NCBI GenBank assembly: GCA_022072445.1
Contig: JAJVHV010000002.1
Location: 1-64,000, forward strand
Length of the DNA: 64,000 nt
Source of the DNA: Phycisphaerae bacterium
GTDB taxonomy: Bacteria > Planctomycetota > Phycisphaerae > UBA1845 > Fen-1342
Direction: 5' to 3'
The position numbers and the translations under genes were made by a program. The notes under the pieces were generated by a model, which was not told the origin of the DNA, made no database searches, and was given only the letters and a program-made list of their open reading frames with translations. Shown here in pieces: positions 1 to 64,000 of the stretch. Position 1 is the stretch's first letter. Each line of letters opens with the position of its first letter.

Positions 1-1
1 C

Positions 2-1408
2 AACGCGGATGATGACATCGCCGACGCTGGCGACGACATCCAGATCGACGACGACTTCGCCAGCAGCGCCATGACGCTCACGTACGACGACAACGGCAAT
101 CTGACGGATGACGGCATCTTCAAGTTCACGTACGACGCCTGGAACCGCCTCGTCGCGGTGAAGTCGCGCTACTCGTCGGGCACCACGCAGACCACGTTTG
201 CCACCTACGCCTACGACGGCGCGAATCGCCGGACGAGCAAGGTCGTCACCAACAATGGCGTCGAGGTCTATCCCAACGACGGTGGCGAGACGACGGTCAA
301 CTTCTATTACGACGATCAATGGCGCATCGTCGAAACGCGCAACGGCTCCAATCAAGCGACCTGGCAGCATCTGTGGGGCACGCAGTACATCGACGAGCTG
401 ATCTGGCTGGAGCGCAACGGCGACCCGACCATCGGCAATGATACCGACCCAGACGGCACCGCTGGCGAGGGCGCCGAGAGTCCAGCCGATCACCGGTACT
501 TCGCGCATCAGGATCGGAATTGGAATGTCGTTGCGCTGACCGATCATGGCATCGATGTCGGCGGCACGCTGGTTGAGCGATACACTTATACGCCATACGG
601 CGACACCCAAGCGTTGCAGGGCGGGGTGCGTGAAGCTGGCAATTCATCGCCGTCATCTACTATAGGCGCGACGTTGCATTCCCAGGGCCTCTCCACTGAT
701 CAAGAGATATCGGGCGTGTTCCACCGCAATCGTACTCGTGATCCAGGGCTTCAGCGATTCTCTACGCGAGATCCGCTCCGCATGTTACTTGATCGCGCTC
801 TTCCAGGCACCGTAGATCGGCTCGGGGCCAACGCGTACAGTTTTGTTCGTGAACGAGCGACGGCATCCCACGATCCAAGCGGGTTGTGTGATACGCCAAG
901 ATGTGGTATCGATCCCCCGACGAGCCCATCCTGCTCTCTAGATTGCCTGTTTGGTTGTGCGGATCCGGGCAAAGACGGTGAAGGCCCACCCCTTGGATTT
1001 GCCGAATGCTGCTGTGGCGTAGAGTGCTATTGCGTATGCGAGGGAAACATACGTGCGAACTTTCCCTACGCACAGAGAATCGTTGAGGGTTGCAACGCGC
1101 TGCATGAGCACAACCACATATGCGAGGAGAATTTGTGCGACCCAGACGAACACATTCCGCATTGTGGTGCAGCCATGGCCAGCATGGGTTGCGTACTTGG
1201 AAACTACGGCCGTTGTGCCGGGGACAATGATTGCCTGCTGAATCTAATTGCTTACAACGACAATTCCCTCAAGAATTGTGGGAAGAGTGATCCTCCCTGC
1301 ACTCCTGGCGACGCTAGTGCGTGCACGTGCCTCCACGCGATTGTCGATTGTCTCCTCAATGTTGATTATGGGCAACCCCAGTTATGTGACATAGGGCCGT
1401 GCAAGTAA
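2..1408 (+). CDS. RHS-repeat protein, C-terminal part, with cysteine-rich tip (5' end outside window)
   Basis: The frame is open from the first bases of the window, so the gene starts upstream; the ATG at 71 is internal. The protein shows YD/RHS repeats (YDDNGNL, YDAWNRLVAV, YAYDGANRRTSK) and the RHS core signature near TPYGD, RFSTRDP and NAYSFV. RHS/YD proteins are large secreted or surface shells whose variable C-terminal tips are often toxins or adhesins. Here the tip after DPSGL (from about 887) is 173 residues with 25 cysteines and matches no toxin family I recognise. The tip DNA looks less GC-rich than the core, consistent with a recombined module. The stop codon overlaps the next start (TAATG). 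The RHS assignment is firm; the tip function is unknown. Confidence 0.88.
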   Translation, partial: NADDDIADAGDDIQIDDDFASSAMTLTYDDNGNLTDDGIFKFTYDAWNRLVAVKSRYSSGTTQTTFATYAYDGANRRTSKVVTNNGVEVYPNDGGETTVNFYYDDQWRIVETRNGSNQATWQHLWGTQYIDELIWLERNGDPTIGNDTDPDGTAGEGAESPADHRYFAHQDRNWNVVALTDHGIDVGGTLVERYTYTPYGDTQALQGGVREAGNSSPSSTIGATLHSQGLSTDQEISGVFHRNRTRDPGLQRFSTRDPLRMLLDRALPGTVDRLGANAYSFVRERATASHDPSGLCDTPRCGIDPPTSPSCSLDCLFGCADPGKDGEGPPLGFAECCCGVECYCVCEGNIRANFPYAQRIVEGCNALHEHNHICEENLCDPDEHIPHCGAAMASMGCVLGNYGRCAGDNDCLLNLIAYNDNSLKNCGKSDPPCTPGDASACTCLHAIVDCLLNVDYGQPQLCDIGPCK

Positions 1409-1869
1409 TGAGCCGCTCGCTCACTCGCAGGTTGTTCGGTGCCTCAATAGCCGGCAGTGTTGGCACGGTACTGTTGTTACTAGTATGCAGTTTCTGGTGC
1501 CAGCTTATTGTTCAATGGGGGAGCGGGATGTTGTGCGTAGGGGACGGTGTTGTGCAGTTCGGATACTCGCGGAGCGCTCTGAGTCGAGCCGCAGGCTTCA
1601 AGATCTTGCGATGGACGACAGGGTTCTCGTTTGGCAGACAGACGTTTGCTTGGCGAGCCGGCCCGGGTGCGTTTCTTCTGCAGGTTCCTGTTTGGGCGCT
1701 AGCAGGGATGACCTTGGCTGTCGCTGCCGGCCCGTTGCTGTTGCTGCGCCGGCGTTGCGGGCGATCGAACAGAGAGTGCACGGAATGCGGCTATGACTTA
1801 ACTGGCAATCCGACGGGACGTTGTCCCGAGTGCGGTGCAGAGTTACGTATCGAACCGCAGCCGGCGTGA
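1408..1869 (+). CDS. Small membrane protein with C-terminal zinc ribbon
   Basis: The ATG at 1408 shares bases with the RHS stop (TAATG), so translation is probably coupled; a GTG at 1399 is an alternative start. The 153-residue product has two likely membrane segments (about 9-36 and 88-113) and a C-terminal four-cysteine zinc ribbon: C124-x2-C127, then GYDLTGN, then C139-x2-C142. That ribbon recurs in many planctomycete membrane proteins of unknown function. The position directly behind a variable RHS tip is where an immunity or accessory gene would sit, but the sequence gives no direct support for that role. Its DNA also looks less GC-rich than the window average. Confidence 0.75.
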   Translation: MSRSLTRRLFGASIAGSVGTVLLLLVCSFWCQLIVQWGSGMLCVGDGVVQFGYSRSALSRAAGFKILRWTTGFSFGRQTFAWRAGPGAFLLQVPVWALAGMTLAVAAGPLLLLRRRCGRSNRECTECGYDLTGNPTGRCPECGAELRIEPQPA

Positions 1870-1889
1870 CAGAGCGATGCGACCGCGTG

Positions 1890-2373
1890 GGGGAGGTCCA
1901 ACAGAGCAACGGCAGCTTCACCATCACCAACGGCGTCGCCTTCGGCATCGAGGCCGAGGCCCGCAGCGGCGCCGCGCATGGCTACGCCGCGACCGTGCCG
2001 GCTGGCCAGGTCGGCCTGTGGTGCAGCCACGCCAGCGCCAATTCGTTCGATAATTTCAAAGTGAGAGACCTGGTCGGCCCGTACGAAGCCGACGGCCGCT
2101 GGTTCAGCGACAAGGCCGAGGTGCAGATCGACGATTCGAACAACAACCTGCTCCGCAGCAGCTCGGCGACCAGCACGGAGTATTACGACACCTGCATCGT
2201 CCGCCGCGGGTTTCGGGCCGGCAAATACGTGGCGACGTTCCGCTTCAAGTGGGCGCCCGGCCCGTCGCCGGGGTTTCTGGTGCGCTGGGTGAACCCCGGC
2301 GACTGGCTGGCGGTGATGGTGAAGGCCGCCGACAGCAAGGCCTGGGTGTACAAGCGGGTGAACGACGGCATCC
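1890..2373 (+). pseudogene. Decayed fragment of a secreted lectin-like/RHS-associated protein
   Basis: One frame reads as convincing protein over about 160 residues (GLWCSHASANSFDNFKV, then GFLVRWVNPGDWLAVMV), resembling a concanavalin/LamG-type beta-sandwich found in large secreted proteins. There is no start codon of its own: upstream, the frame is only a shadow of the zinc-ribbon gene. Downstream it runs into a tandem repeat. I read it as a remnant of another large gene, perhaps left by recombination at the RHS locus. Domain identity is uncertain. Confidence 0.5.
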
Positions 2374-2525
2374 TGCAAAGCCCGCTGTCGCCGCGCGCTC
2401 TGCAATGCCGGTCTTCGTCCGGCTTTGGGGGGCCCGCTCTCGTCCGGCTGTGCAAAGCCCGCTCTCGTCGGGCTGTGCGACGCCCGCTCTCTTTTGGCTG
2501 TGCGAAGCGCGCTCTCGTGCGCCTC
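2374..2525. repeat. Degenerate 25-bp tandem array, about six units
   Basis: Units begin at 2374 (27 bp), 2401, 2426, 2451, 2476 and 2501. Each resembles TGCAAAGCCCGCTCTCGTC followed by GGCTG. The units are contiguous without spacers, so this is not a CRISPR array. It marks the abrupt end of the coding-like fragment upstream. The remaining bases to 2586 show nothing recognisable. Confidence 0.8.
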
Positions 2526-2586
2526 GACACGGGCGCGTGGCTCGAGCCCGGAACGACGAGGCCACTGACGCGACTACGACCGCATC

Positions 2587-5361
2587 CTACGGCCCGCCAG
2601 TCAGCGATTCCGGCAGACCGACAAAGTCAAGCAGCGCTTCCAGCGGCGTCGAGTCCGCCGGAACCACCACCAGCGTGACGTTGCCGGCGTTATAGACCAC
2701 GTCGAACATCTTGCCCTTGCCGATCACGCGGCCGGTCACCTGGCTGAACGTCCCTGTCCGCGAGCCAAACGTCATGATGACAAACGACTGCCCGATCTGA
2801 GGCTCAAAGCCGTTCGGCCGCGAAATGTCCAGCGCGCCCGCCAGCGTCGCTTGCCCGCTGAGCTTCAGTTGCGGATAGCCCGTCCCGGCTCCAACGCCGG
2901 TGATCTCGACCCTGTAGCGGCCCGGCGCGGCGATGTTCGCTCCGCCGCCCAGATTCTGCGTCTTGGCCAGCCGCAGCGTTCCATCGGCGACCATCGTCGT
3001 ACCGCCGTACGTGTTGGTGCCGTCCAGAATCAGTGTGCCGGCGGTTGTCTTGGTATAGCCGCCGCCATTGTTGATCTGCGACACGTTCTTGAGCACACCG
3101 CTGCGAATATCGAGATTGTCGATCGGCGTGGCGCCGCCGATCGCGTGGCTCTGCATGTTGAGCGTGCCGCCCTCGAGGACGATCGTGCTGACGCCGCTGC
3201 CGCCGTCGGTGATGTCGGCGCCCAGTGTCAGCGTGCCGCCGTTGAGGTTCAGCGTACTGGTCGCGCCATTGACGCTCATCTCAAGGGCGTTGGCGATCGT
3301 CCAGGTCGAGCCGGAGTCGACAATCGTCGCGGTCGCCGCTGCCGAGTTGTTGAAGCCCAGCGAACCGAAGAGGCTCGACACGCTGGCACCCTCCTGAACC
3401 ATCAGGACGCCGGTCGCGTCGAATCCGACCGACAACGTGCCGGAGACGTTCCAGGCCGAGCCGCTGCCCGAGATGTTGGCGACGCCGAAGCCAAACGTGT
3501 TCCCGACGGTGGCGTTTCCGCTGGTCACCACGCCGCCATTCAGCACGTCCAGCTCGCCCGATCCGCCCAGGTAGCCGACCGCGAGGTTGTTGTTCGTCCA
3601 GGTCGCGCCCGTTCCGGAGACGGTTGCGGTGCCGTCGCCGGTGTTGAAACTGCCGACGCGGGCGAGCGAGCTGGTGACGGTGCCACCCGCGTCGATGGTC
3701 AGCGCGCCCTCGCCGCCGTCACCAACGATCAGTTCACCCGTGTTGGTCCAGGTCGCGCCGCCGCCGATCTGGACCGCGCTGCCGTCAGCGCCCGTCCCGC
3801 CGGCGATGGAGGCATCGGTGTTGGTCACCGCGCCGCCGGCGAGAATCTGGAGCGTTCCCATGCCCTGGAAACCGACGTAGAGCTCGGCGCCGTTCTCCCA
3901 CGTCGAGCCGGCACCGGTGACGGTGACGGATCCGACCGAGCCGGTGCTTCCGCCGATTTGCGCGTAGCTGGTGTTCTGGACGTTGCCGGCGGCTTCGATG
4001 GTCATTGTTCCGTTTCCGGAACTTCCGACGATGAGCGTGCTGCCGCAGATCAGCGTGGAGTCGGGGCCGGTGATCGTCGCGCGGCCGGTTCCCGTCGGCA
4101 TGCGTCCGACAAATGCTCCGCTGCACGTGAGGCTGGCGCCGTCAGAGATGGTCAGCTCGCCGTCGCCGTCCTCGCCGATGACGGGCGCGCCATTCACGTG
4201 CCAGAGCGACGTCGGTCCGCTGACGTCGACCACACCCACTGCGCCGGGGTCCGTCCCCACAAAGCTGCTGTCGGTCGAGACGCTGCCGCCGGCGTCGATG
4301 TTCAGCGTGCCGGTGCCGGAATAGCCAATGCCCAGGAAGCCGGTGTTCGTCCACGTCGAGCCCGCGCCGCTCACCGTGGCGCTGCCCGTCGAGCCGGCGA
4401 CACTTCCGACGTGGGCGATGCCGCTCTGCACACTGCCTCCGGCCAGCACCGACAGCGTCCCGTTCCCCTGATAGCCGACGCCAAAGCTGCCGGTCATCGT
4501 CCAGCTCGACCCGGAACCGTCGACGTCGGCGCTGCCGCTCGTGCCTGCTGAAAGTCCGACAAAGCCCGACCCCGTCGCCACCGCTCCACCGTTTACCGTC
4601 AGCGCGCCGTTTTCCAGCACGAATTGATGCGTCGCGCCGTCGATCATGGCGCCGGCAGCGGTCAGCGTGATCGTGCGGGAAGTCGTCAGGTCGGCGGTCA
4701 TCGCCAGTGTGCCGCCGTTGATCGTGACCGCGTTGCCGCTACTGCCGAGCCGCGCGTCGGCGTCGATCGCCAGCGTGCCCTCGTCGATGATGATCGGACC
4801 GAGAAACGAGCTGTTTCCCGTCAGCGTCAGCGTGCCCGAGCCGGTCTTCGTGAACGCCGCGCATGTTCCCGTCACGCGGCTGATGGCCGTGTTGAAGCTC
4901 CCGTCGATCGTCAGCGCGAAGCCGCCGCCATCTGCGGCGTTGATGGCCAGATCGCCGCTGTTCGCGTCCCACGTTTGCGACGCCGTCAGTCGAATCGGGC
5001 ATGTGACGGTCTGCAAGCTGTTGTCGTTATTGCTGATGCCGCCCGCGCCAATGTCGAGAAAGTTGTGCAGCCCGCCATTCGTAACGTCGAACGACCCCGC
5101 CGGACTGACGAACGTCAGCGATAGAATCGACTGCGGCGTATTGACCAGCGGGGTCAATCGAACGGTTCCGCGGAAGCCGATATTCGCCGTTCCGTTGTTG
5201 GCCGGCACGGCGTTCGGATTCCAGTTATTGGCCGTCGTCCAATTATCGTTCGTGCCGCCGCCATCCCAGAGTTGAGCCAGCCCGGCGGCCGGAAGTCCTG
5301 TCACCGCAAGCGTCAGCGCCAGCGCGCGCAAATTCCGTGACGCAACATCCCTGGCCCGCAT
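2587..5361 (-). CDS. Secreted beta-helix-type protein with T5SS/PEP-CTERM-associated repeats
   Basis: The start at 5361 is preceded by an AGGAG six bases upstream and begins a clear signal peptide (MRARDVASRN...AAGLAQ). The 924-residue product is Gly/Ser/Thr-rich and built of many 40-50-residue repeats of the type GSGSSWTMTGSFGVGYQGNG followed by LSVLAGG. These match the T5SS/PEP-CTERM-associated repeat; an autotransporter-associated beta-strand repeat (GTLILDGTNTYGGTT) lies near the C-terminus. Such proteins are expected to fold as extracellular beta-solenoids. No C-terminal beta-barrel and no PEP-CTERM anchor is visible; it ends in LEALLDFVGLPESL. It lies 139 bp downstream of the GH13 gene on the same strand. 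Role unknown, probably surface or adhesive. Confidence 0.85.
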   Translation of the reverse strand: MRARDVASRNLRALALTLAVTGLPAAGLAQLWDGGGTNDNWTTANNWNPNAVPANNGTANIGFRGTVRLTPLVNTPQSILSLTFVSPAGSFDVTNGGLHNFLDIGAGGISNNDNSLQTVTCPIRLTASQTWDANSGDLAINAADGGGFALTIDGSFNTAISRVTGTCAAFTKTGSGTLTLTGNSSFLGPIIIDEGTLAIDADARLGSSGNAVTINGGTLAMTADLTTSRTITLTAAGAMIDGATHQFVLENGALTVNGGAVATGSGFVGLSAGTSGSADVDGSGSSWTMTGSFGVGYQGNGTLSVLAGGSVQSGIAHVGSVAGSTGSATVSGAGSTWTNTGFLGIGYSGTGTLNIDAGGSVSTDSSFVGTDPGAVGVVDVSGPTSLWHVNGAPVIGEDGDGELTISDGASLTCSGAFVGRMPTGTGRATITGPDSTLICGSTLIVGSSGNGTMTIEAAGNVQNTSYAQIGGSTGSVGSVTVTGAGSTWENGAELYVGFQGMGTLQILAGGAVTNTDASIAGGTGADGSAVQIGGGATWTNTGELIVGDGGEGALTIDAGGTVTSSLARVGSFNTGDGTATVSGTGATWTNNNLAVGYLGGSGELDVLNGGVVTSGNATVGNTFGFGVANISGSGSAWNVSGTLSVGFDATGVLMVQEGASVSSLFGSLGFNNSAAATATIVDSGSTWTIANALEMSVNGATSTLNLNGGTLTLGADITDGGSGVSTIVLEGGTLNMQSHAIGGATPIDNLDIRSGVLKNVSQINNGGGYTKTTAGTLILDGTNTYGGTTMVADGTLRLAKTQNLGGGANIAAPGRYRVEITGVGAGTGYPQLKLSGQATLAGALDISRPNGFEPQIGQSFVIMTFGSRTGTFSQVTGRVIGKGKMFDVVYNAGNVTLVVVPADSTPLEALLDFVGLPESLTGGP

Positions 5362-5500
5362 GGCACGCTCCTGGAAATCGACCTGTGCCGTACCGCCTCT
5401 CGCGGTTCCGGCAATAAACGTACGAAGCCGAACCCGAATCCCGGCCATTATCTTACCGAAATTACCGCGCCCGTGCCCCCCTTCGGCCCGGTGGCCGCAC

Positions 5501-8029
5501 CTAAGGGGCGGAAGTACCGTGAAGGACCACGCCGGAGATGGGTGAAAGCGTGAGGTCGATGGTGTCGGCGGTGGCGGGGGCGGACGTTTGCGGACCGAAG
5601 ACCTGCGAGAAGTGCGCGGGCCAATCACCGCGTCGTTTGACGATGACGCGCTGCAACTGATCGGACGCGTTCAGAAAGACCAGCGCGGTCTCGCGTGCGT
5701 TCCGGCGAGCGAAGGCCCAGACGTCTTTTGCGTCGTCGGCCAGCACGCTCTCGAAGTCGCCGGTGCGGAGCACTTCCAGCCGGCGTCGCAGGGCGATCAA
5801 CTCGCGGTAGCAGGCGAGGTGCTCGGTCATGACGAAGTTCTCCTGCGGCTGAGCGAAGGGCTCGAGGTCGCGCCAGAGCATCGGCTTGCGGTTGGTCGGG
5901 TCGTCGGCACCCCACATGCCGACCTCGTCGCCGTAGTAAATCATCGGCGCGCCCACGTAGGTCATCTGGAGCAGGGCGACGAGGCGGGCGCGCTGGTATT
6001 CGGCCGGTCCGGGTTTCGAGTTGTCGTAGGAGGGGTTGCTGTCCTGGACGCGATTTCCAATGTCGTACTCGCGGTCGGGGTTCTGCGCCATCGAGACGAC
6101 GCGGTCGGTATCGTGGCTGTCGACGAGGTTCTGCATGACGGCGGTCGCCGCCGGCGGATAGGTGAGGCGGAGCTCGGCCAGGCGGGCGTCGACCTCGCTG
6201 GGCTTGAGGCGCTTGGTCTTGTGGCAGATCCAGGCGACGACGGGACGAGCGAACTGGTAGTTCATGACCGCGTCGAACTTCGTCCCGTCGAGCCAGGCGT
6301 CGGCGCGGTCCCAGATTTCGCCGGTGATGTACGCGTCGGGGTTGATGGACTTGACGAGCTTGCTCCACTCGACCCAGAAGCCGGCGGGAATCTCGGTGGG
6401 CACGTCGAGCCGCCAGCCGTCGATGCCGTCGCTGGGATCGCCGTCGCCGTTCGGATCCATCCAGCGGCGCGTGACGGCGAAGATGTGCTCGGCGGCGGCA
6501 CGGCTGGCGAGGCCGTGGGCGTCTTTTCGGAATTCGGGCAATTCGCCGTAGCCGGCCCAGCCGCGATATTCGAACGGTTCCCAGCTCGTGACGTTGAACC
6601 AGTCGGCGAAGCGCGAGTTCTTTCCGTTGCGGCGCACGTCCTGAAACGCCGGGTGGGCGACGCCGACGTGGTTGAAGACGCCGTCGATGATGACGCGGAA
6701 GCCGCGCGCCTTGGCGTCGCGGAGGAAGTCGAGGAACAGGCGATCGGTGGGTGTCCAGGTCCACGTGCGCGGGTCGGCGACGTCCTCGGCGGCTTCGGCG
6801 GCGGCATAGTCGCCTTTGACGCCGAAGTGGTCGTCGACGTGGATGTAACTGGTGGCGTCGTACTTGTGGTGCGAGGGGGCCTTGAAGATCGGGTTCAGGT
6901 AGAGCGCGTTGACGCCGAGGTCGCGCAGGTAGTCGAGTTTCTGACGGAGGCCGGCGAGGTCGCCGCCGTACATGCGTTTGAATACGTAGAATTTGTAGAA
7001 TTCCGAGCCATGACCGCGCGTGGCCTCGCCGGGGGCGGTGGAGAACCAGTCGTGCGTCCAGGGGATGGCGCCGTCGGGGTCGTTAGCCGGATCGCCGTTG
7101 CGGAAGCGATCGAGCATGATCTGATACCAGACGGCGTGGCGTGCCCACGCGGGCGTGACGAGCGTCGGTTGGGCGGACGGCTTGACGGTGAAGGTCGCGG
7201 GGTGGGCGGCGCGCAAGGCTCCATCTTCCAGAATAAAGGTGTATTGCAGCGGGCGATCGGCCACGTCCGCCGGCGTCGCAAGCAGCGTTTCATACATTGT
7301 ATAGAGCGGGCCGGCGGCTGCCACGTGCATCGGCACGGCCGCCCCGCCGCGGACGACGACGCTGACGCGCTGCACGTCGCCGCTGAGCAGTCGGCAACGG
7401 ACGAGTGCGGAGCGCGGCAAGGCGCGCTGGAAATAGCGTGCCACGTGCGGAAGGTGCTCGAAGCCGTCCAGGTCGATGCGGCCGTCGCCAATGGCGGCGG
7501 GCGACGCGGTCAGCCGTGCGAGGCGTCCAAGGAAGAGCACGGAGTTGTCGCCGCCGTGGTTATCACCGACGCGATCGGGATTGAGCGGGTCGGCGATCCA
7601 CTGGCCGCCGTCGACTACGAACTTGTAGGCGTGCGTGCCGGCTGGGAGGCGGACGGTTGCGGCGTACGAGCCGTCGGCGGCGGGACCGGTGCAGGGCGTC
7701 GCGGTGGGGCTCCAGCCATTGAACGTACCGGCCAGCGCGACGGAGCGCGCGGGGTGCTGAGGCGTGAAGCGAAACGTGCAGGCCCACTGACCGGCTTCGG
7801 CGGACGCGGCGGTGACGGAGGGCGGCAGCGAGCCGGGGTCGCCGACGGCGGTGGGCGTGAGCGGATCGGCTCCGACCCAGCGACGATCGGCGCCGCCGCA
7901 CGCGCTGATCGCTGCGAGCACGGGCGCGAGAACAAGCACCAGGGCGGCGCGCGTGCGCGGGGATTGTACGGGGCGGACCGTGCGGCGCGCGTGGCATTGA
8001 GCGGCTGAAGGGAGATTGCGTGTTGCCAT
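5501..8029 (-). CDS. GH13 alpha-amylase-family lipoprotein with N-terminal glycogen-binding-like module
   Basis: This 842-residue protein hydrolyses alpha-glucans by family assignment. A signal sequence ends in a lipobox (ISAC, Cys44), so it is probably membrane-anchored outside the cytoplasm. Residues about 85-165 form an AMPK/CBM48-like module (ALAGTFNGW...HAYKFVVDG). A neopullulanase-like N domain follows, then the catalytic barrel from about 297. All GH13 regions are present: DGVFNH (449-454), GWRLDVPTE with nucleophile Asp542, GEIWD with acid/base Glu571, and VDSHD with Asp640. The composition suggests a cyclomaltodextrinase/neopullulanase-type subfamily. Its start lies only 26 bp from the divergent sugar importer gene, which suggests a shared regulatory region and starch or maltodextrin use. 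Confidence 0.93.
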   Translation of the reverse strand: MATRNLPSAAQCHARRTVRPVQSPRTRAALVLVLAPVLAAISACGGADRRWVGADPLTPTAVGDPGSLPPSVTAASAEAGQWACTFRFTPQHPARSVALAGTFNGWSPTATPCTGPAADGSYAATVRLPAGTHAYKFVVDGGQWIADPLNPDRVGDNHGGDNSVLFLGRLARLTASPAAIGDGRIDLDGFEHLPHVARYFQRALPRSALVRCRLLSGDVQRVSVVVRGGAAVPMHVAAAGPLYTMYETLLATPADVADRPLQYTFILEDGALRAAHPATFTVKPSAQPTLVTPAWARHAVWYQIMLDRFRNGDPANDPDGAIPWTHDWFSTAPGEATRGHGSEFYKFYVFKRMYGGDLAGLRQKLDYLRDLGVNALYLNPIFKAPSHHKYDATSYIHVDDHFGVKGDYAAAEAAEDVADPRTWTWTPTDRLFLDFLRDAKARGFRVIIDGVFNHVGVAHPAFQDVRRNGKNSRFADWFNVTSWEPFEYRGWAGYGELPEFRKDAHGLASRAAAEHIFAVTRRWMDPNGDGDPSDGIDGWRLDVPTEIPAGFWVEWSKLVKSINPDAYITGEIWDRADAWLDGTKFDAVMNYQFARPVVAWICHKTKRLKPSEVDARLAELRLTYPPAATAVMQNLVDSHDTDRVVSMAQNPDREYDIGNRVQDSNPSYDNSKPGPAEYQRARLVALLQMTYVGAPMIYYGDEVGMWGADDPTNRKPMLWRDLEPFAQPQENFVMTEHLACYRELIALRRRLEVLRTGDFESVLADDAKDVWAFARRNARETALVFLNASDQLQRVIVKRRGDWPAHFSQVFGPQTSAPATADTIDLTLSPISGVVLHGTSAP

Positions 8030-8043
8030 AGGGCCCGTACGAT
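8016..8043 (+). promoter_or_regulatory. Possible promoter of the sugar importer genes
   Basis: TTGCGT (8016-8021) and TACGAT (8038-8043) are separated by 16 bases and sit 13 bases before the ATG at 8056. That would give a very short leader, consistent with the absence of a clear ribosome-binding site. The elements overlap the first codons of the divergent GH13 gene. This is a weak match only. Confidence 0.25.
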
Positions 8044-8055
8044 AGCCCCGGTTCG

Positions 8056-10437
8056 ATGATCACGCGACTCCTACAACGCGTCGCGCTGGCGGCCCGCGGC
8101 CTGGCCGCGCTGGCCGCGGCGCTGCTCGTGCTGCTTTCTTTTGGCTGGGTCATGACGCGGCCGCTGCGTACGGCCGAGCTGCGCGCCGGGCAGACGCGGC
8201 TGACCGTGCTGCACTGGGGCGACAAAACCGAAGACGAGATCGTGCGGCGGCTGGTCGAGGCATTCGAGCGGCAGAACCCCGACATCCGCGTTGTGCGGAC
8301 GAACGTCGGCTCGCCGGCGCAGCTTCAGACCAAGCTGCAGACGATGCTGGCGGCGGGCGACCCGCCGGACCTGTTCTATCTGATCTTCGAGAAAGTCGCG
8401 GCATTTGCATCGAAGGACGTGCTGGAGCCGATCGAGCCGTATCTGGAGCGCGACGCGGCGGCGGGTGCGGCGGACGCGCCCGATCTGGCGGATTTTTTCC
8501 CGGCGACGCTGGACGCATTCCGTTACGACCCGGCGACGCGGGGAGTCGGGCGGGGCTTGCTGGTGGGATTGCCTAAGGACTTCACGTGCGTGGGCTTCTA
8601 CTACAACCGCAAGCTGTTTGACCAGGCGGGCGTGCGGTATCCGCCGGCGGATGGCTGGACGTGGGACGAGTTCATCGATGCGGCGCGGCGGATCGGGCGG
8701 CTGCCGGGCTGTTACGGGGCGGAGGTGGTGACGTGGGAGTCGATGGTCCGCATTTTTCTGTATTCGCACGGGCTGGATCTTGCGGAGCCGGGGTTTCAGA
8801 GGTTTCACCTGACCGATCCGGGCGTGGTGGCGACACTCGACAAGCTGCGCGGCTGGTTTCACGACGAAGAACGGACGCTGCTGAGCGCCAAGACGCAGCT
8901 TGAGACGGGGCAGGCGCCGTTTCTGACGGGCAAGATCGGCATGGCGGGTCCGTTCGGGCGCTGGCAGGTTCCCCTCTATCGGCTGATTCCGAAGGAGAAA
9001 TTCGACTGGGACTTCGCGCCGCTGCCGCACGCCGCCGATGCGCCGCCGGCAAACGGCGTGCTGACGGTGGCGTGGGCGATGGCGCGGGGTGGCCGGCACA
9101 AGGCGGAGAGCTGGCGGCTGATGAAATTCCTGTTGGGGCGGGAGGGTCAGGAGCTGGTATGCGACACGGGGCTGGCCATTCCGGTGTTGCAGAGCGTGGC
9201 GCAGAGCCGGTGCTTTTCCGATCCGAACGCCAAGCCGGAGAGCGACGACGTTTTTCTGAGCGGAGCGCGGGTGGCGCGGCCGATCGAGTGGCCGGCCGAT
9301 ACGCGCTTCATGGACGAACTGAAGCTGTGCTTCGAGAACATCTTCAAGCTCGGGCGGCCGACACGGCCGGAGCTGGCGCGCGTCGAGGCCACACTCGAAC
9401 AACTCGCCCGGTTTCGGGCCGCGGCTCCGCCGGTGCCGTGGGGGCGGATCGCGGGGTGGAGCGGGATGATGCTCGCGCCGCTGGCGGCTCTGGGACTGAT
9501 CCACTGCTGGCGGACGCGACCGGGCCGCGTGGCGGCGCGCGAGGAGCTGGCCGGACTGGCGATGGTGTCGCCGTGGGTGGCGGGCTTTGTGCTGTTCTGC
9601 GCCTTTCCGATCGCGATGTCGCTGGTGCTGGGATTTGCCCGCTGGAATCCGATGCAAACGCTGGGCGAGGCGGAATGGGTCGGCGGAGACAACTTTCGCG
9701 AGCTGCTGACGTTTGACCCCACGTTTCGCAAGGCGGTGTGGGTGACGGCGTGGTACGCGCTGCTGGCCGTGCCGTCGAGCCAGGTGGCGGCGCTGATCGC
9801 GGCGCTGCTGATGAGCGGCGAATATCGCGGCGTGGGCGTGTTCCGTGCCATCTGGTATCTGCCCAGCGTGCTGGCGGGCGTGGGCATGGCGATCATGTGG
9901 AAATGGGTGTTTCATCACGAGCACGGTCTGCTCAACGCGCTGCTCGATCCGCTTCTGGCTGGCTTCGGCGCCTCCGCGCCCGCCTGGTTCGAGAAAGACG
10001 CGGAGCGCTGGGGCACGCCGGCGTTCGCGCTGGTGAATCTGTGGCTGATCGGCGGGACGATGATGATCTATCTGGCGGGCTTGAAGGGCATCCCGCGGGA
10101 CCTTTACGAGGCGGCGGAGATCGACGGGGCGGGCGGCTGGGGGAGGTTGACGCACGTGACGCTGCCGATGCTCAGCCCGGTGATTTTCTTCAACACGATC
10201 ATGGCGGTCATCGCGAGTTTTCAGATTTTCACGCAGGTGTTCGTGATGACCGGCGGCGGGCCGGGCACGGCGACGCACTTCTACGTGTACTATCTTTACA
10301 AGAAGGCATTCGACCTGGGGGCGATGGGATATGCCAGCGCGATGGCGTGGATTCTGCTGCTGATCGTGCTGGGGCTGACGCTGGCGCTGATGCGCGGGAC
10401 GCGGCGGTTTGTTTACTACGAGGGGCTCAAGGCATGA
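8056..10437 (+). CDS. Sugar ABC transporter: solute-binding protein fused to MalF-type permease
   Basis: One 793-residue chain joins two parts that are normally separate proteins. Residues about 8-31 are an N-terminal membrane anchor. Residues about 45-430 are a family-1 extracellular sugar-binding domain (LTVLHWGD, TKLQTMLAAGDPPDLFYL). A further membrane segment near 455-475 leads to a binding-protein-dependent permease (about 500-793) with the EAA loop at 685-704 (EAAEIDGAGGWGRLTHVTLP). The binding domain is thus tethered to its own channel. The partner permease follows 55 bp downstream and a GH13 enzyme is divergent, so alpha-glucan oligosaccharides are the likely substrate. No MalK-type ATPase is nearby; one must be supplied from elsewhere. 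Confidence 0.92.
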   Translation: MITRLLQRVALAARGLAALAAALLVLLSFGWVMTRPLRTAELRAGQTRLTVLHWGDKTEDEIVRRLVEAFERQNPDIRVVRTNVGSPAQLQTKLQTMLAAGDPPDLFYLIFEKVAAFASKDVLEPIEPYLERDAAAGAADAPDLADFFPATLDAFRYDPATRGVGRGLLVGLPKDFTCVGFYYNRKLFDQAGVRYPPADGWTWDEFIDAARRIGRLPGCYGAEVVTWESMVRIFLYSHGLDLAEPGFQRFHLTDPGVVATLDKLRGWFHDEERTLLSAKTQLETGQAPFLTGKIGMAGPFGRWQVPLYRLIPKEKFDWDFAPLPHAADAPPANGVLTVAWAMARGGRHKAESWRLMKFLLGREGQELVCDTGLAIPVLQSVAQSRCFSDPNAKPESDDVFLSGARVARPIEWPADTRFMDELKLCFENIFKLGRPTRPELARVEATLEQLARFRAAAPPVPWGRIAGWSGMMLAPLAALGLIHCWRTRPGRVAAREELAGLAMVSPWVAGFVLFCAFPIAMSLVLGFARWNPMQTLGEAEWVGGDNFRELLTFDPTFRKAVWVTAWYALLAVPSSQVAALIAALLMSGEYRGVGVFRAIWYLPSVLAGVGMAIMWKWVFHHEHGLLNALLDPLLAGFGASAPAWFEKDAERWGTPAFALVNLWLIGGTMMIYLAGLKGIPRDLYEAAEIDGAGGWGRLTHVTLPMLSPVIFFNTIMAVIASFQIFTQVFVMTGGGPGTATHFYVYYLYKKAFDLGAMGYASAMAWILLLIVLGLTLALMRGTRRFVYYEGLKA

Positions 10438-10492
10438 GATCCGCCGATCAACCCGGTCGTAATCATGCCGCGTCGCACCAGGACGCCATTCC

Positions 10493-11341
10493 ATGACTCG
10501 TGTCGCCACCATTCTGGCACTCTTGCTCGGCACCCTCGTGATGCTTTTCCCCTTCTACTGGATGACCGTCACCAGCCTGGTCAGCGCGGCACGCGCGGCG
10601 GAATCGGCGTCGGCGGCGACGTTTCAGTGGATTCCGCGGGACATGCGTTTCTCAAACTACCCGGCGGCCTTGCGAAAGGTCGGCAGCAAGCCGTGGGTGG
10701 GGTTTGCCGACGCGCTTTCGAACACGATTGTCATCACGACGCTGTGCGTGGTGGGGCAGGTGCTGTCGTGCAGCCTGTGCGGCTATGCCTTCGCCCGGCT
10801 GCGATTCCGCGGCCGCGACACGCTCTTTGTGATCATGATCGCGACCATGATGCTGCCGCAGCAGGTCACGATGATCCCACTATTTCTGCTGTTCCGCACG
10901 CTGGGCTGGGTGGACACGATCTGGCCGCTCGTGGTGCCGGCGTTCTTTGGAACGCCATTCTTCATCTTCATGTTCCGCCAGTTCTTCGCGCAGATTCCCG
11001 AAGCCCTAGTCGAGGCGGCCCGGATCGACGGTTGCGGACACGCGGGCGTGTGGTGGCGGATCATGCTGCCACTGTGCAAGCCGGTGATCGCGATCACGGC
11101 GGTGTTCACGTTCATCAGCACTTGGAACGACTTTCTGGGACCGCTGATCTACCTCCAGAGCGAAGAGAAGATGACGCTGGCGGTGGCGCTGAACCAGTTT
11201 CAAAACCAGTATGGCGACTTCAGCGACATGAACCTGCTGATGGCGGCGAGCATCGTGACGATGATCCCGTGCATCGTGCTGTTCTTCGTCGCGCAGAGGC
11301 AGTTTGTGAGCGGGCTGACGTTGGGGGCGGTTAAGGGTTAA
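10493..11341 (+). CDS. Carbohydrate ABC transporter permease, MalG type
   Basis: This 282-residue protein has about six membrane segments and the EAA loop near residues 173-193 (VEAARIDGCGHAGVWWRIML), the site that contacts the ATPase. It is the second half of the permease pair with the fused protein upstream, separated by 55 bp. The length is normal for the MalG/CUT1 family. Substrate specificity is inferred only from the divergent GH13 gene. Confidence 0.92.
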   Translation: MTRVATILALLLGTLVMLFPFYWMTVTSLVSAARAAESASAATFQWIPRDMRFSNYPAALRKVGSKPWVGFADALSNTIVITTLCVVGQVLSCSLCGYAFARLRFRGRDTLFVIMIATMMLPQQVTMIPLFLLFRTLGWVDTIWPLVVPAFFGTPFFIFMFRQFFAQIPEALVEAARIDGCGHAGVWWRIMLPLCKPVIAITAVFTFISTWNDFLGPLIYLQSEEKMTLAVALNQFQNQYGDFSDMNLLMAASIVTMIPCIVLFFVAQRQFVSGLTLGAVKG

Positions 11342-11569
11342 GACCCGCGAACAGGACCCGTCACGCGCGTGGTGAGTTTGGCCGCCCCGCACCCGCGTAC
11401 GGGGTTCTAATGGGCGCGTTGTTGCCGCGCGGGCGATCGCTGTGGGGCGGGTGGTCGCGGTCGCTGCGACGGTCGCGGTGGGCCCGCGCGGCTCGGCGCG
11501 GGCCGGCGGACGTTACAATGCCACATTCGGGCCCGAGGGCGGCCCGCGCGAACGCAACGCGAGGATTCC

Positions 11570-12631
11570 ATGCAGGCAGGCCGGCCCGAGGTCTCGGTCG
11601 TCGTCCCGATGTTTCAAGAGGAGCAGAACGTGCGCACCGTGCTCGCGCGCATCTGCGACTCGCTCGCTCGGCAGCGGCGCAGTTTTGAGCTGGTGTGTGT
11701 CAACGACGGCAGCCGCGACCAGACCGGAGCCCTGCTGGACGAGATCGCGCGGAGCGAGCCGCGGCTGCGCGTCATTCACCTGGCGCGGAACTACGGCCAG
11801 ACCGCCGCCATGATGGCCGGATTCCTGGCGTGCCGCGCGCCGGTGATCGTGGCGCTGGATGGGGATGGACAGAACGAGCCGGACGACGTCGAGCGGCTGG
11901 TCGACACACTGGACGAGGGCTACGACGTCGTCAGTGGCTGGCGCAAAGACCGCAAGGACCACTGGCTGCGGTCGTTCGTCTCGCGCGTCGCGAACCGGCT
12001 GATCGGCGTGGTGACGGGGGTGCGGCTGCATGATTACGGCTGCACGCTGAAGGCCTATCGCGCCCACATGGTGCAGGACGCGCGGCTCTTTGGCGAGATG
12101 CACCGCTTCATACCGGTCTACACGTCGATGCACGGCGCGCGGATCACCGAGATGGTCGTGCGGCATCATCCGCGCGTCGCCGGCACCAGCAAGTATGGCA
12201 TGGGACGGATCGTCAAGGTGCTGCTGGACCTGATGCTGGTGCGGATGCTCCAACGTTACGGCGCCAAGCCGCTGCATTTTTTCGGCAAGATCACACAGTG
12301 GTCGTGGCTGGTGGGTGCGGCGTGCCTGGCATTCGCCATCGTGCAGGCGATCTACGCGCAGAACGCGTGGGTCGCCTTCTGGGGCAAGGCGCCGCTGGTC
12401 GGCCTGCTCTTCTTCGTGCTCGGCTTTTTCGCCATCATGCTCGGGCTGGTGGCCGAGGTGGCGATGCGCGCGGCGCACGAATTCAATGGCGGGCGCTACT
12501 GGACCGAAGCGCGGCGGGTGAATTTCGGGCCGCTCACCCACGACGACGAGGCGCCGGTTGCGAGCGACGTGACGCGCTATCGCTTCGAACCGTCGGGGGG
12601 ATTCGGACCGACGGGGATTCGGCGTTCATAG
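11570..12631 (+). CDS. GT2 family glycosyltransferase, DPM1/ArnC-like, membrane-bound
   Basis: This 353-residue enzyme has an N-terminal GT-A domain (VSVVVPMFQEEQNV, NDGSRD at 45-50, metal-binding DGDGQ at 97-101). Two C-terminal membrane helices follow (about 244-264 and 276-299). This layout is typical of enzymes that load a sugar onto a polyprenyl phosphate for glycan assembly in the envelope. Donor and acceptor cannot be read from the sequence. A 228-bp gap separates it from the ABC genes; nothing recognisable lies in that gap. Confidence 0.88.
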   Translation: MQAGRPEVSVVVPMFQEEQNVRTVLARICDSLARQRRSFELVCVNDGSRDQTGALLDEIARSEPRLRVIHLARNYGQTAAMMAGFLACRAPVIVALDGDGQNEPDDVERLVDTLDEGYDVVSGWRKDRKDHWLRSFVSRVANRLIGVVTGVRLHDYGCTLKAYRAHMVQDARLFGEMHRFIPVYTSMHGARITEMVVRHHPRVAGTSKYGMGRIVKVLLDLMLVRMLQRYGAKPLHFFGKITQWSWLVGAACLAFAIVQAIYAQNAWVAFWGKAPLVGLLFFVLGFFAIMLGLVAEVAMRAAHEFNGGRYWTEARRVNFGPLTHDDEAPVASDVTRYRFEPSGGFGPTGIRRS

Positions 12632-12797
12632 GATACAACCAACACGAGGGCCGTCCCGATGGCGCGCGCTACAAATAGCGTTCTTGTTTAGTTACATCGG
12701 CGCTGGCTGGTGCTGGTTGCGGTGGTGCTCGCTGTGCTGATCCACGGAGTTCGCGCGTGACGCACATCGTTCGGCTGCACGTCGTCGAGTACGATGA

Positions 12798-12820
12798 GCC
12801 GAAGCTACGCAAGCTTCGGC
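12798..12820. terminator. Hairpin between convergent genes
   Basis: GCCGAAGC and GCTTCGGC form a perfect 8-bp inverted repeat around a 7-base loop, between the convergent glycosyltransferase and DUF58 genes. There is no U-tract, so a terminator role is only suggested by position. The rest of 12632-12874 shows nothing recognisable. Confidence 0.35.
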
Positions 12821-12874
12821 ACGCGGTGGCGAATGGTGCGGGCGGGGGCAACACTCACGAATCGGTGGCCGAAA

Positions 12875-13777
12875 TCAGCGCAGCAGGCCGCGTTGCCGGA
12901 GATACGACATCACCAGCACGTCGAACGCGACGCGCGTGTTCGTGAACAGGTATGTCACGCCGCGTTGCGTGCAGTAGTTCTTCAGGTCAAGACAGAATGA
13001 CTGCAGGTTGGCCCGGTAGCGGTCGAGCAGGGCCTTGCCGATGGTCACTTCGGCCACCTCGTCGTCCTCGACGTCCTTGAGCTTCAGATCGCCGGCGAGC
13101 TGCGGGTCGATCTCCTGCGGCGAGAGAACGTGGATGGCGTAGAGGTCGAGGTTACGGCCGACGAGGTAGCGCAGGCCGTCGGCGAATCCTGTCTTGTCCA
13201 TGAAGTCGCTGATCAGCAGGACGACGCCCTTGCCGCGGTGGCGGATGGCGAATTGCTTGCAGGCGTTGGCCATGTTCGAGCGGCCGTCGAGCCCGATTCC
13301 CTGAAGGAAGCCCATCACCTGCGAGGCCATCCGCCGCCCGCGCACGCCGCGCATCTCGTGCACCAGCCGGTCGGCGAAGGCGTACAGGCTGACGCGGTCG
13401 TAGTTCACCAGGCCGATGTAGGCGAGGGCGGCGGCGACGCGCTTGACGTAAAGCCCCTTGTGCGGATCGCCCCAGTCCATGCTGCGCGAGCAGTCGAGCA
13501 GGACAGAGACGTTCAGGTCTTCCTCTTCCATGAACAGCTTGAGAAAGAGCTTTTCGAGCCGGGCGTAGACGTTCCAGTCGAGGAAGCGCAGGTCGTCGCC
13601 CACCACGTAATTGCGGTAGTCGGCGAATTCGACGCTCTCGCCGCGGCGCTTGCTGCGGCGTTCGCCCTTCATGCGGCCAGCGAAGATCTTGCGCGACAGG
13701 ATCTCAAGCTGCTCCAGCCGCGCCATGAAATCGGCGCTGAGCAGCTCGGCGTCGGCGGCAGCGGCGGCTCCCGGCAT
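12875..13777 (-). CDS. DUF58 domain protein (vWA-like)
   Basis: The start at 13777 is chosen because AGGAG lies six bases upstream; an in-frame extension to 13870 lacks such a site. The 300-residue protein carries the DUF58 signature (VGDDLRFLDWNVYAR, about 59-73), followed by a von Willebrand A-like fold with a DCSRSMD metal-site motif (95-101, DxSxS). DUF58 proteins usually sit beside a MoxR AAA+ ATPase and membrane vWA proteins. None is present here; the neighbours are glycan genes. Function is unknown beyond a presumed MoxR-partner role. Confidence 0.88.
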   Translation of the reverse strand: MPGAAAAADAELLSADFMARLEQLEILSRKIFAGRMKGERRSKRRGESVEFADYRNYVVGDDLRFLDWNVYARLEKLFLKLFMEEEDLNVSVLLDCSRSMDWGDPHKGLYVKRVAAALAYIGLVNYDRVSLYAFADRLVHEMRGVRGRRMASQVMGFLQGIGLDGRSNMANACKQFAIRHRGKGVVLLISDFMDKTGFADGLRYLVGRNLDLYAIHVLSPQEIDPQLAGDLKLKDVEDDEVAEVTIGKALLDRYRANLQSFCLDLKNYCTQRGVTYLFTNTRVAFDVLVMSYLRQRGLLR

Positions 13778-13986
13778 GCGGCGCTCCTGGCAATACGCGC
13801 CAACCTGCGAATGGCGCGCCGCTTCATTCATACGCCGAAGATCGGTGCGATTCAATAGCAACGCAGGCACGTGTGGCGTGGGTGCGAGGGGGGCACGCGA
13901 GCCCTGCCGGCGCGAAGAATCCGTCGGCAGGGCGAGGAGAGAGCATGCCGCAAAACAGAGAGCATGTCACACTGGCTATGGTCCCG

Positions 13987-14661
13987 TCACGGTTCGGATG
14001 ACGGCCGCGGGTGTTCCGAGCGGCGCGACGTCGCCTGCGAGTACCGCACTTCGTAGATTCCGGCCGGCGAGGTCAGGCCGCGGAGCGTCTGACAGAGAAT
14101 GGCGGCGTCGAGCCGCGGCGAGAGGTTCTGGACGTAGCGCACGTCCCACTCCAACTTCTCTTCGATGGTCAGCGCCGCGCGGCCGTTGATCTGCGCCAGG
14201 CCCGTCAACCCCGGCTTCACCAGCAGGCGGGTACGATGCCTCGCGCTCCATTCGGCCATCTGCTGCACGTAGAGCGGCCGCGGCCCGACCAGCGTCATGT
14301 CGCCGCGCAGCACGTTCAGGAGCTGCGGAAGTTCGTCGAGGCTGTATTCGCGGAGCCAGCGGCCGACGCGCGTGATGCGCGGGTCGATCGCTGACTGCGG
14401 CGAGTCGCCGTAGGGATCGGCGCTGGTCCGCATTGTTCGGAATTTGTACAATATGAATGGTCGGCCGTGCAGGCCGGCGCGCGTCTGGCGAAAGACGGCC
14501 GGCCCGTCGCTCTCGCGCCGGATGAGCCAGGCGATCAGGAGCATGAGCGGTCCGACGGTGACGAGTGCGAGCAGTGCGACGTAGACGTCCAGCCAGCGCC
14601 GCAGTGTCAGGTACGACGGCGAGGCCGGGCAGCGGGCCTCCAGGGATTGGGGCGACACCAT
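13987..14661 (-). CDS. Bacterial sugar transferase (undecaprenyl-phosphate glycosyl-1-phosphate transferase)
   Basis: This 224-residue protein matches the PF02397 catalytic domain that starts exopolysaccharide or O-antigen repeat units by moving a sugar phosphate to undecaprenyl phosphate. One N-terminal membrane helix (about 22-45) precedes the core motifs [33 protein letters not shown] and [13 protein letters not shown]. It is the short (WcaJ/ExoY-like core) form without the extra four-helix region. The sugar is not predictable. It diverges from the kinase gene across 179 bp with no clear signals. Confidence 0.92.
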
Positions 14662-14840
14662 GCTCGCGTCCTACGTGTCGTTGCTGGCGCCCGGGGCTCT
14701 CGGCGTCGATTCCGAACCGGCAAACCGCCCGCCCGTAGTGAAAAATACGCAGCAACTTGTAGTCAACAATCGGCACATCGACGCGCATACTACCGTGGCC
14801 GGTTCGTTCGTGCCGCGGCCGTCGGAGCGCGAGGCCCAGC

Positions 14841-15887
14841 GTGGTTGAAGAAACCGTCACCGTGATGATGAGTTCGCCCGGCCATACGACGGGCCAGACG
14901 GTGACCGTTCCGCGCCGCATCGGTCACGTCAAGCTGGGCGAGTCGCTGGGCAAGGGCGCCAGCGGGGTCGTCTTTGCGGCGCACGACGAGATGCTGAATC
15001 GGCGGGTCGCGGTCAAGTTCATGCAGCGCTTGCCGGCCTCGCAGAACGACGCCGAGCTGACGCGCTTCATCGAGGGCGTGCGTTCGGCCGCCCGCATCAA
15101 GCACCCCAACATCGTCATGGTGCATAACGTCGACAGCGTCGATGGGTTGCCCATGATCGTCATGGAGTACATCGACGGCGTGTCGCTGCGCGATCTGCTC
15201 CGTTTTCACGGCGCGTTCGACCTCCCGCTGGCCACCTATGTGACGCGCTGCATCGCCGCCGGCGTCGAGGCCCTGCATGAGCAGCGCGTCGTCCACCGCG
15301 ACCTGAAGCCGGCCAACGTCATGTTCGATCTCGACGGCGGCACGCACGTCTGCGACTTCGGCCTGGCGTGCCAGTTGACGTCGGCGTCGGCGGTGGCGGG
15401 GCGCGAGGGAATCTCCGGCACGCCGCTCTACATGGCGCCCGAGACGTTCGAAAGCGTGGTCTCGCCGCAGGGGGATGTTTACGCCCTCGGCGTGATGCTC
15501 TTCGAAATGCTGACCGGCCGGACGCCGTTCAGCGCGGACTCGTGGACCGAGATGAAGCGCTGCCACGTCGAGGCACCGCCGCCGGTTCACGTTCTTGACG
15601 GGCTGCCCGCGCCGGAGGGTCTCGAGGAGCTGATCGAGCGTGCGATGCACAAGACGCGAATCATGCGCTACAAGTCGGCGGGCCACCTGCTGCGCGCCCT
15701 GGAGCAGCTCGAACCCGGAGGGCAGCGCGACGACCTGCTCAAGACCCGGCTCTCGGCCATCGTGGTGGCCTGCCGCGGCGCCGCCGATCCGGCCGACGCG
15801 CGCACGGCGCGCCCGGAGTCTCCGGCCGCCAACACGTTCGATCTCATCGCCCGCAAGGCACGCGAGAAGCGTGGCGGACAACCGTGA
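14841..15887 (+). CDS. Serine/threonine protein kinase (eukaryotic-like, soluble)
   Basis: The GTG at 14841 is the first start; ATGs at 14865 and 14868 are alternatives. The 348-residue protein is a full Hanks-type kinase: glycine loop GKGASG (37-42), VAVK with Lys59, HRDLKPAN (152-159, catalytic Asp154), DFG (172-174) and APE (199-201). All key residues are intact, so it should be active. It has no membrane helix or sensor domain, unlike many bacterial kinases of this kind. Substrates are unknown; the neighbours give no hint. Confidence 0.93.
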   Translation: MVEETVTVMMSSPGHTTGQTVTVPRRIGHVKLGESLGKGASGVVFAAHDEMLNRRVAVKFMQRLPASQNDAELTRFIEGVRSAARIKHPNIVMVHNVDSVDGLPMIVMEYIDGVSLRDLLRFHGAFDLPLATYVTRCIAAGVEALHEQRVVHRDLKPANVMFDLDGGTHVCDFGLACQLTSASAVAGREGISGTPLYMAPETFESVVSPQGDVYALGVMLFEMLTGRTPFSADSWTEMKRCHVEAPPPVHVLDGLPAPEGLEELIERAMHKTRIMRYKSAGHLLRALEQLEPGGQRDDLLKTRLSAIVVACRGAADPADARTARPESPAANTFDLIARKAREKRGGQP

Positions 15888-16017
15888 CCATCGGTCGGCG
15901 CCCCCGTATTGCCCGGCGTCGCGTCCAGTGGTAGAAACATTTCGGCCGAAGGCGGCGATGCAGCCGTGCCCCGGTAGCCGGTCCGCAGTTTCAATACGTA
16001 ATCGCGCGAGTCACCGC

Positions 16018-17610
16018 ATGCGTCAGACCAGACCAGCCGATCGACGGAATCCCGGGTCCGGTGCCCGCGGGACGCTTCGACCGGCGCCCGCGCTGCTCGC
16101 CGTGCTGCTGGCCCTGGCTCCCGCGGCTGCCCAGACCCGCCAGACCCTGATCTTCGCTCGCGGTTCGGACGCGACCTCGCTGGACCCGTACTTCGCCGAG
16201 GAGGGCGAGTCGGTCAAGGTTGTGGATTGCATTTACGAGCCGCTGGTAACCTTCGCCGAAGCGTCGACCGAGATTCGCCCCTGTCTGGCGACGCGCTGGG
16301 AGATATCGGACGACAAGCTGACCTGGACGTTTCATATCCGCGAGGGCGTGAAATTCCACGACGGCACGCCCCTGAACGCGGACGCGGTGGTTTTTTCGCT
16401 CAACCGTATCCTCGATCCCAAGAACGAGTTTCGATTTGGCCGCGTGAGTGCGTTCGGCGAGTTGTACAGCGACATCGCTTCGGTCGAGGCCGCCGACGCC
16501 ATGACCGTCCGCGTGCGAACGAAATCTCCGAGCGTCGTCACGCTCGCCAACCTGGCCATGTTCCCCGCCGCGATTGTCTCGCCGACGGCCGTCCGTAAAC
16601 ACGGCGTGAATTTCGAGCAGGAACCGTCGGGCACCGGTCCGTTCATGCTGCACAAGTGGCAGCGGCACAAGCGGCTCGCGCTGCGTGCCAATAAGGACTA
16701 CTGGGGCGGCGCGCCGCGGCTTGAACAGGTGATCTTCACCGAAGTGCCCGACAACGCCGCCCGTCGGCAGCAGCTCGAAAAAGGTGAGATTCACCTGACC
16801 GATAACCTGTCGCCGGTCGATCTGACCGGTCTGCGTGGCAACGCGAACGTGGTCGTGGACGTGATTCCTGGCATCAACTTCGGATACCTGGGCTTCAACG
16901 TCCGCAAACCGCCGATGGACGACCTGCGCGTCCGCCAGGCGATCGCGCACGCGATCGACAAACCGAAGATTCTGAAGCTGGCGTATCGCGAGCTGGCGAC
17001 GACGGGCCCGAATCCGGTCCCGCCGTCGATGTGGTCGTATAACGATAAAGTGGAGGACTACGCGTACGACCCGGTGCGGGCGCGGGCGATGCTCAAGGAG
17101 AGCGGTGCCGATCTGAGCGCGGCGATCGAGTTATGGGCCATGACGGCCCCGCGGCCGTACATGCCGCAACCCGACGAAGTTGCACAGGTGATCAAAGCGT
17201 GTCTGACGGAGGTTGGTCTGAACGTTACGATCGTGCAGAAGGAGTGGGGCACGTATCTGCGCGAGACGAAGAACGGGCAGCATCACCTGTTTCTGATGGG
17301 CTGGACGAGCGACAACGGCGATCCCGATAATTTTCTCGACGCCATTCTGGGACGCAATTCGATCGGCCAGCTCAACCTGACGTGGTGGGACCATCCGGAG
17401 TACAACCGGCTGATCGCGGCAGCGCGGGTGGCATTCGACCAGCCGGAGCGGACGCGGCTGTATCACGAAGCGCAGGAACTGATCCATCGCGAGACGCCGA
17501 TCATGATCGTGGCGTACATGCCTGCGACGGCGGCCTATCGCCGCAGCGTGAAGGGATTTGTGCTGCACCCGATGCAGATATTCCGATTCGAGAAAGTGTG
17601 GATTGAGTAG
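16018..17610 (+). CDS. ABC transporter substrate-binding protein, family 5 (DppA/OppA-like)
   Basis: The start at 16018 begins a signal peptide (about 39 residues, ending PAAAQ). The 530-residue product is a family-5 extracellular solute-binding protein: SDATSLDPYFAEEGES, LATRWEISDDKLTWTFHIR and GVKFHDGTPLNADAVVFSLN are typical, and the C-terminal lobe has WTSDNGDPDNFL. Members bind di- or oligopeptides, nickel or glycosides for import. No permease or ATPase is adjacent, so this is an orphan binding protein. The substrate is unpredicted. Confidence 0.9.
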   Translation: MRQTRPADRRNPGSGARGTLRPAPALLAVLLALAPAAAQTRQTLIFARGSDATSLDPYFAEEGESVKVVDCIYEPLVTFAEASTEIRPCLATRWEISDDKLTWTFHIREGVKFHDGTPLNADAVVFSLNRILDPKNEFRFGRVSAFGELYSDIASVEAADAMTVRVRTKSPSVVTLANLAMFPAAIVSPTAVRKHGVNFEQEPSGTGPFMLHKWQRHKRLALRANKDYWGGAPRLEQVIFTEVPDNAARRQQLEKGEIHLTDNLSPVDLTGLRGNANVVVDVIPGINFGYLGFNVRKPPMDDLRVRQAIAHAIDKPKILKLAYRELATTGPNPVPPSMWSYNDKVEDYAYDPVRARAMLKESGADLSAAIELWAMTAPRPYMPQPDEVAQVIKACLTEVGLNVTIVQKEWGTYLRETKNGQHHLFLMGWTSDNGDPDNFLDAILGRNSIGQLNLTWWDHPEYNRLIAAARVAFDQPERTRLYHEAQELIHRETPIMIVAYMPATAAYRRSVKGFVLHPMQIFRFEKVWIE

Positions 17611-17637
17611 AGGCTCTCCCAGAACCGCCAAGAGATC

Positions 17638-17691
17638 GGCCAGAGGCCGGTCCCCCAAGGCCGGCCAGACCGGCCAGAGGCCGGTCCCCCA
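17638..17691. repeat. Two copies of a 21-bp direct repeat, 33-bp period
   Basis: CGGCCAGAGGCCGGTCCCCCA occurs at 17638-17658 and again at 17671-17691, in the 122-bp gap before the acyl-CoA dehydrogenase. Each copy holds the GGCC-rich palindrome GGCCAGAGGCC. It looks like another of this genome's interspersed intergenic repeats. Confidence 0.75.
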
Positions 17692-17732
17692 GGTTCGGGG
17701 ATAGCTTCCAGGCTCCGCCGGTACAGGCACTC

Positions 17733-18875
17733 ATGAACTACGTTCCTTCGGACGAACACGGCCTGCTGATCAACACGGTCCGCGACTTCGCCCGCGGCGA
17801 GCTGATCGAGCGCGACGCTCACTGGGATCGTACGGAGACGTCGTGCTGCAGCGAGCTGGGTGTGCTGTACGAGATGGGGCTGATGGGGCTGCGCGTGCCG
17901 GAGGAGTTCGGCGGATTCGAGCTGCCGATGCCGTGCTACGCGGCGATCATCCGCGAGCTGGCGTATGCCTCGCCCTCGGTGGCGGTCACGGTGGCCGTGC
18001 ACAACATGGTGGCGGAGTCGATCCGGCGGTTTGCCGACGACGCGTTGCAGCGGGAGATTCTGCCGAGTCTGACGACGGGCGGGAACCTGTCGGCGTTCGC
18101 GATCAGCGAACCGGACGCGGGCAGCGACCCGGCCTCGGCCAAGACCCGCGCCGAGCCGACGCCGCAGGGCTGGCGGCTGACGGGCAGCAAGATGTGGGTG
18201 ACGAACGGTCTGGTCGGACGGTGGTTCATCACGCTGGCGCGGATGGTGGAGAATGGCGGGCTCGGCCGGCATTGCATGTTCCTGGTCGACGCGAACGCCG
18301 CGGGACTCAGCCGCACGCCGATCAAGGGCAAGATGGGCATCCGCGGCAGCGAGACAGCGGAGATGACGTTCGACGGCGTGGTCGTGCCGCGGTCGCACCT
18401 TCTGGCGGAGGTGGGGGATGGGCTGAAAGTGGCGCTGGCGGCGCTGGATGGGGGTCGGATCGGGATTGCATCGCAGGCGCTGGGCATCGGGCAGGCTTGC
18501 CTGGACCTGATGACGGACTACGCGCGGCAACGGGAGCAGTTCGGCCGCAAGATCGCCGACTTTCAGGCGATCCAGTGGATGATCGCGGACAGTGCGGTGG
18601 AACTGGCGGCGTCGCAGGGGCTGATCGACCATGCCGCCGGACTGAAGGACGCGGGGCAGCCCTTCACGAGCGAGGCGGCGATGGCCAAGCTGCACGCCAG
18701 CGAGACGGCCAACCGCGTCGCGTATCGCGCGGTGCAGGCGCACGGTGGATACGGCTTCTGCCACGAGTTCCGCGTCGAGCGGCTGTACCGCGACGCACGC
18801 GTGACGACGATCTACGAGGGCACCAGCGAGATTCAACGCTACGTCATCGCCCGTTCGCTGATCAACAGCCGATGA
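17733..18875 (+). CDS. Acyl-CoA dehydrogenase
   Basis: This 380-residue flavoenzyme carries out the first (alpha,beta-dehydrogenation) step of acyl-CoA oxidation. Family motifs are present: AFAISEPDAGSDP, WVTNG, and the C-terminal YEGTSEIQ in which Glu362 is the expected catalytic base (short-chain/butyryl-CoA type position). Length is normal. Its stop overlaps the start of the Nudix gene (ATGA), so the two are translationally coupled. Chain-length preference cannot be read. A thiolase that could serve the same pathway lies at 23169-24413 on the other strand. Confidence 0.93.
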   Translation: MNYVPSDEHGLLINTVRDFARGELIERDAHWDRTETSCCSELGVLYEMGLMGLRVPEEFGGFELPMPCYAAIIRELAYASPSVAVTVAVHNMVAESIRRFADDALQREILPSLTTGGNLSAFAISEPDAGSDPASAKTRAEPTPQGWRLTGSKMWVTNGLVGRWFITLARMVENGGLGRHCMFLVDANAAGLSRTPIKGKMGIRGSETAEMTFDGVVVPRSHLLAEVGDGLKVALAALDGGRIGIASQALGIGQACLDLMTDYARQREQFGRKIADFQAIQWMIADSAVELAASQGLIDHAAGLKDAGQPFTSEAAMAKLHASETANRVAYRAVQAHGGYGFCHEFRVERLYRDARVTTIYEGTSEIQRYVIARSLINSR

Positions 18876-19432
18876 GCACTCCGGCCGACTGGCGAGACCC
18901 ATCGCCGCACGACCGCTGGCTCTACCAAGGGCCGAAATTCTCGGTGCGGCGCACGCACATCGCGGATGCGACGGGCGACTTGCGCGACTTTGATTACATT
19001 GTGCACAGCGGCGCGGCGGTGATCCTGCCAATTCTGGATGGGGAGCGGATCGTGATGATCCGCAACGTTCGGCCGGCGACGGGGGAGACGTTGCTGGAGC
19101 TGCCGGCGGGCACGATCGATCCACCCGAGTCGCCGCCGGAGTGCGCCCGGCGGGAGATCGAGGAGGAGACGGGCTATCGGGCCGGGCGGATGGAGCCGTT
19201 GCTGGCGTTTTATTCGAGTCCGGGAATCTGCAACGAGCGGATGCACGCGTTCGTGGCGCGCGAACTTTCGGCGCAGGCGACGCGGCACGAACCGATGGAG
19301 CGGATCGAGGTCGTGGTGGTGTCGTGGGCGGAGGTGTGGCGGGCGATCGCCGACGGGCGGATCCGCGACGGCAAGACGCTGGTCACGCTGCTGTACTATG
19401 ATCGTCTGCCGGCGCACGGCGGAGCAGGTTGA
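18872..19432 (+). CDS. Nudix hydrolase, ADP-ribose pyrophosphatase-like
   Basis: The start at 18872 overlaps the upstream stop (ATGA). The 186-residue protein has a complete Nudix box from Gly80 to Tyr102 (G-x5-E-x7-REIEEETGY), with a LPAG sequence just before it, as in ADP-ribose pyrophosphatases (NudF/YffH type). It should hydrolyse a nucleoside diphosphate linked to another moiety, probably ADP-ribose. Its stop overlaps the next start (TGATG). Confidence 0.92.
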   Translation: MSTPADWRDPSPHDRWLYQGPKFSVRRTHIADATGDLRDFDYIVHSGAAVILPILDGERIVMIRNVRPATGETLLELPAGTIDPPESPPECARREIEEETGYRAGRMEPLLAFYSSPGICNERMHAFVARELSAQATRHEPMERIEVVVVSWAEVWRAIADGRIRDGKTLVTLLYYDRLPAHGGAG

Positions 19433-20493
19433 TGGACTTTCTGAATTCGTCATTCCGGATCGGACGCTGGTTCGCGATCGACGTGCGCGTCCACATTCTC
19501 TTTCTGATCTGGTGGGCGTTTCAACTGATCGACGCGAAGGGCGATTTCGACTGGGTGCTGCTGATCGGCACGATGCTGTTCTTGTGCGTGCTGATCCACG
19601 AGTTCGGGCACTGTTTCGGAGCGCGGTCGGTGGGCGGCTCGGCACACAACATCCTGATGTGGCCGCTCGGCGGCCTGGCATTCGCCGACGCGCCGATGAC
19701 GGTCTGGGCGCAGTTTGTGACCGTGGCCTGCGGCCCGCTGGTCAACGTCGTTTTCTGCCTGGTCAGCGGCGTCGTGCTGGTTGCCGTCACGGGAACATTC
19801 GCCGTGCTGCCGCTGGCGCCGTTTTCGGGCTTCATCTGGGATCCGACCGACTGGCTGACGTACGTGCACGTTTTCTTCAAGCTGAATTACGCGCTGCTGC
19901 TGTTCAACCTGCTGCCGATTTACCCGATGGACGGCGGGCAGCTTTTTCAGTGCCTGCTGTGGCCGTTCGTCGGGCTGCACCGTGCCACGGACATCACCTG
20001 CAAAGTGGGCGTGGGCGGCGGAATCGTGCTGGCGGCGTGGGGGCTGATGGACGGGGCGTCGACACGGGTCGCGATCGGCATCCTGGGTGTCATGACGTGC
20101 GTGCAGCGCTTGCAGATGCTGCGTTACGGGATGATTCGCGAGGACTCCAACCTGGGGTATGACTTTTCGCGGGGCCACACGAGCCTGGACGAGAGCGCGC
20201 GGCGCCTGGAGCGCGGGGCGCGCGGCGGCTTCTGGTCGCGGATCTTCGGGCGACGCCGGAAGCCCGCGGCGCCGCCGCCAGCCGTGCGGCCGAGCGTGAA
20301 TCCGAATCCGGGCGGGTGGGAGCGGAAGCTGGAAGAAGAGGAGCGGCTGGAGCGGGAGGTGGACCGCATCCTGGCGAAGGTCCACAGCGAGGGGATGCAC
20401 ACTCTGACGTACGTCGAGCAGCAGACGCTGGAGCGGGCCACGCGGATGCGCCGGCAGCGCGAAGAGCGGATCGAGCGCAGCTCGCGATCGTAA
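19432..20493 (+). CDS. Site-2 protease family (M50) membrane metalloprotease
   Basis: The ATG at 19432 overlaps the Nudix stop (TGATG), with a GGAG upstream. The 353-residue protein has several membrane segments, the zinc site HEFGH (56-60) and the second metal motif NLLPIYPMDGG (159-169, Asp167). No PDZ domain is visible. The last 140 residues are a charged, soluble tail with a predicted coiled-coil-like stretch (EEEERLEREVDRIL). Family members cut regulatory proteins within the membrane; the substrate here is unknown. Confidence 0.9.
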   Translation: MDFLNSSFRIGRWFAIDVRVHILFLIWWAFQLIDAKGDFDWVLLIGTMLFLCVLIHEFGHCFGARSVGGSAHNILMWPLGGLAFADAPMTVWAQFVTVACGPLVNVVFCLVSGVVLVAVTGTFAVLPLAPFSGFIWDPTDWLTYVHVFFKLNYALLLFNLLPIYPMDGGQLFQCLLWPFVGLHRATDITCKVGVGGGIVLAAWGLMDGASTRVAIGILGVMTCVQRLQMLRYGMIREDSNLGYDFSRGHTSLDESARRLERGARGGFWSRIFGRRRKPAAPPPAVRPSVNPNPGGWERKLEEEERLEREVDRILAKVHSEGMHTLTYVEQQTLERATRMRRQREERIERSSRS

Positions 20494-20547
20494 GCGACGC
20501 GCGGGGCGATTGACCGCGGCGGCGAACGCGACGATAACCACGCCACC

Positions 20548-21282
20548 ATGAACAGCGCGGACTTTCAGCTCAACACAATCGAACGGCGCGTGCTCGGCGT
20601 GCTGATCGAGAAGGCTCTTTCGCAGCCCGAGTACTACCCGATGACGCTCAATGCGGTTCTGGCTGGCTGCAACCAGAAGTCGAATCGCGAACCGGAAATG
20701 GCGATAGACGATTCATCCGTCTGGCGGACGCTCGATGATCTTCGCAATCGCGGGCTGGTGTCGCGCATTCTGCCGGCGCCGGGGGCGCGCTCCGACCGGT
20801 TCAAGCACGAGATTCTGGGCAAGTGGGGCTGGGGAAACCGCCAGCAAGCCGTCATGGCCGAGCTGCTGCTGCGCGGTCCGCAGACGGTCGCCGAGCTGCG
20901 CGCGCGGGCGTCGCGGATGACGCCGATCGAGTCGCCTGAGGCTGTCGTGACAGTGCTCGAGTCGCTGGCGGCGCTCGATCCGCCGCTGGTGGCGCAGGTT
21001 TCGCGCGCGACCGGCGAACGCACGGTGCGCTATACGCACCTGCTCTATCCGCCCGACGAGGCGCCGCCGACCTCGCAAGCGACCAGCGATTCCGCCGGCG
21101 CGCCGCTAGCAGCGGCAGGTCCGCGGCCTGGGCCACGCGCGGCGGCCGAGGCTGAGGGCGTCGTGACGGAAGCGCTGCGCGGCGAGATCGAGCGGATCGA
21201 CGGGGAGTTGGCGGAGTTTCACGAGGCGTTCGCCGAGCTGCGCCGCCGGCTCGCGGTGCTCGAATCGCGGCTGAACCACTGA
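20548..21282 (+). CDS. yceH: YceH/UPF0502 (DUF480) family protein
   Basis: This 244-residue protein matches the DUF480 family: IERRVLGVLIEKALSQPEYY, PMTLNAVLAGCNQKSNR and a second winged-helix-like half (AELLLRGPQTVAELRAR). It is predicted to be two tandem winged helices. The last about 45 residues form a charged helix (GEIERIDGELAEFHEAF). It starts 54 bp after the protease gene. The molecular role is not established in the family. Confidence 0.88.
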   Translation: MNSADFQLNTIERRVLGVLIEKALSQPEYYPMTLNAVLAGCNQKSNREPEMAIDDSSVWRTLDDLRNRGLVSRILPAPGARSDRFKHEILGKWGWGNRQQAVMAELLLRGPQTVAELRARASRMTPIESPEAVVTVLESLAALDPPLVAQVSRATGERTVRYTHLLYPPDEAPPTSQATSDSAGAPLAAAGPRPGPRAAAEAEGVVTEALRGEIERIDGELAEFHEAFAELRRRLAVLESRLNH

Positions 21283-21336
21283 CGCACGCTGTGTGGGCCG
21301 CGTGGGCCGTGGGAATCCCGGCTGGGCAGGCGGGTC

Positions 21337-22686
21337 ATGGGGCACGAAGTTGTCATCGTGGGTGGCGGGTTCGGCGGGCTGTACGCGGCGCAGTCGCTGC
21401 GGCGGGCGCCCGTGCGCGTGACGCTGGTCGATCGGCGGAATTTCCACCTGTTCCAGCCGCTGCTGTACCAGGTGGCGATCGGCGGGCTCTCGCCGGCCAA
21501 CGTGGCGGCGCCGCTGCGTGCCATCCTCAAGAAGCAGGCGAACGCGCGCGTGCTGCTGGCCGAGGTGGTCGGCGTCGCCGCGCGGCGCCGAGTGGTGATC
21601 CTGCGCGACGGCGAGATCGGGTTTGACACGTTGATCCTGGCGGCGGGGGCGCGGCACCACTACTTCGGGCATGACGCGTGGGAGCGCGACGCGCCGGGCT
21701 TGAAGACGATCGAGGACGCCACGGAAATTCGCCGGCGGATCCTGCTGGCGTTCGAGCGCGCCGAGCGGCTCAGAGATCCGGTGGAACTCGAGGCGACGCT
21801 GACGTTCGTCATCGTCGGCGGCGGGCCGACGGGTGTCGAGCTGGCGGGCGCCATCGCGGAGACGGCCCGCGGCACGCTGCGCCGCGATTTCCGGGCGATC
21901 GATCCGTCGCGGGCGCGCATTCGGCTGGTGGAAGCAGGCGATCGCATTCTGGCGGGGTTTCCGCCGGAGCTCTCCACCCGCGCCGCGGACGCACTCCGGC
22001 GGCTGGGCGTCGGTGTTGAGACCGGGACGTCGGTCGCGGACGTGACGGCGGAGTCAGTCCTGCTTCGGACGGGCGACGGCGGCGAGCGGCGCGTCGCGGC
22101 GCGAACCGTGCTGTGGGCGGCGGGGGTGGCGGCGTCGCCGCTGGCGCGGGCCTTGGCCGAGGAGACGGGCGTGTCGCTCGATCGGGCCGGGCGAGTCGTC
22201 GTCGGGCCGGATCTGACGGTGCCCGGCTATCCGGAGATTTTCGTGATCGGCGACATGGCGCACGTGGTCGGCGCCGACCGGCAGCCGCTGCCCGGTGTCG
22301 CGACCGTGGCGATGCAGCAGGGGCGGTACGTAGCGCGGCGGATTGCGGAGCGGCTGCGGCAGCGCGAAAGCGGGGCGGCGACGGATGTGTCTACCGAGAC
22401 GGGCGGGACGCTCGCCGGGCAGGCGGCCGCCGCAGGCGCGTTTCGCTATCGCGACCCGGGCATCATGGCGACGATCGGGCGCGCCGCGGCGGTGGCTCGG
22501 ATCGGGCGATTTCAGTTCTCGGGTTACCCGGCCTGGCTGCTGTGGCTGTTCGTGCACCTGGTGCACCTGATCGAGTTTCAGAATCGCCTGCTGGTGCTGA
22601 TTCAGTGGGCGTGGAATTATTTCACGCGGAACCGGGCGGCACGGCTGATTACGGGGGAGGAACGGCGTGGGAGCGGGAAGACGTGA
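21337..22686 (+). CDS. ndh: Type II NADH dehydrogenase (NDH-2)
   Basis: This 449-residue flavoprotein passes electrons from NADH to quinone without pumping protons. It has two Rossmann nucleotide sites: VIVGGGFGG (6-14, FAD) and VIVGGGPTGVE (158-168, NADH). The FVIGDMAH motif comes before the FAD end. A hydrophobic C-terminal region (YPAWLLWLFVHLVHLIEF) is typical of membrane-attached NDH-2. Length and order fit the family. The gene ends before a cluster of hairpin repeats. Confidence 0.9.
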   Translation: MGHEVVIVGGGFGGLYAAQSLRRAPVRVTLVDRRNFHLFQPLLYQVAIGGLSPANVAAPLRAILKKQANARVLLAEVVGVAARRRVVILRDGEIGFDTLILAAGARHHYFGHDAWERDAPGLKTIEDATEIRRRILLAFERAERLRDPVELEATLTFVIVGGGPTGVELAGAIAETARGTLRRDFRAIDPSRARIRLVEAGDRILAGFPPELSTRAADALRRLGVGVETGTSVADVTAESVLLRTGDGGERRVAARTVLWAAGVAASPLARALAEETGVSLDRAGRVVVGPDLTVPGYPEIFVIGDMAHVVGADRQPLPGVATVAMQQGRYVARRIAERLRQRESGAATDVSTETGGTLAGQAAAAGAFRYRDPGIMATIGRAAAVARIGRFQFSGYPAWLLWLFVHLVHLIEFQNRLLVLIQWAWNYFTRNRAARLITGEERRGSGKT

Positions 22687-22722
22687 GAGCGTGAAGTGCG
22701 AGAATCCCCATTGTCTATGCGG

Positions 22723-22805
22723 GTGCGAGAATCCCTTCTCGCACCAGCGTGGAAGGATTCTCGCACCAGCGTGGCAGGACCGGCGGCACAGCCGAGGGCG
22801 GCTGT
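22723..22805. repeat. Palindromic and direct repeats after ndh; possible terminator
   Basis: GTGCGAGAA and TTCTCGCAC (22723-22731 and 22736-22744) form a perfect 9-bp hairpin with a 4-base loop. TTCTCGCACCAGCGTGG is repeated directly at 22736-22752 and 22758-22774. A third hairpin, ACAGCCG-AGGG-CGGCTGT, lies at 22788-22805 and recurs at 46957-46976. The cluster sits between the convergent ndh gene and the small ORF on the minus strand, so it may also end transcription. Confidence 0.7.
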
Positions 22806-22814
22806 CCCACATGG

Positions 22815-23069
22815 CTACCTGAGCATCTGCCAGGCGATGGTCGCGACGAGCATCAGCACCTGCGCCAGGAGAATCGCGTAGGCGGCGAGGCCCCACGCGC
22901 GTTGCGGCCCGCTGACGGCGGAGTGGGCCGCGATCAGCGTCGCGGGTACGCCGAGAAGCATGACGCTCGGACCGAGCGGCGAAAGGGGGTGGCCTCAGCA
23001 GAAGACCTGGCTGAGTGTCATGCCCGCGGCGGGCGTGAAGGAGATCAGTACAGCCAGTTTGCCCGACAT
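22815..23069 (-). CDS. Small membrane protein ORF with one in-frame UGA (candidate selenoprotein or nonsense pseudogene)
   Basis: From ATG 23069 (AGGAG eight bases upstream) the frame runs 24 codons to TGA at 22995-22997, then continues open in the same frame for 59 more codons to TAG at 22815. Reading the UGA as one residue gives 84 residues: MSGKLAVLISFTPAAG, then MTLSQVFC-x-GHPLSPLGP, then two hydrophobic helices (about 35-50 and 62-82). Third codon positions are strongly G/C on both sides of the UGA, as in real genes here. The unknown residue follows a cysteine. It could be selenocysteine, or a Trp codon (TGG) mutated to a stop. It lies 99 bp downstream of the thiolase gene on the same strand. 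I do not recognise the family. Confidence 0.5.
22964..22978 (-). promoter_or_regulatory. SECIS-like hairpin downstream of the in-frame UGA
   Basis: On the transcribed strand CGCTCG-GTC-CGAGCG folds into six perfect pairs with a GUC loop (or five pairs with loop GGUCC). The stem begins 16 bases and the loop 22 bases after the UGA. Known bacterial SECIS elements lie just 3' of the UGA and carry a G at the start of the apical loop; the E. coli fdhF loop is also GGUC. A conserved bulged U is not obvious. Chance hairpins are common in GC-rich DNA. Confidence 0.3.
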
Positions 23070-23168
23070 CGACGGTTCTCCTGATGGTGCGCTTTCGTCA
23101 GCGCGTCTCGCCAGCGCCGCAGACGGTCCACGGCCGGCGGCGCGCGGCGGTCGGCACGCAAGTGCGGC

Positions 23169-24413
23169 TCAATTGGCGCGCTCGATCAGCGTCGCGACGC
23201 CCTGTCCGACGCCGACGCACAGCGTCGCCAGGGCCCGGCGAATGGACCGGTCGCGGCGCATCTCATGCACAATCGTAGTCACGAGCCGGGCACCCGTCAT
23301 TCCGAGCGGATGACCCAGGGCGATCGCGCCGCCGTTGGGGTTGAAGCGCGGGCGGCCGCTCCAGTCTGCATCGGCCGCTTCGGGCGGGAGATTCCATTCG
23401 TGCATGCAGGCGAGGGCCTGAGCGGCGAACGCTTCGTTGAGCTCGATGAGGTCGATCTGTGCGAGCGTGAGGTTGGCGCGCTGCAGGAGCTTGCCAACGG
23501 CCGGAACGGGGCCGATGCCCATGCAGCCGGGGTCGACGCCGGCCGTGGCGCTCGGGCCGACGCGCGCCAGCGGGCGCAGGCTGAGCTGGCGGGCGCGCTG
23601 TGCTTCGACCAGCAGCAGGGCGCAGGCGCCGTCATTGACGCCGGAGGCGTTGCCGGCCGTGACGCTGCCGCCGTCGCGGAATGCCGGTTTCAGGCGCGCG
23701 AGCGATTCGAGCGTGGCGTCGGGGCGCGGGTGTTCGTCGTGCGTCACGACTTCGGGCGCGGCACCTTTGCGGACGGGCAGCTCGACCGGGATGATCTCCT
23801 CGCCCAGCCTGCCGGAAGCCGCCGCCGCCGCGCACTTGCGCTGGCTGGCGAGTGCGAAGCGGTCCTGGTCTTCGCGTGTGATGCTCCAGCGGGCGGCGAC
23901 GTTTTCGGCGGTTTCACCCATGCTGTAGGGCTGGTGAAGTTTCGCGAGGCGCGGGTTGGTGAATCGCCAGCCGATGGTGGTGTCGAAAACTTCGACGGCG
24001 CGCGAGAAGCTCTCTTCCGCCTTGGCCATCACAAACGGTGCGCGCGTCATGCTCTCGACGCCGCCGGCGACGAACACGTCCCCGCAGCCGGCCTCGATCA
24101 TGCGTGCGGCGATGTTGACGGCTTCGAGCCCGCTGGCGCAGAGGCGGTTGACGGTGCAGCCGGGGACGGTCTCGGGCAGCCCGGCGAGCAGGGCGGCCAT
24201 GCGCGCGACGTTGCGATTGTCTTCGCCGGCCTGGTTCGCGGCGCCGAGGTAGACGTCGTCGACGAGGGCGGGGTCGAGGCCGCTGCGCGCGACCAGCGTG
24301 CGGATCGCCAGCGCCGCGAGATCGTCCGGCCGGACGCGTGCCAGGCAGCCGCCGTAGCGGCCGATCGGGGTGCGCAGCGCGTCGATGATGACGGCGTGAC
24401 GATCGGGGTTCAT
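23169..24413 (-). CDS. Thiolase (acetyl-CoA acetyltransferase / 3-oxoadipyl-CoA thiolase-like)
   Basis: This 414-residue enzyme condenses or cleaves acyl-CoA units. The three catalytic sites are intact: nucleophile Cys92 ([12 protein letters not shown]), His368 ([11 protein letters not shown]) and Cys399 (LCVGVGQG). The VNRLCASG and [16 protein letters not shown] contexts resemble degradative thiolases such as PcaF. Length is normal. It is on the strand opposite the acyl-CoA dehydrogenase, 4.3 kb away, so a shared beta-oxidation role is only an inference. The gene ends 99 bp before the UGA-interrupted ORF. Confidence 0.92.
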
Positions 24414-24514
24414 GAGGCGGGATTATCGGCAGGAGGTGCGCTGCGGACAAGCCGGCGCGCGGTCGGCGGCGCAAGGGGACGTCGATCTGTCCGTCTGGGA
24501 GGCGGGCGGTGCGT

Positions 24515-27154
24515 TCATTTGGTACGGAAGGGCGTTTCGATTGCGGGGGCGGCGCCATTGCGGAACCGGACGCCGACCGAACCGGATTCGCCGGTTGAGA
24601 TGACGCGCGTTCCTGGCCGGCAGACGCTGCCGACGACGTCGCGGAGGCGGTCGATCTCGCGCGACGTCGAGGCGATGACGACGTCGGGGTCGACGGCGCG
24701 GTAGAAGGCGCGCGTGTTCGTGGCGGTCACGCTGCCGTGATGCGGGGCGATCAGAATAGCGGTTTTCAGGCGGATGCGGCCGGCCTGCTCGGCCTGGAGG
24801 AGGCCATCGATCGCGGCGTGCTGAATATCGCCGGGCAGCAGCACCGACTGCCCCGCGACCGAGAGCCGCAGAACGAGCGACGAGTCGTTGTCGCTGAGGA
24901 GGCGGCGCATTTCGCGCGGCGGCCAGAGCACTTCGAGCGCGGCGCCGGCGCGGGTCAGGCTCTCGTCCAGTTGGACCGCGTCGTGTGCCGCGAGCGTTTC
25001 GAAGCGATCGGCGGCGTCGGGCAGCATCTCACGCAGGTGGCGCAGGCCGGCCTCGCTTTCGATCGAATCGAAGAAGTCGGGGCAGGTCAGCACGCGCGTG
25101 TGCGGATAGTGCCCGAGCAGCGTGGGGACTCCGCCGTAGTGGTCCATGTCGGCGTGTGAAACGAAGGCAGACGCGATGCGCCGCGCCCCGCGCGCGTGCA
25201 GGGCGCGGGCGACGGTCGCGCCAGCGTCCGAGTTGAACGTCGTTCCCGCGTCGAAGACCAGGGCGTCGCCTCCTGGCACGACCAGGAATGCGGCGTTGCC
25301 GTTTCCGACCGCCAGGACATTCAGCGAGCATTCGCGTGCGGGGCGCGCTTGCGCCGCGGCCCACGCGCTCCATGAGAGCAGCACGGCCGCGGCCGTCGCG
25401 GCGGAAATCACGTGGCGGCCGCGGCGGATGGGTGCTTCGGATACGTCGCGGTATGCGGCGCGCCGCCAGAGCCGAACAAGCGCATGGGCGACGAGCGGCA
25501 GGAGGTACGTGGCGGCGACCAGCAGGGCTGGCGGCGGATGAATCTCGATCGAGGTGAGCGGAATCCGAGCGAGCCAGTCCACCAGAAGGATCAACAGGTC
25601 GGTCAGCCCGTGCAGGGCGTGCCCCAGCGCCGCACCGGCCCACTCGGCCACCAATCCCGCCAGGAGCGTCGCGAATCCCACGAGGATGACCATGCTGGCC
25701 AGCGGGAGAATCAGCAGCGATTGCAGCGCGCCGAGCGGTGCCACCCGGCCGAAGTGCAGCGCGCTCAGCGGCACCGAGACGGCCCAGGCCACGACCGAAG
25801 CGGTCGCGCTGGCGATGAGGACGAACGCGGCGCGGCGGCGGAGCCAGCGCGGCGGAGATTGCTCGGGCTCGACGATCGTCTCGCCGGTGAGCCGCGCGTT
25901 GAGCCGCCGCACCAGAGGGCCGGCGAGCGTGATCAGCGCGATGACCTGCGTGAAGGAGAGCTGAAATCCGGCCTGGAAGAGGTTCTGTGGATTCCACAGC
26001 AGGATGAGCACGCCCGCGAGGCAAACGCTGTTGAGCGCGCTGACCGGGCGGCGCCGAAGCTGCGCGAGACAGATGATCACCGCCATCACCGCCGATCGCA
26101 CAATGGGCGCGTTCTGCTCGGCAAGGACGACGTAGGCCAGCAACAGCAGGACGACGATCACCGCGGTCGGCCGCCGGCGCAGCCCCGCCACCCGGCGCAG
26201 CAGGAACCAGCCGGCCGCGGCGACGACTCCGACGTGAAACCCGCTCACGGACAGAATGTGAACGGCGCCGGTTCGCGTGAATGCGTCGTTGAGGCTGCGC
26301 GAGATCGCGGAGCGCTGGCCGAGTACGATGCCGTCGAGCAGGCTGCGGGCCTGCTCATCTTCCGCGAGCGTCTCGCACTCCAGCATGGCGCGACGGGCCA
26401 GCGCGCGTCCGCGGTTGACGAGCCGCAAGTACCCGTTGGCCGGCGCACCGCCGGATTGTGCCGCGGCGGCGCCGCCGACCCGCACGTACTGCGGTCCCTC
26501 CAAGGACAGGCCGGCCAGGATGCCCTGGCGTGCCATGACGCGAGCCCAGTCGGTCTCGCCGGGGGTCGCCGGCGGGCGAATTCGAAAGAGCCGGCCGGTC
26601 AGCGTGACGACGTCCCCCGGTTCGAGCGCCAGCGGTCCGCCGTCGACGGAGACGCGCATCAGGCCGGTGGCGGGCGTGGGCGGATGGGTGGTGTCAACGG
26701 CGAGCACCTCGACCAGAAAACGTGTACTTGCCGGAGGATCGGCCGCCAGGAACGGATTCCGCCGCTCAGGGGCGCGCGTCAGCGGTGCCGATACGACCCG
26801 ACACGTCAAGCGTGTGAGCGTGCCTGCATAGGTCGCGGCGTGAACGATGTGGTGGGGAGGCGGCCGCTCGGCGATCTGCCGGCCGTAACCGGCCAGCAGG
26901 CAGATCAAGCCAGCCGCCACTTCCACGATCGTGGCCAGCGCCGGCCTTGACTTTCGACCGAGCATGACAGCCAGCCACGTCGCACCGCCGACGGAGATCA
27001 GCGCCCAGGCCGGTAGGGCGATATTCGCCGCCGCACCGTCGGCGATGGCGATGCCGGCCGCAAACGCGACGGCCGGAACCAGCAGTGGGGCCGGAGGCGA
27101 GCGCTGGACAAGCGCGGCGACGTCGGGAACGGACGGGCCCAGTTTCTCCGGCAT
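24515..27154 (-). CDS. comEC: ComEC/Rec2 family DNA-uptake channel
   Basis: The ATG at 27154 is chosen; a GTG six bases upstream is possible, and the frame stays open to 27511 without convincing protein. The 879-residue product has the full ComEC order: N-terminal DUF4131 region with an OB-like soluble part, a central many-helix competence domain (ILSVSGFHVGVVAAAGW, then LALLLLAYV-like segments), and a C-terminal metallo-beta-lactamase-like domain (SHADMDHYGG, APHHGS). The family carries single-stranded DNA across the inner membrane in natural transformation. No other competence genes are in the window. It is divergent from the next gene. Confidence 0.9.
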   Translation of the reverse strand: MPEKLGPSVPDVAALVQRSPPAPLLVPAVAFAAGIAIADGAAANIALPAWALISVGGATWLAVMLGRKSRPALATIVEVAAGLICLLAGYGRQIAERPPPHHIVHAATYAGTLTRLTCRVVSAPLTRAPERRNPFLAADPPASTRFLVEVLAVDTTHPPTPATGLMRVSVDGGPLALEPGDVVTLTGRLFRIRPPATPGETDWARVMARQGILAGLSLEGPQYVRVGGAAAAQSGGAPANGYLRLVNRGRALARRAMLECETLAEDEQARSLLDGIVLGQRSAISRSLNDAFTRTGAVHILSVSGFHVGVVAAAGWFLLRRVAGLRRRPTAVIVVLLLLAYVVLAEQNAPIVRSAVMAVIICLAQLRRRPVSALNSVCLAGVLILLWNPQNLFQAGFQLSFTQVIALITLAGPLVRRLNARLTGETIVEPEQSPPRWLRRRAAFVLIASATASVVAWAVSVPLSALHFGRVAPLGALQSLLILPLASMVILVGFATLLAGLVAEWAGAALGHALHGLTDLLILLVDWLARIPLTSIEIHPPPALLVAATYLLPLVAHALVRLWRRAAYRDVSEAPIRRGRHVISAATAAAVLLSWSAWAAAQARPARECSLNVLAVGNGNAAFLVVPGGDALVFDAGTTFNSDAGATVARALHARGARRIASAFVSHADMDHYGGVPTLLGHYPHTRVLTCPDFFDSIESEAGLRHLREMLPDAADRFETLAAHDAVQLDESLTRAGAALEVLWPPREMRRLLSDNDSSLVLRLSVAGQSVLLPGDIQHAAIDGLLQAEQAGRIRLKTAILIAPHHGSVTATNTRAFYRAVDPDVVIASTSREIDRLRDVVGSVCRPGTRVISTGESGSVGVRFRNGAAPAIETPFRTK

Positions 27155-27338
27155 GCGCACATGATACGCCGCGGTTTTCCGGACGTGACTCGGCGCGAAC
27201 GCGCTCCTACAATTCGCCGTAAGGTCTTCGAGAGATTCGCGCGACCGTGGCCGGCCGCGCGGCAAACGCTGACGTGCCGGATGCCGGCGGTAGGAACGCA
27301 GCCGGCAGGTGGGTGCAATCCTGACCGAATTGACCCCG

Positions 27339-29810
27339 ATGCGCCGCCTCGCGAACCGCGCCCGCCTGTCGAATCGCGAATCGCCGACTGCGCCGATCCG
27401 CGGTGCGGCGCGCGCCGCGCTCACGCTGGCGCTGGCGCTGAGTTGTGTGCCCTGCGGGTTGGCGCAGCCGGTCTCGGGCAAGGTGGTGGCGGCCGGTTTT
27501 CGGGCCGACAATCAGACCGGCTACGTGGCGCGGCTGGGGCAGTGGATTCCGATCGTCTGCGAGCTGCGGGCCAATCAGAGCGACCATTTCCAGGGGCGGC
27601 TGGTCTGCGAGCAGCGCGACCTCGACGGCGACCGCGTCGCCTACGTCGAAGCGCCGCTGGTGGTCACCGGCGGCGGAGCGGACAAGCGTGCCTGGGTCTA
27701 CGCCGCCTCGCTGGGCAAAACAGGCGACGTGCCGCGCGGCGTCAACGTCGTGTCGGACGATGGCGCGCTGATCACCTCGCTGAACACGGCGTCGGCGGAG
27801 ATCGAGTTCCTCGATGATTGCACGATGCTGGTGCTCGACGTGAGCGACCGGCCGCTGGCGCGCCTGCAAGGGCGGATTCAGAGTTCCAACGCGTTTTCCC
27901 ACGACCGCTTCAACGATCGCAACTATCTCCGCGACTGCGTCGTCAGCAACATGCCCTGCGAGCAGTTGCCCGACCGGTGGTATGGCCTCGAAGCCGTCGA
28001 CGTCGTCATCTGGGACAAGCCCGCGCCCGCGCGGCTCAGCAACGCCCAGCTCGAAGCCCTCGCCACGTGGGTGCGATTCGGAGGACAACTCATCGTCGGC
28101 GTCGGCGAGTCCTGGGCGGCCATCCGCGGGACGGCGCTGGAGCCGCTGCTGCCCTACAAGGGCGATGAGCCGAACGTCGAAGCCCGCCGGCTGGGCCGTT
28201 TTCTTGACACGTTCAAGACCGGCGCCACGCCCGACGACGAATTCCCGCACCCGATTTCGGTTTGCATGGCGGCGCTGGCCGGCGGGAACGAGATGCGGAC
28301 CTGGTGGGACCGGCTGCCCGACGGGCGCACGGTCAACCTGATCGTCATGAATCCGGTTGGCGCGGGGCGCGTGACGGCCGTGGCCACGGCCATCAGCGAC
28401 CTGCTGAGCGTGAATGTCCGCAATGACTTCTATCACCAGCTACTCGACCTCCAGCCGGTCGCCGCCTCGTGGCTTCAGGCCGGGCGCGAGTCGTTTCTCG
28501 GGCCGCTCGCTAACAGCAATCTCGCCCAGCACATCACGCGGCCGACCGAGTTCGGCGGGGTGGGCGCCGTGCTGCGCTTTTCGGTCTTCGCGTTCGTCGT
28601 CGCGTACATCTTTGTCGCCACGCTCGGCTCGTGGTGGTGGCTGTCGCGGCAGGCGCTTTCGCACTTCAGTTGGACGGTGTTCGCTCTGTGCGCGATCGTC
28701 GCCAGCGTGCTCGGCGTGGCGATGGTCAACCTGACGCGCGGGCTGTCGACCGGACTGAATGCCGTGCAGATTGTCGACCTTGAGGCCGGACAGCGGCGTG
28801 GGGCGGGGCCGTGCTGGTTTGGCTACGCCAGCCCGGTGCGGCAGACGATCGACTTGTCGCTCGACGGCGCGGGCTGCTTTCTGCGGCCGATGACGCAGCC
28901 ACGAATGGTGAGCGAAAGCGAATACTCGACGCCGACACAGTACGAGGTTTTGCCGGCGCGGGCGACGCTGCACCGCGCGACGATGCGGGCGTCGCTCAAG
29001 CAGCTCGAAGGATTCTGGAGTGGCGAGCTGGACGGGACGGTAAGCGGGCAGATCGTCATCGACGGCCAGACCGGGCGCGTTTCCGACGAGAGCTGGCTGC
29101 GCAACGAGCTGGGGGCCGAGATCGTGCAGGCTTACCTGCTCTACCTCGATCCGCGCCTCGACCCCAGCAGCGTCTTTCGGGCCGCGCCGAGTGCTACGGA
29201 CTATCGCGGCGTGCTGAACTATCGCGGCGATCCGGCGATCTCCGCCATGAACGTGCTGGTGGCCGGCGTCGGCCCGCTCAAGCCCGGCGAGCGCACGGCC
29301 GCCGCCATCGGGGCGCGCGAGTACGCGCAGTTCGAGCGCGACTACGCCGCCTGGCAGGCCGACCCGAAGCCGGAGAGCGAGCCGTTTCTTCCGACGCTGC
29401 GCCGGCGGCAGCTCGAGTGGGTGCGGCAGTTTGCCACGGTTGTGCCCAGCGCCACGGCCGACCCTCGCTTCGGGGGCGTGCTGCTGGCGTCGACGCGCAG
29501 TCTCTATCTTCACATGGATGAAGCGATCCGGCGGATGGGGATCGAGCTGAGCAGCGACGGCATGAATGACATCGACATCAGCCACTGGCTGACGCGGAAC
29601 GAAGCGGCTCTGATTGCATTCACCGAGTCGCCCGGTCCGGCGCGGTTGCTGCGCAACGGCGCGCCGCGGCCGACGGACCGCGGGTACACGGTTTACCGCG
29701 TGCGCATTCCGGTCGTGCAGAAGGGCAAGTGGTCGGGGGCGCGACGCCCTGCGGAAACCGGCATGCCGGAGACGAGCGGGGCGCCGCAACCGGAGGCGGG
29801 CGACGAGTGA
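27339..29810 (+). CDS. Large membrane protein of unknown function linked to an ABC exporter
   Basis: The ATG at 27339 begins a signal peptide (ending PCGLAQ); a GTG at 27309 is the alternative. The 823-residue protein has an extracytoplasmic region (about 35-400) containing a class-I glutamine-amidotransferase-like stretch (LEALATWVRFGGQLIVGVGE). Two membrane helices (about 408-430 and 446-468) and a second large domain follow. The layout resembles accessory proteins encoded with gliding-type or DUF4350-type ABC systems in this phylum. The stop overlaps the ATPase start (GTGA), tying it to that transporter. No catalytic residues are evident. Function unknown. Confidence 0.72.
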   Translation: MRRLANRARLSNRESPTAPIRGAARAALTLALALSCVPCGLAQPVSGKVVAAGFRADNQTGYVARLGQWIPIVCELRANQSDHFQGRLVCEQRDLDGDRVAYVEAPLVVTGGGADKRAWVYAASLGKTGDVPRGVNVVSDDGALITSLNTASAEIEFLDDCTMLVLDVSDRPLARLQGRIQSSNAFSHDRFNDRNYLRDCVVSNMPCEQLPDRWYGLEAVDVVIWDKPAPARLSNAQLEALATWVRFGGQLIVGVGESWAAIRGTALEPLLPYKGDEPNVEARRLGRFLDTFKTGATPDDEFPHPISVCMAALAGGNEMRTWWDRLPDGRTVNLIVMNPVGAGRVTAVATAISDLLSVNVRNDFYHQLLDLQPVAASWLQAGRESFLGPLANSNLAQHITRPTEFGGVGAVLRFSVFAFVVAYIFVATLGSWWWLSRQALSHFSWTVFALCAIVASVLGVAMVNLTRGLSTGLNAVQIVDLEAGQRRGAGPCWFGYASPVRQTIDLSLDGAGCFLRPMTQPRMVSESEYSTPTQYEVLPARATLHRATMRASLKQLEGFWSGELDGTVSGQIVIDGQTGRVSDESWLRNELGAEIVQAYLLYLDPRLDPSSVFRAAPSATDYRGVLNYRGDPAISAMNVLVAGVGPLKPGERTAAAIGAREYAQFERDYAAWQADPKPESEPFLPTLRRRQLEWVRQFATVVPSATADPRFGGVLLASTRSLYLHMDEAIRRMGIELSSDGMNDIDISHWLTRNEAALIAFTESPGPARLLRNGAPRPTDRGYTVYRVRIPVVQKGKWSGARRPAETGMPETSGAPQPEAGDE

Positions 29811-30736
29811 TAGTGCAGACGATCAACCTGACGAAGCGTTACGGCAAGCTGGTGGCGCTGAACAACCTGCACCTCAACATTGAGGAAGGGGAGTGCTTCG
29901 GCTACATCGGCCCGAACGGGGCGGGCAAGACGACGACGATCAAGATTCTGGCGACGCTCATGCAGCCGACCTGGGGCGAGGCGCGGATCTGCGGTCTGGT
30001 GGTGGGCTACGAGAGCCGCAAGATCCGCCCGCTGATCGGCTATGTGCCCGACTATTTTGGCGCGTATGAAGACATGGTCGTTCAGGAATACCTGGAGTTC
30101 TTCGCCAGCGCCTACAACATCACGGGCAAGAAGCGCGCCCAGATCGTCGGCGACGTGCTGGAGCTGACCGACCTGACTTACAAGCGCGACGCGCTGGTGG
30201 ACTCGCTTTCCCGCGGCATGAAGCAGCGGCTCAGCATCGCCCGCGTCCTGCTGCACGACCCCAAGCTGCTGTTGCTCGATGAGCCGGCCAGCGGCCTCGA
30301 TCCGCGGGCACGCATCGAAATCCGCGAGTTGCTCAAGGAGCTGCGGCGGATGGGCAAGACGATCCTGATCAGCTCGCACATTCTGCCCGAACTAGCCGAC
30401 CTGTGTACCAGCATCGGCATCCTGGAGCAGGGGCAGCTCATCTACCAGGGCTCGGTGGTCGACGCGCTGCGCCGGGCGCGGACCGGCACGGTGGTGCACG
30501 TCATGACGCCCGACGACCACGAGCGCGCCCGGCAGGTGCTGAGCAATCTCGAGCACGTCGAGAGCGCCGAGCTGCGGAACGGCTCGATCGTGCTGAACCT
30601 GAACAGCCAGACGTCGGACTTCAGCTTCATCGCGCAGGCCATGCTGGCCAACAACCTGCGCATCCACGAGATCAAGCAGGAGGAGATCAACCTGGAGACG
30701 GCGTTCATGCGGCTGACGAAGGGGATTGTGCAGTAG
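29807..30736 (+). CDS. ABC transporter ATP-binding protein (ABC-2 type exporter)
   Basis: The GTG at 29807 overlaps the upstream stop (GTGA), with GGAGG ten bases before it. The 309-residue ATPase has Walker A GPNGAGKT (35-42), signature LSRGMKQR (134-141) and Walker B with LLLLDEPASGLD. The C-terminal part is the small extra domain seen in CcmA/NatA-type proteins. Its partner permease is at 31282-33165, beyond the inserted four-helix-bundle cassette. Substrate unknown; proteins of this type export lipids, glycans or drugs. Confidence 0.93.
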   Translation: MIVQTINLTKRYGKLVALNNLHLNIEEGECFGYIGPNGAGKTTTIKILATLMQPTWGEARICGLVVGYESRKIRPLIGYVPDYFGAYEDMVVQEYLEFFASAYNITGKKRAQIVGDVLELTDLTYKRDALVDSLSRGMKQRLSIARVLLHDPKLLLLDEPASGLDPRARIEIRELLKELRRMGKTILISSHILPELADLCTSIGILEQGQLIYQGSVVDALRRARTGTVVHVMTPDDHERARQVLSNLEHVESAELRNGSIVLNLNSQTSDFSFIAQAMLANNLRIHEIKQEEINLETAFMRLTKGIVQ

Positions 30737-30739
30737 AGC

Positions 30740-30767
30740 GTTCAGGGTTCAGGGTTCGGGGTTCAGG
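30740..30767. repeat. Left GTTCAGG-type array
   Basis: About four imperfect 7-8-bp units (GTTCAGG, GTTCAGG, GTTCGGG, GTTCAGG), starting three bases after the ATPase stop codon. It is the inverse of the array at 31237-31281. Confidence 0.85.
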
Positions 30768-30821
30768 AAGACAGCGGGTACTTTTCCAGGCTCAGACAGC
30801 GAGGCAGAAGTGGCAGAGTTC

Positions 30822-31241
30822 ATGCGAGTCGAGGATCTGGTCGTCTATCAGAGACTCTGCCAACTGCACCTGCAAATCTGTGAACTGGCGCGGGGCTGGC
30901 CCGCTGAAGAGCGCTACGAGCTGGGGTCGCAGATTCGGCGCTCGTCGAACAGCTCGCCCGCGAACCTGGCGGAGAAACACAGCGATCGGCACGTCCGTAA
31001 CAAGATCGAAGGAATCAACCGCGCTCGCGGTGAGGCCCTCGAGACGATTCACCACCTGTACATCGCCAAACTAAAGACGTACGTCTCGGAGGAGATGTAC
31101 ACCCACCTGCGCGCGCAGTATCTCGAATGTGTGCGGATGCTGAACGGGATGGAGCGGACGCTGGAGCGGCACATATCGCCCACTGATCAACGCTGGCCCG
31201 ATGTGTCGAACCATACAATCGAGAGGCGGGTGCAGACCTGA
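30822..31241 (+). CDS. Four-helix-bundle protein (23S rRNA intervening-sequence/Avd-like family)
   Basis: The ATG at 30822 is chosen; a GTG at 30810 is possible. The 139-residue protein matches the TIGR02436-type four-helix-bundle family: VEDLVVYQRLCQLHLQICE, then RYELGSQIRRSSNSSPANLAE and the long helix EALETIHHLYIAKLKTY. Relatives are encoded in intervening sequences within 23S rRNA genes and as accessory (Avd) proteins of diversity-generating retroelements; most are of unknown function and may bind nucleic acid. The gene is bounded by inverted heptamer arrays and interrupts an ABC transporter operon. No reverse transcriptase is nearby. The last codons lie in the right array. Confidence 0.88.
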   Translation: MRVEDLVVYQRLCQLHLQICELARGWPAEERYELGSQIRRSSNSSPANLAEKHSDRHVRNKIEGINRARGEALETIHHLYIAKLKTYVSEEMYTHLRAQYLECVRMLNGMERTLERHISPTDQRWPDVSNHTIERRVQT

Positions 31242-31281
31242 ACCCTGAAACCCGAACCCTGAACCCTGAACCCCGAACCCC
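31237..31281. repeat. Right CCTGAAC-type array, abutting the permease start
   Basis: About six imperfect 7-8-bp units (CCTGAAC, CCTGAAA, CCCGAAC, CCTGAAC, CCTGAAC, CCCGAAC), running to the base before the permease ATG at 31282. It is the inverse of 30740-30767. It occupies the place where the permease ribosome-binding site should be. Confidence 0.85.
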
Positions 31282-33165
31282 ATGACCTTTCTTCACGACC
31301 TCGCCCGTTGGTTCTGGAAGCTCCTGCCAGCCAATCCCATCCTGGTTCGTGTCGTCTCGGCCGGGGGGAAGCGCAAGCGGCACCTCGCCGTGCGCACCGC
31401 CTATCTCGGCATCCTCTTCGTCTTTCTCGTCCTCAGTCAGACCATCGGCGAGCCCGGCACCCCGTCGCTAGCCGCGCTGGCCAAGCACTCCAGCCGCGTC
31501 TTCATGCAGGTCAGCTTCGTGCAGCTCGCGCTCATGTGCCTGATCGCGCCCGTCTTCACGGCCGGCGCCATCACGCAGGAAAAAGATTCGAACACCTTTA
31601 ACATCCTGCTCTCCACGCCGCTCAGCGACGGCCAGATCGTCCTCGGCACGCTCCTCAGCCGGCTCTATTTCGTCTGGATGCTGCTGCTCTCCGGCCTGCC
31701 GATCTTCTGCATCACCATGATCTATGGCGGCGTGACGATGCCCGAGGTGTTCGAGAGCTTCGGATTGGCGGCGACGACTGCCTTCATCACCGGCTCGCTG
31801 GCGATCGCGATCAGCATGATGAAGGTCGGCACGCAACGCACGATCTTCTCCTTTTTCCTGGGCATCGCGCTGTATCTGCTGGTCGTCGGCGCGCTGGCAC
31901 GTGCCCCCGTGACGTGGATCGCCGAGGCCAAGGTCGGCACGACCCTGAACGTCAAGATGAGCTGGCTCGCGCCCTTCCACCCGTTCCTGAGCCTTCTGGT
32001 CGTCACCGGCCAGACGCCCGCGCCCAGCTACGCCGAGGTGCAGCACTACACGTGGCCCTGGCCGTGGCTGCTTTCCAGCCCGCATTACGCCTACATGCTG
32101 GCCACGACGCTGGGCTCGATCGCGCTGATCATCGGCAGTCACTTCAATGTTCGGCGGACGGCGTCGCAGTCTGACAGCAGTCTGGTGCAGCGCGTCTTGG
32201 CGCGGTTCACGCACGCTCCGATCGGCGAAGTGCGCCGCAAGCCGCGCCGCGTCTGGAACAACCCGATCGCCTGGCGCGAGGCCGCGACGCGCGGCTCGGC
32301 CGCCGGTCGCTCGCGTCTGCGCTGGGCATTCCTGGTCGTCGCGGTGGCTGCGGCGTTCGGGCTGCTGATCGCTTTCGAGACCGGCTGGCAGAGCTGGAGT
32401 ACGACACAGATTCGCGCGGCGCTTACCGCGCTGGTTTGGATCGAACTCGCCATCATCCTGCTGGTCGTGACCAACACGGCGGCTTCGACGTTGACGCGCG
32501 AGCGCGACGCCGGCACGATCGACCTGCTGCTCGCGACCCCGCTGACGAGCAAGTACATCGGGGCCGGCATGCTGCGCGGGCTGGTCAGCTTTGTGATTCC
32601 GCTGATCGCGGCGCCGACGCTGACGGTGGCGCTGTTCTTCGTCGCCGACGCGCTCCGCGCTGCGTCGGGCCGCATTCCGCCCGGCGAGGCCGCGGCTGTG
32701 GCGGCCGCCGGAGCCAACGCCGTGCCATCGCGATGGGTGACGACGCCCGAGGCTGTGGTGCTGACGCCGCTGCTGATCGTGGCCTTCGCCGCCGCCGCCG
32801 CCATGATCGGACTTTCCCGTTCGCTGAATTCGAAGAAGACGACGCAGGCCGTGATGACCGCGACCGGACTGGTGCTCATGGCCTCGGTGGTGCTGTGGGG
32901 CTGCGTGATGGCGATCATTCCGGCGGGGTCGGAAATCGCGGCGATCTTTGTCCCGTTCTCCCCGTTCCCCAGTCTGCACGCGCTGATCGACTATCAGAGC
33001 GCCTGCGGCGCCGCCAGCGGCAGCCCGGGTGAAGCGCTCCGCGCCCGCACGCTGCGCGCTTTCATGAGTCTGATCTCCGCCGGCGTCTACGCCGGCATCG
33101 TCGCCGCCATGTACAACCATCTGGTGCGCGGCTTTGACATGACGATTCGCCGGCAGTCGGCCTGA
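31282..33165 (+). CDS. ABC-2 type transporter permease
   Basis: This 627-residue protein has about twelve membrane segments in two similar halves, each with a soluble stretch (TFNILLSTPLSDGQIVLGT and TIDLLLATPLTSKYIGAGM). The repeated LL.TPL motif after a cytoplasmic EKDS or ERDA sequence is typical of ABC-2 permeases. It pairs with the ATPase at 29807-30736. No Shine-Dalgarno sequence precedes the ATG because the heptamer array reaches it, so translation may be weak or use another mechanism. Confidence 0.9.
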   Translation: MTFLHDLARWFWKLLPANPILVRVVSAGGKRKRHLAVRTAYLGILFVFLVLSQTIGEPGTPSLAALAKHSSRVFMQVSFVQLALMCLIAPVFTAGAITQEKDSNTFNILLSTPLSDGQIVLGTLLSRLYFVWMLLLSGLPIFCITMIYGGVTMPEVFESFGLAATTAFITGSLAIAISMMKVGTQRTIFSFFLGIALYLLVVGALARAPVTWIAEAKVGTTLNVKMSWLAPFHPFLSLLVVTGQTPAPSYAEVQHYTWPWPWLLSSPHYAYMLATTLGSIALIIGSHFNVRRTASQSDSSLVQRVLARFTHAPIGEVRRKPRRVWNNPIAWREAATRGSAAGRSRLRWAFLVVAVAAAFGLLIAFETGWQSWSTTQIRAALTALVWIELAIILLVVTNTAASTLTRERDAGTIDLLLATPLTSKYIGAGMLRGLVSFVIPLIAAPTLTVALFFVADALRAASGRIPPGEAAAVAAAGANAVPSRWVTTPEAVVLTPLLIVAFAAAAAMIGLSRSLNSKKTTQAVMTATGLVLMASVVLWGCVMAIIPAGSEIAAIFVPFSPFPSLHALIDYQSACGAASGSPGEALRARTLRAFMSLISAGVYAGIVAAMYNHLVRGFDMTIRRQSA

Positions 33166-33169
33166 AGGC

Positions 33170-33997
33170 ATGGAGCCGCAACCGCACATCGCGGCGGAAG
33201 GTCCGCTCGCGCTCGTCCAGGACGGCGGCGCAGCGTTCCGCGCGTTCAGCACCGCCCACGTAGTCACTCTGCTGATCTGCGCGGCCGTGGCCGTCGGACT
33301 CTGCTGGCTGGTGCGCGGCGGGGCAGCGCGGCTTCGCCGTCCCGTTCTGTTGCTGGTCGGCATCACGCTGCTGGCCGCCGAGCTTTGGGCCCGCGGCGAA
33401 CCGCTGAGCTCCGGGACATGGAGCGCGCGCAGCTCGCTGCCGCTGCACTTGTGCGATCTGGCGGCGTTTGTGGCTTCCCTCGCGCTGCTGCGCGAGGCCG
33501 TCGCCGGCGAGGCGGCGCGCCGCGCGTCCACGCCGCAGTTCCTGGCTGAACTGACCTACTACTGGGGTCTGGGCGGCGGGACGCAGGCGCTGCTGACGCC
33601 CGAGCTCGACGCGCCGCTCGGCAGTCCGCGCTTCTTCGTGTTCTTCGTCAGCCACGGTTTGACGCTGGCGGCGGCGCTGCTGCTCACGGTCGGGCTGCGC
33701 CGGCCGCCGCGCCCGGGGTCGGCGCTGCGCGTCTGGCTGCTGACGAGCTGCTTTGTGCCGCCGATGCTCGTCGTGAACGCGCTGACCGGCGGCAACTACA
33801 TGTACGTGCGCGGCAAACCCGCCAAGCCGTCGCTGTACGACTATTTTGGTCCGTGGCCCTGGTCGATCCTGTCGCTGGAAGCCGCGGCGCTGCTCATCAT
33901 GCACGTCTGCTACCTGCCGTATTTCCTGACGCGCCCGCGCCGCAACACCACCGCGGACTTGCGCAGCCCGATTGGATCGGCCGGCCGACCGAACTAA
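33170..33997 (+). CDS. YwaF/TIGR02206-family integral membrane protein
   Basis: This 275-residue protein has about seven membrane helices and the family landmarks: an LPLHLCDLAAF segment near 90-100 and a NYMYVRGKPAKPSLYDYFGP segment followed by WPWSI near the C-terminus. It starts four bases after the permease stop, so it is in the same transcript. The family has no established function. Confidence 0.88.
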   Translation: MEPQPHIAAEGPLALVQDGGAAFRAFSTAHVVTLLICAAVAVGLCWLVRGGAARLRRPVLLLVGITLLAAELWARGEPLSSGTWSARSSLPLHLCDLAAFVASLALLREAVAGEAARRASTPQFLAELTYYWGLGGGTQALLTPELDAPLGSPRFFVFFVSHGLTLAAALLLTVGLRRPPRPGSALRVWLLTSCFVPPMLVVNALTGGNYMYVRGKPAKPSLYDYFGPWPWSILSLEAAALLIMHVCYLPYFLTRPRRNTTADLRSPIGSAGRPN

Positions 33998-33998
33998 G

Positions 33999-36900
33999 AT
34001 GTCGGCCGAAATGACCTTCCGGCTGACGGGCTATTCGGCGAATGCGTGGCGGCGCGCCAGCAAGCGGCGCGCGGGCTGCCGCGCGGCGACCGTGCTCATC
34101 GCGGCCGCGCTGCTCGCCAGACCAGCGAGCGCGCAGACCAGCGCAGCCTCGCAGCCGGCCGATCCGCAAACCGCGCCCGCCTCGCAGCCGGCCAGCACCT
34201 CGGCGGCGTCGGAACCCGCCGCCACGCCACGACGCGTCGAGCCGTCGGCGGCGGAGATCAGCGCCGAGCGCGTGCGTGAGGAGATGGCGCGGATCCAGGC
34301 GGACACGACGCTCTCCGACACGGCCCGCGCTGCCGCGCTGAAACTCTGCGAAGACGCCATCGCTCAGCTCGCGGCGGCCGAGCAGAATTCGGCCAAGGCC
34401 GCCGGCTTCGCGGAGATGGTCGCCGGCACTCCCGACCAGCTCGACCAGGTCAATCAGGAGCTTTCGCGGCCGCTGGTTTCGTCGCTTCCCGCCGGCGAAG
34501 TCGAGCCGCCGTCGTCGCAGCCGGCGGTCGCGAGCATCCTTTCGAAGCTCGAGGCCGAACTCGCCGCGCAGCGTGACCGCCTCGCCGCCGCGCAGCAGGC
34601 ATTGGCGAACTGGGACATCGAGATTTCGCAGCGCGCCGAGCGTCTGATCAAAATTCCAGAGCAGCGCACCCGCGGCCAGGAGCAGCTTGCGGCGCTTACG
34701 CAGCAGTTGACCGCGCAGGCCGGCCCGGCCGAGTCCGAGTCCGAGTCGGCCGAGCTGGCTTCGGCCCGCCGGCTGCTGCTGCTGGCACAGAAACGCGCGA
34801 TCGAGTCGCGGCTCGAAACGCTGCGGCAGGAGCATACCTGCCTGACGGCGCAGGGCGAGCTGCTGGCGAAGCGCCGCGATCTGGCGGCGCGCGACGTCGT
34901 CGTGGCGCAGGAATCGCTCGACATCTGGCAATCGTTCGTCGACGAGCAGCGTGCCGCGGCCGCGGCACGCGCGCAGCGCGACGCCGAGCTGGCACGCGAG
35001 GAGGCACTGCGGCGCGACCCGCAGTTGGCGCAGCTCTTCGACCGGAACGCCGAGCTGAGCCGCGCCTCGGCCGAGGTGGCCGAGCGCATCAAGCAGCTCG
35101 AGGCCGAAGCCGCGACGATCGAGGCGGTCAGTGCCCGCCTGAAGGCCGAGCAGAGCGACATCCAGACCAACGTCGCCGCGGTCGGCGCCACTGATCTGAT
35201 CGCCACTTTGCTGCGCGAGAGCCGCAACGCGCTTCCCGATCTGCGTGTCCATCGCCGACGCATGGGCGACGTCGACGAGGAATTCGGTCGCGCGGCGCTG
35301 GAGCAGAAGCGTTACGCCGAGCAACGCCGTGCCCTGGGCGTGGTTGCCGTCGCCGTCAACGATTTTCTGAACCGCCTGGTGCCCGCGCCGAGCGAGGCGC
35401 AGCGCCAGAGTCTGTCCGCGACCGTGCAGAACGAGCTCTCGAAGCGGCAGCAGATTCTCGACGAACTCGCGATGCGCTACGGCGCCTATCGCGGTGCCCT
35501 GGCGCGCGTCCGTTTCGGCGAGAAGACGCTGATTGACCTGAGCACCGCGCTGCGGGCCTACATCGACGAGCACATTCTGTGGGTTCGCAGCAACGAGCCG
35601 CTCAAGTGGCAGGACACCGCCCGCCTGCGCGACGGCGTGGTCTGGCTCGCCGACCCATTCCGCTGGCAGGCCGCGGTCCGCCTGCTGCGGGCCGACTTCA
35701 CCCTTCAGCCGCTCACCGTCGGGTTCTCCATCGCCGCCCTCGTCGCGCTGGCCGCCGGCCGTCCGTTCTTCACCCGCCGGCTGCGGCGGATCAGCGACGA
35801 CGTCGGCCGCATGCGCACCGACCGCTTCACGCTCACGATCCGCGCCCTGTTCTGCACGGCAGCGATCGCCGGACCGGTTCCCGCCGCCCTCGGAATTCTC
35901 GCGTGGCGGCTCGTCTCCGCGGCGGGCGACCCGCTCGCCGCCGAGCTCGCGCGGGCAGCATCCGCCGACACAGCCTTCGCTTTCTCCGTCTCCGCCGGCC
36001 TGGCTCAGTTTGCCCGCGCCGTCTTCATATTCGAGCTGATCCGCTACGCCTGTCGCCCGAGCGGACTGTGCGACGCGCACTTCCGCTGGCCCGCGCACAA
36101 CCTGCGCGTGGTCCGCGTCAATTTTCTCTGGATCATTGTCGTCGCCGCACCGTCCATCCTGCTGACCACGATGGCCGAGACGCTCCGTGGCGACGAGCTC
36201 TCGGCGATCGCGCGGGCCGCCTTTCTCGTCACGACAATCGCGACGGCGGTTTTCATGTTTCGCGTGCTCAGCCCGCGGCGCGGCCTGCTGCGCGACACGC
36301 TGCGACGATTCGAGAACGGCTGGCTGAACCGGCTGCGCTACGTCTGGTTCCCGGCCGTTGTTCTGCTGCCGCTCTTCCTCGGAACGCTCGCCGCCCTGGG
36401 CTACTACTACGGCGCGCTTCAGATTCACCGCCGCATCGCTTTCTCCATCTGGCTGATCGCCGGCACGCTGATCGCGCACGCGCTGATGCTGCGGCTGATT
36501 TTCATCGAGCACCGCCGGCTGGCCATCGAGCAATTCCGCCGCCGGCGCGACGCGCTGAAAGCCGAAGCCCGCGAAGCCGGCCGCGTCTCCGAGGCGGGCG
36601 AAACGCAGGTCGTTGTCGAGGAGCCCGAAGTCGACCTCTCGATGATCGACGTCCAAACCCGCAAGCTGCTCCGCAGCGCCTTTTTCTTCGGACTGCTGAT
36701 CGGCGGCTGGCTGATCTGGTCCGACGTGCTGCCCGCTCTGGGTTTCCTGCGCAATTTCGAGTTGATCAGCGCGGGAACGGCGGAGGTTGCCGCGGCTCCC
36801 GACGTGGTTCAGCCCGCGCCCGGTGCCCCCATGGCGGTCGCGCCGCCCGCGGACGGTTCGCCCGCCGTCGCGCCCAGCGCCCGGGGTGCCCTGACGCTGG

Positions 36901-37718
36901 CCGACCTCGTGGCTGCCGCTTTCATCGCGGTCGTCACGGTCATTCTCAGCCGCAACATTCCCGGCTTGCTCGAAATCGCCGTGCTTCAGAAGCTGCCGCT
37001 CGAGCCCTCGGCGCGCTACGCGATCACCACCATCTCAAGCTACGTCATTTCGATCATCGGCATCATTCTGGCCTTCGCCGCCGTCGGCGTCGGCTGGTCC
37101 AAGGTGCAGTGGCTGGCCGCCGCCGTCACCGTCGGACTGGGCTTCGGCCTTCAGGAAATCTTCGCGAATTTCGTCAGCGGCCTGATCATCCTCTTCGAGC
37201 GCCCGATCCGCGTCGGCGACACCGTCACCGTCGGCGCCATCACGGGTACCGTCTCGCGCATCCGCATCCGCGCCACCACCATCACCGACTGGGACCGCCG
37301 CGAGCTGATCATCCCCAATAAGGACCTGATCACCGGTCAGGTCATCAACTGGACGCTGACCGACCCGCTCGCGCGGCTGATCGTTCCGGTGGGTGTCGCT
37401 TACGGCGCCGACATCGCGCTGGCCCGCACCATCCTGAATCGCATCGCCGCCGCCACCCCCAACGTGCTCGAGAAACCCGCGCCCTACGCGGTCTTTGTCG
37501 GCTTCGGCGAGAGCACGCTGAACCTCGAGCTGCGCGTGTTCGTCAACCATGTCGACAACTCGCTCGCCGTCCGCGACACGATCAACTACGAGATCAACCG
37601 CCAGTTTGCCGAAGCCGGCATCGCGATCGCCTTCCCGCAGCGCGACGTCCACGTCCACCTTTCGCCCTCGGCCCAGACCGCGCTCGACCTGCGCCGCCCA
37701 GTCGTCGAGGAAACCTGA
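33999..37718 (+). CDS. Large mechanosensitive channel, MscK/KefA-like
   Basis: The ATG at 33999 directly follows the upstream stop; an ATG at 34011 is possible. The 1239-residue protein has a signal peptide, a long Ala/Gln/Glu-rich periplasmic coiled-coil (about 60-480, like the MscK/YbdG-type N domain) and about ten membrane helices. A C-terminal MscS core follows, with the pore helix and motif LGFGLQEIFANFVSGLIILF near 1045-1065, then VGDTVTVGAITGTVSRI and NKDLITGQVINWT. It relieves turgor by opening under membrane tension. The next start (CorA) overlaps its stop (TGATG). Confidence 0.93.
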   Translation: MSAEMTFRLTGYSANAWRRASKRRAGCRAATVLIAAALLARPASAQTSAASQPADPQTAPASQPASTSAASEPAATPRRVEPSAAEISAERVREEMARIQADTTLSDTARAAALKLCEDAIAQLAAAEQNSAKAAGFAEMVAGTPDQLDQVNQELSRPLVSSLPAGEVEPPSSQPAVASILSKLEAELAAQRDRLAAAQQALANWDIEISQRAERLIKIPEQRTRGQEQLAALTQQLTAQAGPAESESESAELASARRLLLLAQKRAIESRLETLRQEHTCLTAQGELLAKRRDLAARDVVVAQESLDIWQSFVDEQRAAAAARAQRDAELAREEALRRDPQLAQLFDRNAELSRASAEVAERIKQLEAEAATIEAVSARLKAEQSDIQTNVAAVGATDLIATLLRESRNALPDLRVHRRRMGDVDEEFGRAALEQKRYAEQRRALGVVAVAVNDFLNRLVPAPSEAQRQSLSATVQNELSKRQQILDELAMRYGAYRGALARVRFGEKTLIDLSTALRAYIDEHILWVRSNEPLKWQDTARLRDGVVWLADPFRWQAAVRLLRADFTLQPLTVGFSIAALVALAAGRPFFTRRLRRISDDVGRMRTDRFTLTIRALFCTAAIAGPVPAALGILAWRLVSAAGDPLAAELARAASADTAFAFSVSAGLAQFARAVFIFELIRYACRPSGLCDAHFRWPAHNLRVVRVNFLWIIVVAAPSILLTTMAETLRGDELSAIARAAFLVTTIATAVFMFRVLSPRRGLLRDTLRRFENGWLNRLRYVWFPAVVLLPLFLGTLAALGYYYGALQIHRRIAFSIWLIAGTLIAHALMLRLIFIEHRRLAIEQFRRRRDALKAEAREAGRVSEAGETQVVVEEPEVDLSMIDVQTRKLLRSAFFFGLLIGGWLIWSDVLPALGFLRNFELISAGTAEVAAAPDVVQPAPGAPMAVAPPADGSPAVAPSARGALTLADLVAAAFIAVVTVILSRNIPGLLEIAVLQKLPLEPSARYAITTISSYVISIIGIILAFAAVGVGWSKVQWLAAAVTVGLGFGLQEIFANFVSGLIILFERPIRVGDTVTVGAITGTVSRIRIRATTITDWDRRELIIPNKDLITGQVINWTLTDPLARLIVPVGVAYGADIALARTILNRIAAATPNVLEKPAPYAVFVGFGESTLNLELRVFVNHVDNSLAVRDTINYEINRQFAEAGIAIAFPQRDVHVHLSPSAQTALDLRRPVVEET

Positions 37719-38872
37719 TGGCGCGCAAGCCGCAACGCCGACAACGCCATCGCTTCCGCGTACGCGCCGCGCCCGTCGGCCACCCGCCCGGAACACTGCT
37801 CGCCCGCCCGCACGCCGCTCCCTGCGTCGTCCGGGTCATCGCCTACGGGCCCGACGCGTTTGTCGAGCAGACCGTGCGCGACGCAGCCGAGCTTGAGCCG
37901 CTGCTGCGGCAGTGGGCCGTCACCTGGGTCGACGTCGAAGGCGTCGGCGACGTCGATCTCATCGCCCGCATCGGCCGCATCTTCGGCCTGCACGCTCTGG
38001 CGCTCGAGGACGTCGTCAACCTGCACCAGCGCGCCAAAGTCGAGGATTATCAGGATCACTGCTTTATCGTCTCGCACATCGCCTCGCTGGCCGAGTTCGT
38101 CAGCACCGAGCAGGTCAGCATCTTCCTCGGCCGCGGTTTCGTCCTGACGTTTCAGGAAGGAAAGCCCGGCGACTGCTTCGAATCCGTCCGCCAGCGTATT
38201 CGCGAAGCACGCGGTCGGCTCCGCCGCGGCGGCGCCGACCTCCTGACGTATGCGCTGCTCGACGGCGTCGTCGACGGATACTTCCCGCTGCTCGAGAAAC
38301 TCGGCGACCGGCTCGATGCGATCGAGGACGAGATCATCGCCCGGCCCGCGGCCCGCCCCGTTCATCACCTGCACGAGCTGAAACGCGACCTGCTCTGCCT
38401 GCGGCGCACCATCTGGCCGCTCCGCGACGCGCTGAACGGCCTGATCCGCGACGAGAGCGCGCTCATCGGCGACGAGGCCCGCGTCTATCTGCGCGACTGC
38501 TACGATCACTGCGTGCGCATCCTCGACCTGGTCGAGATCTACCGCGAGTTGAGCGCCGACCTGATCGATCTCTATCTCTCGTCCGTCAGCAACCGCATGA
38601 ACGAGATCATGAAGGTTCTCACGATCTTCTCGACCATCTTCAATCCGCTCACGTTCATCGCCGGAATCTACGGCATGAACTTCCGCCCCGAATCCTCCCC
38701 GCTCAACATGCCCGAGCTGAGCTGGTACTGGGGCTACCCCTTCGCACTCACGCTCATGTTCCTCGTCGCGGCGTCCCTGCTGATCTTCTTCTGGCGCAAG
38801 GGCTGGATCCGCACCGCCCGCGGCCCGCTCGACGCCCAACCCGGTTCCGATCCACGCCCCGCTGGCCGGTAA
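37718..38872 (+). CDS. corA: CorA family magnesium/cobalt transporter
   Basis: The ATG at 37718 overlaps the channel stop (TGATG), giving coupled translation. The 384-residue protein has the cytoplasmic CorA funnel domain and two C-terminal helices, with the selectivity motif YGMNF (Gly319-Met320-Asn321). The loop after it (SSPLNMPEL) lacks the usual MPEL-Glu pattern only in part: MPEL is present. It should move Mg2+ or Co2+. Pairing with a mechanosensitive channel suggests a joint osmotic/ion role, which is inference. Confidence 0.93.
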   Translation: MARKPQRRQRHRFRVRAAPVGHPPGTLLARPHAAPCVVRVIAYGPDAFVEQTVRDAAELEPLLRQWAVTWVDVEGVGDVDLIARIGRIFGLHALALEDVVNLHQRAKVEDYQDHCFIVSHIASLAEFVSTEQVSIFLGRGFVLTFQEGKPGDCFESVRQRIREARGRLRRGGADLLTYALLDGVVDGYFPLLEKLGDRLDAIEDEIIARPAARPVHHLHELKRDLLCLRRTIWPLRDALNGLIRDESALIGDEARVYLRDCYDHCVRILDLVEIYRELSADLIDLYLSSVSNRMNEIMKVLTIFSTIFNPLTFIAGIYGMNFRPESSPLNMPELSWYWGYPFALTLMFLVAASLLIFFWRKGWIRTARGPLDAQPGSDPRPAGR

Positions 38873-38954
38873 GAAAGACGGCGGCACGGATGCGGTATTC
38901 GCGCGCTTCAGTGTTTACGGTTCATCGTTCAGCGCTGCCGTTCGCTCATCCGAG

Positions 38955-38974
38955 CCGGCGTGTCCCCACGCCGG
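38955..38974. terminator. GC-rich hairpin between convergent corA and HAF-repeat genes
   Basis: CCGGCGTG and CACGCCGG form a perfect 8-bp stem around TCCC, followed on the plus strand by TTGATT. Its place 83 bp after corA and 105 bp after the opposing gene's end suggests a bidirectional terminator. Confidence 0.5.
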
Positions 38975-39078
38975 TTGATTGCGAACGATGATCCTTCGCG
39001 CAAATCGGCGCACCCCGCGCGTCGATCGGGCTGTGGACAGCCCGGCTCTGATTGCGTTCATCGTTCAGACTTTGTCGA

Positions 39079-40344
39079 TCACGGCTCCGCCAGCAGTTCG
39101 ACGAACGCGTCGACGTCGAAGCCGTTGAAGCTGCCGTCCTGGTTGATGTCGCCGGCCCAGTCGGCGTGGCAGCCGGGATAGGCGGCGGCGTGGGCTTCGA
39201 GGTCGATCAGCGCCAGCACGAACGGCTCGATGTCGAAGACGTTCACGCTGCCGTCGCAGTTCATGTCGCCCAGGACGAAAGGCGTCAGCAGGATCGCGTC
39301 GTCGGCGTCGTAGCCGCGGGCGACGATCCACCCATTGTTGTTGATGTCACGTGCGCTCCCCAGCCGCCGGTAGTCCGGGTGCGTGCCGGCGTCGATCAAC
39401 TCGCTCAGGTTGCGCAGGCCGTGCTGCTTGTCCCAGATGAAGGCGATGAACACGTCCAGGTCGGTCTGGCCGCCGCCGACCATGACGCCGTGGTCGTTCA
39501 GGCCGTACGGCACGATGCGCTGGTGATTGCCGGGCAGGAAGCCGGTGAGCGTGGGGCCTTCGACCGGGTCCCAGAGGCAACCTTGCAAGTCACTGGTCTG
39601 GCAGGCCACTTGCGAGTGTTCGTTAATCGCGATCGCGCCGATGATCAGTTGGTTCTTGGAGGCAAAGCCCAGCGGGCGGATGCCGTTCTCGCGGTCCCAG
39701 ATGAAACCCTCCATCAGGGCGCGCTCCGATTCGCCCGTACCGACGACTTCACCCTTGTTATTGATTGCCCAGGCTGAGGTGTTGGTGCCGCCGACTGTTA
39801 GTGTCGGTAGCATTTCCATGCCGTGGGCTTCAGTCCAGAGAAAGGGGCGCTCGCCGCCAAACGTCTGGCTGTAGCCAACAACGTCATCGTTATCGTTCAT
39901 CCCCAAGCCGCGGCTGCTGAACGACTCGCCGGGGAGGTCGCCCAAGCCAATCATCCCAGCTTCCGGTGTCCACAAAAATGCCTCGCCGCCCTGTGACGAA
40001 CTTGAGGTGCCACAGATGTGACCCAGCTCGTTGATGTCGTAGCCATGGCTGGACGATCTGCCGCCCGGAAGATCGCCGAGGTCACGCATTTGCTCGCCAG
40101 GTCGCCAGTAGAACGCATGGAGGTGGAAGTCCCAATTGAGCGAGTCGCCCGTGGCCTCTCCAGCGTCATTGATGGCCTCTGGCAGCGAATCGCCACCGTA
40201 CACCGCCGGGAACTTCCCCATGCCCTGCGCACGGTACAGCGTTCGTGGCTCGCCCCCCAGAGCGAAGAGTCCGAAGCAGAGGGCGCCGACCAGTGTCGGC
40301 GCCCAGTAGCCTCGACGCGTTGGATTACGGCGCCGGGGATTCAT
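39079..40344 (-). CDS. Secreted HAF-repeat protein with C-terminal dockerin-like calcium loops
   Basis: This 421-residue protein has an N-terminal signal segment (about 13-30) and about six HAF-type repeats of 40-50 residues (DLGDLPGG...GYDINELGHICG; GLGDLPGE...GMNDNDDVVGYS). These are thought to form a beta-propeller-like extracellular domain. The C-terminus has two EF-hand-like loops, GDMNCDGSVNVFDIEPFV and GDINQDGSFNGFDVDAFV, the form common on secreted planctomycete proteins. Its ATG lies inside the end of the upstream gene (20-base overlap), so the two are coupled. The role of the C-terminal module in anchoring or sorting is not established. Confidence 0.87.
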   Translation of the reverse strand: MNPRRRNPTRRGYWAPTLVGALCFGLFALGGEPRTLYRAQGMGKFPAVYGGDSLPEAINDAGEATGDSLNWDFHLHAFYWRPGEQMRDLGDLPGGRSSSHGYDINELGHICGTSSSSQGGEAFLWTPEAGMIGLGDLPGESFSSRGLGMNDNDDVVGYSQTFGGERPFLWTEAHGMEMLPTLTVGGTNTSAWAINNKGEVVGTGESERALMEGFIWDRENGIRPLGFASKNQLIIGAIAINEHSQVACQTSDLQGCLWDPVEGPTLTGFLPGNHQRIVPYGLNDHGVMVGGGQTDLDVFIAFIWDKQHGLRNLSELIDAGTHPDYRRLGSARDINNNGWIVARGYDADDAILLTPFVLGDMNCDGSVNVFDIEPFVLALIDLEAHAAAYPGCHADWAGDINQDGSFNGFDVDAFVELLAEP

Positions 40345-41167
40345 TGATCAGCACCGCAATCTGGTCATCGTCCGTGTTGGAGCAGACGACGTCCTTCAGT
40401 CCGTCCTGGTCCATGTCGTCGATCGCCACAAAGCACGGCTTGGGCGATGAGTTATTCGTCGGGTCACGGGTGCAGAAATAGTACGGCGGCTCGTCGAACG
40501 TGGCGTCGTTGTTGCCGACGTACACCGCGATGCCGCCGTGTCCAAAATCGGGGCTCTGCGTGTAGCACAGGCCGGAGGTATGCATCGCCGCCAGCGCGAT
40601 GACGACGCGCCCATCGCGGTCCAGGTCGTTGAGCGCCAGCCCCATCGCGTCGGTCGTGTCGCCGTCCAGCGCGACGTAGTGCGGGCTGCTGAAGCTGCCG
40701 CCGGCGGTTTGATAGAGAATCGCCACCTGCGGGTCTGAACCGTACACGTCGTACGGCATGAGGACCACGATATCCAACTTCCCGTCCGGCGCGGGATCGT
40801 CCGACGCCTCGCCCATGTCGGCCAGCTCGATCCGCGTGGGCGCCTGGTTCAGCAGGAAGGGCGAGTCGTCGATCTCCGTCAGGCCATCCGAAACCGGCGA
40901 CCAGTCCTGCGTGTTCTGATACACCGTGATCGACCAGTCCTCGGTGTGGGTGGCCTTGTTGGCAACCGCCACGTCGGGATAGTCGTCGCCGCCCAGGAAA
41001 TTGCCGATGGCGACTTCCTGCGGATCGTCGAGTGTGTTGAAGACCACCGGCGTCTTGAAATCGACTGCCGGCTGCGCGAAGGCGCGCGGAGTTGTGAAAA
41101 GACACGCACCCATGACCCCCAGTGTAATCGCCCCCGTGCTGAAACGGTGCAAGAACCCGCTACACAT
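40325..41167 (-). CDS. Secreted FG-GAP/VCBS-repeat protein
   Basis: The start at 41167 has AGGAGG nine bases upstream. The 280-residue protein begins with a signal peptide (ending PRAFAQ) and contains FG-GAP/VCBS-type beta-propeller repeats with calcium-binding Asp runs (DYPDVAVANK, DGKLDIVVLMPYD, DRDGRVVIALAAM, DQDGLKDVVCSNTD). Only about four blades are visible, so it may be a partial propeller. The gene overlaps the HAF gene start by 20 bases. Function unknown; probably extracellular. Confidence 0.83.
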   Translation of the reverse strand: MCSGFLHRFSTGAITLGVMGACLFTTPRAFAQPAVDFKTPVVFNTLDDPQEVAIGNFLGGDDYPDVAVANKATHTEDWSITVYQNTQDWSPVSDGLTEIDDSPFLLNQAPTRIELADMGEASDDPAPDGKLDIVVLMPYDVYGSDPQVAILYQTAGGSFSSPHYVALDGDTTDAMGLALNDLDRDGRVVIALAAMHTSGLCYTQSPDFGHGGIAVYVGNNDATFDEPPYYFCTRDPTNNSSPKPCFVAIDDMDQDGLKDVVCSNTDDDQIAVLINESPAP

Positions 41168-41548
41168 GGCTCATATCCTCCTGTGAAACGAGCCATACGA
41201 CGCTGGTCAGCAACCACTTACGCTCTACATCGCGCCACCATCGCCATGCCGTTCCTCCTGCGCCCCCCTGCGTCACCCCCGCCAGAGATCGACATGCACG
41301 CGCCGTGCCACAGTGCCAGCCGGACGGGAATGACCGGGGTTAGGGCCAGGCCGCGCCGAGTTCTGGGAGAACTCAGGCGGGGCCCGTCGATTCAGGCTCG
41401 CCCCTTGCCTGCGTTCCTGATCGGGTCCCGCTCGTCGCCAGAAATGAAGCTGAGCCGCGACCCGCCGGCTCCGAGTCCCTGCCGTGACACGAGGGCCGGC
41501 CGGCGCTCGCGCTCGGTCTCGGCGCGACGCGCGCCCAATCCAACGCGA
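41168..41548. other. Gene-free interval with one short palindrome
   Basis: No coding sequence is supported in these 381 bases. The only structure seen is GAGTTCT-GGG-AGAACTC at 41358-41374, a perfect 7-bp inverted repeat that could be a terminator hairpin for the cupredoxin transcript or an operator for the gene at 41167. The promoter of that gene should lie here but is not recognisable. Confidence 0.5.
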
Positions 41549-41962
41549 CTACTCCACCACGATCACCTTCGCGTCGCGCATCGCCGCCAGCCCCGGGTGC
41601 AGCTCGCAGAAATACGTGTATTCGCCCGCGCTGTCGAACGTCAGCGGAAACGAATCACCCGGCTGAATCTCGCCCGAATCAAACGTCGCGCCCGCGTCGG
41701 CGTCGCCCGGGTTGCCGCTCGTCACGGTGTGCGCGGCGGGATCTTGGTTGCGCCAGTGAACCGTGCCGCCTTTCTTGATGGTCACCTCTTTCGGCACGAA
41801 CGCGAACCCGTTGATGAACACTTCCGCCACCAGCGCCACGCTCTCGTTGTCATTAACATTCTCGTTTCCGCTACCGTCCGTGTTCTGCGGGCACCCGCCC
41901 GAACAGAGCGCGATCACCGCCGCCGCCACGCCGCACGTCACCGCATTCGATCGTTTCCGCAT
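41549..41962 (-). CDS. Cupredoxin (plastocyanin-like) lipoprotein
   Basis: This 137-residue protein starts with a lipoprotein signal (LCSGGC, Cys24) and a short flexible linker (NENVNDNES). A single cupredoxin domain follows with the copper ligands His78 (AAHTVTSG), Cys119, His122 and probably Met128 (CELHPGLAAM). It should be a small extracytoplasmic electron carrier. It lies 44 bp downstream of the sugar dehydrogenase gene on the same strand, so it is a candidate acceptor for that enzyme. Confidence 0.9.
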   Translation of the reverse strand: MRKRSNAVTCGVAAAVIALCSGGCPQNTDGSGNENVNDNESVALVAEVFINGFAFVPKEVTIKKGGTVHWRNQDPAAHTVTSGNPGDADAGATFDSGEIQPGDSFPLTFDSAGEYTYFCELHPGLAAMRDAKVIVVE

Positions 41963-42006
41963 GGGAATTCCTCACTCTGCTATCGTTCCGAGCGTTCGTG
42001 TTCCGC

Positions 42007-43326
42007 TCACTCACTCGCCGGTGCGATGCGCTCCACCGTCCCGTCGCTGCCATCCGGCCCAAGCCGCGCGCTGCCCAGGACGTACAGCTCGCCGTTCTCG
42101 TCGCGCCCCAGCGCCAGCACAAATCGCCCGGCGCGCCCGTCGGCGCGCCCGTCCACTGTCAGTTCGCGAAATGACCAGTTACCGGCGTCGTCCTCCTCCG
42201 CGGCGAAGATCGTTCCGTCGCCGATGAGAAAGCTGCGGCTCCAGTCTGCAAAAACGTATTGCCCGCGCAGCCCGGGTAGCGCGTCACCATCGTAAACGTA
42301 TCCTCCCACGACCGCGAATCCGAACGGCGCGCCGCTGGTGTCGGTGTGCAGATACTCGATGATCGGCGCCGTGAGCGGTTCGCCGCCTGCACCGCTCTCA
42401 GCACACGTGCCGCCGACGCGGCACGGCGTGCCCTCGCGGATGCGCCAGCCGTAGTTGCCGCCGGCGGTCACCAGGTTGATTTCTTCGCGTTGCCCCTGCC
42501 CGACGTCTGCCGCGAACAGCCGGCCATCCGTGTCGATCGAGAACCGCCACACGTTTCGCAGCCCCCAGGCGAAGATTTCCGCCCGCGCGCCGCTGGTGTC
42601 GGTCAGCGGGTTATCCGCCGGTATGCCGTAGGGGTCGCCGCCGTCGACGTCGATCCGCAGAATCTTCCCCAGCAGCGTCGTAAGGTCCTGCGCGTTGCCG
42701 AGGTCGGCGGTGTGCCCGAGTCCCTCGTCGTTGGCGTTGCCTCCGTCGCCGACCGAGACGTACAAGAAGCCGTCGTCGCCGAACGCGAGCTGTCCGCCGT
42801 TGTGATTCGCCTGCGGTTTGAAGATTCGGAGGAGCAGTCGCTCGCTGTCGGCGTCGGCGCGCGTCGGGTCCGAGGTGACGCGGAACTCGGAGAGGTGAAT
42901 CTCGCTGTCGAATCCGGCCGGTCCGTCGGCGCCCAGCGGAGCGTTGTAGTAGACGAAGAAACGGCCGTTGTCGTCGTAGTTCGGATGGAACGCCAGCCCC
43001 AGCAGCCCGCGCTCGTCGAATGCTTCGTTCAGATCGGCGAGCTTTCCGCGGATGTCGAGGAATGCGCCGTCCAGCAGCGTGTCGTTCTCGTCGATGATCC
43101 GCACGCGGCCGATCTGCTCGACGATGTACTTCCAGTCGTGCCCCTCACGCGCGGTCGCCAGCGCCACCGGCGCGGTCAGCCCCTCGGCGATGACGGTCAA
43201 CGTGATCGTGTTGACGGGCTCATCGGCCGGCGTTTCGACGCGCGGGCAGCCAATCAGCCCGGCGGCGGCGATGGGCAGCAGCGCAGCACACCGGAATGAA
43301 GAAACACACGATGTTTGCATTCGCAT
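42007..43326 (-). CDS. PQQ-dependent sugar dehydrogenase family (GSDH) lipoprotein
   Basis: The start at 43326 is chosen because it begins a lipoprotein signal (GLIGC, Cys27); the frame extends to 43377. The 439-residue protein is a six-bladed propeller of the soluble glucose/sorbosone dehydrogenase family: RGLLGLAFHPNYDDNG, QANHNGGQLAFGDDG, YVSVGDGG, AWGLRNVWRFS and NYGWRIREG are all typical. By family it oxidises sugars or aldoses using PQQ and passes the electrons to a carrier. The adjacent cupredoxin could be that carrier. PQQ synthesis genes are not in the window. Confidence 0.9.
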   Translation of the reverse strand: MRMQTSCVSSFRCAALLPIAAAGLIGCPRVETPADEPVNTITLTVIAEGLTAPVALATAREGHDWKYIVEQIGRVRIIDENDTLLDGAFLDIRGKLADLNEAFDERGLLGLAFHPNYDDNGRFFVYYNAPLGADGPAGFDSEIHLSEFRVTSDPTRADADSERLLLRIFKPQANHNGGQLAFGDDGFLYVSVGDGGNANDEGLGHTADLGNAQDLTTLLGKILRIDVDGGDPYGIPADNPLTDTSGARAEIFAWGLRNVWRFSIDTDGRLFAADVGQGQREEINLVTAGGNYGWRIREGTPCRVGGTCAESGAGGEPLTAPIIEYLHTDTSGAPFGFAVVGGYVYDGDALPGLRGQYVFADWSRSFLIGDGTIFAAEEDDAGNWSFRELTVDGRADGRAGRFVLALGRDENGELYVLGSARLGPDGSDGTVERIAPASE

Positions 43327-43472
43327 TTTCAATCTCTGCTCAAGTCTGATAACCAGAATCCCGATCTTGAAGACCACGCCGGCCCGCGCCTATACTCCCG
43401 TACCTCGTAACTTCCCGGCTGTGGGTCGTGGGCGGTCTGCAGCCATTTTCGGAACCTCTGGAGGACCACCGG

Positions 43473-43862
43473 ATGACGCTTGGCGTCTGCGCGCAATGGC
43501 TGTCGTTATCGTGCCTGAGTCTGCCCGCCATGCCGTTACCTGAGTCACCTTTCGAGCCCGAGGCTGGGCGCACAATTTACCGGGTCTGCCGCGTGACGGC
43601 CTACTGCGACAACGGCGTGACGGCGTCGGGAAAGTGGACGCGCGTCGGGCACTGCGCGGCGCCGGAGGACATTCCGTTCGGGACGGAGGTTTACATTCCG
43701 GAGCTGGATCGCACGTTTATCGTGACGGACCGCACCGCGCCGCGTTTTCGGAAGAACACGGTCGATATTTTCATGCCGACGGAGTTTGCCTGCACGCGTT
43801 TTGGCTGCCGTTATCTCGAGTGTGAGTTTGTGATTCGTCCGCCCTCGCTGGCCCGGCGTTAG
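43473..43862 (+). CDS. 3D-domain protein (double-psi beta-barrel)
   Basis: The ATG at 43473 follows GGAGG by eight bases; the longer frame from 43428 has no such site. The 129-residue protein has a weak signal-like N-terminus and a 3D domain (RVTAYCDNGVTASGKW, PFGTEVYIPELD, TDRTAPRF, NTVDIFM) with the aspartates Asp79, Asp86 and Asp98. This domain is related to MltA/RlpA-type lytic enzymes acting on peptidoglycan. Four or more cysteines suggest export. Whether it cuts cell wall cannot be told. Confidence 0.87.
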   Translation: MTLGVCAQWLSLSCLSLPAMPLPESPFEPEAGRTIYRVCRVTAYCDNGVTASGKWTRVGHCAAPEDIPFGTEVYIPELDRTFIVTDRTAPRFRKNTVDIFMPTEFACTRFGCRYLECEFVIRPPSLARR

Positions 43863-43900
43863 CGGCCCGGGCCGGATGCTCTCATCGGCCGTTTGCTCGT

Positions 43901-43916
43901 GAAGTTGTATAACTTC
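43901..43916. terminator. Small hairpin between convergent genes
   Basis: GAAGTT-GTAT-AACTTC is a perfect 6-bp stem, 38 bp after the 3D gene and 53 bp after the opposing hydrolase end, followed by a pyrimidine-rich run (TCCCGCTTCTCC). A terminator role is plausible only. Confidence 0.35.
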
Positions 43917-43969
43917 TCCCGCTTCTCCAGTTCCCAGGAAGCGACTCAATACCGGACGGCCGGACGCGA

Positions 43970-45328
43970 TCAGGGTGGAGCGTGCCGGCCCGCCAACTTG
44001 ATCCACTCCGCCACTTCGGCCACGACTTTTTCGGAAACGTAGTCGGGCTTGGCGTATTCGGCCGGAGAGGACTTGCCCGCCCCGGCGATCATCAGGTGGT
44101 TCAGGTCGTCGAAGAGGCAGAGTTTGGCGTGTGGTTTGCCCTGGAACTTCGACTTCCAGATTTCGAAGTCCTTGAGCGTCACCTGGTAATCGCGGCCGCC
44201 CTGAAGAAAGAGCAGCGGCAGTTTGAGCTCCAACGCCGCCGCGACGTTGTCGCGCTTCTGCAACTCGGCCCAATAGCGCGGCGGGGCGCCGAGGAGCGGC
44301 TCCTTGACGTCGTCGGGCCGGCCGGCGCGGATGGCGGCCGTGCCTTTTCTCACCTGCTCAAGCTGAAGCTGCTCGTCGTCGGAAATCACGTCATCGAGAT
44401 TGAAGATGTAGTTGAGCTGGTCCTCGACGAGGTCGCAGAGTGGGCGGGCGTTGGCCGCCATCATGATCAGGCCGGCCAGCCTCCGATCGCGCTGCGCGAT
44501 GAACGGGGCGGCAAATCCGCCCAGGCTGTGGCCGAGGATGAAGACGCGGGCTGGATCGAGCTCGGGCCGGCCGCGGAGCAGTTCGGCGGCGGCGACGGCG
44601 TCGTCGATCGTCTCCCACTCCAGCGTGATGTCCTCGGGTTTGAGCGTGGCGGGATACTGCTGCGTGCGTTTGACATAGCGGATGCTGGCGACGCCGCGGC
44701 CGGCCAGGCCCCAGGCGAGGTCGCGGAAGACGCGGTTAGGGCCGAGCGTCTCGTCGGCGTCGTGGGCGCCTGAGCCGTGCACGAACACCACGCCGGGAAG
44801 TTCCTTGGCGTCGCCGGCAGGAAGCGTGAGGACGGCGGGGAGCTCGAACTCGCCGCAGCGCAGCGTGAGCTTTTCCTCGCGGAACGCGTCGGGTTTGGCG
44901 TAGGGCGGGCAGCGGTTGTCCTTGATGGATTCGACCGCGTCGAACCACAGGCCGGTGAGCTTGTCGTCCTTGGTGAGCACGAACCGGATTTTCAACAGGC
45001 TGCGCTCGAAACGGAGCGTGAAGCGGACGGCGGTCAAATCCCCGGCGGGAATTTCCTCGACGGCGTCCTCGCCGACGAACTTGCCGTGCTGGAAGAGGAC
45101 CGCGGCCCAGGCCTGGGCGAGCTGCTGGGCGGTCATGGCGGCGCGCATCTTTTCTTCGGAGCGGGCGACGACTTCGTCGGCTTTTCCGCCCGACCAGAGC
45201 GCGAGCAGCTCGCGGCCAACCTTGATCTTCGGCGAGTCGGCCGGGCGCGACTGGGCGTCGGCGTGCGAAGCGGGCAGCACGGCCAGCAGGGCGAGCAGCA
45301 GCGCGGGAAGGTACTTGAAGCGCGGCAT
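43970..45328 (-). CDS. Secreted alpha/beta hydrolase with N-terminal DUF3887-like domain
   Basis: The ATG at 45328 has GGAGG six bases upstream and starts a signal peptide (ending SHADAQ). The 452-residue protein has a DUF3887-like N domain (about 30-135, ALWSGGKADEVVAR) and an alpha/beta hydrolase domain. The latter shows HGSG (oxyanion), nucleophile Ser268 in GHSLGGF, Asp in GGRDYQV and His in DDLNHLM. The pair of domains is typical of secreted acyl esterases of unknown substrate. Confidence 0.9.
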   Translation of the reverse strand: MPRFKYLPALLLALLAVLPASHADAQSRPADSPKIKVGRELLALWSGGKADEVVARSEEKMRAAMTAQQLAQAWAAVLFQHGKFVGEDAVEEIPAGDLTAVRFTLRFERSLLKIRFVLTKDDKLTGLWFDAVESIKDNRCPPYAKPDAFREEKLTLRCGEFELPAVLTLPAGDAKELPGVVFVHGSGAHDADETLGPNRVFRDLAWGLAGRGVASIRYVKRTQQYPATLKPEDITLEWETIDDAVAAAELLRGRPELDPARVFILGHSLGGFAAPFIAQRDRRLAGLIMMAANARPLCDLVEDQLNYIFNLDDVISDDEQLQLEQVRKGTAAIRAGRPDDVKEPLLGAPPRYWAELQKRDNVAAALELKLPLLFLQGGRDYQVTLKDFEIWKSKFQGKPHAKLCLFDDLNHLMIAGAGKSSPAEYAKPDYVSEKVVAEVAEWIKLAGRHAPP

Positions 45329-45461
45329 GAGCGGCCTCCAGTGTGCGGCGAAGCGCACTTGGGAATCGTATCCGGCGGGCAGCGGGTGTGCGAGATGCAC
45401 AGCGGGGGGACGCGGGAACTCGACGTGCGTTGCGGGCGGGGATTCTCACACCAGCGGTCCA

Positions 45462-45613
45462 GATCGTGCCGAACGGACGAGATCGTCCCGAGCGAACATG
45501 ATCGTCGCGAGCGGATGTAATCGTCCCGAGCGAACGTGATCGTCCCGAGCGAACGTGATCGTCCCGAGCGAACGTGATCGTCCCGAGCGAACGTGATCGT
45601 CCCGAAGGGACGA
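45462..45613. repeat. 19-bp tandem array, eight contiguous units
   Basis: Units start at 45462, 45481, 45500, 45519, 45538, 45557, 45576 and 45595. The consensus is GATCGTCCCGAGCGAACGT; units five to seven are identical. There are no spacers and 19 is not a multiple of three, so this is neither CRISPR nor coding. The last unit drifts to GATCGTCCCGAAGGGACGA and leads into the inverted repeat that follows. Confidence 0.92.
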
Positions 45614-45618
45614 CGGTG

Positions 45619-45883
45619 TGTAGCCACGGGTGGAGCGAGGCCCGTGACGGGCCGAGCGGAACCCGTGGACAAGGCGGTCGATGTAATTCTGCTCCGGAGG
45701 AGCAGAGGAAGTGCGCGGTGCACGAGACGCCCTCGTAAGCTGGCGCGACGTATCCGACTGAGCACCGGCGCGGGCGCGGGCGATTCCTCCGCCCCTCGCG
45801 GGGCGGCGGTTCGAGAGGGCAGCCCGCATCCACGGGTTGCGCTTCGCCCGCCTGACGGCGGGCTCGCTCCACCCGTGGCTACA
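45619..45883. repeat. Large imperfect inverted repeat (MITE-like)
   Basis: The left arm (45619-45669, TGTAGCCACGGGTGGAGCGA...ACCCGTGGA) matches the inverse of the right arm (45829-45883, TCCACGGGTTGCG...ACCCGTGGCTACA). About 159 bp without a coding signal lies between. Each arm also holds a smaller palindrome. No transposase is present, so this could be a miniature non-autonomous element or an extragenic structured repeat. Together with the 19-bp array it fills the 690 bp between the hydrolase and mutM. Confidence 0.7.
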
Positions 45884-46018
45884 GTCCGGCGCCCCTATCG
45901 GGGCTCCGCAAGGAACAGCTCTGCGAGCTCCACAATTCACTGGAAAGGCCAAAGTCGACGGTGCGGGTTGGAAAGTCGCGCCATCTCGCGGGGCGGCGGC
46001 GGGCGTAGAATGCCGACG

Positions 46019-46822
46019 ATGCCCGAGCTTCCCGAAGTTGAATCGGTAGTGCGAACGTGGAGCGGTCGCCTCGTTGGCCGGCGCTTCAGGCGGTTCGACG
46101 CGCGCGGACCACGGCAGGTGCTGCCCAGTGCGACGGCGGTGCGGCGCGGCATCATGGGCCGGCGGATCGCGCGAGTGTGGCGGCGGGGGAAGTATATCGT
46201 GATGCAGCTCGAGGCGAGCGGCGCGCTGCTGATTCACCTGCGGATGAGCGGACGGCTGGAGGCGGCCGCGGGCGACGCCGGCGAGCCGCGGCACACGCGG
46301 GCGGTGTTCGAGTTCGACGACGGACTGCGGCTGCACTTCTGCGACGCGCGGCGGTTCGGCCGGATCGTGCTGGCGCGCGACGTGGAGAGCGGGACGGGCG
46401 GGCTGGGCCCTGAGCCGCTGTCGGACGGGTTCAGTGCGTTGCGACTGGGGCGGCTGCTGGCGGGGCGGCGGCGGCAGGTCAAGCCACTGCTGCTGGATCA
46501 GCGCGTGATCGCCGGGCTGGGCAACATCTACACGGATGAGGCGCTGTTCCGGGCGGGGATTCATCCCCTGGAGCCTTCGGATCGCATCGACGGTGCACGG
46601 GTGAAACGCCTGCACGCGGCGATTCGCACGGTGCTGAAAGAGGGCATCCGGCGGAACGGCGCGTCGATCGACTGGGTGTATCCGGGTGGGAACATGCAGG
46701 AGTCGTTTCGGGTGTATGGCCGCGCGGGGCAGGCGTGTGTGACCTGCGGAGCGACGATCGAGTATTTGCGCGTGGGGCAGCGCGGAACGCACGTGTGTCC
46801 GCGCTGTCAGCGGTTGGGGTAG
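46019..46822 (+). CDS. mutM: Formamidopyrimidine-DNA glycosylase
   Basis: The enzyme removes oxidised purines such as 8-oxoguanine from DNA. The ATG at 46019 is required: it gives MPELPE, where Pro2 becomes the N-terminal nucleophile and Glu3 the acid; the ATG at 46010 would bury it. The 267-residue product has Lys58 (RRGKYIV), the conserved LIHLRMSG and GLGNIYTDEALF motifs, and a C-terminal zinc finger with Cys240, Cys243, Cys260 and Cys263. All key residues are intact. Confidence 0.95.
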   Translation: MPELPEVESVVRTWSGRLVGRRFRRFDARGPRQVLPSATAVRRGIMGRRIARVWRRGKYIVMQLEASGALLIHLRMSGRLEAAAGDAGEPRHTRAVFEFDDGLRLHFCDARRFGRIVLARDVESGTGGLGPEPLSDGFSALRLGRLLAGRRRQVKPLLLDQRVIAGLGNIYTDEALFRAGIHPLEPSDRIDGARVKRLHAAIRTVLKEGIRRNGASIDWVYPGGNMQESFRVYGRAGQACVTCGATIEYLRVGQRGTHVCPRCQRLG

Positions 46823-46896
46823 GGAACGCAGCGTGTCTGCGCGGTGTGGGGACTTGATATCGTCGAGCCGGGGGGCTACACGATGCGCGGGGGAGT

Positions 46897-46976
46897 GCAG
46901 CCGCGGCGGCTGCTCTCCACAGTTCTCCGCAGCCGGGGGCGGCTGCTCTCCACAGCCACAGCCGAGGGCGGCTGTG
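46897..46976. repeat. Palindromic repeats between mutM and kdsC
   Basis: Three related palindromes of the form GCAGCCG-N-CGGCTGC occur in a row, two of them followed by TCTCCACAG. The last, CACAGCCG-AGGG-CGGCTGTG (46957-46976), also occurs after ndh (22788-22805). These could act as terminators or be extragenic palindromes. Confidence 0.75.
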
Positions 46977-47001
46977 CCACAGTTTCGGTCGGGCGGGTAA
47001 G

Positions 47002-47661
47002 ATGCCGGCCATGGGTCATTCGAGGAATCGCACGCCGGCAGGTAGCAGGGCGGTCGTTGGCGAGGATGAGGCCGGCGTGGTGCCGGCCGACATTCGCTGC
47101 CTGTGTCTGGACGTCGACGGCGTGCTGACGGACGGGCGGCTGTTCGTTGATGATGACGGCCGGCCGTTGCGCGCGTTCGACGTGCAAGACGGCTTCGCGC
47201 TGCGCTGGTTTCAGCGAAGCGGGGGTGTCGTCGCGATCGTGACGGGGAAATCGTCGCGCGGGCTGGTACACCGGGCCACGGAGCTGGGCATTGAGCACGT
47301 CGTGCAGGGCAGCGAGGACAAGCTGCGCGACTTGCAGCGCGTGCTGGAGGCAACCGGCATTGAACCGCGGCAGACCGCCGTGCTGGGCGACGACCTGCCC
47401 GATCTGCCGCTGCTGCTGAGCGTCGGATTGCCGCTGGCGGTGGCGAACGCGGTGGAGGAGGTGCGGGCCGCGGCGCAGTATGTGACGATTCGAACGGGCG
47501 GCGCGGGGGCGGTGCGCGAGGTGGTGGAGCTCATCATGCGTGCGAGCGGGCGCTGGGAGGAAGTGGTCGAGCACTATCGGCGGCAAGGGACGGACGGACG
47601 AAGGGACGGAGGCACCGAGGGACGAAGGGTCGAAGGGACGGAGGCGCGAAGGGAAGGATGA
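47002..47661 (+). CDS. kdsC: KdsC-like HAD phosphatase (3-deoxy-D-manno-octulosonate-8-phosphate phosphatase)
   Basis: This 219-residue HAD enzyme has the catalytic motif LDVDGVLTDG (36-45, Asp37/Asp39), IVTGKSSR, and GDDLPDLPLL near the end of the core. That is the KdsC pattern, which removes phosphate from Kdo-8-phosphate before its use in LPS. The start at 47002 is uncertain (47011 is possible). The next gene is an LptC/LptA-type protein, as in the E. coli kdsC-lptC-lptA order. The last about 26 residues are encoded by a low-complexity repeat and are probably not part of the fold. Confidence 0.88.
   Translation: MPAMGHSRNRTPAGSRAVVGEDEAGVVPADIRCLCLDVDGVLTDGRLFVDDDGRPLRAFDVQDGFALRWFQRSGGVVAIVTGKSSRGLVHRATELGIEHVVQGSEDKLRDLQRVLEATGIEPRQTAVLGDDLPDLPLLLSVGLPLAVANAVEEVRAAAQYVTIRTGGAGAVREVVELIMRASGRWEEVVEHYRRQGTDGRRDGGTEGRRVEGTEARREG
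47585..47656. repeat. GGGACGAA-type short repeat inside the 3' end of kdsC
   Basis: About eight imperfect units of 8 or 16 bp (GGGACGAA, GGGACGGAGGCACCGA, GGGTCGAA) run into the stop region. They encode the Arg/Gly/Glu tail of KdsC (TDGRRDGGTEGRR). The unit resembles the last copy of the 19-bp array at 45595-45613 (CCCGAAGGGACGA). Confidence 0.75.
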
Positions 47662-47697
47662 TGGGAAACGCGACGTGGACTGGCGAGAGACGCTGAG

Positions 47698-50600
47698 ATG
47701 AAGCGCAACCTGCTGCTGACGGCGTGCAGCGCCGGCGTGCTGATCGCGCTGTTCGTCGCCTATTCCAAGTTGGTGCGCGATCCGGCGATCGAGTCCTCGC
47801 AGCGGCAGGACATCATCGAGACGGTGCCGACCGCCGCGGAGATCAGCCCGCAGCAGTCGATGCAGGGCGCGGCGGGCGATCAGAACGTGGTCATTCCGCC
47901 GGGCGGTGGGGCGGGCATCACGCTTTACGACGAGCGGACGGGCGAGGCGACGCACAATCTGCGGTATGAGGAGTGGCGGCCGGGGAGCGAGGGCAGCCGC
48001 GACGAGGTGTGGGTGAAGTCGCCGGTGCTGACGTTTCTCCTGCCGAGCGGGATGGTGGCGACGGTGTCGGCGGACGAAGGGGAGATCACGGTGGATCGTT
48101 TGCAGAAGTCGCGCGCCGGCTGGAAGTTCGGCTGGCTGCGCGGCGACGCGACGATCATCCTCGACCGTGGGGCGAGGCGGATTCGCAGCAGCACGCAGCC
48201 GCACGACGACGACGTGATTACGGTGCGCATGAGCGAGGTGTTCTTCGACCTTGATCTGGGTCAACTGCGGTGCGATGAGCGCGTCGCGGTGTCGTCGGCG
48301 GACTTCGACATCGCCGGGAGCGGGCTTGACCTGGTCTGGAACCAGGCGGCCAATCGCGTGGAGCAACTCACGATCGCGCACGGCGACAAGCTGGTGCTCT
48401 ATTCGATGGCGGATTTCTTCGACGTTTCACCGACGACGCAGCCGGTGACGCCGGAGGCTGTGGCGGCGAACGGCGTGGCGGCGGGCCGCGACGCGGCGCC
48501 GGCGGGCGACGTGACGACGCAGCCGGCGGTGCGCAAGCTGAAATCGCACCGGCAGCGGCCGGAGAAGGTCCAAACGGGATACCTCTGCGCGCTGACGGGC
48601 GATGTGCGCGTCCGGCAGTTGCGCGGCGACGAGGTTGTGTCATCGCTGGACGCCGAGATGCTCCGCCTGATGTTCGACCTGGGGGCGGGCGGCGGGCTCA
48701 ACCTGGCGCGCGGCACGTCGCGCCCGGCGCGGCGCGGCGACGGGCACATTGAGGTGCAATGGAGCGGTCCGCTGACGATGAGTCCGCTGCCGCCGCCGGA
48801 GCCGAAGTCGGGTGCTCCGGGTGCGGGGCTGATCGTGCTTCCGCCGCGGCGACGGGTGGAGGCGCTGGGGACAGACGTGGTGCTGACGCGAGGCGAGGCG
48901 CGGATCCACTGTGGGGGGCTGGAGTATCACGACGAATCGGGGCGTGTCTGGCTGCGGCGCGGGGAGCACGCGTGTGTGACGCTGGACGCGGGTGCCGAGC
49001 GGTCGCTGACGGCGTCAGGCGTGTTCATTGACCGGAAGCGCGATCTGATCACGCTGATCGGCGACGTGCGGCTGCGCGCGCGGCGGAAGCGGCCTGACGT
49101 TGTGCCGCCAGATGCGGCTGGCTTGCCGGCGGCGGACATGACGATCGCCTGTGCGCAGATTGCCGAGATCACGCTGCACGACTGGGAAGGTGACGGCGCC
49201 GCGTCGGCGGGCTTGGGCGGCGCGCTGCGGACGGCCCGGTTCGTGGGCGACGTGCACGTGGATTTCGGAAAGCAGACGCTCAACGCGCATGAGCTGACGA
49301 TGACGTTTGATCGGGCCGCGGACGGTGACACGTTCGAGCAGCGGTTGCGCGGCGCGCAGGCTTCGGGGGGCGTGTACCTGAGCGCTGAACATGATGCCGT
49401 CGAGTGCGCGTGGCTCGACCTGACGTTCGCCGTGGACACGGCCGGGGACATCTATCCGTCGGAGTTCGACGGCCGCGGCGCCGTGCGCATCACGCGCGGC
49501 TCGTCGCGGCTGACGGGTCGGCGCGTGGTGGCGGCGCTGGAGCCGGCGACGGGCGAGCCGCGTTCGCGTGGGGAGCGGCTGGCGCTGCGGACGGTGCGGG
49601 TGGAGGGCGGGGCCGAGCTGATCGATCCGGAGCGGAAGATCGGGGCGCGCGGCGCGACGATCCTGGCGTGGATGGAAGGCGAGAATCGGCTGGCGCGGGC
49701 AAACGTGCGCGGCGGGCGCGGGGAGCTGGCGATCGTGCATGCGCGGCCGTACACGGTGCGCGGCGAGAGCATCGAGTTGCGGATGCGGGAGCAGACGTTG
49801 CACGTGGATGGCGCGTCGCGGCTGGCGTTCCTGTCGCGCAACGGCCTGCAAGGCGAGCGTCGCGACCGGCCGACGAAGGTGACGGTGGCGGCGCGGCAGA
49901 CGCTGCACATCGACGGCCGGCAGAACGTGATCCGGATGGTGGGCGGAGTCGAGGCGCGCTCGGGCAGCGAGTCGCTGAATGCCGACGAGATCACGCTGAC
50001 GCTGCGTGACGCCGATCCGCCGCCGGCAACGGCGCCGGCGGGTGGGGCGCTGGGGCAATGGGTGAGCGACCTGAGCGGGCTGCTGCAGGCGGACGGCGCG
50101 GCACGGGCGACCGACCCGTTCGAGGGCGAGGGCGGGGGCCGCAAGGAGCCGATCCGGCTGACAGCGATCAACGCGCTGGCCAAGACCGAGTCGTTCGAAT
50201 CCGGCGCCAGCGAACCGATCGTGCACTCGAGCCTCGAGGCGCCGCATCTCGACATCGATCTCGTGCAGCGGCAGATTCAAACCGTCGGCTACACCACACT
50301 GCTGCTGACGGATTACCGCATCGAGGCGCGGCGGGCCGGAGATCGGCCAGAGTCGGAGATGGTGCCGTCGGACCTGATGAGCGGCGGGCCGAGCCAGACG
50401 GTGCTGAAGTGCGATCGCGGGCTGACGTACCTGTTGGGCGAGGAAGCCGGTGGGCGGCGCGATTCGGTGCTGCTGGAGGGCGGGGTCAAGTTGGTGCATC
50501 TGGCGGGGCGCGAAGTTGTGCCGCCGGCCGAGGCCGGTGCGTTCGCCGGGCACGACACGGAACAGCTCGCCAAACTGCGGGCGCGCTACACCACGCTGGA

Positions 50601-50961
50601 CTGCGATCGGCTCGAGTGCGCCTTTGGCCGCCGCGACGACGCGAAGCGAGCGGCACCGGCCGGCGGAGCGCTTGCACCGGGCGCGAGGCTGACGTGGCTG
50701 AACGCGGGCGGCGACGTGCAACTGACGGATCGTCAGGACGAGATGCGGACCGAGGTATACGCCGACCGGCTGAATTTCGATCATTCGACGGGGCGCGTGA
50801 CGGTTTTTGGCACGCCGCAGAGCGACGCCCGCGTCTATCGCTTCAATCAAGCGACGGGGATCGTCGATCGGCCGTATGCGGGGAAGCGGCTGTCAATCGA
50901 CCTGATCAACAATACCGTGCAGGGCGACGTTTCGGGCGAGGTCCGCCAGGCGCGGCCGTGA
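47698..50961 (+). CDS. Giant LptC/LptA (OstA)-like LPS transport protein
   Basis: This 1087-residue protein has one N-terminal membrane helix (about 5-22) and a very long periplasmic part made of repeated beta-strand segments. The N-terminal region resembles LptC. Further on, several segments look like LptA/OstA jellyroll strands (TLNAHELTMTFDRAADGD, GRGAVRITRGSSRLTGRRVV, SESLNADEITLTLRDADP, EVYADRLNFDHSTGRVTVFG). E. coli LptA and LptC are each about 190 residues, so this may be a fused or expanded bridge carrying LPS from the inner to the outer membrane. It sits between kdsC and lpxD, which supports an LPS role. The exact domain count needs structure prediction. Confidence 0.78.
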   Translation: MKRNLLLTACSAGVLIALFVAYSKLVRDPAIESSQRQDIIETVPTAAEISPQQSMQGAAGDQNVVIPPGGGAGITLYDERTGEATHNLRYEEWRPGSEGSRDEVWVKSPVLTFLLPSGMVATVSADEGEITVDRLQKSRAGWKFGWLRGDATIILDRGARRIRSSTQPHDDDVITVRMSEVFFDLDLGQLRCDERVAVSSADFDIAGSGLDLVWNQAANRVEQLTIAHGDKLVLYSMADFFDVSPTTQPVTPEAVAANGVAAGRDAAPAGDVTTQPAVRKLKSHRQRPEKVQTGYLCALTGDVRVRQLRGDEVVSSLDAEMLRLMFDLGAGGGLNLARGTSRPARRGDGHIEVQWSGPLTMSPLPPPEPKSGAPGAGLIVLPPRRRVEALGTDVVLTRGEARIHCGGLEYHDESGRVWLRRGEHACVTLDAGAERSLTASGVFIDRKRDLITLIGDVRLRARRKRPDVVPPDAAGLPAADMTIACAQIAEITLHDWEGDGAASAGLGGALRTARFVGDVHVDFGKQTLNAHELTMTFDRAADGDTFEQRLRGAQASGGVYLSAEHDAVECAWLDLTFAVDTAGDIYPSEFDGRGAVRITRGSSRLTGRRVVAALEPATGEPRSRGERLALRTVRVEGGAELIDPERKIGARGATILAWMEGENRLARANVRGGRGELAIVHARPYTVRGESIELRMREQTLHVDGASRLAFLSRNGLQGERRDRPTKVTVAARQTLHIDGRQNVIRMVGGVEARSGSESLNADEITLTLRDADPPPATAPAGGALGQWVSDLSGLLQADGAARATDPFEGEGGGRKEPIRLTAINALAKTESFESGASEPIVHSSLEAPHLDIDLVQRQIQTVGYTTLLLTDYRIEARRAGDRPESEMVPSDLMSGGPSQTVLKCDRGLTYLLGEEAGGRRDSVLLEGGVKLVHLAGREVVPPAEAGAFAGHDTEQLAKLRARYTTLDCDRLECAFGRRDDAKRAAPAGGALAPGARLTWLNAGGDVQLTDRQDEMRTEVYADRLNFDHSTGRVTVFGTPQSDARVYRFNQATGIVDRPYAGKRLSIDLINNTVQGDVSGEVRQARP

Positions 50962-51084
50962 GCGGCGCGGGGCGCACGTTCGCCCACGCGAGCTGGCCGC
51001 CGCGTTTTTGACCGGTGCGGCGCGGGCGTCTAGACTAGCGCGGTTTAGGGCGCCGGCGGCCGTTCCGCCCGGCACGAGGGTCTG

Positions 51085-52146
51085 ATGCCGCACACGCTTT
51101 CGCAGGTTTGTGAAATCCTGGAGCGCTACGCCATGCAGCCGACGCTGGCGGGCGACGGCCGGCGCAGCATCGCGGGCGTGGCGACGCTTGAGGAAGCGAG
51201 CGAAGAGCAGATCAGCTTTCTGTCCAATCCCAAGTACGAAAAGATGCTGGCCGGAACGCGCGCCGCTGCGGTGGTCTGCAAGCCCGAGATCGCCGCGCCG
51301 CCGCATCTCAACGTCGTGCGCGTTGCCGACCCGTACGCCGCGATCACGGTGCTGATTGCCGAGCTGCACGGTTACCGGCGGCACCCGCGACCGCGGATCG
51401 TGGGTGGGGCGGCGCACGTGGCGCCGTCGGCGGTCGTCGGCGAGAACGCGAACATCCATCCCGGCGCGACGATCGACGAGCACGCCACCGTCGGCCGCAA
51501 CGCGACGGTTTACCCGGGCGTCTACGTTGGGCCGCGCTGCCGCATCGGCGACGACGTGACTCTCTATCCCAACGTCGTCCTGTACGACGACACAGTTCTC
51601 GGAAACCGCGTCACCATCCACGCGGGAACGGTGATCGGAAACGACGGTCTGGGGTATGCGCCGATCGGCGGGAAATGGGTCAAGATTCCGCAAATAGGAA
51701 TCGTCGAGCTCGGCGACGACGTTGAGATCGGTGCGAACTGCTCGATCGACCGTGCCACCCTGGGGCGGACGCGGATCGGCAACGGGACCAAGATGAGCAA
51801 TCTGATCGCGATCGGACATGGCACGCACGTCGGCGAGCATTGCATGTTCGTCGCGCAGGTCGGGCTGGCTGGCTCGGTCGAAGTGGGCGATCGCGTGACG
51901 ATGGCCGGGCAGGCCGGCGTGGTGGGGCACATCCGCATCGGCGACAAGGCTACCATCGGCGCCAAAGCGGGCGTCACCAACAGCGTCGCCGACGGAGAGA
52001 CGGTGCTGGGCGCGCCGGCGATCCCGGTGCGCGAGATGCGCCGCCAAGTCGCCTGCCTGATGCGGCTGCCCGAGACCACGGAGACCGTCAAGCAGCTCGA
52101 CAAACGCCTGGCCGAACTGGAGCGCCGGCTGGGAGAAGCAACGTGA
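51085..52146 (+). CDS. lpxD: UDP-3-O-acylglucosamine N-acyltransferase
   Basis: LpxD adds the second fatty acyl chain in lipid A synthesis. The start has GAGG five bases upstream. The 353-residue protein has the N-terminal uridine-binding domain (ISFLSNPKYEKML), a left-handed beta-helix of hexapeptide repeats (GENANIHPGATIDEHA, VYPGVYVGPRC), the substrate loop GNDGLGYAP and the catalytic His245 (IAIGHGTHVGEH). A C-terminal helix follows (LDKRLAELERRLG). Length and order are typical. A GTG that would start the next gene overlaps its stop. Confidence 0.94.
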   Translation: MPHTLSQVCEILERYAMQPTLAGDGRRSIAGVATLEEASEEQISFLSNPKYEKMLAGTRAAAVVCKPEIAAPPHLNVVRVADPYAAITVLIAELHGYRRHPRPRIVGGAAHVAPSAVVGENANIHPGATIDEHATVGRNATVYPGVYVGPRCRIGDDVTLYPNVVLYDDTVLGNRVTIHAGTVIGNDGLGYAPIGGKWVKIPQIGIVELGDDVEIGANCSIDRATLGRTRIGNGTKMSNLIAIGHGTHVGEHCMFVAQVGLAGSVEVGDRVTMAGQAGVVGHIRIGDKATIGAKAGVTNSVADGETVLGAPAIPVREMRRQVACLMRLPETTETVKQLDKRLAELERRLGEAT

Positions 52147-52187
52147 GCGGGCGGGACCGCGGGCGCGAAGCGGCGGCTCGGCCGACG

Positions 52188-52823
52188 ATGCGTCGGCGGG
52201 GCGTTCTGCTGCTGCTGGGGCTGGCCGCGTGCTGGCCGGCGCTGCCGGGGTGCAAGGCGCTGGTGGCGCAGATGCTGATGTGGGGGCAGGAGCCCAAGAA
52301 ACGCGTCAAAGCCGAATATCCGCACCTGGCCCAAAAAAAGGTCGGCGTGCTGATCTGGGTGGAGCCGGTGACGGCGTTCGAGTACCCGCAGGTGCAGTTC
52401 GAGATGTCGGAGTTCGTGATCAGCGCGCTGGACGGCAACGTTAAGGGCGCGAAGTTCGTCCCATCGCGGCGGGCCGTCGACATGCAGCGGGCCGACGCCA
52501 ACTGGGACCGGGCCGACCCGGCGCTGCTCGCGCGGCGGCTGGAGTGCGAGCGGCTGGTGCTGATCGAGGTGACGCAGTACAGCACGCGCGACCCGGAGAG
52601 CCCGCACCTGTTTCGCGGCCAGCTCCAGGGCAACGTCAAGGTCTATGACGTCGAATACGAAAACTCGCAGCCGGCGTATCAGACGCTGGTGGAGGCGTCG
52701 TACCCGCCCGACTCGATCGGGCACTGGGGCACGAACGACCGCGAAGTTCGCCGCGGGATGATGGAGGCGTTCGCGGCCGAGCTGTCGAAGCGGTTCTGCG
52801 ATCACGAGGTATCGGTGAAATGA
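52188..52823 (+). CDS. Lipoprotein of unknown function
   Basis: The ATG at 52188 starts a lipoprotein signal with two possible lipoboxes (LAAC, Cys15; LPGC, Cys22); a GTG at 52143 overlapping the lpxD stop is an alternative start. The 211-residue product is mostly soluble, with segments such as VGVLIWVEPVTAFEYPQVQF and LECERLVLIEVTQYSTRDPE. It loosely resembles lipoproteins that assemble in the outer membrane (GNA1162/LPP20-like), but the match is not firm. The next lipoprotein gene overlaps by four bases (ATGA). Part of the LPS operon. Confidence 0.75.
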   Translation: MRRRGVLLLLGLAACWPALPGCKALVAQMLMWGQEPKKRVKAEYPHLAQKKVGVLIWVEPVTAFEYPQVQFEMSEFVISALDGNVKGAKFVPSRRAVDMQRADANWDRADPALLARRLECERLVLIEVTQYSTRDPESPHLFRGQLQGNVKVYDVEYENSQPAYQTLVEASYPPDSIGHWGTNDREVRRGMMEAFAAELSKRFCDHEVSVK

Positions 52824-53479
52824 GGCCGATGCGGACCATCCTCGTGGCGGTGCTCGTGCTCGCAGTGCTGCTTCCGGTGGGCGGCTGCGGTCCGACGGTT
52901 GGCGCCATGGCCTATTACCTCGGCCCGCGCCGCATTCAGAAAGCCGAGTACAAACTCACCAAGGGCCGGCTCGTCATCCTGATCGAGGATCTGGGCACCG
53001 GCGACGAGAACCCGGTCTTTGAGCGGGCGCTGTATGAGAAGCTGGTCGAGGTGTTTGAGGCGAAGAAGGTCAACACGCAGGTGGCACCAGCCGCCGAGCT
53101 GATGGCCTTGCGTCAGGCGAACGCCGAGTTCCGCTCGTGGAGCCTGCAACGCATCGGGCGTGAGCTGGATGGCGAGCAGGTGCTCTACGTCCGCGTCGAC
53201 GAGCTGCGGATCAAGGACGCGCCGGATCATCCGCTGGTGAACCCGTTTGCGCGGCTGCGCGTCAAAGTTGTCGGCGTCCACGAGCCGGAGAGCAGAGCGC
53301 GGCTGTGGCCGGAAAAGGACGAATGGCGCGACGTCGAGGTGGAGCGTCCGGTGCAGGAAGCGGGTACGAGCACGCAAATCGACACCGTCGCCGCCAAGCT
53401 CGGCCGTGACGCCGCCGTGCTGGTGGCGCAATTCTTCCACGACGTCGATCTCGAAGAGAAGACCCCGCGCGAGCCGTGA
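52820..53479 (+). CDS. Lipoprotein of unknown function, paired with the preceding one
   Basis: The start overlaps the upstream stop (ATGA). The 219-residue protein has a lipoprotein signal (PVGGC, Cys23), then a soluble domain (KGRLVILIEDLGTGDENPVF, ELDGEQVLYVRVDELRIKD) similar in layout to its neighbour: strand, helix, and a LEC/GEQ-RLVLIEV-type strand. The two may be diverged paralogues acting together. Function unknown; the operon suggests envelope assembly. Confidence 0.75.
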   Translation: MRPMRTILVAVLVLAVLLPVGGCGPTVGAMAYYLGPRRIQKAEYKLTKGRLVILIEDLGTGDENPVFERALYEKLVEVFEAKKVNTQVAPAAELMALRQANAEFRSWSLQRIGRELDGEQVLYVRVDELRIKDAPDHPLVNPFARLRVKVVGVHEPESRARLWPEKDEWRDVEVERPVQEAGTSTQIDTVAAKLGRDAAVLVAQFFHDVDLEEKTPREP

Positions 53480-53501
53480 GCGGCGCGCAGCCTGGTGCGC
53501 C

Positions 53502-54509
53502 ATGTCCCGTACTTCCATCCCCACGCGACTCTGCCTGATCGCTTGCGGCGCGTTGCTGCTGGTGGCGGCGTCGGCGGCGCTGGGGCCGAGTCGGCTGACG
53601 TGGGACGAGGTGCTGAACCCGGCGCAGAGCCGCATGTTCTGGACCTATCGCCTGCCGCGGACGCTGCTGGCCGCGGTCGCGGGCGCCGGCTTGGCGCTGG
53701 GGGGCGTCGTATTTCAATCGCTCTTCCGAAATCCGCTGGCGACGCCCTACACGCTGGGCATCGCGAGCGGCGCGTCGCTGGCGGCCGCGCTGACGATTCT
53801 GTCCGGCTGGGGCGCGGTGCGTCTCGCCGGCCTGCCCAGCGTTCCGCTTGCGGCGTTTGCAGGCAGCCTTGCCGCCCTGGGCATGGTCTTTCTCGTGGCG
53901 CGGACGCGCGGCGGACGTGACATGGCCCGCCTGCTGCTGGCGGGCGTGTGCATGAGCTATCTAACCGCCGCCGGCATCATGCTGGCGCACACGCTGGCCG
54001 AGCGGAGCGTGAGCAGCGACATCCTGATCTGGACGATGGGCACTCTGTCGCGCTTCAAGCGCAGCGGAGCGCTCGAAGTGCTGGTCGGCCTGCTGCCGGC
54101 GCTGGCTTTCACGCTCGTGTCGCATCGCGCGCTGGACCTGATCGCGATGGGCGAGGCTGTCGCGGCGGGGCGCGGCGTGGCCGTCGAACGCACGGTGTGG
54201 ACGGGTTTCGTGTTGATCGGCGTGCTGACGGCGGTCATTGTTGCGAATTGCGGGCCGATCGGCTTCGTGGGCCTGATGGTGCCGCACATGGGCCGGGCGC
54301 TGGTCGGACCACGGATCATGCCGTTGGCGCTCAGCTCGATCGCGATCGGCGCGGGGTTTCTCGCGCTGTGCGACGGGCTGGCGCGGATGCTGCTTTTCGA
54401 GATCCCCGTCGGCGTCATCACCAATACGCTCGGGGCGGCGTTTTTCTTTTTCATCCTGGCGACGCGCGATCCATCGGTTCGGCTCGCGGAACGTCCGACG
54501 CGCGGGTGA
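53502..54509 (+). CDS. FecCD-family ABC transporter permease (iron-siderophore/cobalamin type)
   Basis: This 335-residue protein has about nine to ten membrane helices and the FecCD/BtuC motifs: YRLPRTLLAAVAGAGLALGG, FQSLFRNPLATPYTLGIASG, VANCGPIGFVGLMVPHMGR and EIPVGVITNTLGAAFFFFIL. The family imports ferric siderophores, haem or vitamin B12. No ATPase or binding protein follows within the window before the opposing gene, so the system is completed elsewhere or is an orphan. It starts 22 bp after the second lipoprotein. Confidence 0.92.
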   Translation: MSRTSIPTRLCLIACGALLLVAASAALGPSRLTWDEVLNPAQSRMFWTYRLPRTLLAAVAGAGLALGGVVFQSLFRNPLATPYTLGIASGASLAAALTILSGWGAVRLAGLPSVPLAAFAGSLAALGMVFLVARTRGGRDMARLLLAGVCMSYLTAAGIMLAHTLAERSVSSDILIWTMGTLSRFKRSGALEVLVGLLPALAFTLVSHRALDLIAMGEAVAAGRGVAVERTVWTGFVLIGVLTAVIVANCGPIGFVGLMVPHMGRALVGPRIMPLALSSIAIGAGFLALCDGLARMLLFEIPVGVITNTLGAAFFFFILATRDPSVRLAERPTRG

Positions 54510-54620
54510 GCACGCGGTCCGACCCCGCAGCACCAGTGAGGGGGTGCGATGGAGCGAGTTCGGGGGCACACTCGCGTCGAACCCCGCGCTGACGCTTGGG
54601 GCTCGGCTGGGGTGCGCGAC

Positions 54621-57600
54621 TCACGGCCGGCGCAAGTAGGCGGCGATCGCGGCGTCCGGCGTACGCTGTGACGCGAGTGTCAGACGCGCGGCGGCGCCGC
54701 GCGCCGCGTACACGGCGCTAACCCAGTCGGTGTCAAATCCAGCGCGAAGCTGATGAAGCAGCAGGGGACGCGGAGCGCACAGGGCGACGGCCGTGACGAA
54801 ATCGCCGGCGCGGCGTAGCCCGGGGGCGAAGTAGTGCGCGAGGAAAACGTCGTCGTCGCCGACGTCGATCTGATTCACGTCGGCGACGGTCGCGCCGCGG
54901 AGATCGGACTGCGAGCGCGCCAGCAGCACCCACGGACCCGCCGCACCGATCCCGATCATGTCCACGCGCGATTCGTCGTCGGTCAACCCGCTTTGAGCGA
55001 GAAATGCCGCCGCCGTGAGCACGTCCTGAACTTGGCTTGCCAGCGGCGTGAGATTGAACGTGTTGAAGTAGCGGATGCGGCCGGCGGCCTGACGCTCGGC
55101 GTCGCTGCGGGCGGCTTCGCCGGTGGCGAATGCGTCGATCAGCAGGAGCGGATGGCCGTCGCGCAATAGTTCGCGGAGCAGGGGTGTGAGAGTCTCGGCG
55201 GGCTCGTCCAGCAGCACGCCGCGGCCCTCGGCATGGACTACCAGAACGGCGGAGGCGCGCGTCGATTCCGGTACCAGCAGCGTGCCGGGCACGCGATCGC
55301 CGACGGTGCGGCGGGTCAACACCAGTTCCGTCCGGCGGAGGGGCGCGAGCGGCGCATCGCCACCGCCTATCGCCATGTTCTTCGACAGCAGCACTTCGGT
55401 TTCGATCTCGCCGGGTCGCGGCAGAAGGACGTGCAGGCTGTGGCGTAGAGCCGCGGCGAGTTCGGCCAAGGTCGCGGACGCGTCGTCGGAAGACTTACCG
55501 GGCGGGCGGCCGCGGACGTCGGAAATCATCGCGCGGGCCCGCGCGATGAGCGACTCGGCGACCGCGGTGGGCGCTAGCGCCGACGTCGGCAGGCTGCCTG
55601 CGTCCGGAAAGACGCGCATCGACTCCGCCGGCTCGCACTGAAACGGCGCTTCGCGGATCTGCACGGCGTTCGGATCGTGCTTCAGATGCTGTGCGAACCA
55701 GCGATAGACCGCCTCTCGGCTGTCGCGGTTGTAGTTGTGCGGCGCGTCGAATTGGACCTGGGCGAGGTTTGGCGTGGCTCCGTGGAGGCCATAAATCCGC
55801 TCGAGCATGGGGAATTCGCGCGTCGGCGTGTGTTTCGTCCAATCCTGCGTGCAGGAGACCAGCAGCAGCGGGCGCGGCGCCATGCAGGCCGCGATCTCGA
55901 CATTAAACGTGTCGACCCGCAACCCCGGCGCATTCTCGCACAAGCAGCCGCCCTGGAACGTCGCGGAGATCATGTTGACCGGTGCCGCGCAGGCGATGCG
56001 GTCTTCGACGGCTGCCAGCATGAACGTCTGCGTCCCGCCGCCCGATTCACCGGTGCAGCCGATGCGTGCCGGGTCGACGTCGGGCAGGCTGACGAGAAAA
56101 TCGACGGCGCGGATGCTGTTCCAGAGTTGCAGGCCCATGAGGCTGATGCCCCACAGCTCCTCGCGCGGCCCGCCGAACTCGTGGCTCAGTTGCAGGCTGT
56201 CGTTGAAGCCGATCATGTCGTGGCTGAAGACGACGTAGCCCTGCCGCGCCAGGCTGATGCAGCGGCCGGGGATCGAACCCAGCTCGGAATCCTCCAGGCG
56301 GCCGTGCCGCCAGTGGCCATGCGGGCAGAGGACGGCGGGCCAGGGCGGGGCGGCGGTGCCGGGCGATTCGCCTGAGTCCGCAGATTCGCCGCTCGGCCGA
56401 TAGAGGTTGCCGGCGACGAAGAAGCCGGGGAGGCTCTCGAAATACACCTTGGCAATGCGATAGTCGCCGCGGTCGACCTCGCCGAAGATCTGCGCGTTGA
56501 GGGGCGTTCGGGGCGGCATGGGCAACAGACCGCAGCATGCCAGAATGTGCTCGCGCAGCTCGGCGGCGCGGCGCTGCCAGGCGCTTCGGTCGCGGTACTC
56601 CGGCATGTCGAACGACGTTTCCGTGTGGCGGAATGTGCTCATCCGGGCGTCGCGCGGCGTCGCGACTGCCACGGCAGTCGCAGGCGCGCTGGCGGGTGGG
56701 CCGCTGGTTATGAGCCGCGCTTCGGCGATGAAGGCCGGCCGGCCGTGCGGCGCGTCGGGCGCGATGCGGATCGAGACCTGGTCTGCCGAAAGCTCCGCTG
56801 CGGGGATTTCCACGTCCAGCCATTCGAATCCGGAGTAGCCGCCCTTCGCGACGCGGTGTTCGTGGCCGTTGACCGAGACGATGGCGGCGCGCTGGTCGCT
56901 CTTGCTGCCCCAGAGCAGGCGAAGCCGCCCGGGTTGTGCGGCGGGCGCGGGAAGAGCGAACTCGATCGGCCGGTTGCCGCACCAGCGATAGCCGCGGCCG
57001 GCGAACGACTCGTCATTGAACGTGATGCGCGCCGCCGGCCCGGACCCGTGAGTCAGCGCGATGGTCCGCGAAGCGAGCAGCGCGCCGTCGGCCGTGTGCG
57101 CCGAGATGGTCGCGCTGCCGTCGCGCGCCAGGTCGCCGGAGAGCCGCGCGGCGAGCCTTGCCCCACGGGGCAGGTCGGCCTCGCGCGGCGAGATGTCGCC
57201 GAAGTCGGTCGCGAGGCGCAACGACACCGGCCGGCCGGTGTCATTGGTCAACTCGATCGGAACGAGGAACGCGCCGGCCGCCGTTTGCTCGGGCGGCGCC
57301 TGCATGCTGACGACCCGGGACCCATAGGGCGGTTCGCCGGCTGGACGGATGACGATCTTGACCGGTTGCTGGTCGACCTCGAGCGGCAGGCCCGTGACGA
57401 GATCGTCGCCGAGCATCGCTGGCCGCCGGACGCCGTCGATGGTGACGTCGTAGAGCCTGTCGCGCTGCACGGTGTACCACTCGGGGAACTCGTTGAGCCG
57501 GGGGTAGTTCAGCGACAGGCCCATGTGCTCGCGATGCCGGGGATAATCCAGATTCAGGCGGCCGCGCCAGGGTTTGTCGGCCGGCGAGACTTGGCTGGCT

Positions 57601-59201
57601 GATTTGTCCGAAACGCCGCGTTGAACCAGCCCGTACAGCGAATCGCCCACGACCACGGCGCCGAATTCGAGATCGTCGCGCCAAGCGCTGATGCGGGTGC
57701 CGGCAGTCTTCATCAGGGCAACCATCAGCGCGGTGCGGTTGTAGTTGCCGTCGCCATGCCAGCGTTCGACGAACCCGTCGGCCGCCTGCTTGCTCAGGAA
57801 GAGGGGCACGACGCGTTCGAGCCAGGCGCGCGTCTGCGGTTCGTCGACGCGATTCAGCAGCACGACGCCGCTCTCGATCGCATCGGCGAACGCGTCGGCG
57901 CCGTCCCACTGGTCGTATTTGTATGCCGGTGCCGCGGCAGATGTGTCGCTGCTCATCGCATTGATGCCGCGCATGGCACGGAGGACCGCGTCGCGGTAGC
58001 GCGCGTCGCCGGTCAGCAGGTGAAGCGTGTACACCGCGTTGAGCGCGTAGCCCCACGTGTCGGGCGTGGCGCGGTTCAGCACGGCGCCGTCGCTGGGGCG
58101 AATCGACATGAACCACAGACCGTCGTCGTTAACCGCGACCGACAGCAGTCTGTCGATCATTCGCCGCATGGCGGGCAGATAAACGTCGGCCTTGGCGCGG
58201 TCGTGCAGGTGCTCCAGGGCCGCCAACTCCGAGAGTCCGGCGATGATCTCATTTCCGTGGTCGATCAGGGAGAGTACATCCTGTCGCGGCTTGCCGGCGT
58301 CAAAGTCCCATGAGTGGCACGGCAGGCCGCCGGATTTCGGCAGCATGTCGATAAAGTACGCGTCGCCGATGCGTTCGGCCCACTGCTTGTAGCGCGGGTC
58401 GCCGGTCGCGGTGTAAAGCCGGCAGAGCTGTTGGAGCATGTTTCCGTTGACTTCGGCCAGCTCGCTGGGGATGCGGCCGAAGCGGGTCGTCACCGGGGCC
58501 GCGGCGCAGATGTCATCGGTCAGGCCGCGAGCGCGCTCAAACCAGGCGTTGTGGCCGGTCAGCTCGGCGATGGGCAGCAGGCCGTCCTTGACGTACTCGC
58601 TGGCGCCGAAGATCACGCGGCTGACGTCGCCGGGGAGCGGGCCGGTGGCGCGCAGCGGCTCCCAAGGTCCGCTCTCCGCGAGCCGCGCGACGTCGTCGAC
58701 CCCGACCGTCCAGCGCCCGGGGACGGCGAACGCGCCGCGGTCGATGTCGTAGTGATCCGGCAGCCGGCCGAGCCGCGTCGTGAGGCGGATTTCGTCGATC
58801 AGCGTCTGGCGGACGGGCCCTTCATAAGCCTCCCGGTCCAGCAGGTACGACGTGATGACAAAGAACGACCAAAGGTCCGCCGCCGAGTTCTCCGGCGACC
58901 AGATGCGTCCGTTGAGATTCTGCGGCAGGAGTGCGTTGCCGCTTCCGCGGCGCGTGTACCAGGCCTGCATCACGCGGCGGCTGCGACTGAAGCACTCGGC
59001 GGCCTGCCGGGCGTTCTGCGCGGCGAGCGCCCAGACGTCGTCGAGATGCTGGTCGGCAGGCGGCAACTTTCGGCCGTCTTGCGCGTGCGACGGTTGATTC
59101 GCAGAGACGGCCGGCTCGCGGCGGGCAGAGTCACAACCGCCGGCGATGAGCAGTCCACCCGTCAGAGCAACGCACGCAATCGGCCAGCCGTGGAATCGCA
59201 T
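54621..59201 (-). CDS. Giant lipoprotein: alpha/alpha-barrel, beta-sandwich and two alpha/beta-hydrolase domains
   Basis: The start at 59201 has AAGGA eight bases upstream and begins a lipoprotein signal (LIAGGC, Cys23). In order: an alpha-helical barrel (about 50-540) like those of glycoside hydrolases or glycan lyases (DLWSFFVITSYLLDRE, GLPCHSWDFDAG, DTWGYALNAVYTL), and one or two beta-sandwich regions (about 600-850). An acetyl-xylan-esterase-type alpha/beta hydrolase follows (about 870-1200), with Ser1053 in GESGGGTQ, Asp in CTQDWT and His in APHNYN. Last comes a second, degenerate hydrolase-like domain (IGIGAAGPW lacks the serine). It probably removes acyl groups and trims a polysaccharide at the cell surface. 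It is divergent from the catabolic operon, which may use its product. Confidence 0.8.
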   Translation of the reverse strand: MRFHGWPIACVALTGGLLIAGGCDSARREPAVSANQPSHAQDGRKLPPADQHLDDVWALAAQNARQAAECFSRSRRVMQAWYTRRGSGNALLPQNLNGRIWSPENSAADLWSFFVITSYLLDREAYEGPVRQTLIDEIRLTTRLGRLPDHYDIDRGAFAVPGRWTVGVDDVARLAESGPWEPLRATGPLPGDVSRVIFGASEYVKDGLLPIAELTGHNAWFERARGLTDDICAAAPVTTRFGRIPSELAEVNGNMLQQLCRLYTATGDPRYKQWAERIGDAYFIDMLPKSGGLPCHSWDFDAGKPRQDVLSLIDHGNEIIAGLSELAALEHLHDRAKADVYLPAMRRMIDRLLSVAVNDDGLWFMSIRPSDGAVLNRATPDTWGYALNAVYTLHLLTGDARYRDAVLRAMRGINAMSSDTSAAAPAYKYDQWDGADAFADAIESGVVLLNRVDEPQTRAWLERVVPLFLSKQAADGFVERWHGDGNYNRTALMVALMKTAGTRISAWRDDLEFGAVVVGDSLYGLVQRGVSDKSASQVSPADKPWRGRLNLDYPRHREHMGLSLNYPRLNEFPEWYTVQRDRLYDVTIDGVRRPAMLGDDLVTGLPLEVDQQPVKIVIRPAGEPPYGSRVVSMQAPPEQTAAGAFLVPIELTNDTGRPVSLRLATDFGDISPREADLPRGARLAARLSGDLARDGSATISAHTADGALLASRTIALTHGSGPAARITFNDESFAGRGYRWCGNRPIEFALPAPAAQPGRLRLLWGSKSDQRAAIVSVNGHEHRVAKGGYSGFEWLDVEIPAAELSADQVSIRIAPDAPHGRPAFIAEARLITSGPPASAPATAVAVATPRDARMSTFRHTETSFDMPEYRDRSAWQRRAAELREHILACCGLLPMPPRTPLNAQIFGEVDRGDYRIAKVYFESLPGFFVAGNLYRPSGESADSGESPGTAAPPWPAVLCPHGHWRHGRLEDSELGSIPGRCISLARQGYVVFSHDMIGFNDSLQLSHEFGGPREELWGISLMGLQLWNSIRAVDFLVSLPDVDPARIGCTGESGGGTQTFMLAAVEDRIACAAPVNMISATFQGGCLCENAPGLRVDTFNVEIAACMAPRPLLLVSCTQDWTKHTPTREFPMLERIYGLHGATPNLAQVQFDAPHNYNRDSREAVYRWFAQHLKHDPNAVQIREAPFQCEPAESMRVFPDAGSLPTSALAPTAVAESLIARARAMISDVRGRPPGKSSDDASATLAELAAALRHSLHVLLPRPGEIETEVLLSKNMAIGGGDAPLAPLRRTELVLTRRTVGDRVPGTLLVPESTRASAVLVVHAEGRGVLLDEPAETLTPLLRELLRDGHPLLLIDAFATGEAARSDAERQAAGRIRYFNTFNLTPLASQVQDVLTAAAFLAQSGLTDDESRVDMIGIGAAGPWVLLARSQSDLRGATVADVNQIDVGDDDVFLAHYFAPGLRRAGDFVTAVALCAPRPLLLHQLRAGFDTDWVSAVYAARGAAARLTLASQRTPDAAIAAYLRRP

Positions 59202-59319
59202 CGAACGTGTCCTTGGATAGGCGGCGCTCGGCCTCAGCGGACCGCGGCCGCGCAAAACGCTGAAGATGATGACGCCGTGTTGTACCGAGCCCGCGGACGG
59301 GTTACAAACGCCCGGCAGA

Positions 59320-60792
59320 ATGCCTCCGCCGCGCATCCGCGTTCGACAGATCGAGTTTTGCATGAGTGATTGCTTGGCGCGGCTGCCGTTCCGCTTCGGG
59401 GGTGCGACGATGCGCTGGGCGCCCATGCTGACGTGCCGCGTGCGGATCGACGTGCAGGACGGCGCGGCGGCCGTCGGCCACTCCGCCGATCTGCTCGTGC
59501 CGAAGTGGTTTGACAAGCGGAGCGGGCGGACGTTTCGCGACGACGTGAACGATCTGACGTCGGCGGCGCGGAACGCCGCCGCCGCGGTCACGGCCCATGA
59601 CGTCCCGCCGATGGCGCTCTTTGAGCTGTGGCAGCGCGCCCACGCCACCTGTGTCGGGCGGAGCGATGAGGAGAGCCAGAATGCCGACGGCCTATCGCGG
59701 TTGGCGCGAGGTTTCGGCGTGGCGCTCGTCGAGCGTGCGCTGATCGACGCGGTGTGCCGGTCACACGTCTGCACGTTCTTCCAGGCACTGCGCCGCGACC
59801 TGCTCGGCTTCGACGCCGGCGCGGTCCACCCGGAGCTGCGCGGCTGGAGCCTGGCGGCGTCGCTGCCGACTCAGCCGCTGCGGAGCGTGCGCGTCCGGCA
59901 CACCCTCGGACTGAGCGACGCGCTGCGGGCCGCGGACATTTCGGCGGCCGAGCGCCTGAGCGACGGACTGCCGCAGGCGCTGGACGAAGCGATTCGCGCC
60001 TATGGGCTGACGTCCTTCAAGCTCAAGCTCAGCGGCGACGTCGATCATGACGCGGAGCGGCTGCGGAGTGCGTGGGACGTGATCGAGCGAAACGTCGGTG
60101 CCGCGCCGCTGATCACGCTGGACGGCAACGAACAATTCAGGCAGCTTGCCGCAGTCCTGGCATTGCTCGAGCGACTGGCGGCCGACGAGCGCGGGCGGCG
60201 ATTGCTCGGCCGCGTGAGTTTCATCGAGCAGCCGCTGCCGCGCGACGCGATGAATCCGCTCGAGGCGGCCATGGTCGCGTCGATCGAGCGATTCGCGCCG
60301 CTGCTGATCGACGAAGCCGACGATCGGCTGGAGAGCTTTCCGCGCGCCGTCGCGTGCGGCTATCGCGGCGTCTCGGTGAAGAACTGCAAGGGCGTCATTC
60401 GCGCGCTGCTGAATCGCGGATTGTGCGAGCTTTACTCGCGGCGGCGGGGCACGGCGTTCTTCCAGAGCGCCGAGGACCTGACCAACCTGCCCGTGCTGGC
60501 GCTTCAGCAGGATCTGGCGACGGTGGCGACGCTCGGGCTTTCACACGTCGAGCGGAACGGACAGCACTACTTCCGCGGCCTCGATCATCTCCCTTCGGAC
60601 GAGGCCCGCGACGCCGCCGCGGCGCATCCCGACCTTTACCGGGCCGACGCGCGCGGCGCTTTCCTGCGAATCGAGAACGGCTGCGTGGCGCTCGATTCGC
60701 TTCAACGCGCGGGGTACGGCTACGATCTGCCGATTCGAGTCGAGCAGCGCACGCCGCTGGCGGCGTGGTCATTTCCGGAACACGACGCGTGA
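59320..60792 (+). CDS. Enolase-superfamily enzyme (mandelate racemase/muconate lactonizing type)
   Basis: The ATG at 59320 is chosen because conserved sequence begins there; ATGs at 59266 and 59269 are alternatives. The 490-residue enzyme has the superfamily catalytic set: the KxK motif Lys234/Lys236 (SFKLKLSGD), metal ligands Asp268 (TLDGNEQF), Glu303 (FIEQPLP) and Asp331 (LLIDEADD), and Lys354 (SVKNCKG). It should abstract the proton next to a carboxylate, as in racemases and sugar-acid dehydratases. It is longer than most members. Its stop overlaps the next start (GTGA). Substrate unknown. Confidence 0.88.
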   Translation: MPPPRIRVRQIEFCMSDCLARLPFRFGGATMRWAPMLTCRVRIDVQDGAAAVGHSADLLVPKWFDKRSGRTFRDDVNDLTSAARNAAAAVTAHDVPPMALFELWQRAHATCVGRSDEESQNADGLSRLARGFGVALVERALIDAVCRSHVCTFFQALRRDLLGFDAGAVHPELRGWSLAASLPTQPLRSVRVRHTLGLSDALRAADISAAERLSDGLPQALDEAIRAYGLTSFKLKLSGDVDHDAERLRSAWDVIERNVGAAPLITLDGNEQFRQLAAVLALLERLAADERGRRLLGRVSFIEQPLPRDAMNPLEAAMVASIERFAPLLIDEADDRLESFPRAVACGYRGVSVKNCKGVIRALLNRGLCELYSRRRGTAFFQSAEDLTNLPVLALQQDLATVATLGLSHVERNGQHYFRGLDHLPSDEARDAAAAHPDLYRADARGAFLRIENGCVALDSLQRAGYGYDLPIRVEQRTPLAAWSFPEHDA

Positions 60793-62267
60793 AATACACG
60801 ACGCCCGGACAACATCGCAGCGTCGACGCGTTTCGCCAGCATCTGGCGTCGATTGACGCTGCGCTGGGCTGCGACGATCGATTGCTCGGCGGCGCCGGCC
60901 CGCTCGGGCAGCCGGTGTTCGTGCACGAACGGAGAATCGGCAACCGCTGGGCGATTCACCCGATGGAGGGCTGGGACGGCACGCACGACGGCCTGCCCAG
61001 CGAGCTGACGCTGCGTCGCTGGCGAAACTTCGGCCGCAGCGGCGCCAAGCTGATCTGGGGCGGCGAGGCCTTCGCCGTTTGCGCAGAAGGCCGCGCCAAC
61101 CCGCGCCAGCTCTTCCACAATCCGAGCGCCGATACGGCCGGCGGACTGGCCGCGCTGCGCGCTGAGATCATCTCCGGCCATCGCGAGCAGGGCGAGTCGT
61201 CCGACGACCTGTTCATCGGTCTGCAACTGACGCACTCCGGCCGCTTCGCCCGGCCGTGGATCGAGCACGACGACGGCGTCCGCTGCGTGTCACGGGCCGC
61301 GCCGCGCATCGTCCATGCTCACCCCCTGCTCGACCAGCGCTTCGGCGCCGACGCGCGCGGCACCCTGCTCACGGATGCCGAGCTGGAGGGCATCGCCGAG
61401 GCCTTCATCGCCGCCGGCCGTCTCGCCTGGAACGTCGGCTTCGATTTCGTCGACGTCAAATGTTGCCACGGGTATCTGCTACACGAGCTGCTCTCGGCGC
61501 ACACACGCGACGGCCGCTACGGCGGCCCGCTCGATAATCGAATCCGCTTGATCACGTCGATCATCGACGAAATGCACCGCGCCTGCCCGGGACTGCACGT
61601 CGGCGTGCGCGTCTCGATCTGCGACGCCATCCCGCACGTCGCTGATGTGCAGACGCGCCGCGGCCGCGCCGCCGACTGGCCGAACGACACGCCTTATCGC
61701 TATGGATTCGGTGTCGACGCCCGCAACCCGCAACGACCGGATTTCGACGAGCCGCTCGCTTTCCTGCGAATTCTGCACGCACATTGCGTCCGGCTCGTCA
61801 ACCTGAGCATCGGGTCGCCCTACTACTGCCCGCACCTGCAGCGCCCGGCCGCCTATCCGCCCTCCGACGGCTACCTGCCGCCCGAAGACCCGCTGGCGGG
61901 CGTGGCGTTGCATCTGTCGGCGGTGCGGCGCTGCAAGACGGCGCTGCCGGAAATGCTGTTCGTCGGCTCGGGCTACAGCTATCTTCAGGAGTACCTGCCG
62001 CACGTCGCACAGCACGAGGTCGGCGGCGGGCACGTCGATTTCGTGGGTATCGGGCGGATGGCGCTGAGCTATCCGGAGCTGCCGCTGGACGTGCTGCGGG
62101 AGCGGCCGTTGCAGCACAAGCGCATCTGCCGCACACTGAGCGACTGCACCAGCGCGCCACGGGCCGGGCTTGTCAGCGGTTGCTACCCCCTCGATCCGCA
62201 CTACCGCGCCGCGCCGAGTGCCACGATCATGCACACACTCAAAAAACAGGCCGCGGAGCGCCCGTGA
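60789..62267 (+). CDS. Old yellow enzyme-type NADH:flavin oxidoreductase
   Basis: The GTG at 60789 overlaps the upstream stop (GTGA). The 492-residue protein is an FMN TIM barrel of the OYE/2,4-dienoyl-CoA reductase family: GLQLTHSGRFARPW, CCHGYLLHELLSAHTRDG, YGGPLDNRIRLITSI and VGSGYSYLQEYLP. The C-terminal FAD/NAD domains of dienoyl-CoA reductases are absent. It should reduce an activated C=C or act on a related keto-sugar intermediate; substrate unknown. Coupling to an enolase-superfamily enzyme on one side and a transporter on the other points to one pathway. Confidence 0.88.
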   Translation: MKYTTPGQHRSVDAFRQHLASIDAALGCDDRLLGGAGPLGQPVFVHERRIGNRWAIHPMEGWDGTHDGLPSELTLRRWRNFGRSGAKLIWGGEAFAVCAEGRANPRQLFHNPSADTAGGLAALRAEIISGHREQGESSDDLFIGLQLTHSGRFARPWIEHDDGVRCVSRAAPRIVHAHPLLDQRFGADARGTLLTDAELEGIAEAFIAAGRLAWNVGFDFVDVKCCHGYLLHELLSAHTRDGRYGGPLDNRIRLITSIIDEMHRACPGLHVGVRVSICDAIPHVADVQTRRGRAADWPNDTPYRYGFGVDARNPQRPDFDEPLAFLRILHAHCVRLVNLSIGSPYYCPHLQRPAAYPPSDGYLPPEDPLAGVALHLSAVRRCKTALPEMLFVGSGYSYLQEYLPHVAQHEVGGGHVDFVGIGRMALSYPELPLDVLRERPLQHKRICRTLSDCTSAPRAGLVSGCYPLDPHYRAAPSATIMHTLKKQAAERP

Positions 62268-63667
62268 ACCGAGACTCGCACGACGCACAAGGCTCTCCCG
62301 ACAAGTCGATCGCGCCGCGAAGCGCGGAGAACAGCGACCTCGAGCGCGAGCGCCGCTTTCTGGCTGACCTCGAAACTCGGCCCTTTGGCGAGCGCGTCGT
62401 CGGCTATCTGAAGCTGATCGGCCCGGGCTACATGCAGAGCGCCCTGACGCTCGGGGCGGGCACCGCCGCCTCGACGCTCTTCGCCGGCGCAGTGTTCGGC
62501 TACAAGCTGCTCTGGGTCGCGCCGGTCGGAATGCTGCTGGGCGTGATCATGTTCATGGCCATCGCGCACCAGACGCTCTCGACCGGCGTGCGCCCGTTCG
62601 ACGCGGTGCGGCGGTTTGCCGGCGCGCCGTTTGCGTACGGCTGGGCCGCGGCCGCGCTGCTCAGTTCGGTCATCTGGCATTTTCCGCAGTATTCGCTGGC
62701 GGGCGCGACGCTCTCAGACATCGGCACCGCCGCGGGCCTGAACCTGCCGCGCCCAGCGGCCGGCGCGCTGGTGCTCGTCTGGGCCATCATTCTGTCCATG
62801 ATGTACGGCACGTCGAACGCACTCATCCGCTGGTACGAGCGGCTGCTCAAGTACTTGGTCTGGCTGATCATCGCCTGCTTTCTCGCCGTCGTCGTGCGCA
62901 CCGGAATCAGCGACTGGGGAGCTCTGGTGCGCGGATTCCTCGCGTTCGAGGTGCCCGCCCCGCGCAACGGCGTCAGCGGCACCACGCTGGTGGTCAGCGG
63001 GCTGGCCGCGGCAGTGGGTGTGAACATGACGTTTCTCTACCCGTATAGCCTGCTGTCGCGCGGCTGGGGGCGCGAGCATCGCCGCCTGGCGCGATTCGAC
63101 TTGTGGTCGGGCATGTTCGTGCCCTATGTGCTGGCGACCAGCCTGATGCTGATCGCTACCGCCAACACGATCTACCTCGATCCGTCGTTCAAGGCTGCCA
63201 GCCTGTCACCGATCGAGGCCTCGCGCATCCTGGCGGCGGTGATCGGTCCGACACTTGGGCGTGTGATCTTCAACCTCGGGCTCCTGGCCATGGCGCTCAG
63301 CACCATCAGCCTGCACATGGTCGCCTGCGGTTTCGTGTGCAGCGAACTTTTCGGCTGGAAGATCGGCGACTGGCGCTACCGGCTGGCCATGCTGCTGCCG
63401 ACGCCGGGCGTGCTCGGCACGGTCTTCTGGGCGAAGATGGCCGTCTGGGTCGCCGTACCGACGAACATCATCTGCGGATTTCTGCTGCCGCTGGCATACT
63501 TGGCGTTCGTCAGGCTGCAAGTCAGCCGAAAGTACCTGGGCGACGATCGCCCGCGCGGCCTGCGCGGCGCCGCGGCACTGGCCGCGATGATCCTCAGCAC
63601 GGCGCTGCTGACGGGCTTTCTCGCGTGGCAGGCGTGGCAGGCGCTGCGGCCGCTGTGGAGCACCTGA
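62264..63667 (+). CDS. Nramp-like transporter lacking the usual metal-binding residues
   Basis: The GTG at 62264 overlaps the upstream stop (GTGA). The 467-residue protein has a soluble N-terminal 45 residues and about eleven helices in the Nramp/LeuT-like order (GPGYMQSALTLGAGTAAS, GYKLLWVAPVGMLLGVIMFM). True Nramp metal carriers have DPGN in helix 1 and MPH in helix 6; here the helix-1 site is GPGY and the helix-6 region is NMTFLYPYS. The metal ligands are therefore missing and the substrate is probably not a divalent metal. In this operon an organic acid is more likely, but that is inference. Confidence 0.82.
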   Translation: MNRDSHDAQGSPDKSIAPRSAENSDLERERRFLADLETRPFGERVVGYLKLIGPGYMQSALTLGAGTAASTLFAGAVFGYKLLWVAPVGMLLGVIMFMAIAHQTLSTGVRPFDAVRRFAGAPFAYGWAAAALLSSVIWHFPQYSLAGATLSDIGTAAGLNLPRPAAGALVLVWAIILSMMYGTSNALIRWYERLLKYLVWLIIACFLAVVVRTGISDWGALVRGFLAFEVPAPRNGVSGTTLVVSGLAAAVGVNMTFLYPYSLLSRGWGREHRRLARFDLWSGMFVPYVLATSLMLIATANTIYLDPSFKAASLSPIEASRILAAVIGPTLGRVIFNLGLLAMALSTISLHMVACGFVCSELFGWKIGDWRYRLAMLLPTPGVLGTVFWAKMAVWVAVPTNIICGFLLPLAYLAFVRLQVSRKYLGDDRPRGLRGAAALAAMILSTALLTGFLAWQAWQALRPLWST

Positions 63668-63721
63668 CGCCCCGGCCAAAGTTCTCGGGAACCGGGTCAT
63701 TGCCCATCCGCGGAGTACGGG

Positions 63722-64000
63722 ATGCTCGTCGCACCCAATGAGCTGATCGAGCGTGCCCGCGCGGAACTGACCGCGCTGCCCGCGGCTGCATCCGTGCGCT
63801 TGGCCTACGCCGCGGCACATGTCGTCATGCGCGACGAATACGCGAACTGTACCCACACTCCGGATCATCCCGCCGACGCGGCCACACTCGAGCCGTACAT
63901 CGACTGGGACGCGACGCTCGACATCCGCCGGCGTTTGGCGTTGCGCGGCTTCGGCATCGCCGAGGCGATGGACACCGCCCAGCGTTTCGCGATCGGTTGG
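63722..64000 (+). CDS. DUF993 (dihydrodipicolinate-synthase-like) protein, N-terminal part
   Basis: The start has GGAG six bases upstream; the gene runs off the window after 93 codons. RLAYAAAHVVMRDEYANC, then YIDWDATLDIRRRLALRGFG and IAEAMDTAQRF match the N-terminus of DUF993 proteins, predicted TIM-barrel aldolases related to DapA that often occur in sugar-catabolic clusters. It is separated from the transporter by 54 bp and is probably the fourth gene of the same operon. Function is not established. Confidence 0.78.
   Translation, partial: MLVAPNELIERARAELTALPAAASVRLAYAAAHVVMRDEYANCTHTPDHPADAATLEPYIDWDATLDIRRRLALRGFGIAEAMDTAQRFAIGW

Follow-up and report, generated by a model that had tools for sequence, protein, structure and literature searches.

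The 64,000 nucleotides of Phycisphaerae DNA analyzed here (contig JAJVHV010000002.1, positions 1 to 64,000; the window) contain a small minus-strand reading frame that is crossed by a single in-frame UGA, which raises the question of whether this codon is read as selenocysteine (Sec) or is a nonsense mutation. A sequence-only reading had put the gene forward as a candidate new selenoprotein, and this proposal is supported by the homologs, the sel genes, and the conserved hairpin described below.

The UGA-containing frame and its homologs

The frame was recovered from the sequence and its translation as it had been described, with an ATG at 23069, 24 codons, a UGA (22995 to 22997) directly after a Cys codon (TGC), and 59 further residues ending in TAG at 22817 to 22815. 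With TGA translated as U, the coding sequence (22815 to 23069, minus strand) specifies a predicted 84-residue membrane selenoprotein, MSGKLAVLISFTPAAGMTLSQVFC-U-GHPLSPLGPSVMLLGVPATLIAAHSAVSGPQRAWGLAAYAILLAQVLMLVATIAWQMLR, for which homologs and purifying selection argue and in which the predicted Sec is residue 25 and adjoins Cys24. The ribosome-binding site attributed to the gene is the Shine-Dalgarno sequence AGGAG (23078 to 23082, minus strand), 8 nt 5′ of the ATG, and most relatives also carry a G-rich, Shine-Dalgarno-like sequence 5′ of their start. The G/C counts at third codon positions, which had been made by hand, are exact (20 of 24 codons before the UGA and 54 of 60 after it). The upstream neighbor is a thiolase gene of the same orientation (24413 to 23169), and downstream is a convergent gene (21337 to 22686) encoding a 449-residue product, which by the look of its sequence we take to be a type II NADH dehydrogenase. 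A palindrome, GGTGCGAGAAGGGATTCTCGCACC (22722 to 22745), is located just 3′ of the stop codon with partial repeats nearby (about 22690 to 22790), and contig C35 of the genome carries two more exact copies 190 bases apart; it is possibly a small dispersed repeat or a terminator.

When the 84-residue query was searched against 114 genomes of the order, a long series of matches was obtained, each with exactly one in-frame TGA. Family members were counted as distinct UGA loci scoring above 24 bits when a profile was run against all fetched loci; this gave 58 distinct UGA homologs from 41 of the 114 genomes and from other Planctomycetota, and the UGA occupies the identical codon in 58/58. The usual motif around Sec is [FY]-C-U-G-[HD]-P-L-x-x-L-G, with most extracted members reading [FY]CUGHP[LM]xx[LV]G, and the start codon is 21 to 25 codons 5′ of Sec in most members. 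Cys directly precedes Sec in 56 of the 58 (the exceptions are L138 and L062), and the residues after Sec are more variable, being GHP, GDP, GDW, or rarely others. One genome, G012, carries two tandem UGA copies (L115:15590-16214, plus strand), one with CUVPP in place of CUGHP. The members fall into three size classes, namely, proteins of about 50 to 55 residues with two helices, proteins of about 80 to 90 residues with three helices, and longer proteins with an extra N-terminal hydrophobic segment. A Pirellulaceae member (L075:3672-4619, plus strand) has about 250 further residues after the membrane part, resembling a secreted-type domain.

At the position after VFC in the query, where homologs had been expected to be informative, the family has 58 Sec (UGA) and one Cys, and Trp was found in none of these members. 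The sole Cys member, in genome G029 (L027:1105-1482, plus strand), immediately precedes a UGA copy and has TGC in place of TGA. In this paralog, CTCGGT of the hairpin described below is replaced by ATCGGA, a loss that is expected because the hairpin is no longer needed with TGC. Its C-terminal tail is rich in His and Asp (YHDHKHGHG...HDHDHDHEQEQ), which suggests metal handling. Most selenoprotein families have more Cys homologs than one. Pirellulaceae proteins with the string YFCGHPLE (L063, L068, L071, and L072) were considered as non-UGA homologs and rejected; they have about 500 residues and a single Cys, carry the string within an N-terminal hydrophobic segment, are presumably of the MotA/TolQ/ExbB type by the look of their sequence, and probably resemble the family by chance. 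Past the UGA, conserved residues persist throughout the family, and dN is lower than dS in 6/6 close pairs (e.g., 0.03 versus 0.25 and 0.14 versus 0.29); these sequence comparisons indicate purifying selection on the part of the gene that follows the UGA.

The downstream hairpin and the decoding of the UGA

The hairpin that had been noted after the UGA is present in the sequence as a 6-bp stem with its loop 21 to 22 nt past the UGA. The fold stability of the single sequence is not unusual (z = 0.47; 133 of 200 shuffles give an equally or more stable fold), so the hairpin of one sequence alone proves nothing, and stability was dropped as evidence in favor of comparison. In an alignment of 56 members in ungapped register, the three column pairs that covary most strongly belong to a single nested helix, +17 to +23 pairing with +29 to +35 (0 being the U of the UGA), and standard pairs occupy 91.6% of cells, versus a shuffle mean of 78.2% (standard deviation, 1.2; maximum, 82.1%; 1,000 shuffles; uncorrected for relatedness) and no more than 54% in shifted registers. 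Pair 19-33 switches between T-A and C-G and pair 17-35 between G-C and C-G, and in L138 a one-codon deletion shifts the hairpin as a unit. Codon usage is frozen as well: CTC encodes the Leu under the stem in 50/50 cases, versus 145/545 Leu codons elsewhere in the same genes (p = 5e-27), and GGT encodes the loop Gly in 52/55, versus 47/349 Gly codons elsewhere (p = 6e-34). On this pairing, covariation, and codon conservation, the element in the window (22962 to 22980, minus strand; apical G-G-U-N-[C/U/A] at 22973 to 22969) is annotated as a bacterial SECIS (bSECIS) hairpin. The published bSECIS model has G in the first two loop positions, a loop 16 to 37 nt from the UGA, and a stem of 4 to 16 bp (PMC13188914), and the family hairpin conforms to it with a G-G-U loop, a distance of 21 to 22 nt, and a covarying 7-bp stem, which bears out the resemblance to bacterial SECIS elements that had been proposed. 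An Rfam search gave no match at gathering level.

All four genes that had been named for a genome check, selA, selB, selC, and selD, are present in the host genome (G000; 5.25 Mb, 97% complete). tRNA-Sec scores 67 bits over the Rfam cut-off and is confirmed by ARAGORN, and SelB, SelA, and SelD are matched at 273.7, 548, and 374.6 bits, respectively. The selD gene (L019, G000:C37:1133-2059) has its own in-frame UGA at the usual place (...ASCAG-U-AGKLPQAG...), so Sec decoding in another gene of this genome is certain. Within the order, selB is present in 39/41 member-bearing genomes versus 56/73 others, a co-occurrence that is only weakly informative (Fisher p = 0.016, uncorrected for relatedness). 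SelB over the cut-off was not found in the UGA-bearing genomes G012 (84% complete and fragmented) and G030, both of which are incomplete assemblies; in G030, a partial match of SelB size is present.

At Sec UGA codons in general, Sec insertion is in competition with termination, and some short product is therefore expected from this gene too. That the 24-residue peptide is mainly what is made, with the hairpin serving a regulatory role, or that the UGA is read in another way, by near-cognate Trp read-through or by genome-wide recoding, is nevertheless very improbable, since the loop, spacing, and stem of the hairpin all agree with the bSECIS model, no part of the Sec machinery is missing, and the Cys paralog lost the hairpin sequence exactly where UGA became TGC. 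Recoding across the genome is further contradicted by the fact that TGA is the ordinary stop of many genes, including several family members. A nonsense change from TGG to TGA, or a pair of short, unrelated ORFs that share a frame, would be conceivable for any lone sequence, UGA being one base off TGG, but it keeps next to no probability and is ruled out by conservation, given the identical UGA in 58 distinct homologs from many genera, the absence of Trp from a site where the sole sense codon is Cys, and the coding constraint that goes on past the UGA. On the comparative evidence, the UGA is almost certainly read as Sec and the proteins almost certainly constitute a new selenoprotein family. 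tRNA-Sec and SelB would decode the UGA at codon 25 as Sec, and the bSECIS hairpin, with its loop 21 to 22 nt downstream, would direct the insertion.

Distribution of the family

A family-derived DNA pattern with 18 fixed bases was scanned against 257 Gb of bacterial and archaeal genomes and gave 33 matches, 33/33 of which are family members. They are labeled as Planctomycetota or its classes, save three labeled "bacterium" and one labeled Limisphaerales (Verrucomicrobiota). The last of these (L088:457-723, plus strand) is on a 7.4-kb contig of a metagenome-assembled genome, and its label reflects either transfer or a contaminated bin. A looser pattern matched 12 of 392 Planctomycetota genomes, and 11 of these matches are clear members or close variants, the one in G392 not; reversed control patterns gave no match. 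In the class outside its own order, no member was found in 40 sampled genomes. The pattern requires the UGA and the hairpin codons, and the scan alone therefore cannot show that Cys forms are absent; their rarity rests on the profile searches and on a Cys-codon pattern run in the order. None of 27 members matched a curated Pfam or NCBIfam model beyond isolated chance hits. The CUG[HD]P motif does not occur in the 2026 table of 119 prokaryotic selenoprotein families (PMC13188914), older supplements, such as the planctomycete table of PMC4807772, being outside this comparison.

Predicted topology, function, and relation to known selenoproteins

AlphaFold2 predicts three helices, at residues 2 to 23, 32 to 52, and 57 to 83, with moderate confidence (mean pLDDT, 74.5; pTM, 0.46), so that the two helices proposed after the UGA are joined by one before it, and C24-U25 sits where predicted helix 1 ends, in the stretch leading to helix 2. 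Relative to Sec, Lys and Arg are enriched at positions -21 and +25 to +33, which correspond to the N terminus and the region after helix 2; by the positive-inside rule, these charges predict a periplasmic location for the Cys-Sec loop. From this charge distribution and the moderate-quality model, we infer an 84-residue inner-membrane protein with a cytoplasmic N terminus, in which Cys24-Sec25 and the following Gly-His-Pro would lie in the periplasmic loop between helices 1 and 2. A Foldseek search against the PDB gave no match below E = 6, and the best PDB sequence match was no better than E = 0.35.

The most likely function of the Cys-Sec pair, to which we give about an even chance, is that of a membrane-anchored, periplasmic redox center, in which Cys24-Sec25 would cycle between a selenolthiol and a selenenylsulfide. 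The Cys-Sec-Gly sequence is locally comparable, by analogy only, to the C-U-G end of animal thioredoxin reductase. The vicinal Cys is missing in 2/58 members (L138 and L062), which weakens an obligatory selenenylsulfide. Among 713 ORFs clustered around the loci, neighbors are common to very close relatives only, and the assignment of a function from the gene neighborhood was dropped for lack of conserved neighbors.

Alternatively, Cys-Sec-Gly-His may bind a soft metal or metalloid for export, uptake, or sensing, in the manner of MerT, MerF, or MerE, rather than carry out thiol-type redox chemistry, a possibility that we hold to be the less probable one. MerT has a Cys24-Cys25 pair in its first helix, and MerE has Cys28-x-Cys30-His31, all needed for Hg(II) transport (PMC5715351); Cys24-Sec25-Gly-His27 recalls both; hhalign puts the Cys pairs of MerF and MerT in register with Cys24-Sec25, but these alignments are not significant (P = 0.21 and 0.16, respectively), and that of MerE (P = 0.017) involves a nonequivalent helix. 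The His/Asp-rich tail of the G029 Cys paralog is of a metal-binding kind, the catalogued CU-motif selenoproteins SaoL, HgcA, and MbdU are linked to mercury or metals, and one upstream neighbor is an E1-E2 ATPase, whereas conserved metal-resistance neighbors do not occur at the loci. The resemblance to MerT, MerF, and MerE extends to small size, two or three helices, and a vicinal Cys pair near helix 1, with an adjacent His in MerE, and is a resemblance only: the new family differs in that it has no mer genes nearby, no significant sequence relation to these proteins, no second Cys pair, and no hit to MerT or related Pfam models. MerA over the cut-off was found in 0/114 genomes of the order, and a classical mercury-uptake route there would therefore be without its reductase. 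With no significant similarity and no MerA in the order, assignment of the family to the Mer-type mercury transporters was rejected, and such a transporter is a weak lead.

Beside the preferred redox-center reading, the near irreplaceability of Sec leads us to suggest, tentatively, that the periplasmic Cys-Sec pair may perform chemistry to which a Cys pair is poorly suited, such as selective metal(loid) handling or a very fast periplasmic selenol relay, and that the family may represent a new functional class without a soluble enzymatic domain.

In its decoding signals, the family is like other selenoproteins of the SelB/bSECIS type (119 families; PMC13188914), with which it shares an in-frame UGA, an N-G-U-N-N′ loop at 21 to 22 nt, the presence of SelA, SelB, SelC, and SelD, a Cys homolog, and a Cys beside Sec. 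Unlike the catalogued selenoproteins, it has the CUG[HD]P motif, which none of them shares, and no Pfam or NCBIfam match; its Sec is almost never replaced by Cys, and its members are proteins of 50 to 90 residues that are almost purely membrane embedded and have no thioredoxin fold. The vicinal Cys-Sec is shared with the CU-motif selenoproteins (SaoC, SaoL, HgcA, MbdU, and KCU-star), but the NCBIfam models of these proteins do not match the new family. The selenoprotein "putative mercuric transport protein" (PF02411) is also a small membrane selenoprotein, but it has a C/SxxU motif and MerT homology, whereas the new family has CU and no PF02411 match.

Standard annotation ends at the UGA, and the leftover 24-residue ORF is ignored by gene callers; the whole family is therefore invisible in databases. 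The short conserved motif and the hairpin together provide a simple search pattern for further members. The family is a widespread addition to the known selenoproteins, from uncultured Planctomycetota and in a membrane-embedded form without a thioredoxin fold that is unusual among catalogued selenoproteins, and because Cys versions are nearly absent, it is suited to asking what Sec does beyond Cys.
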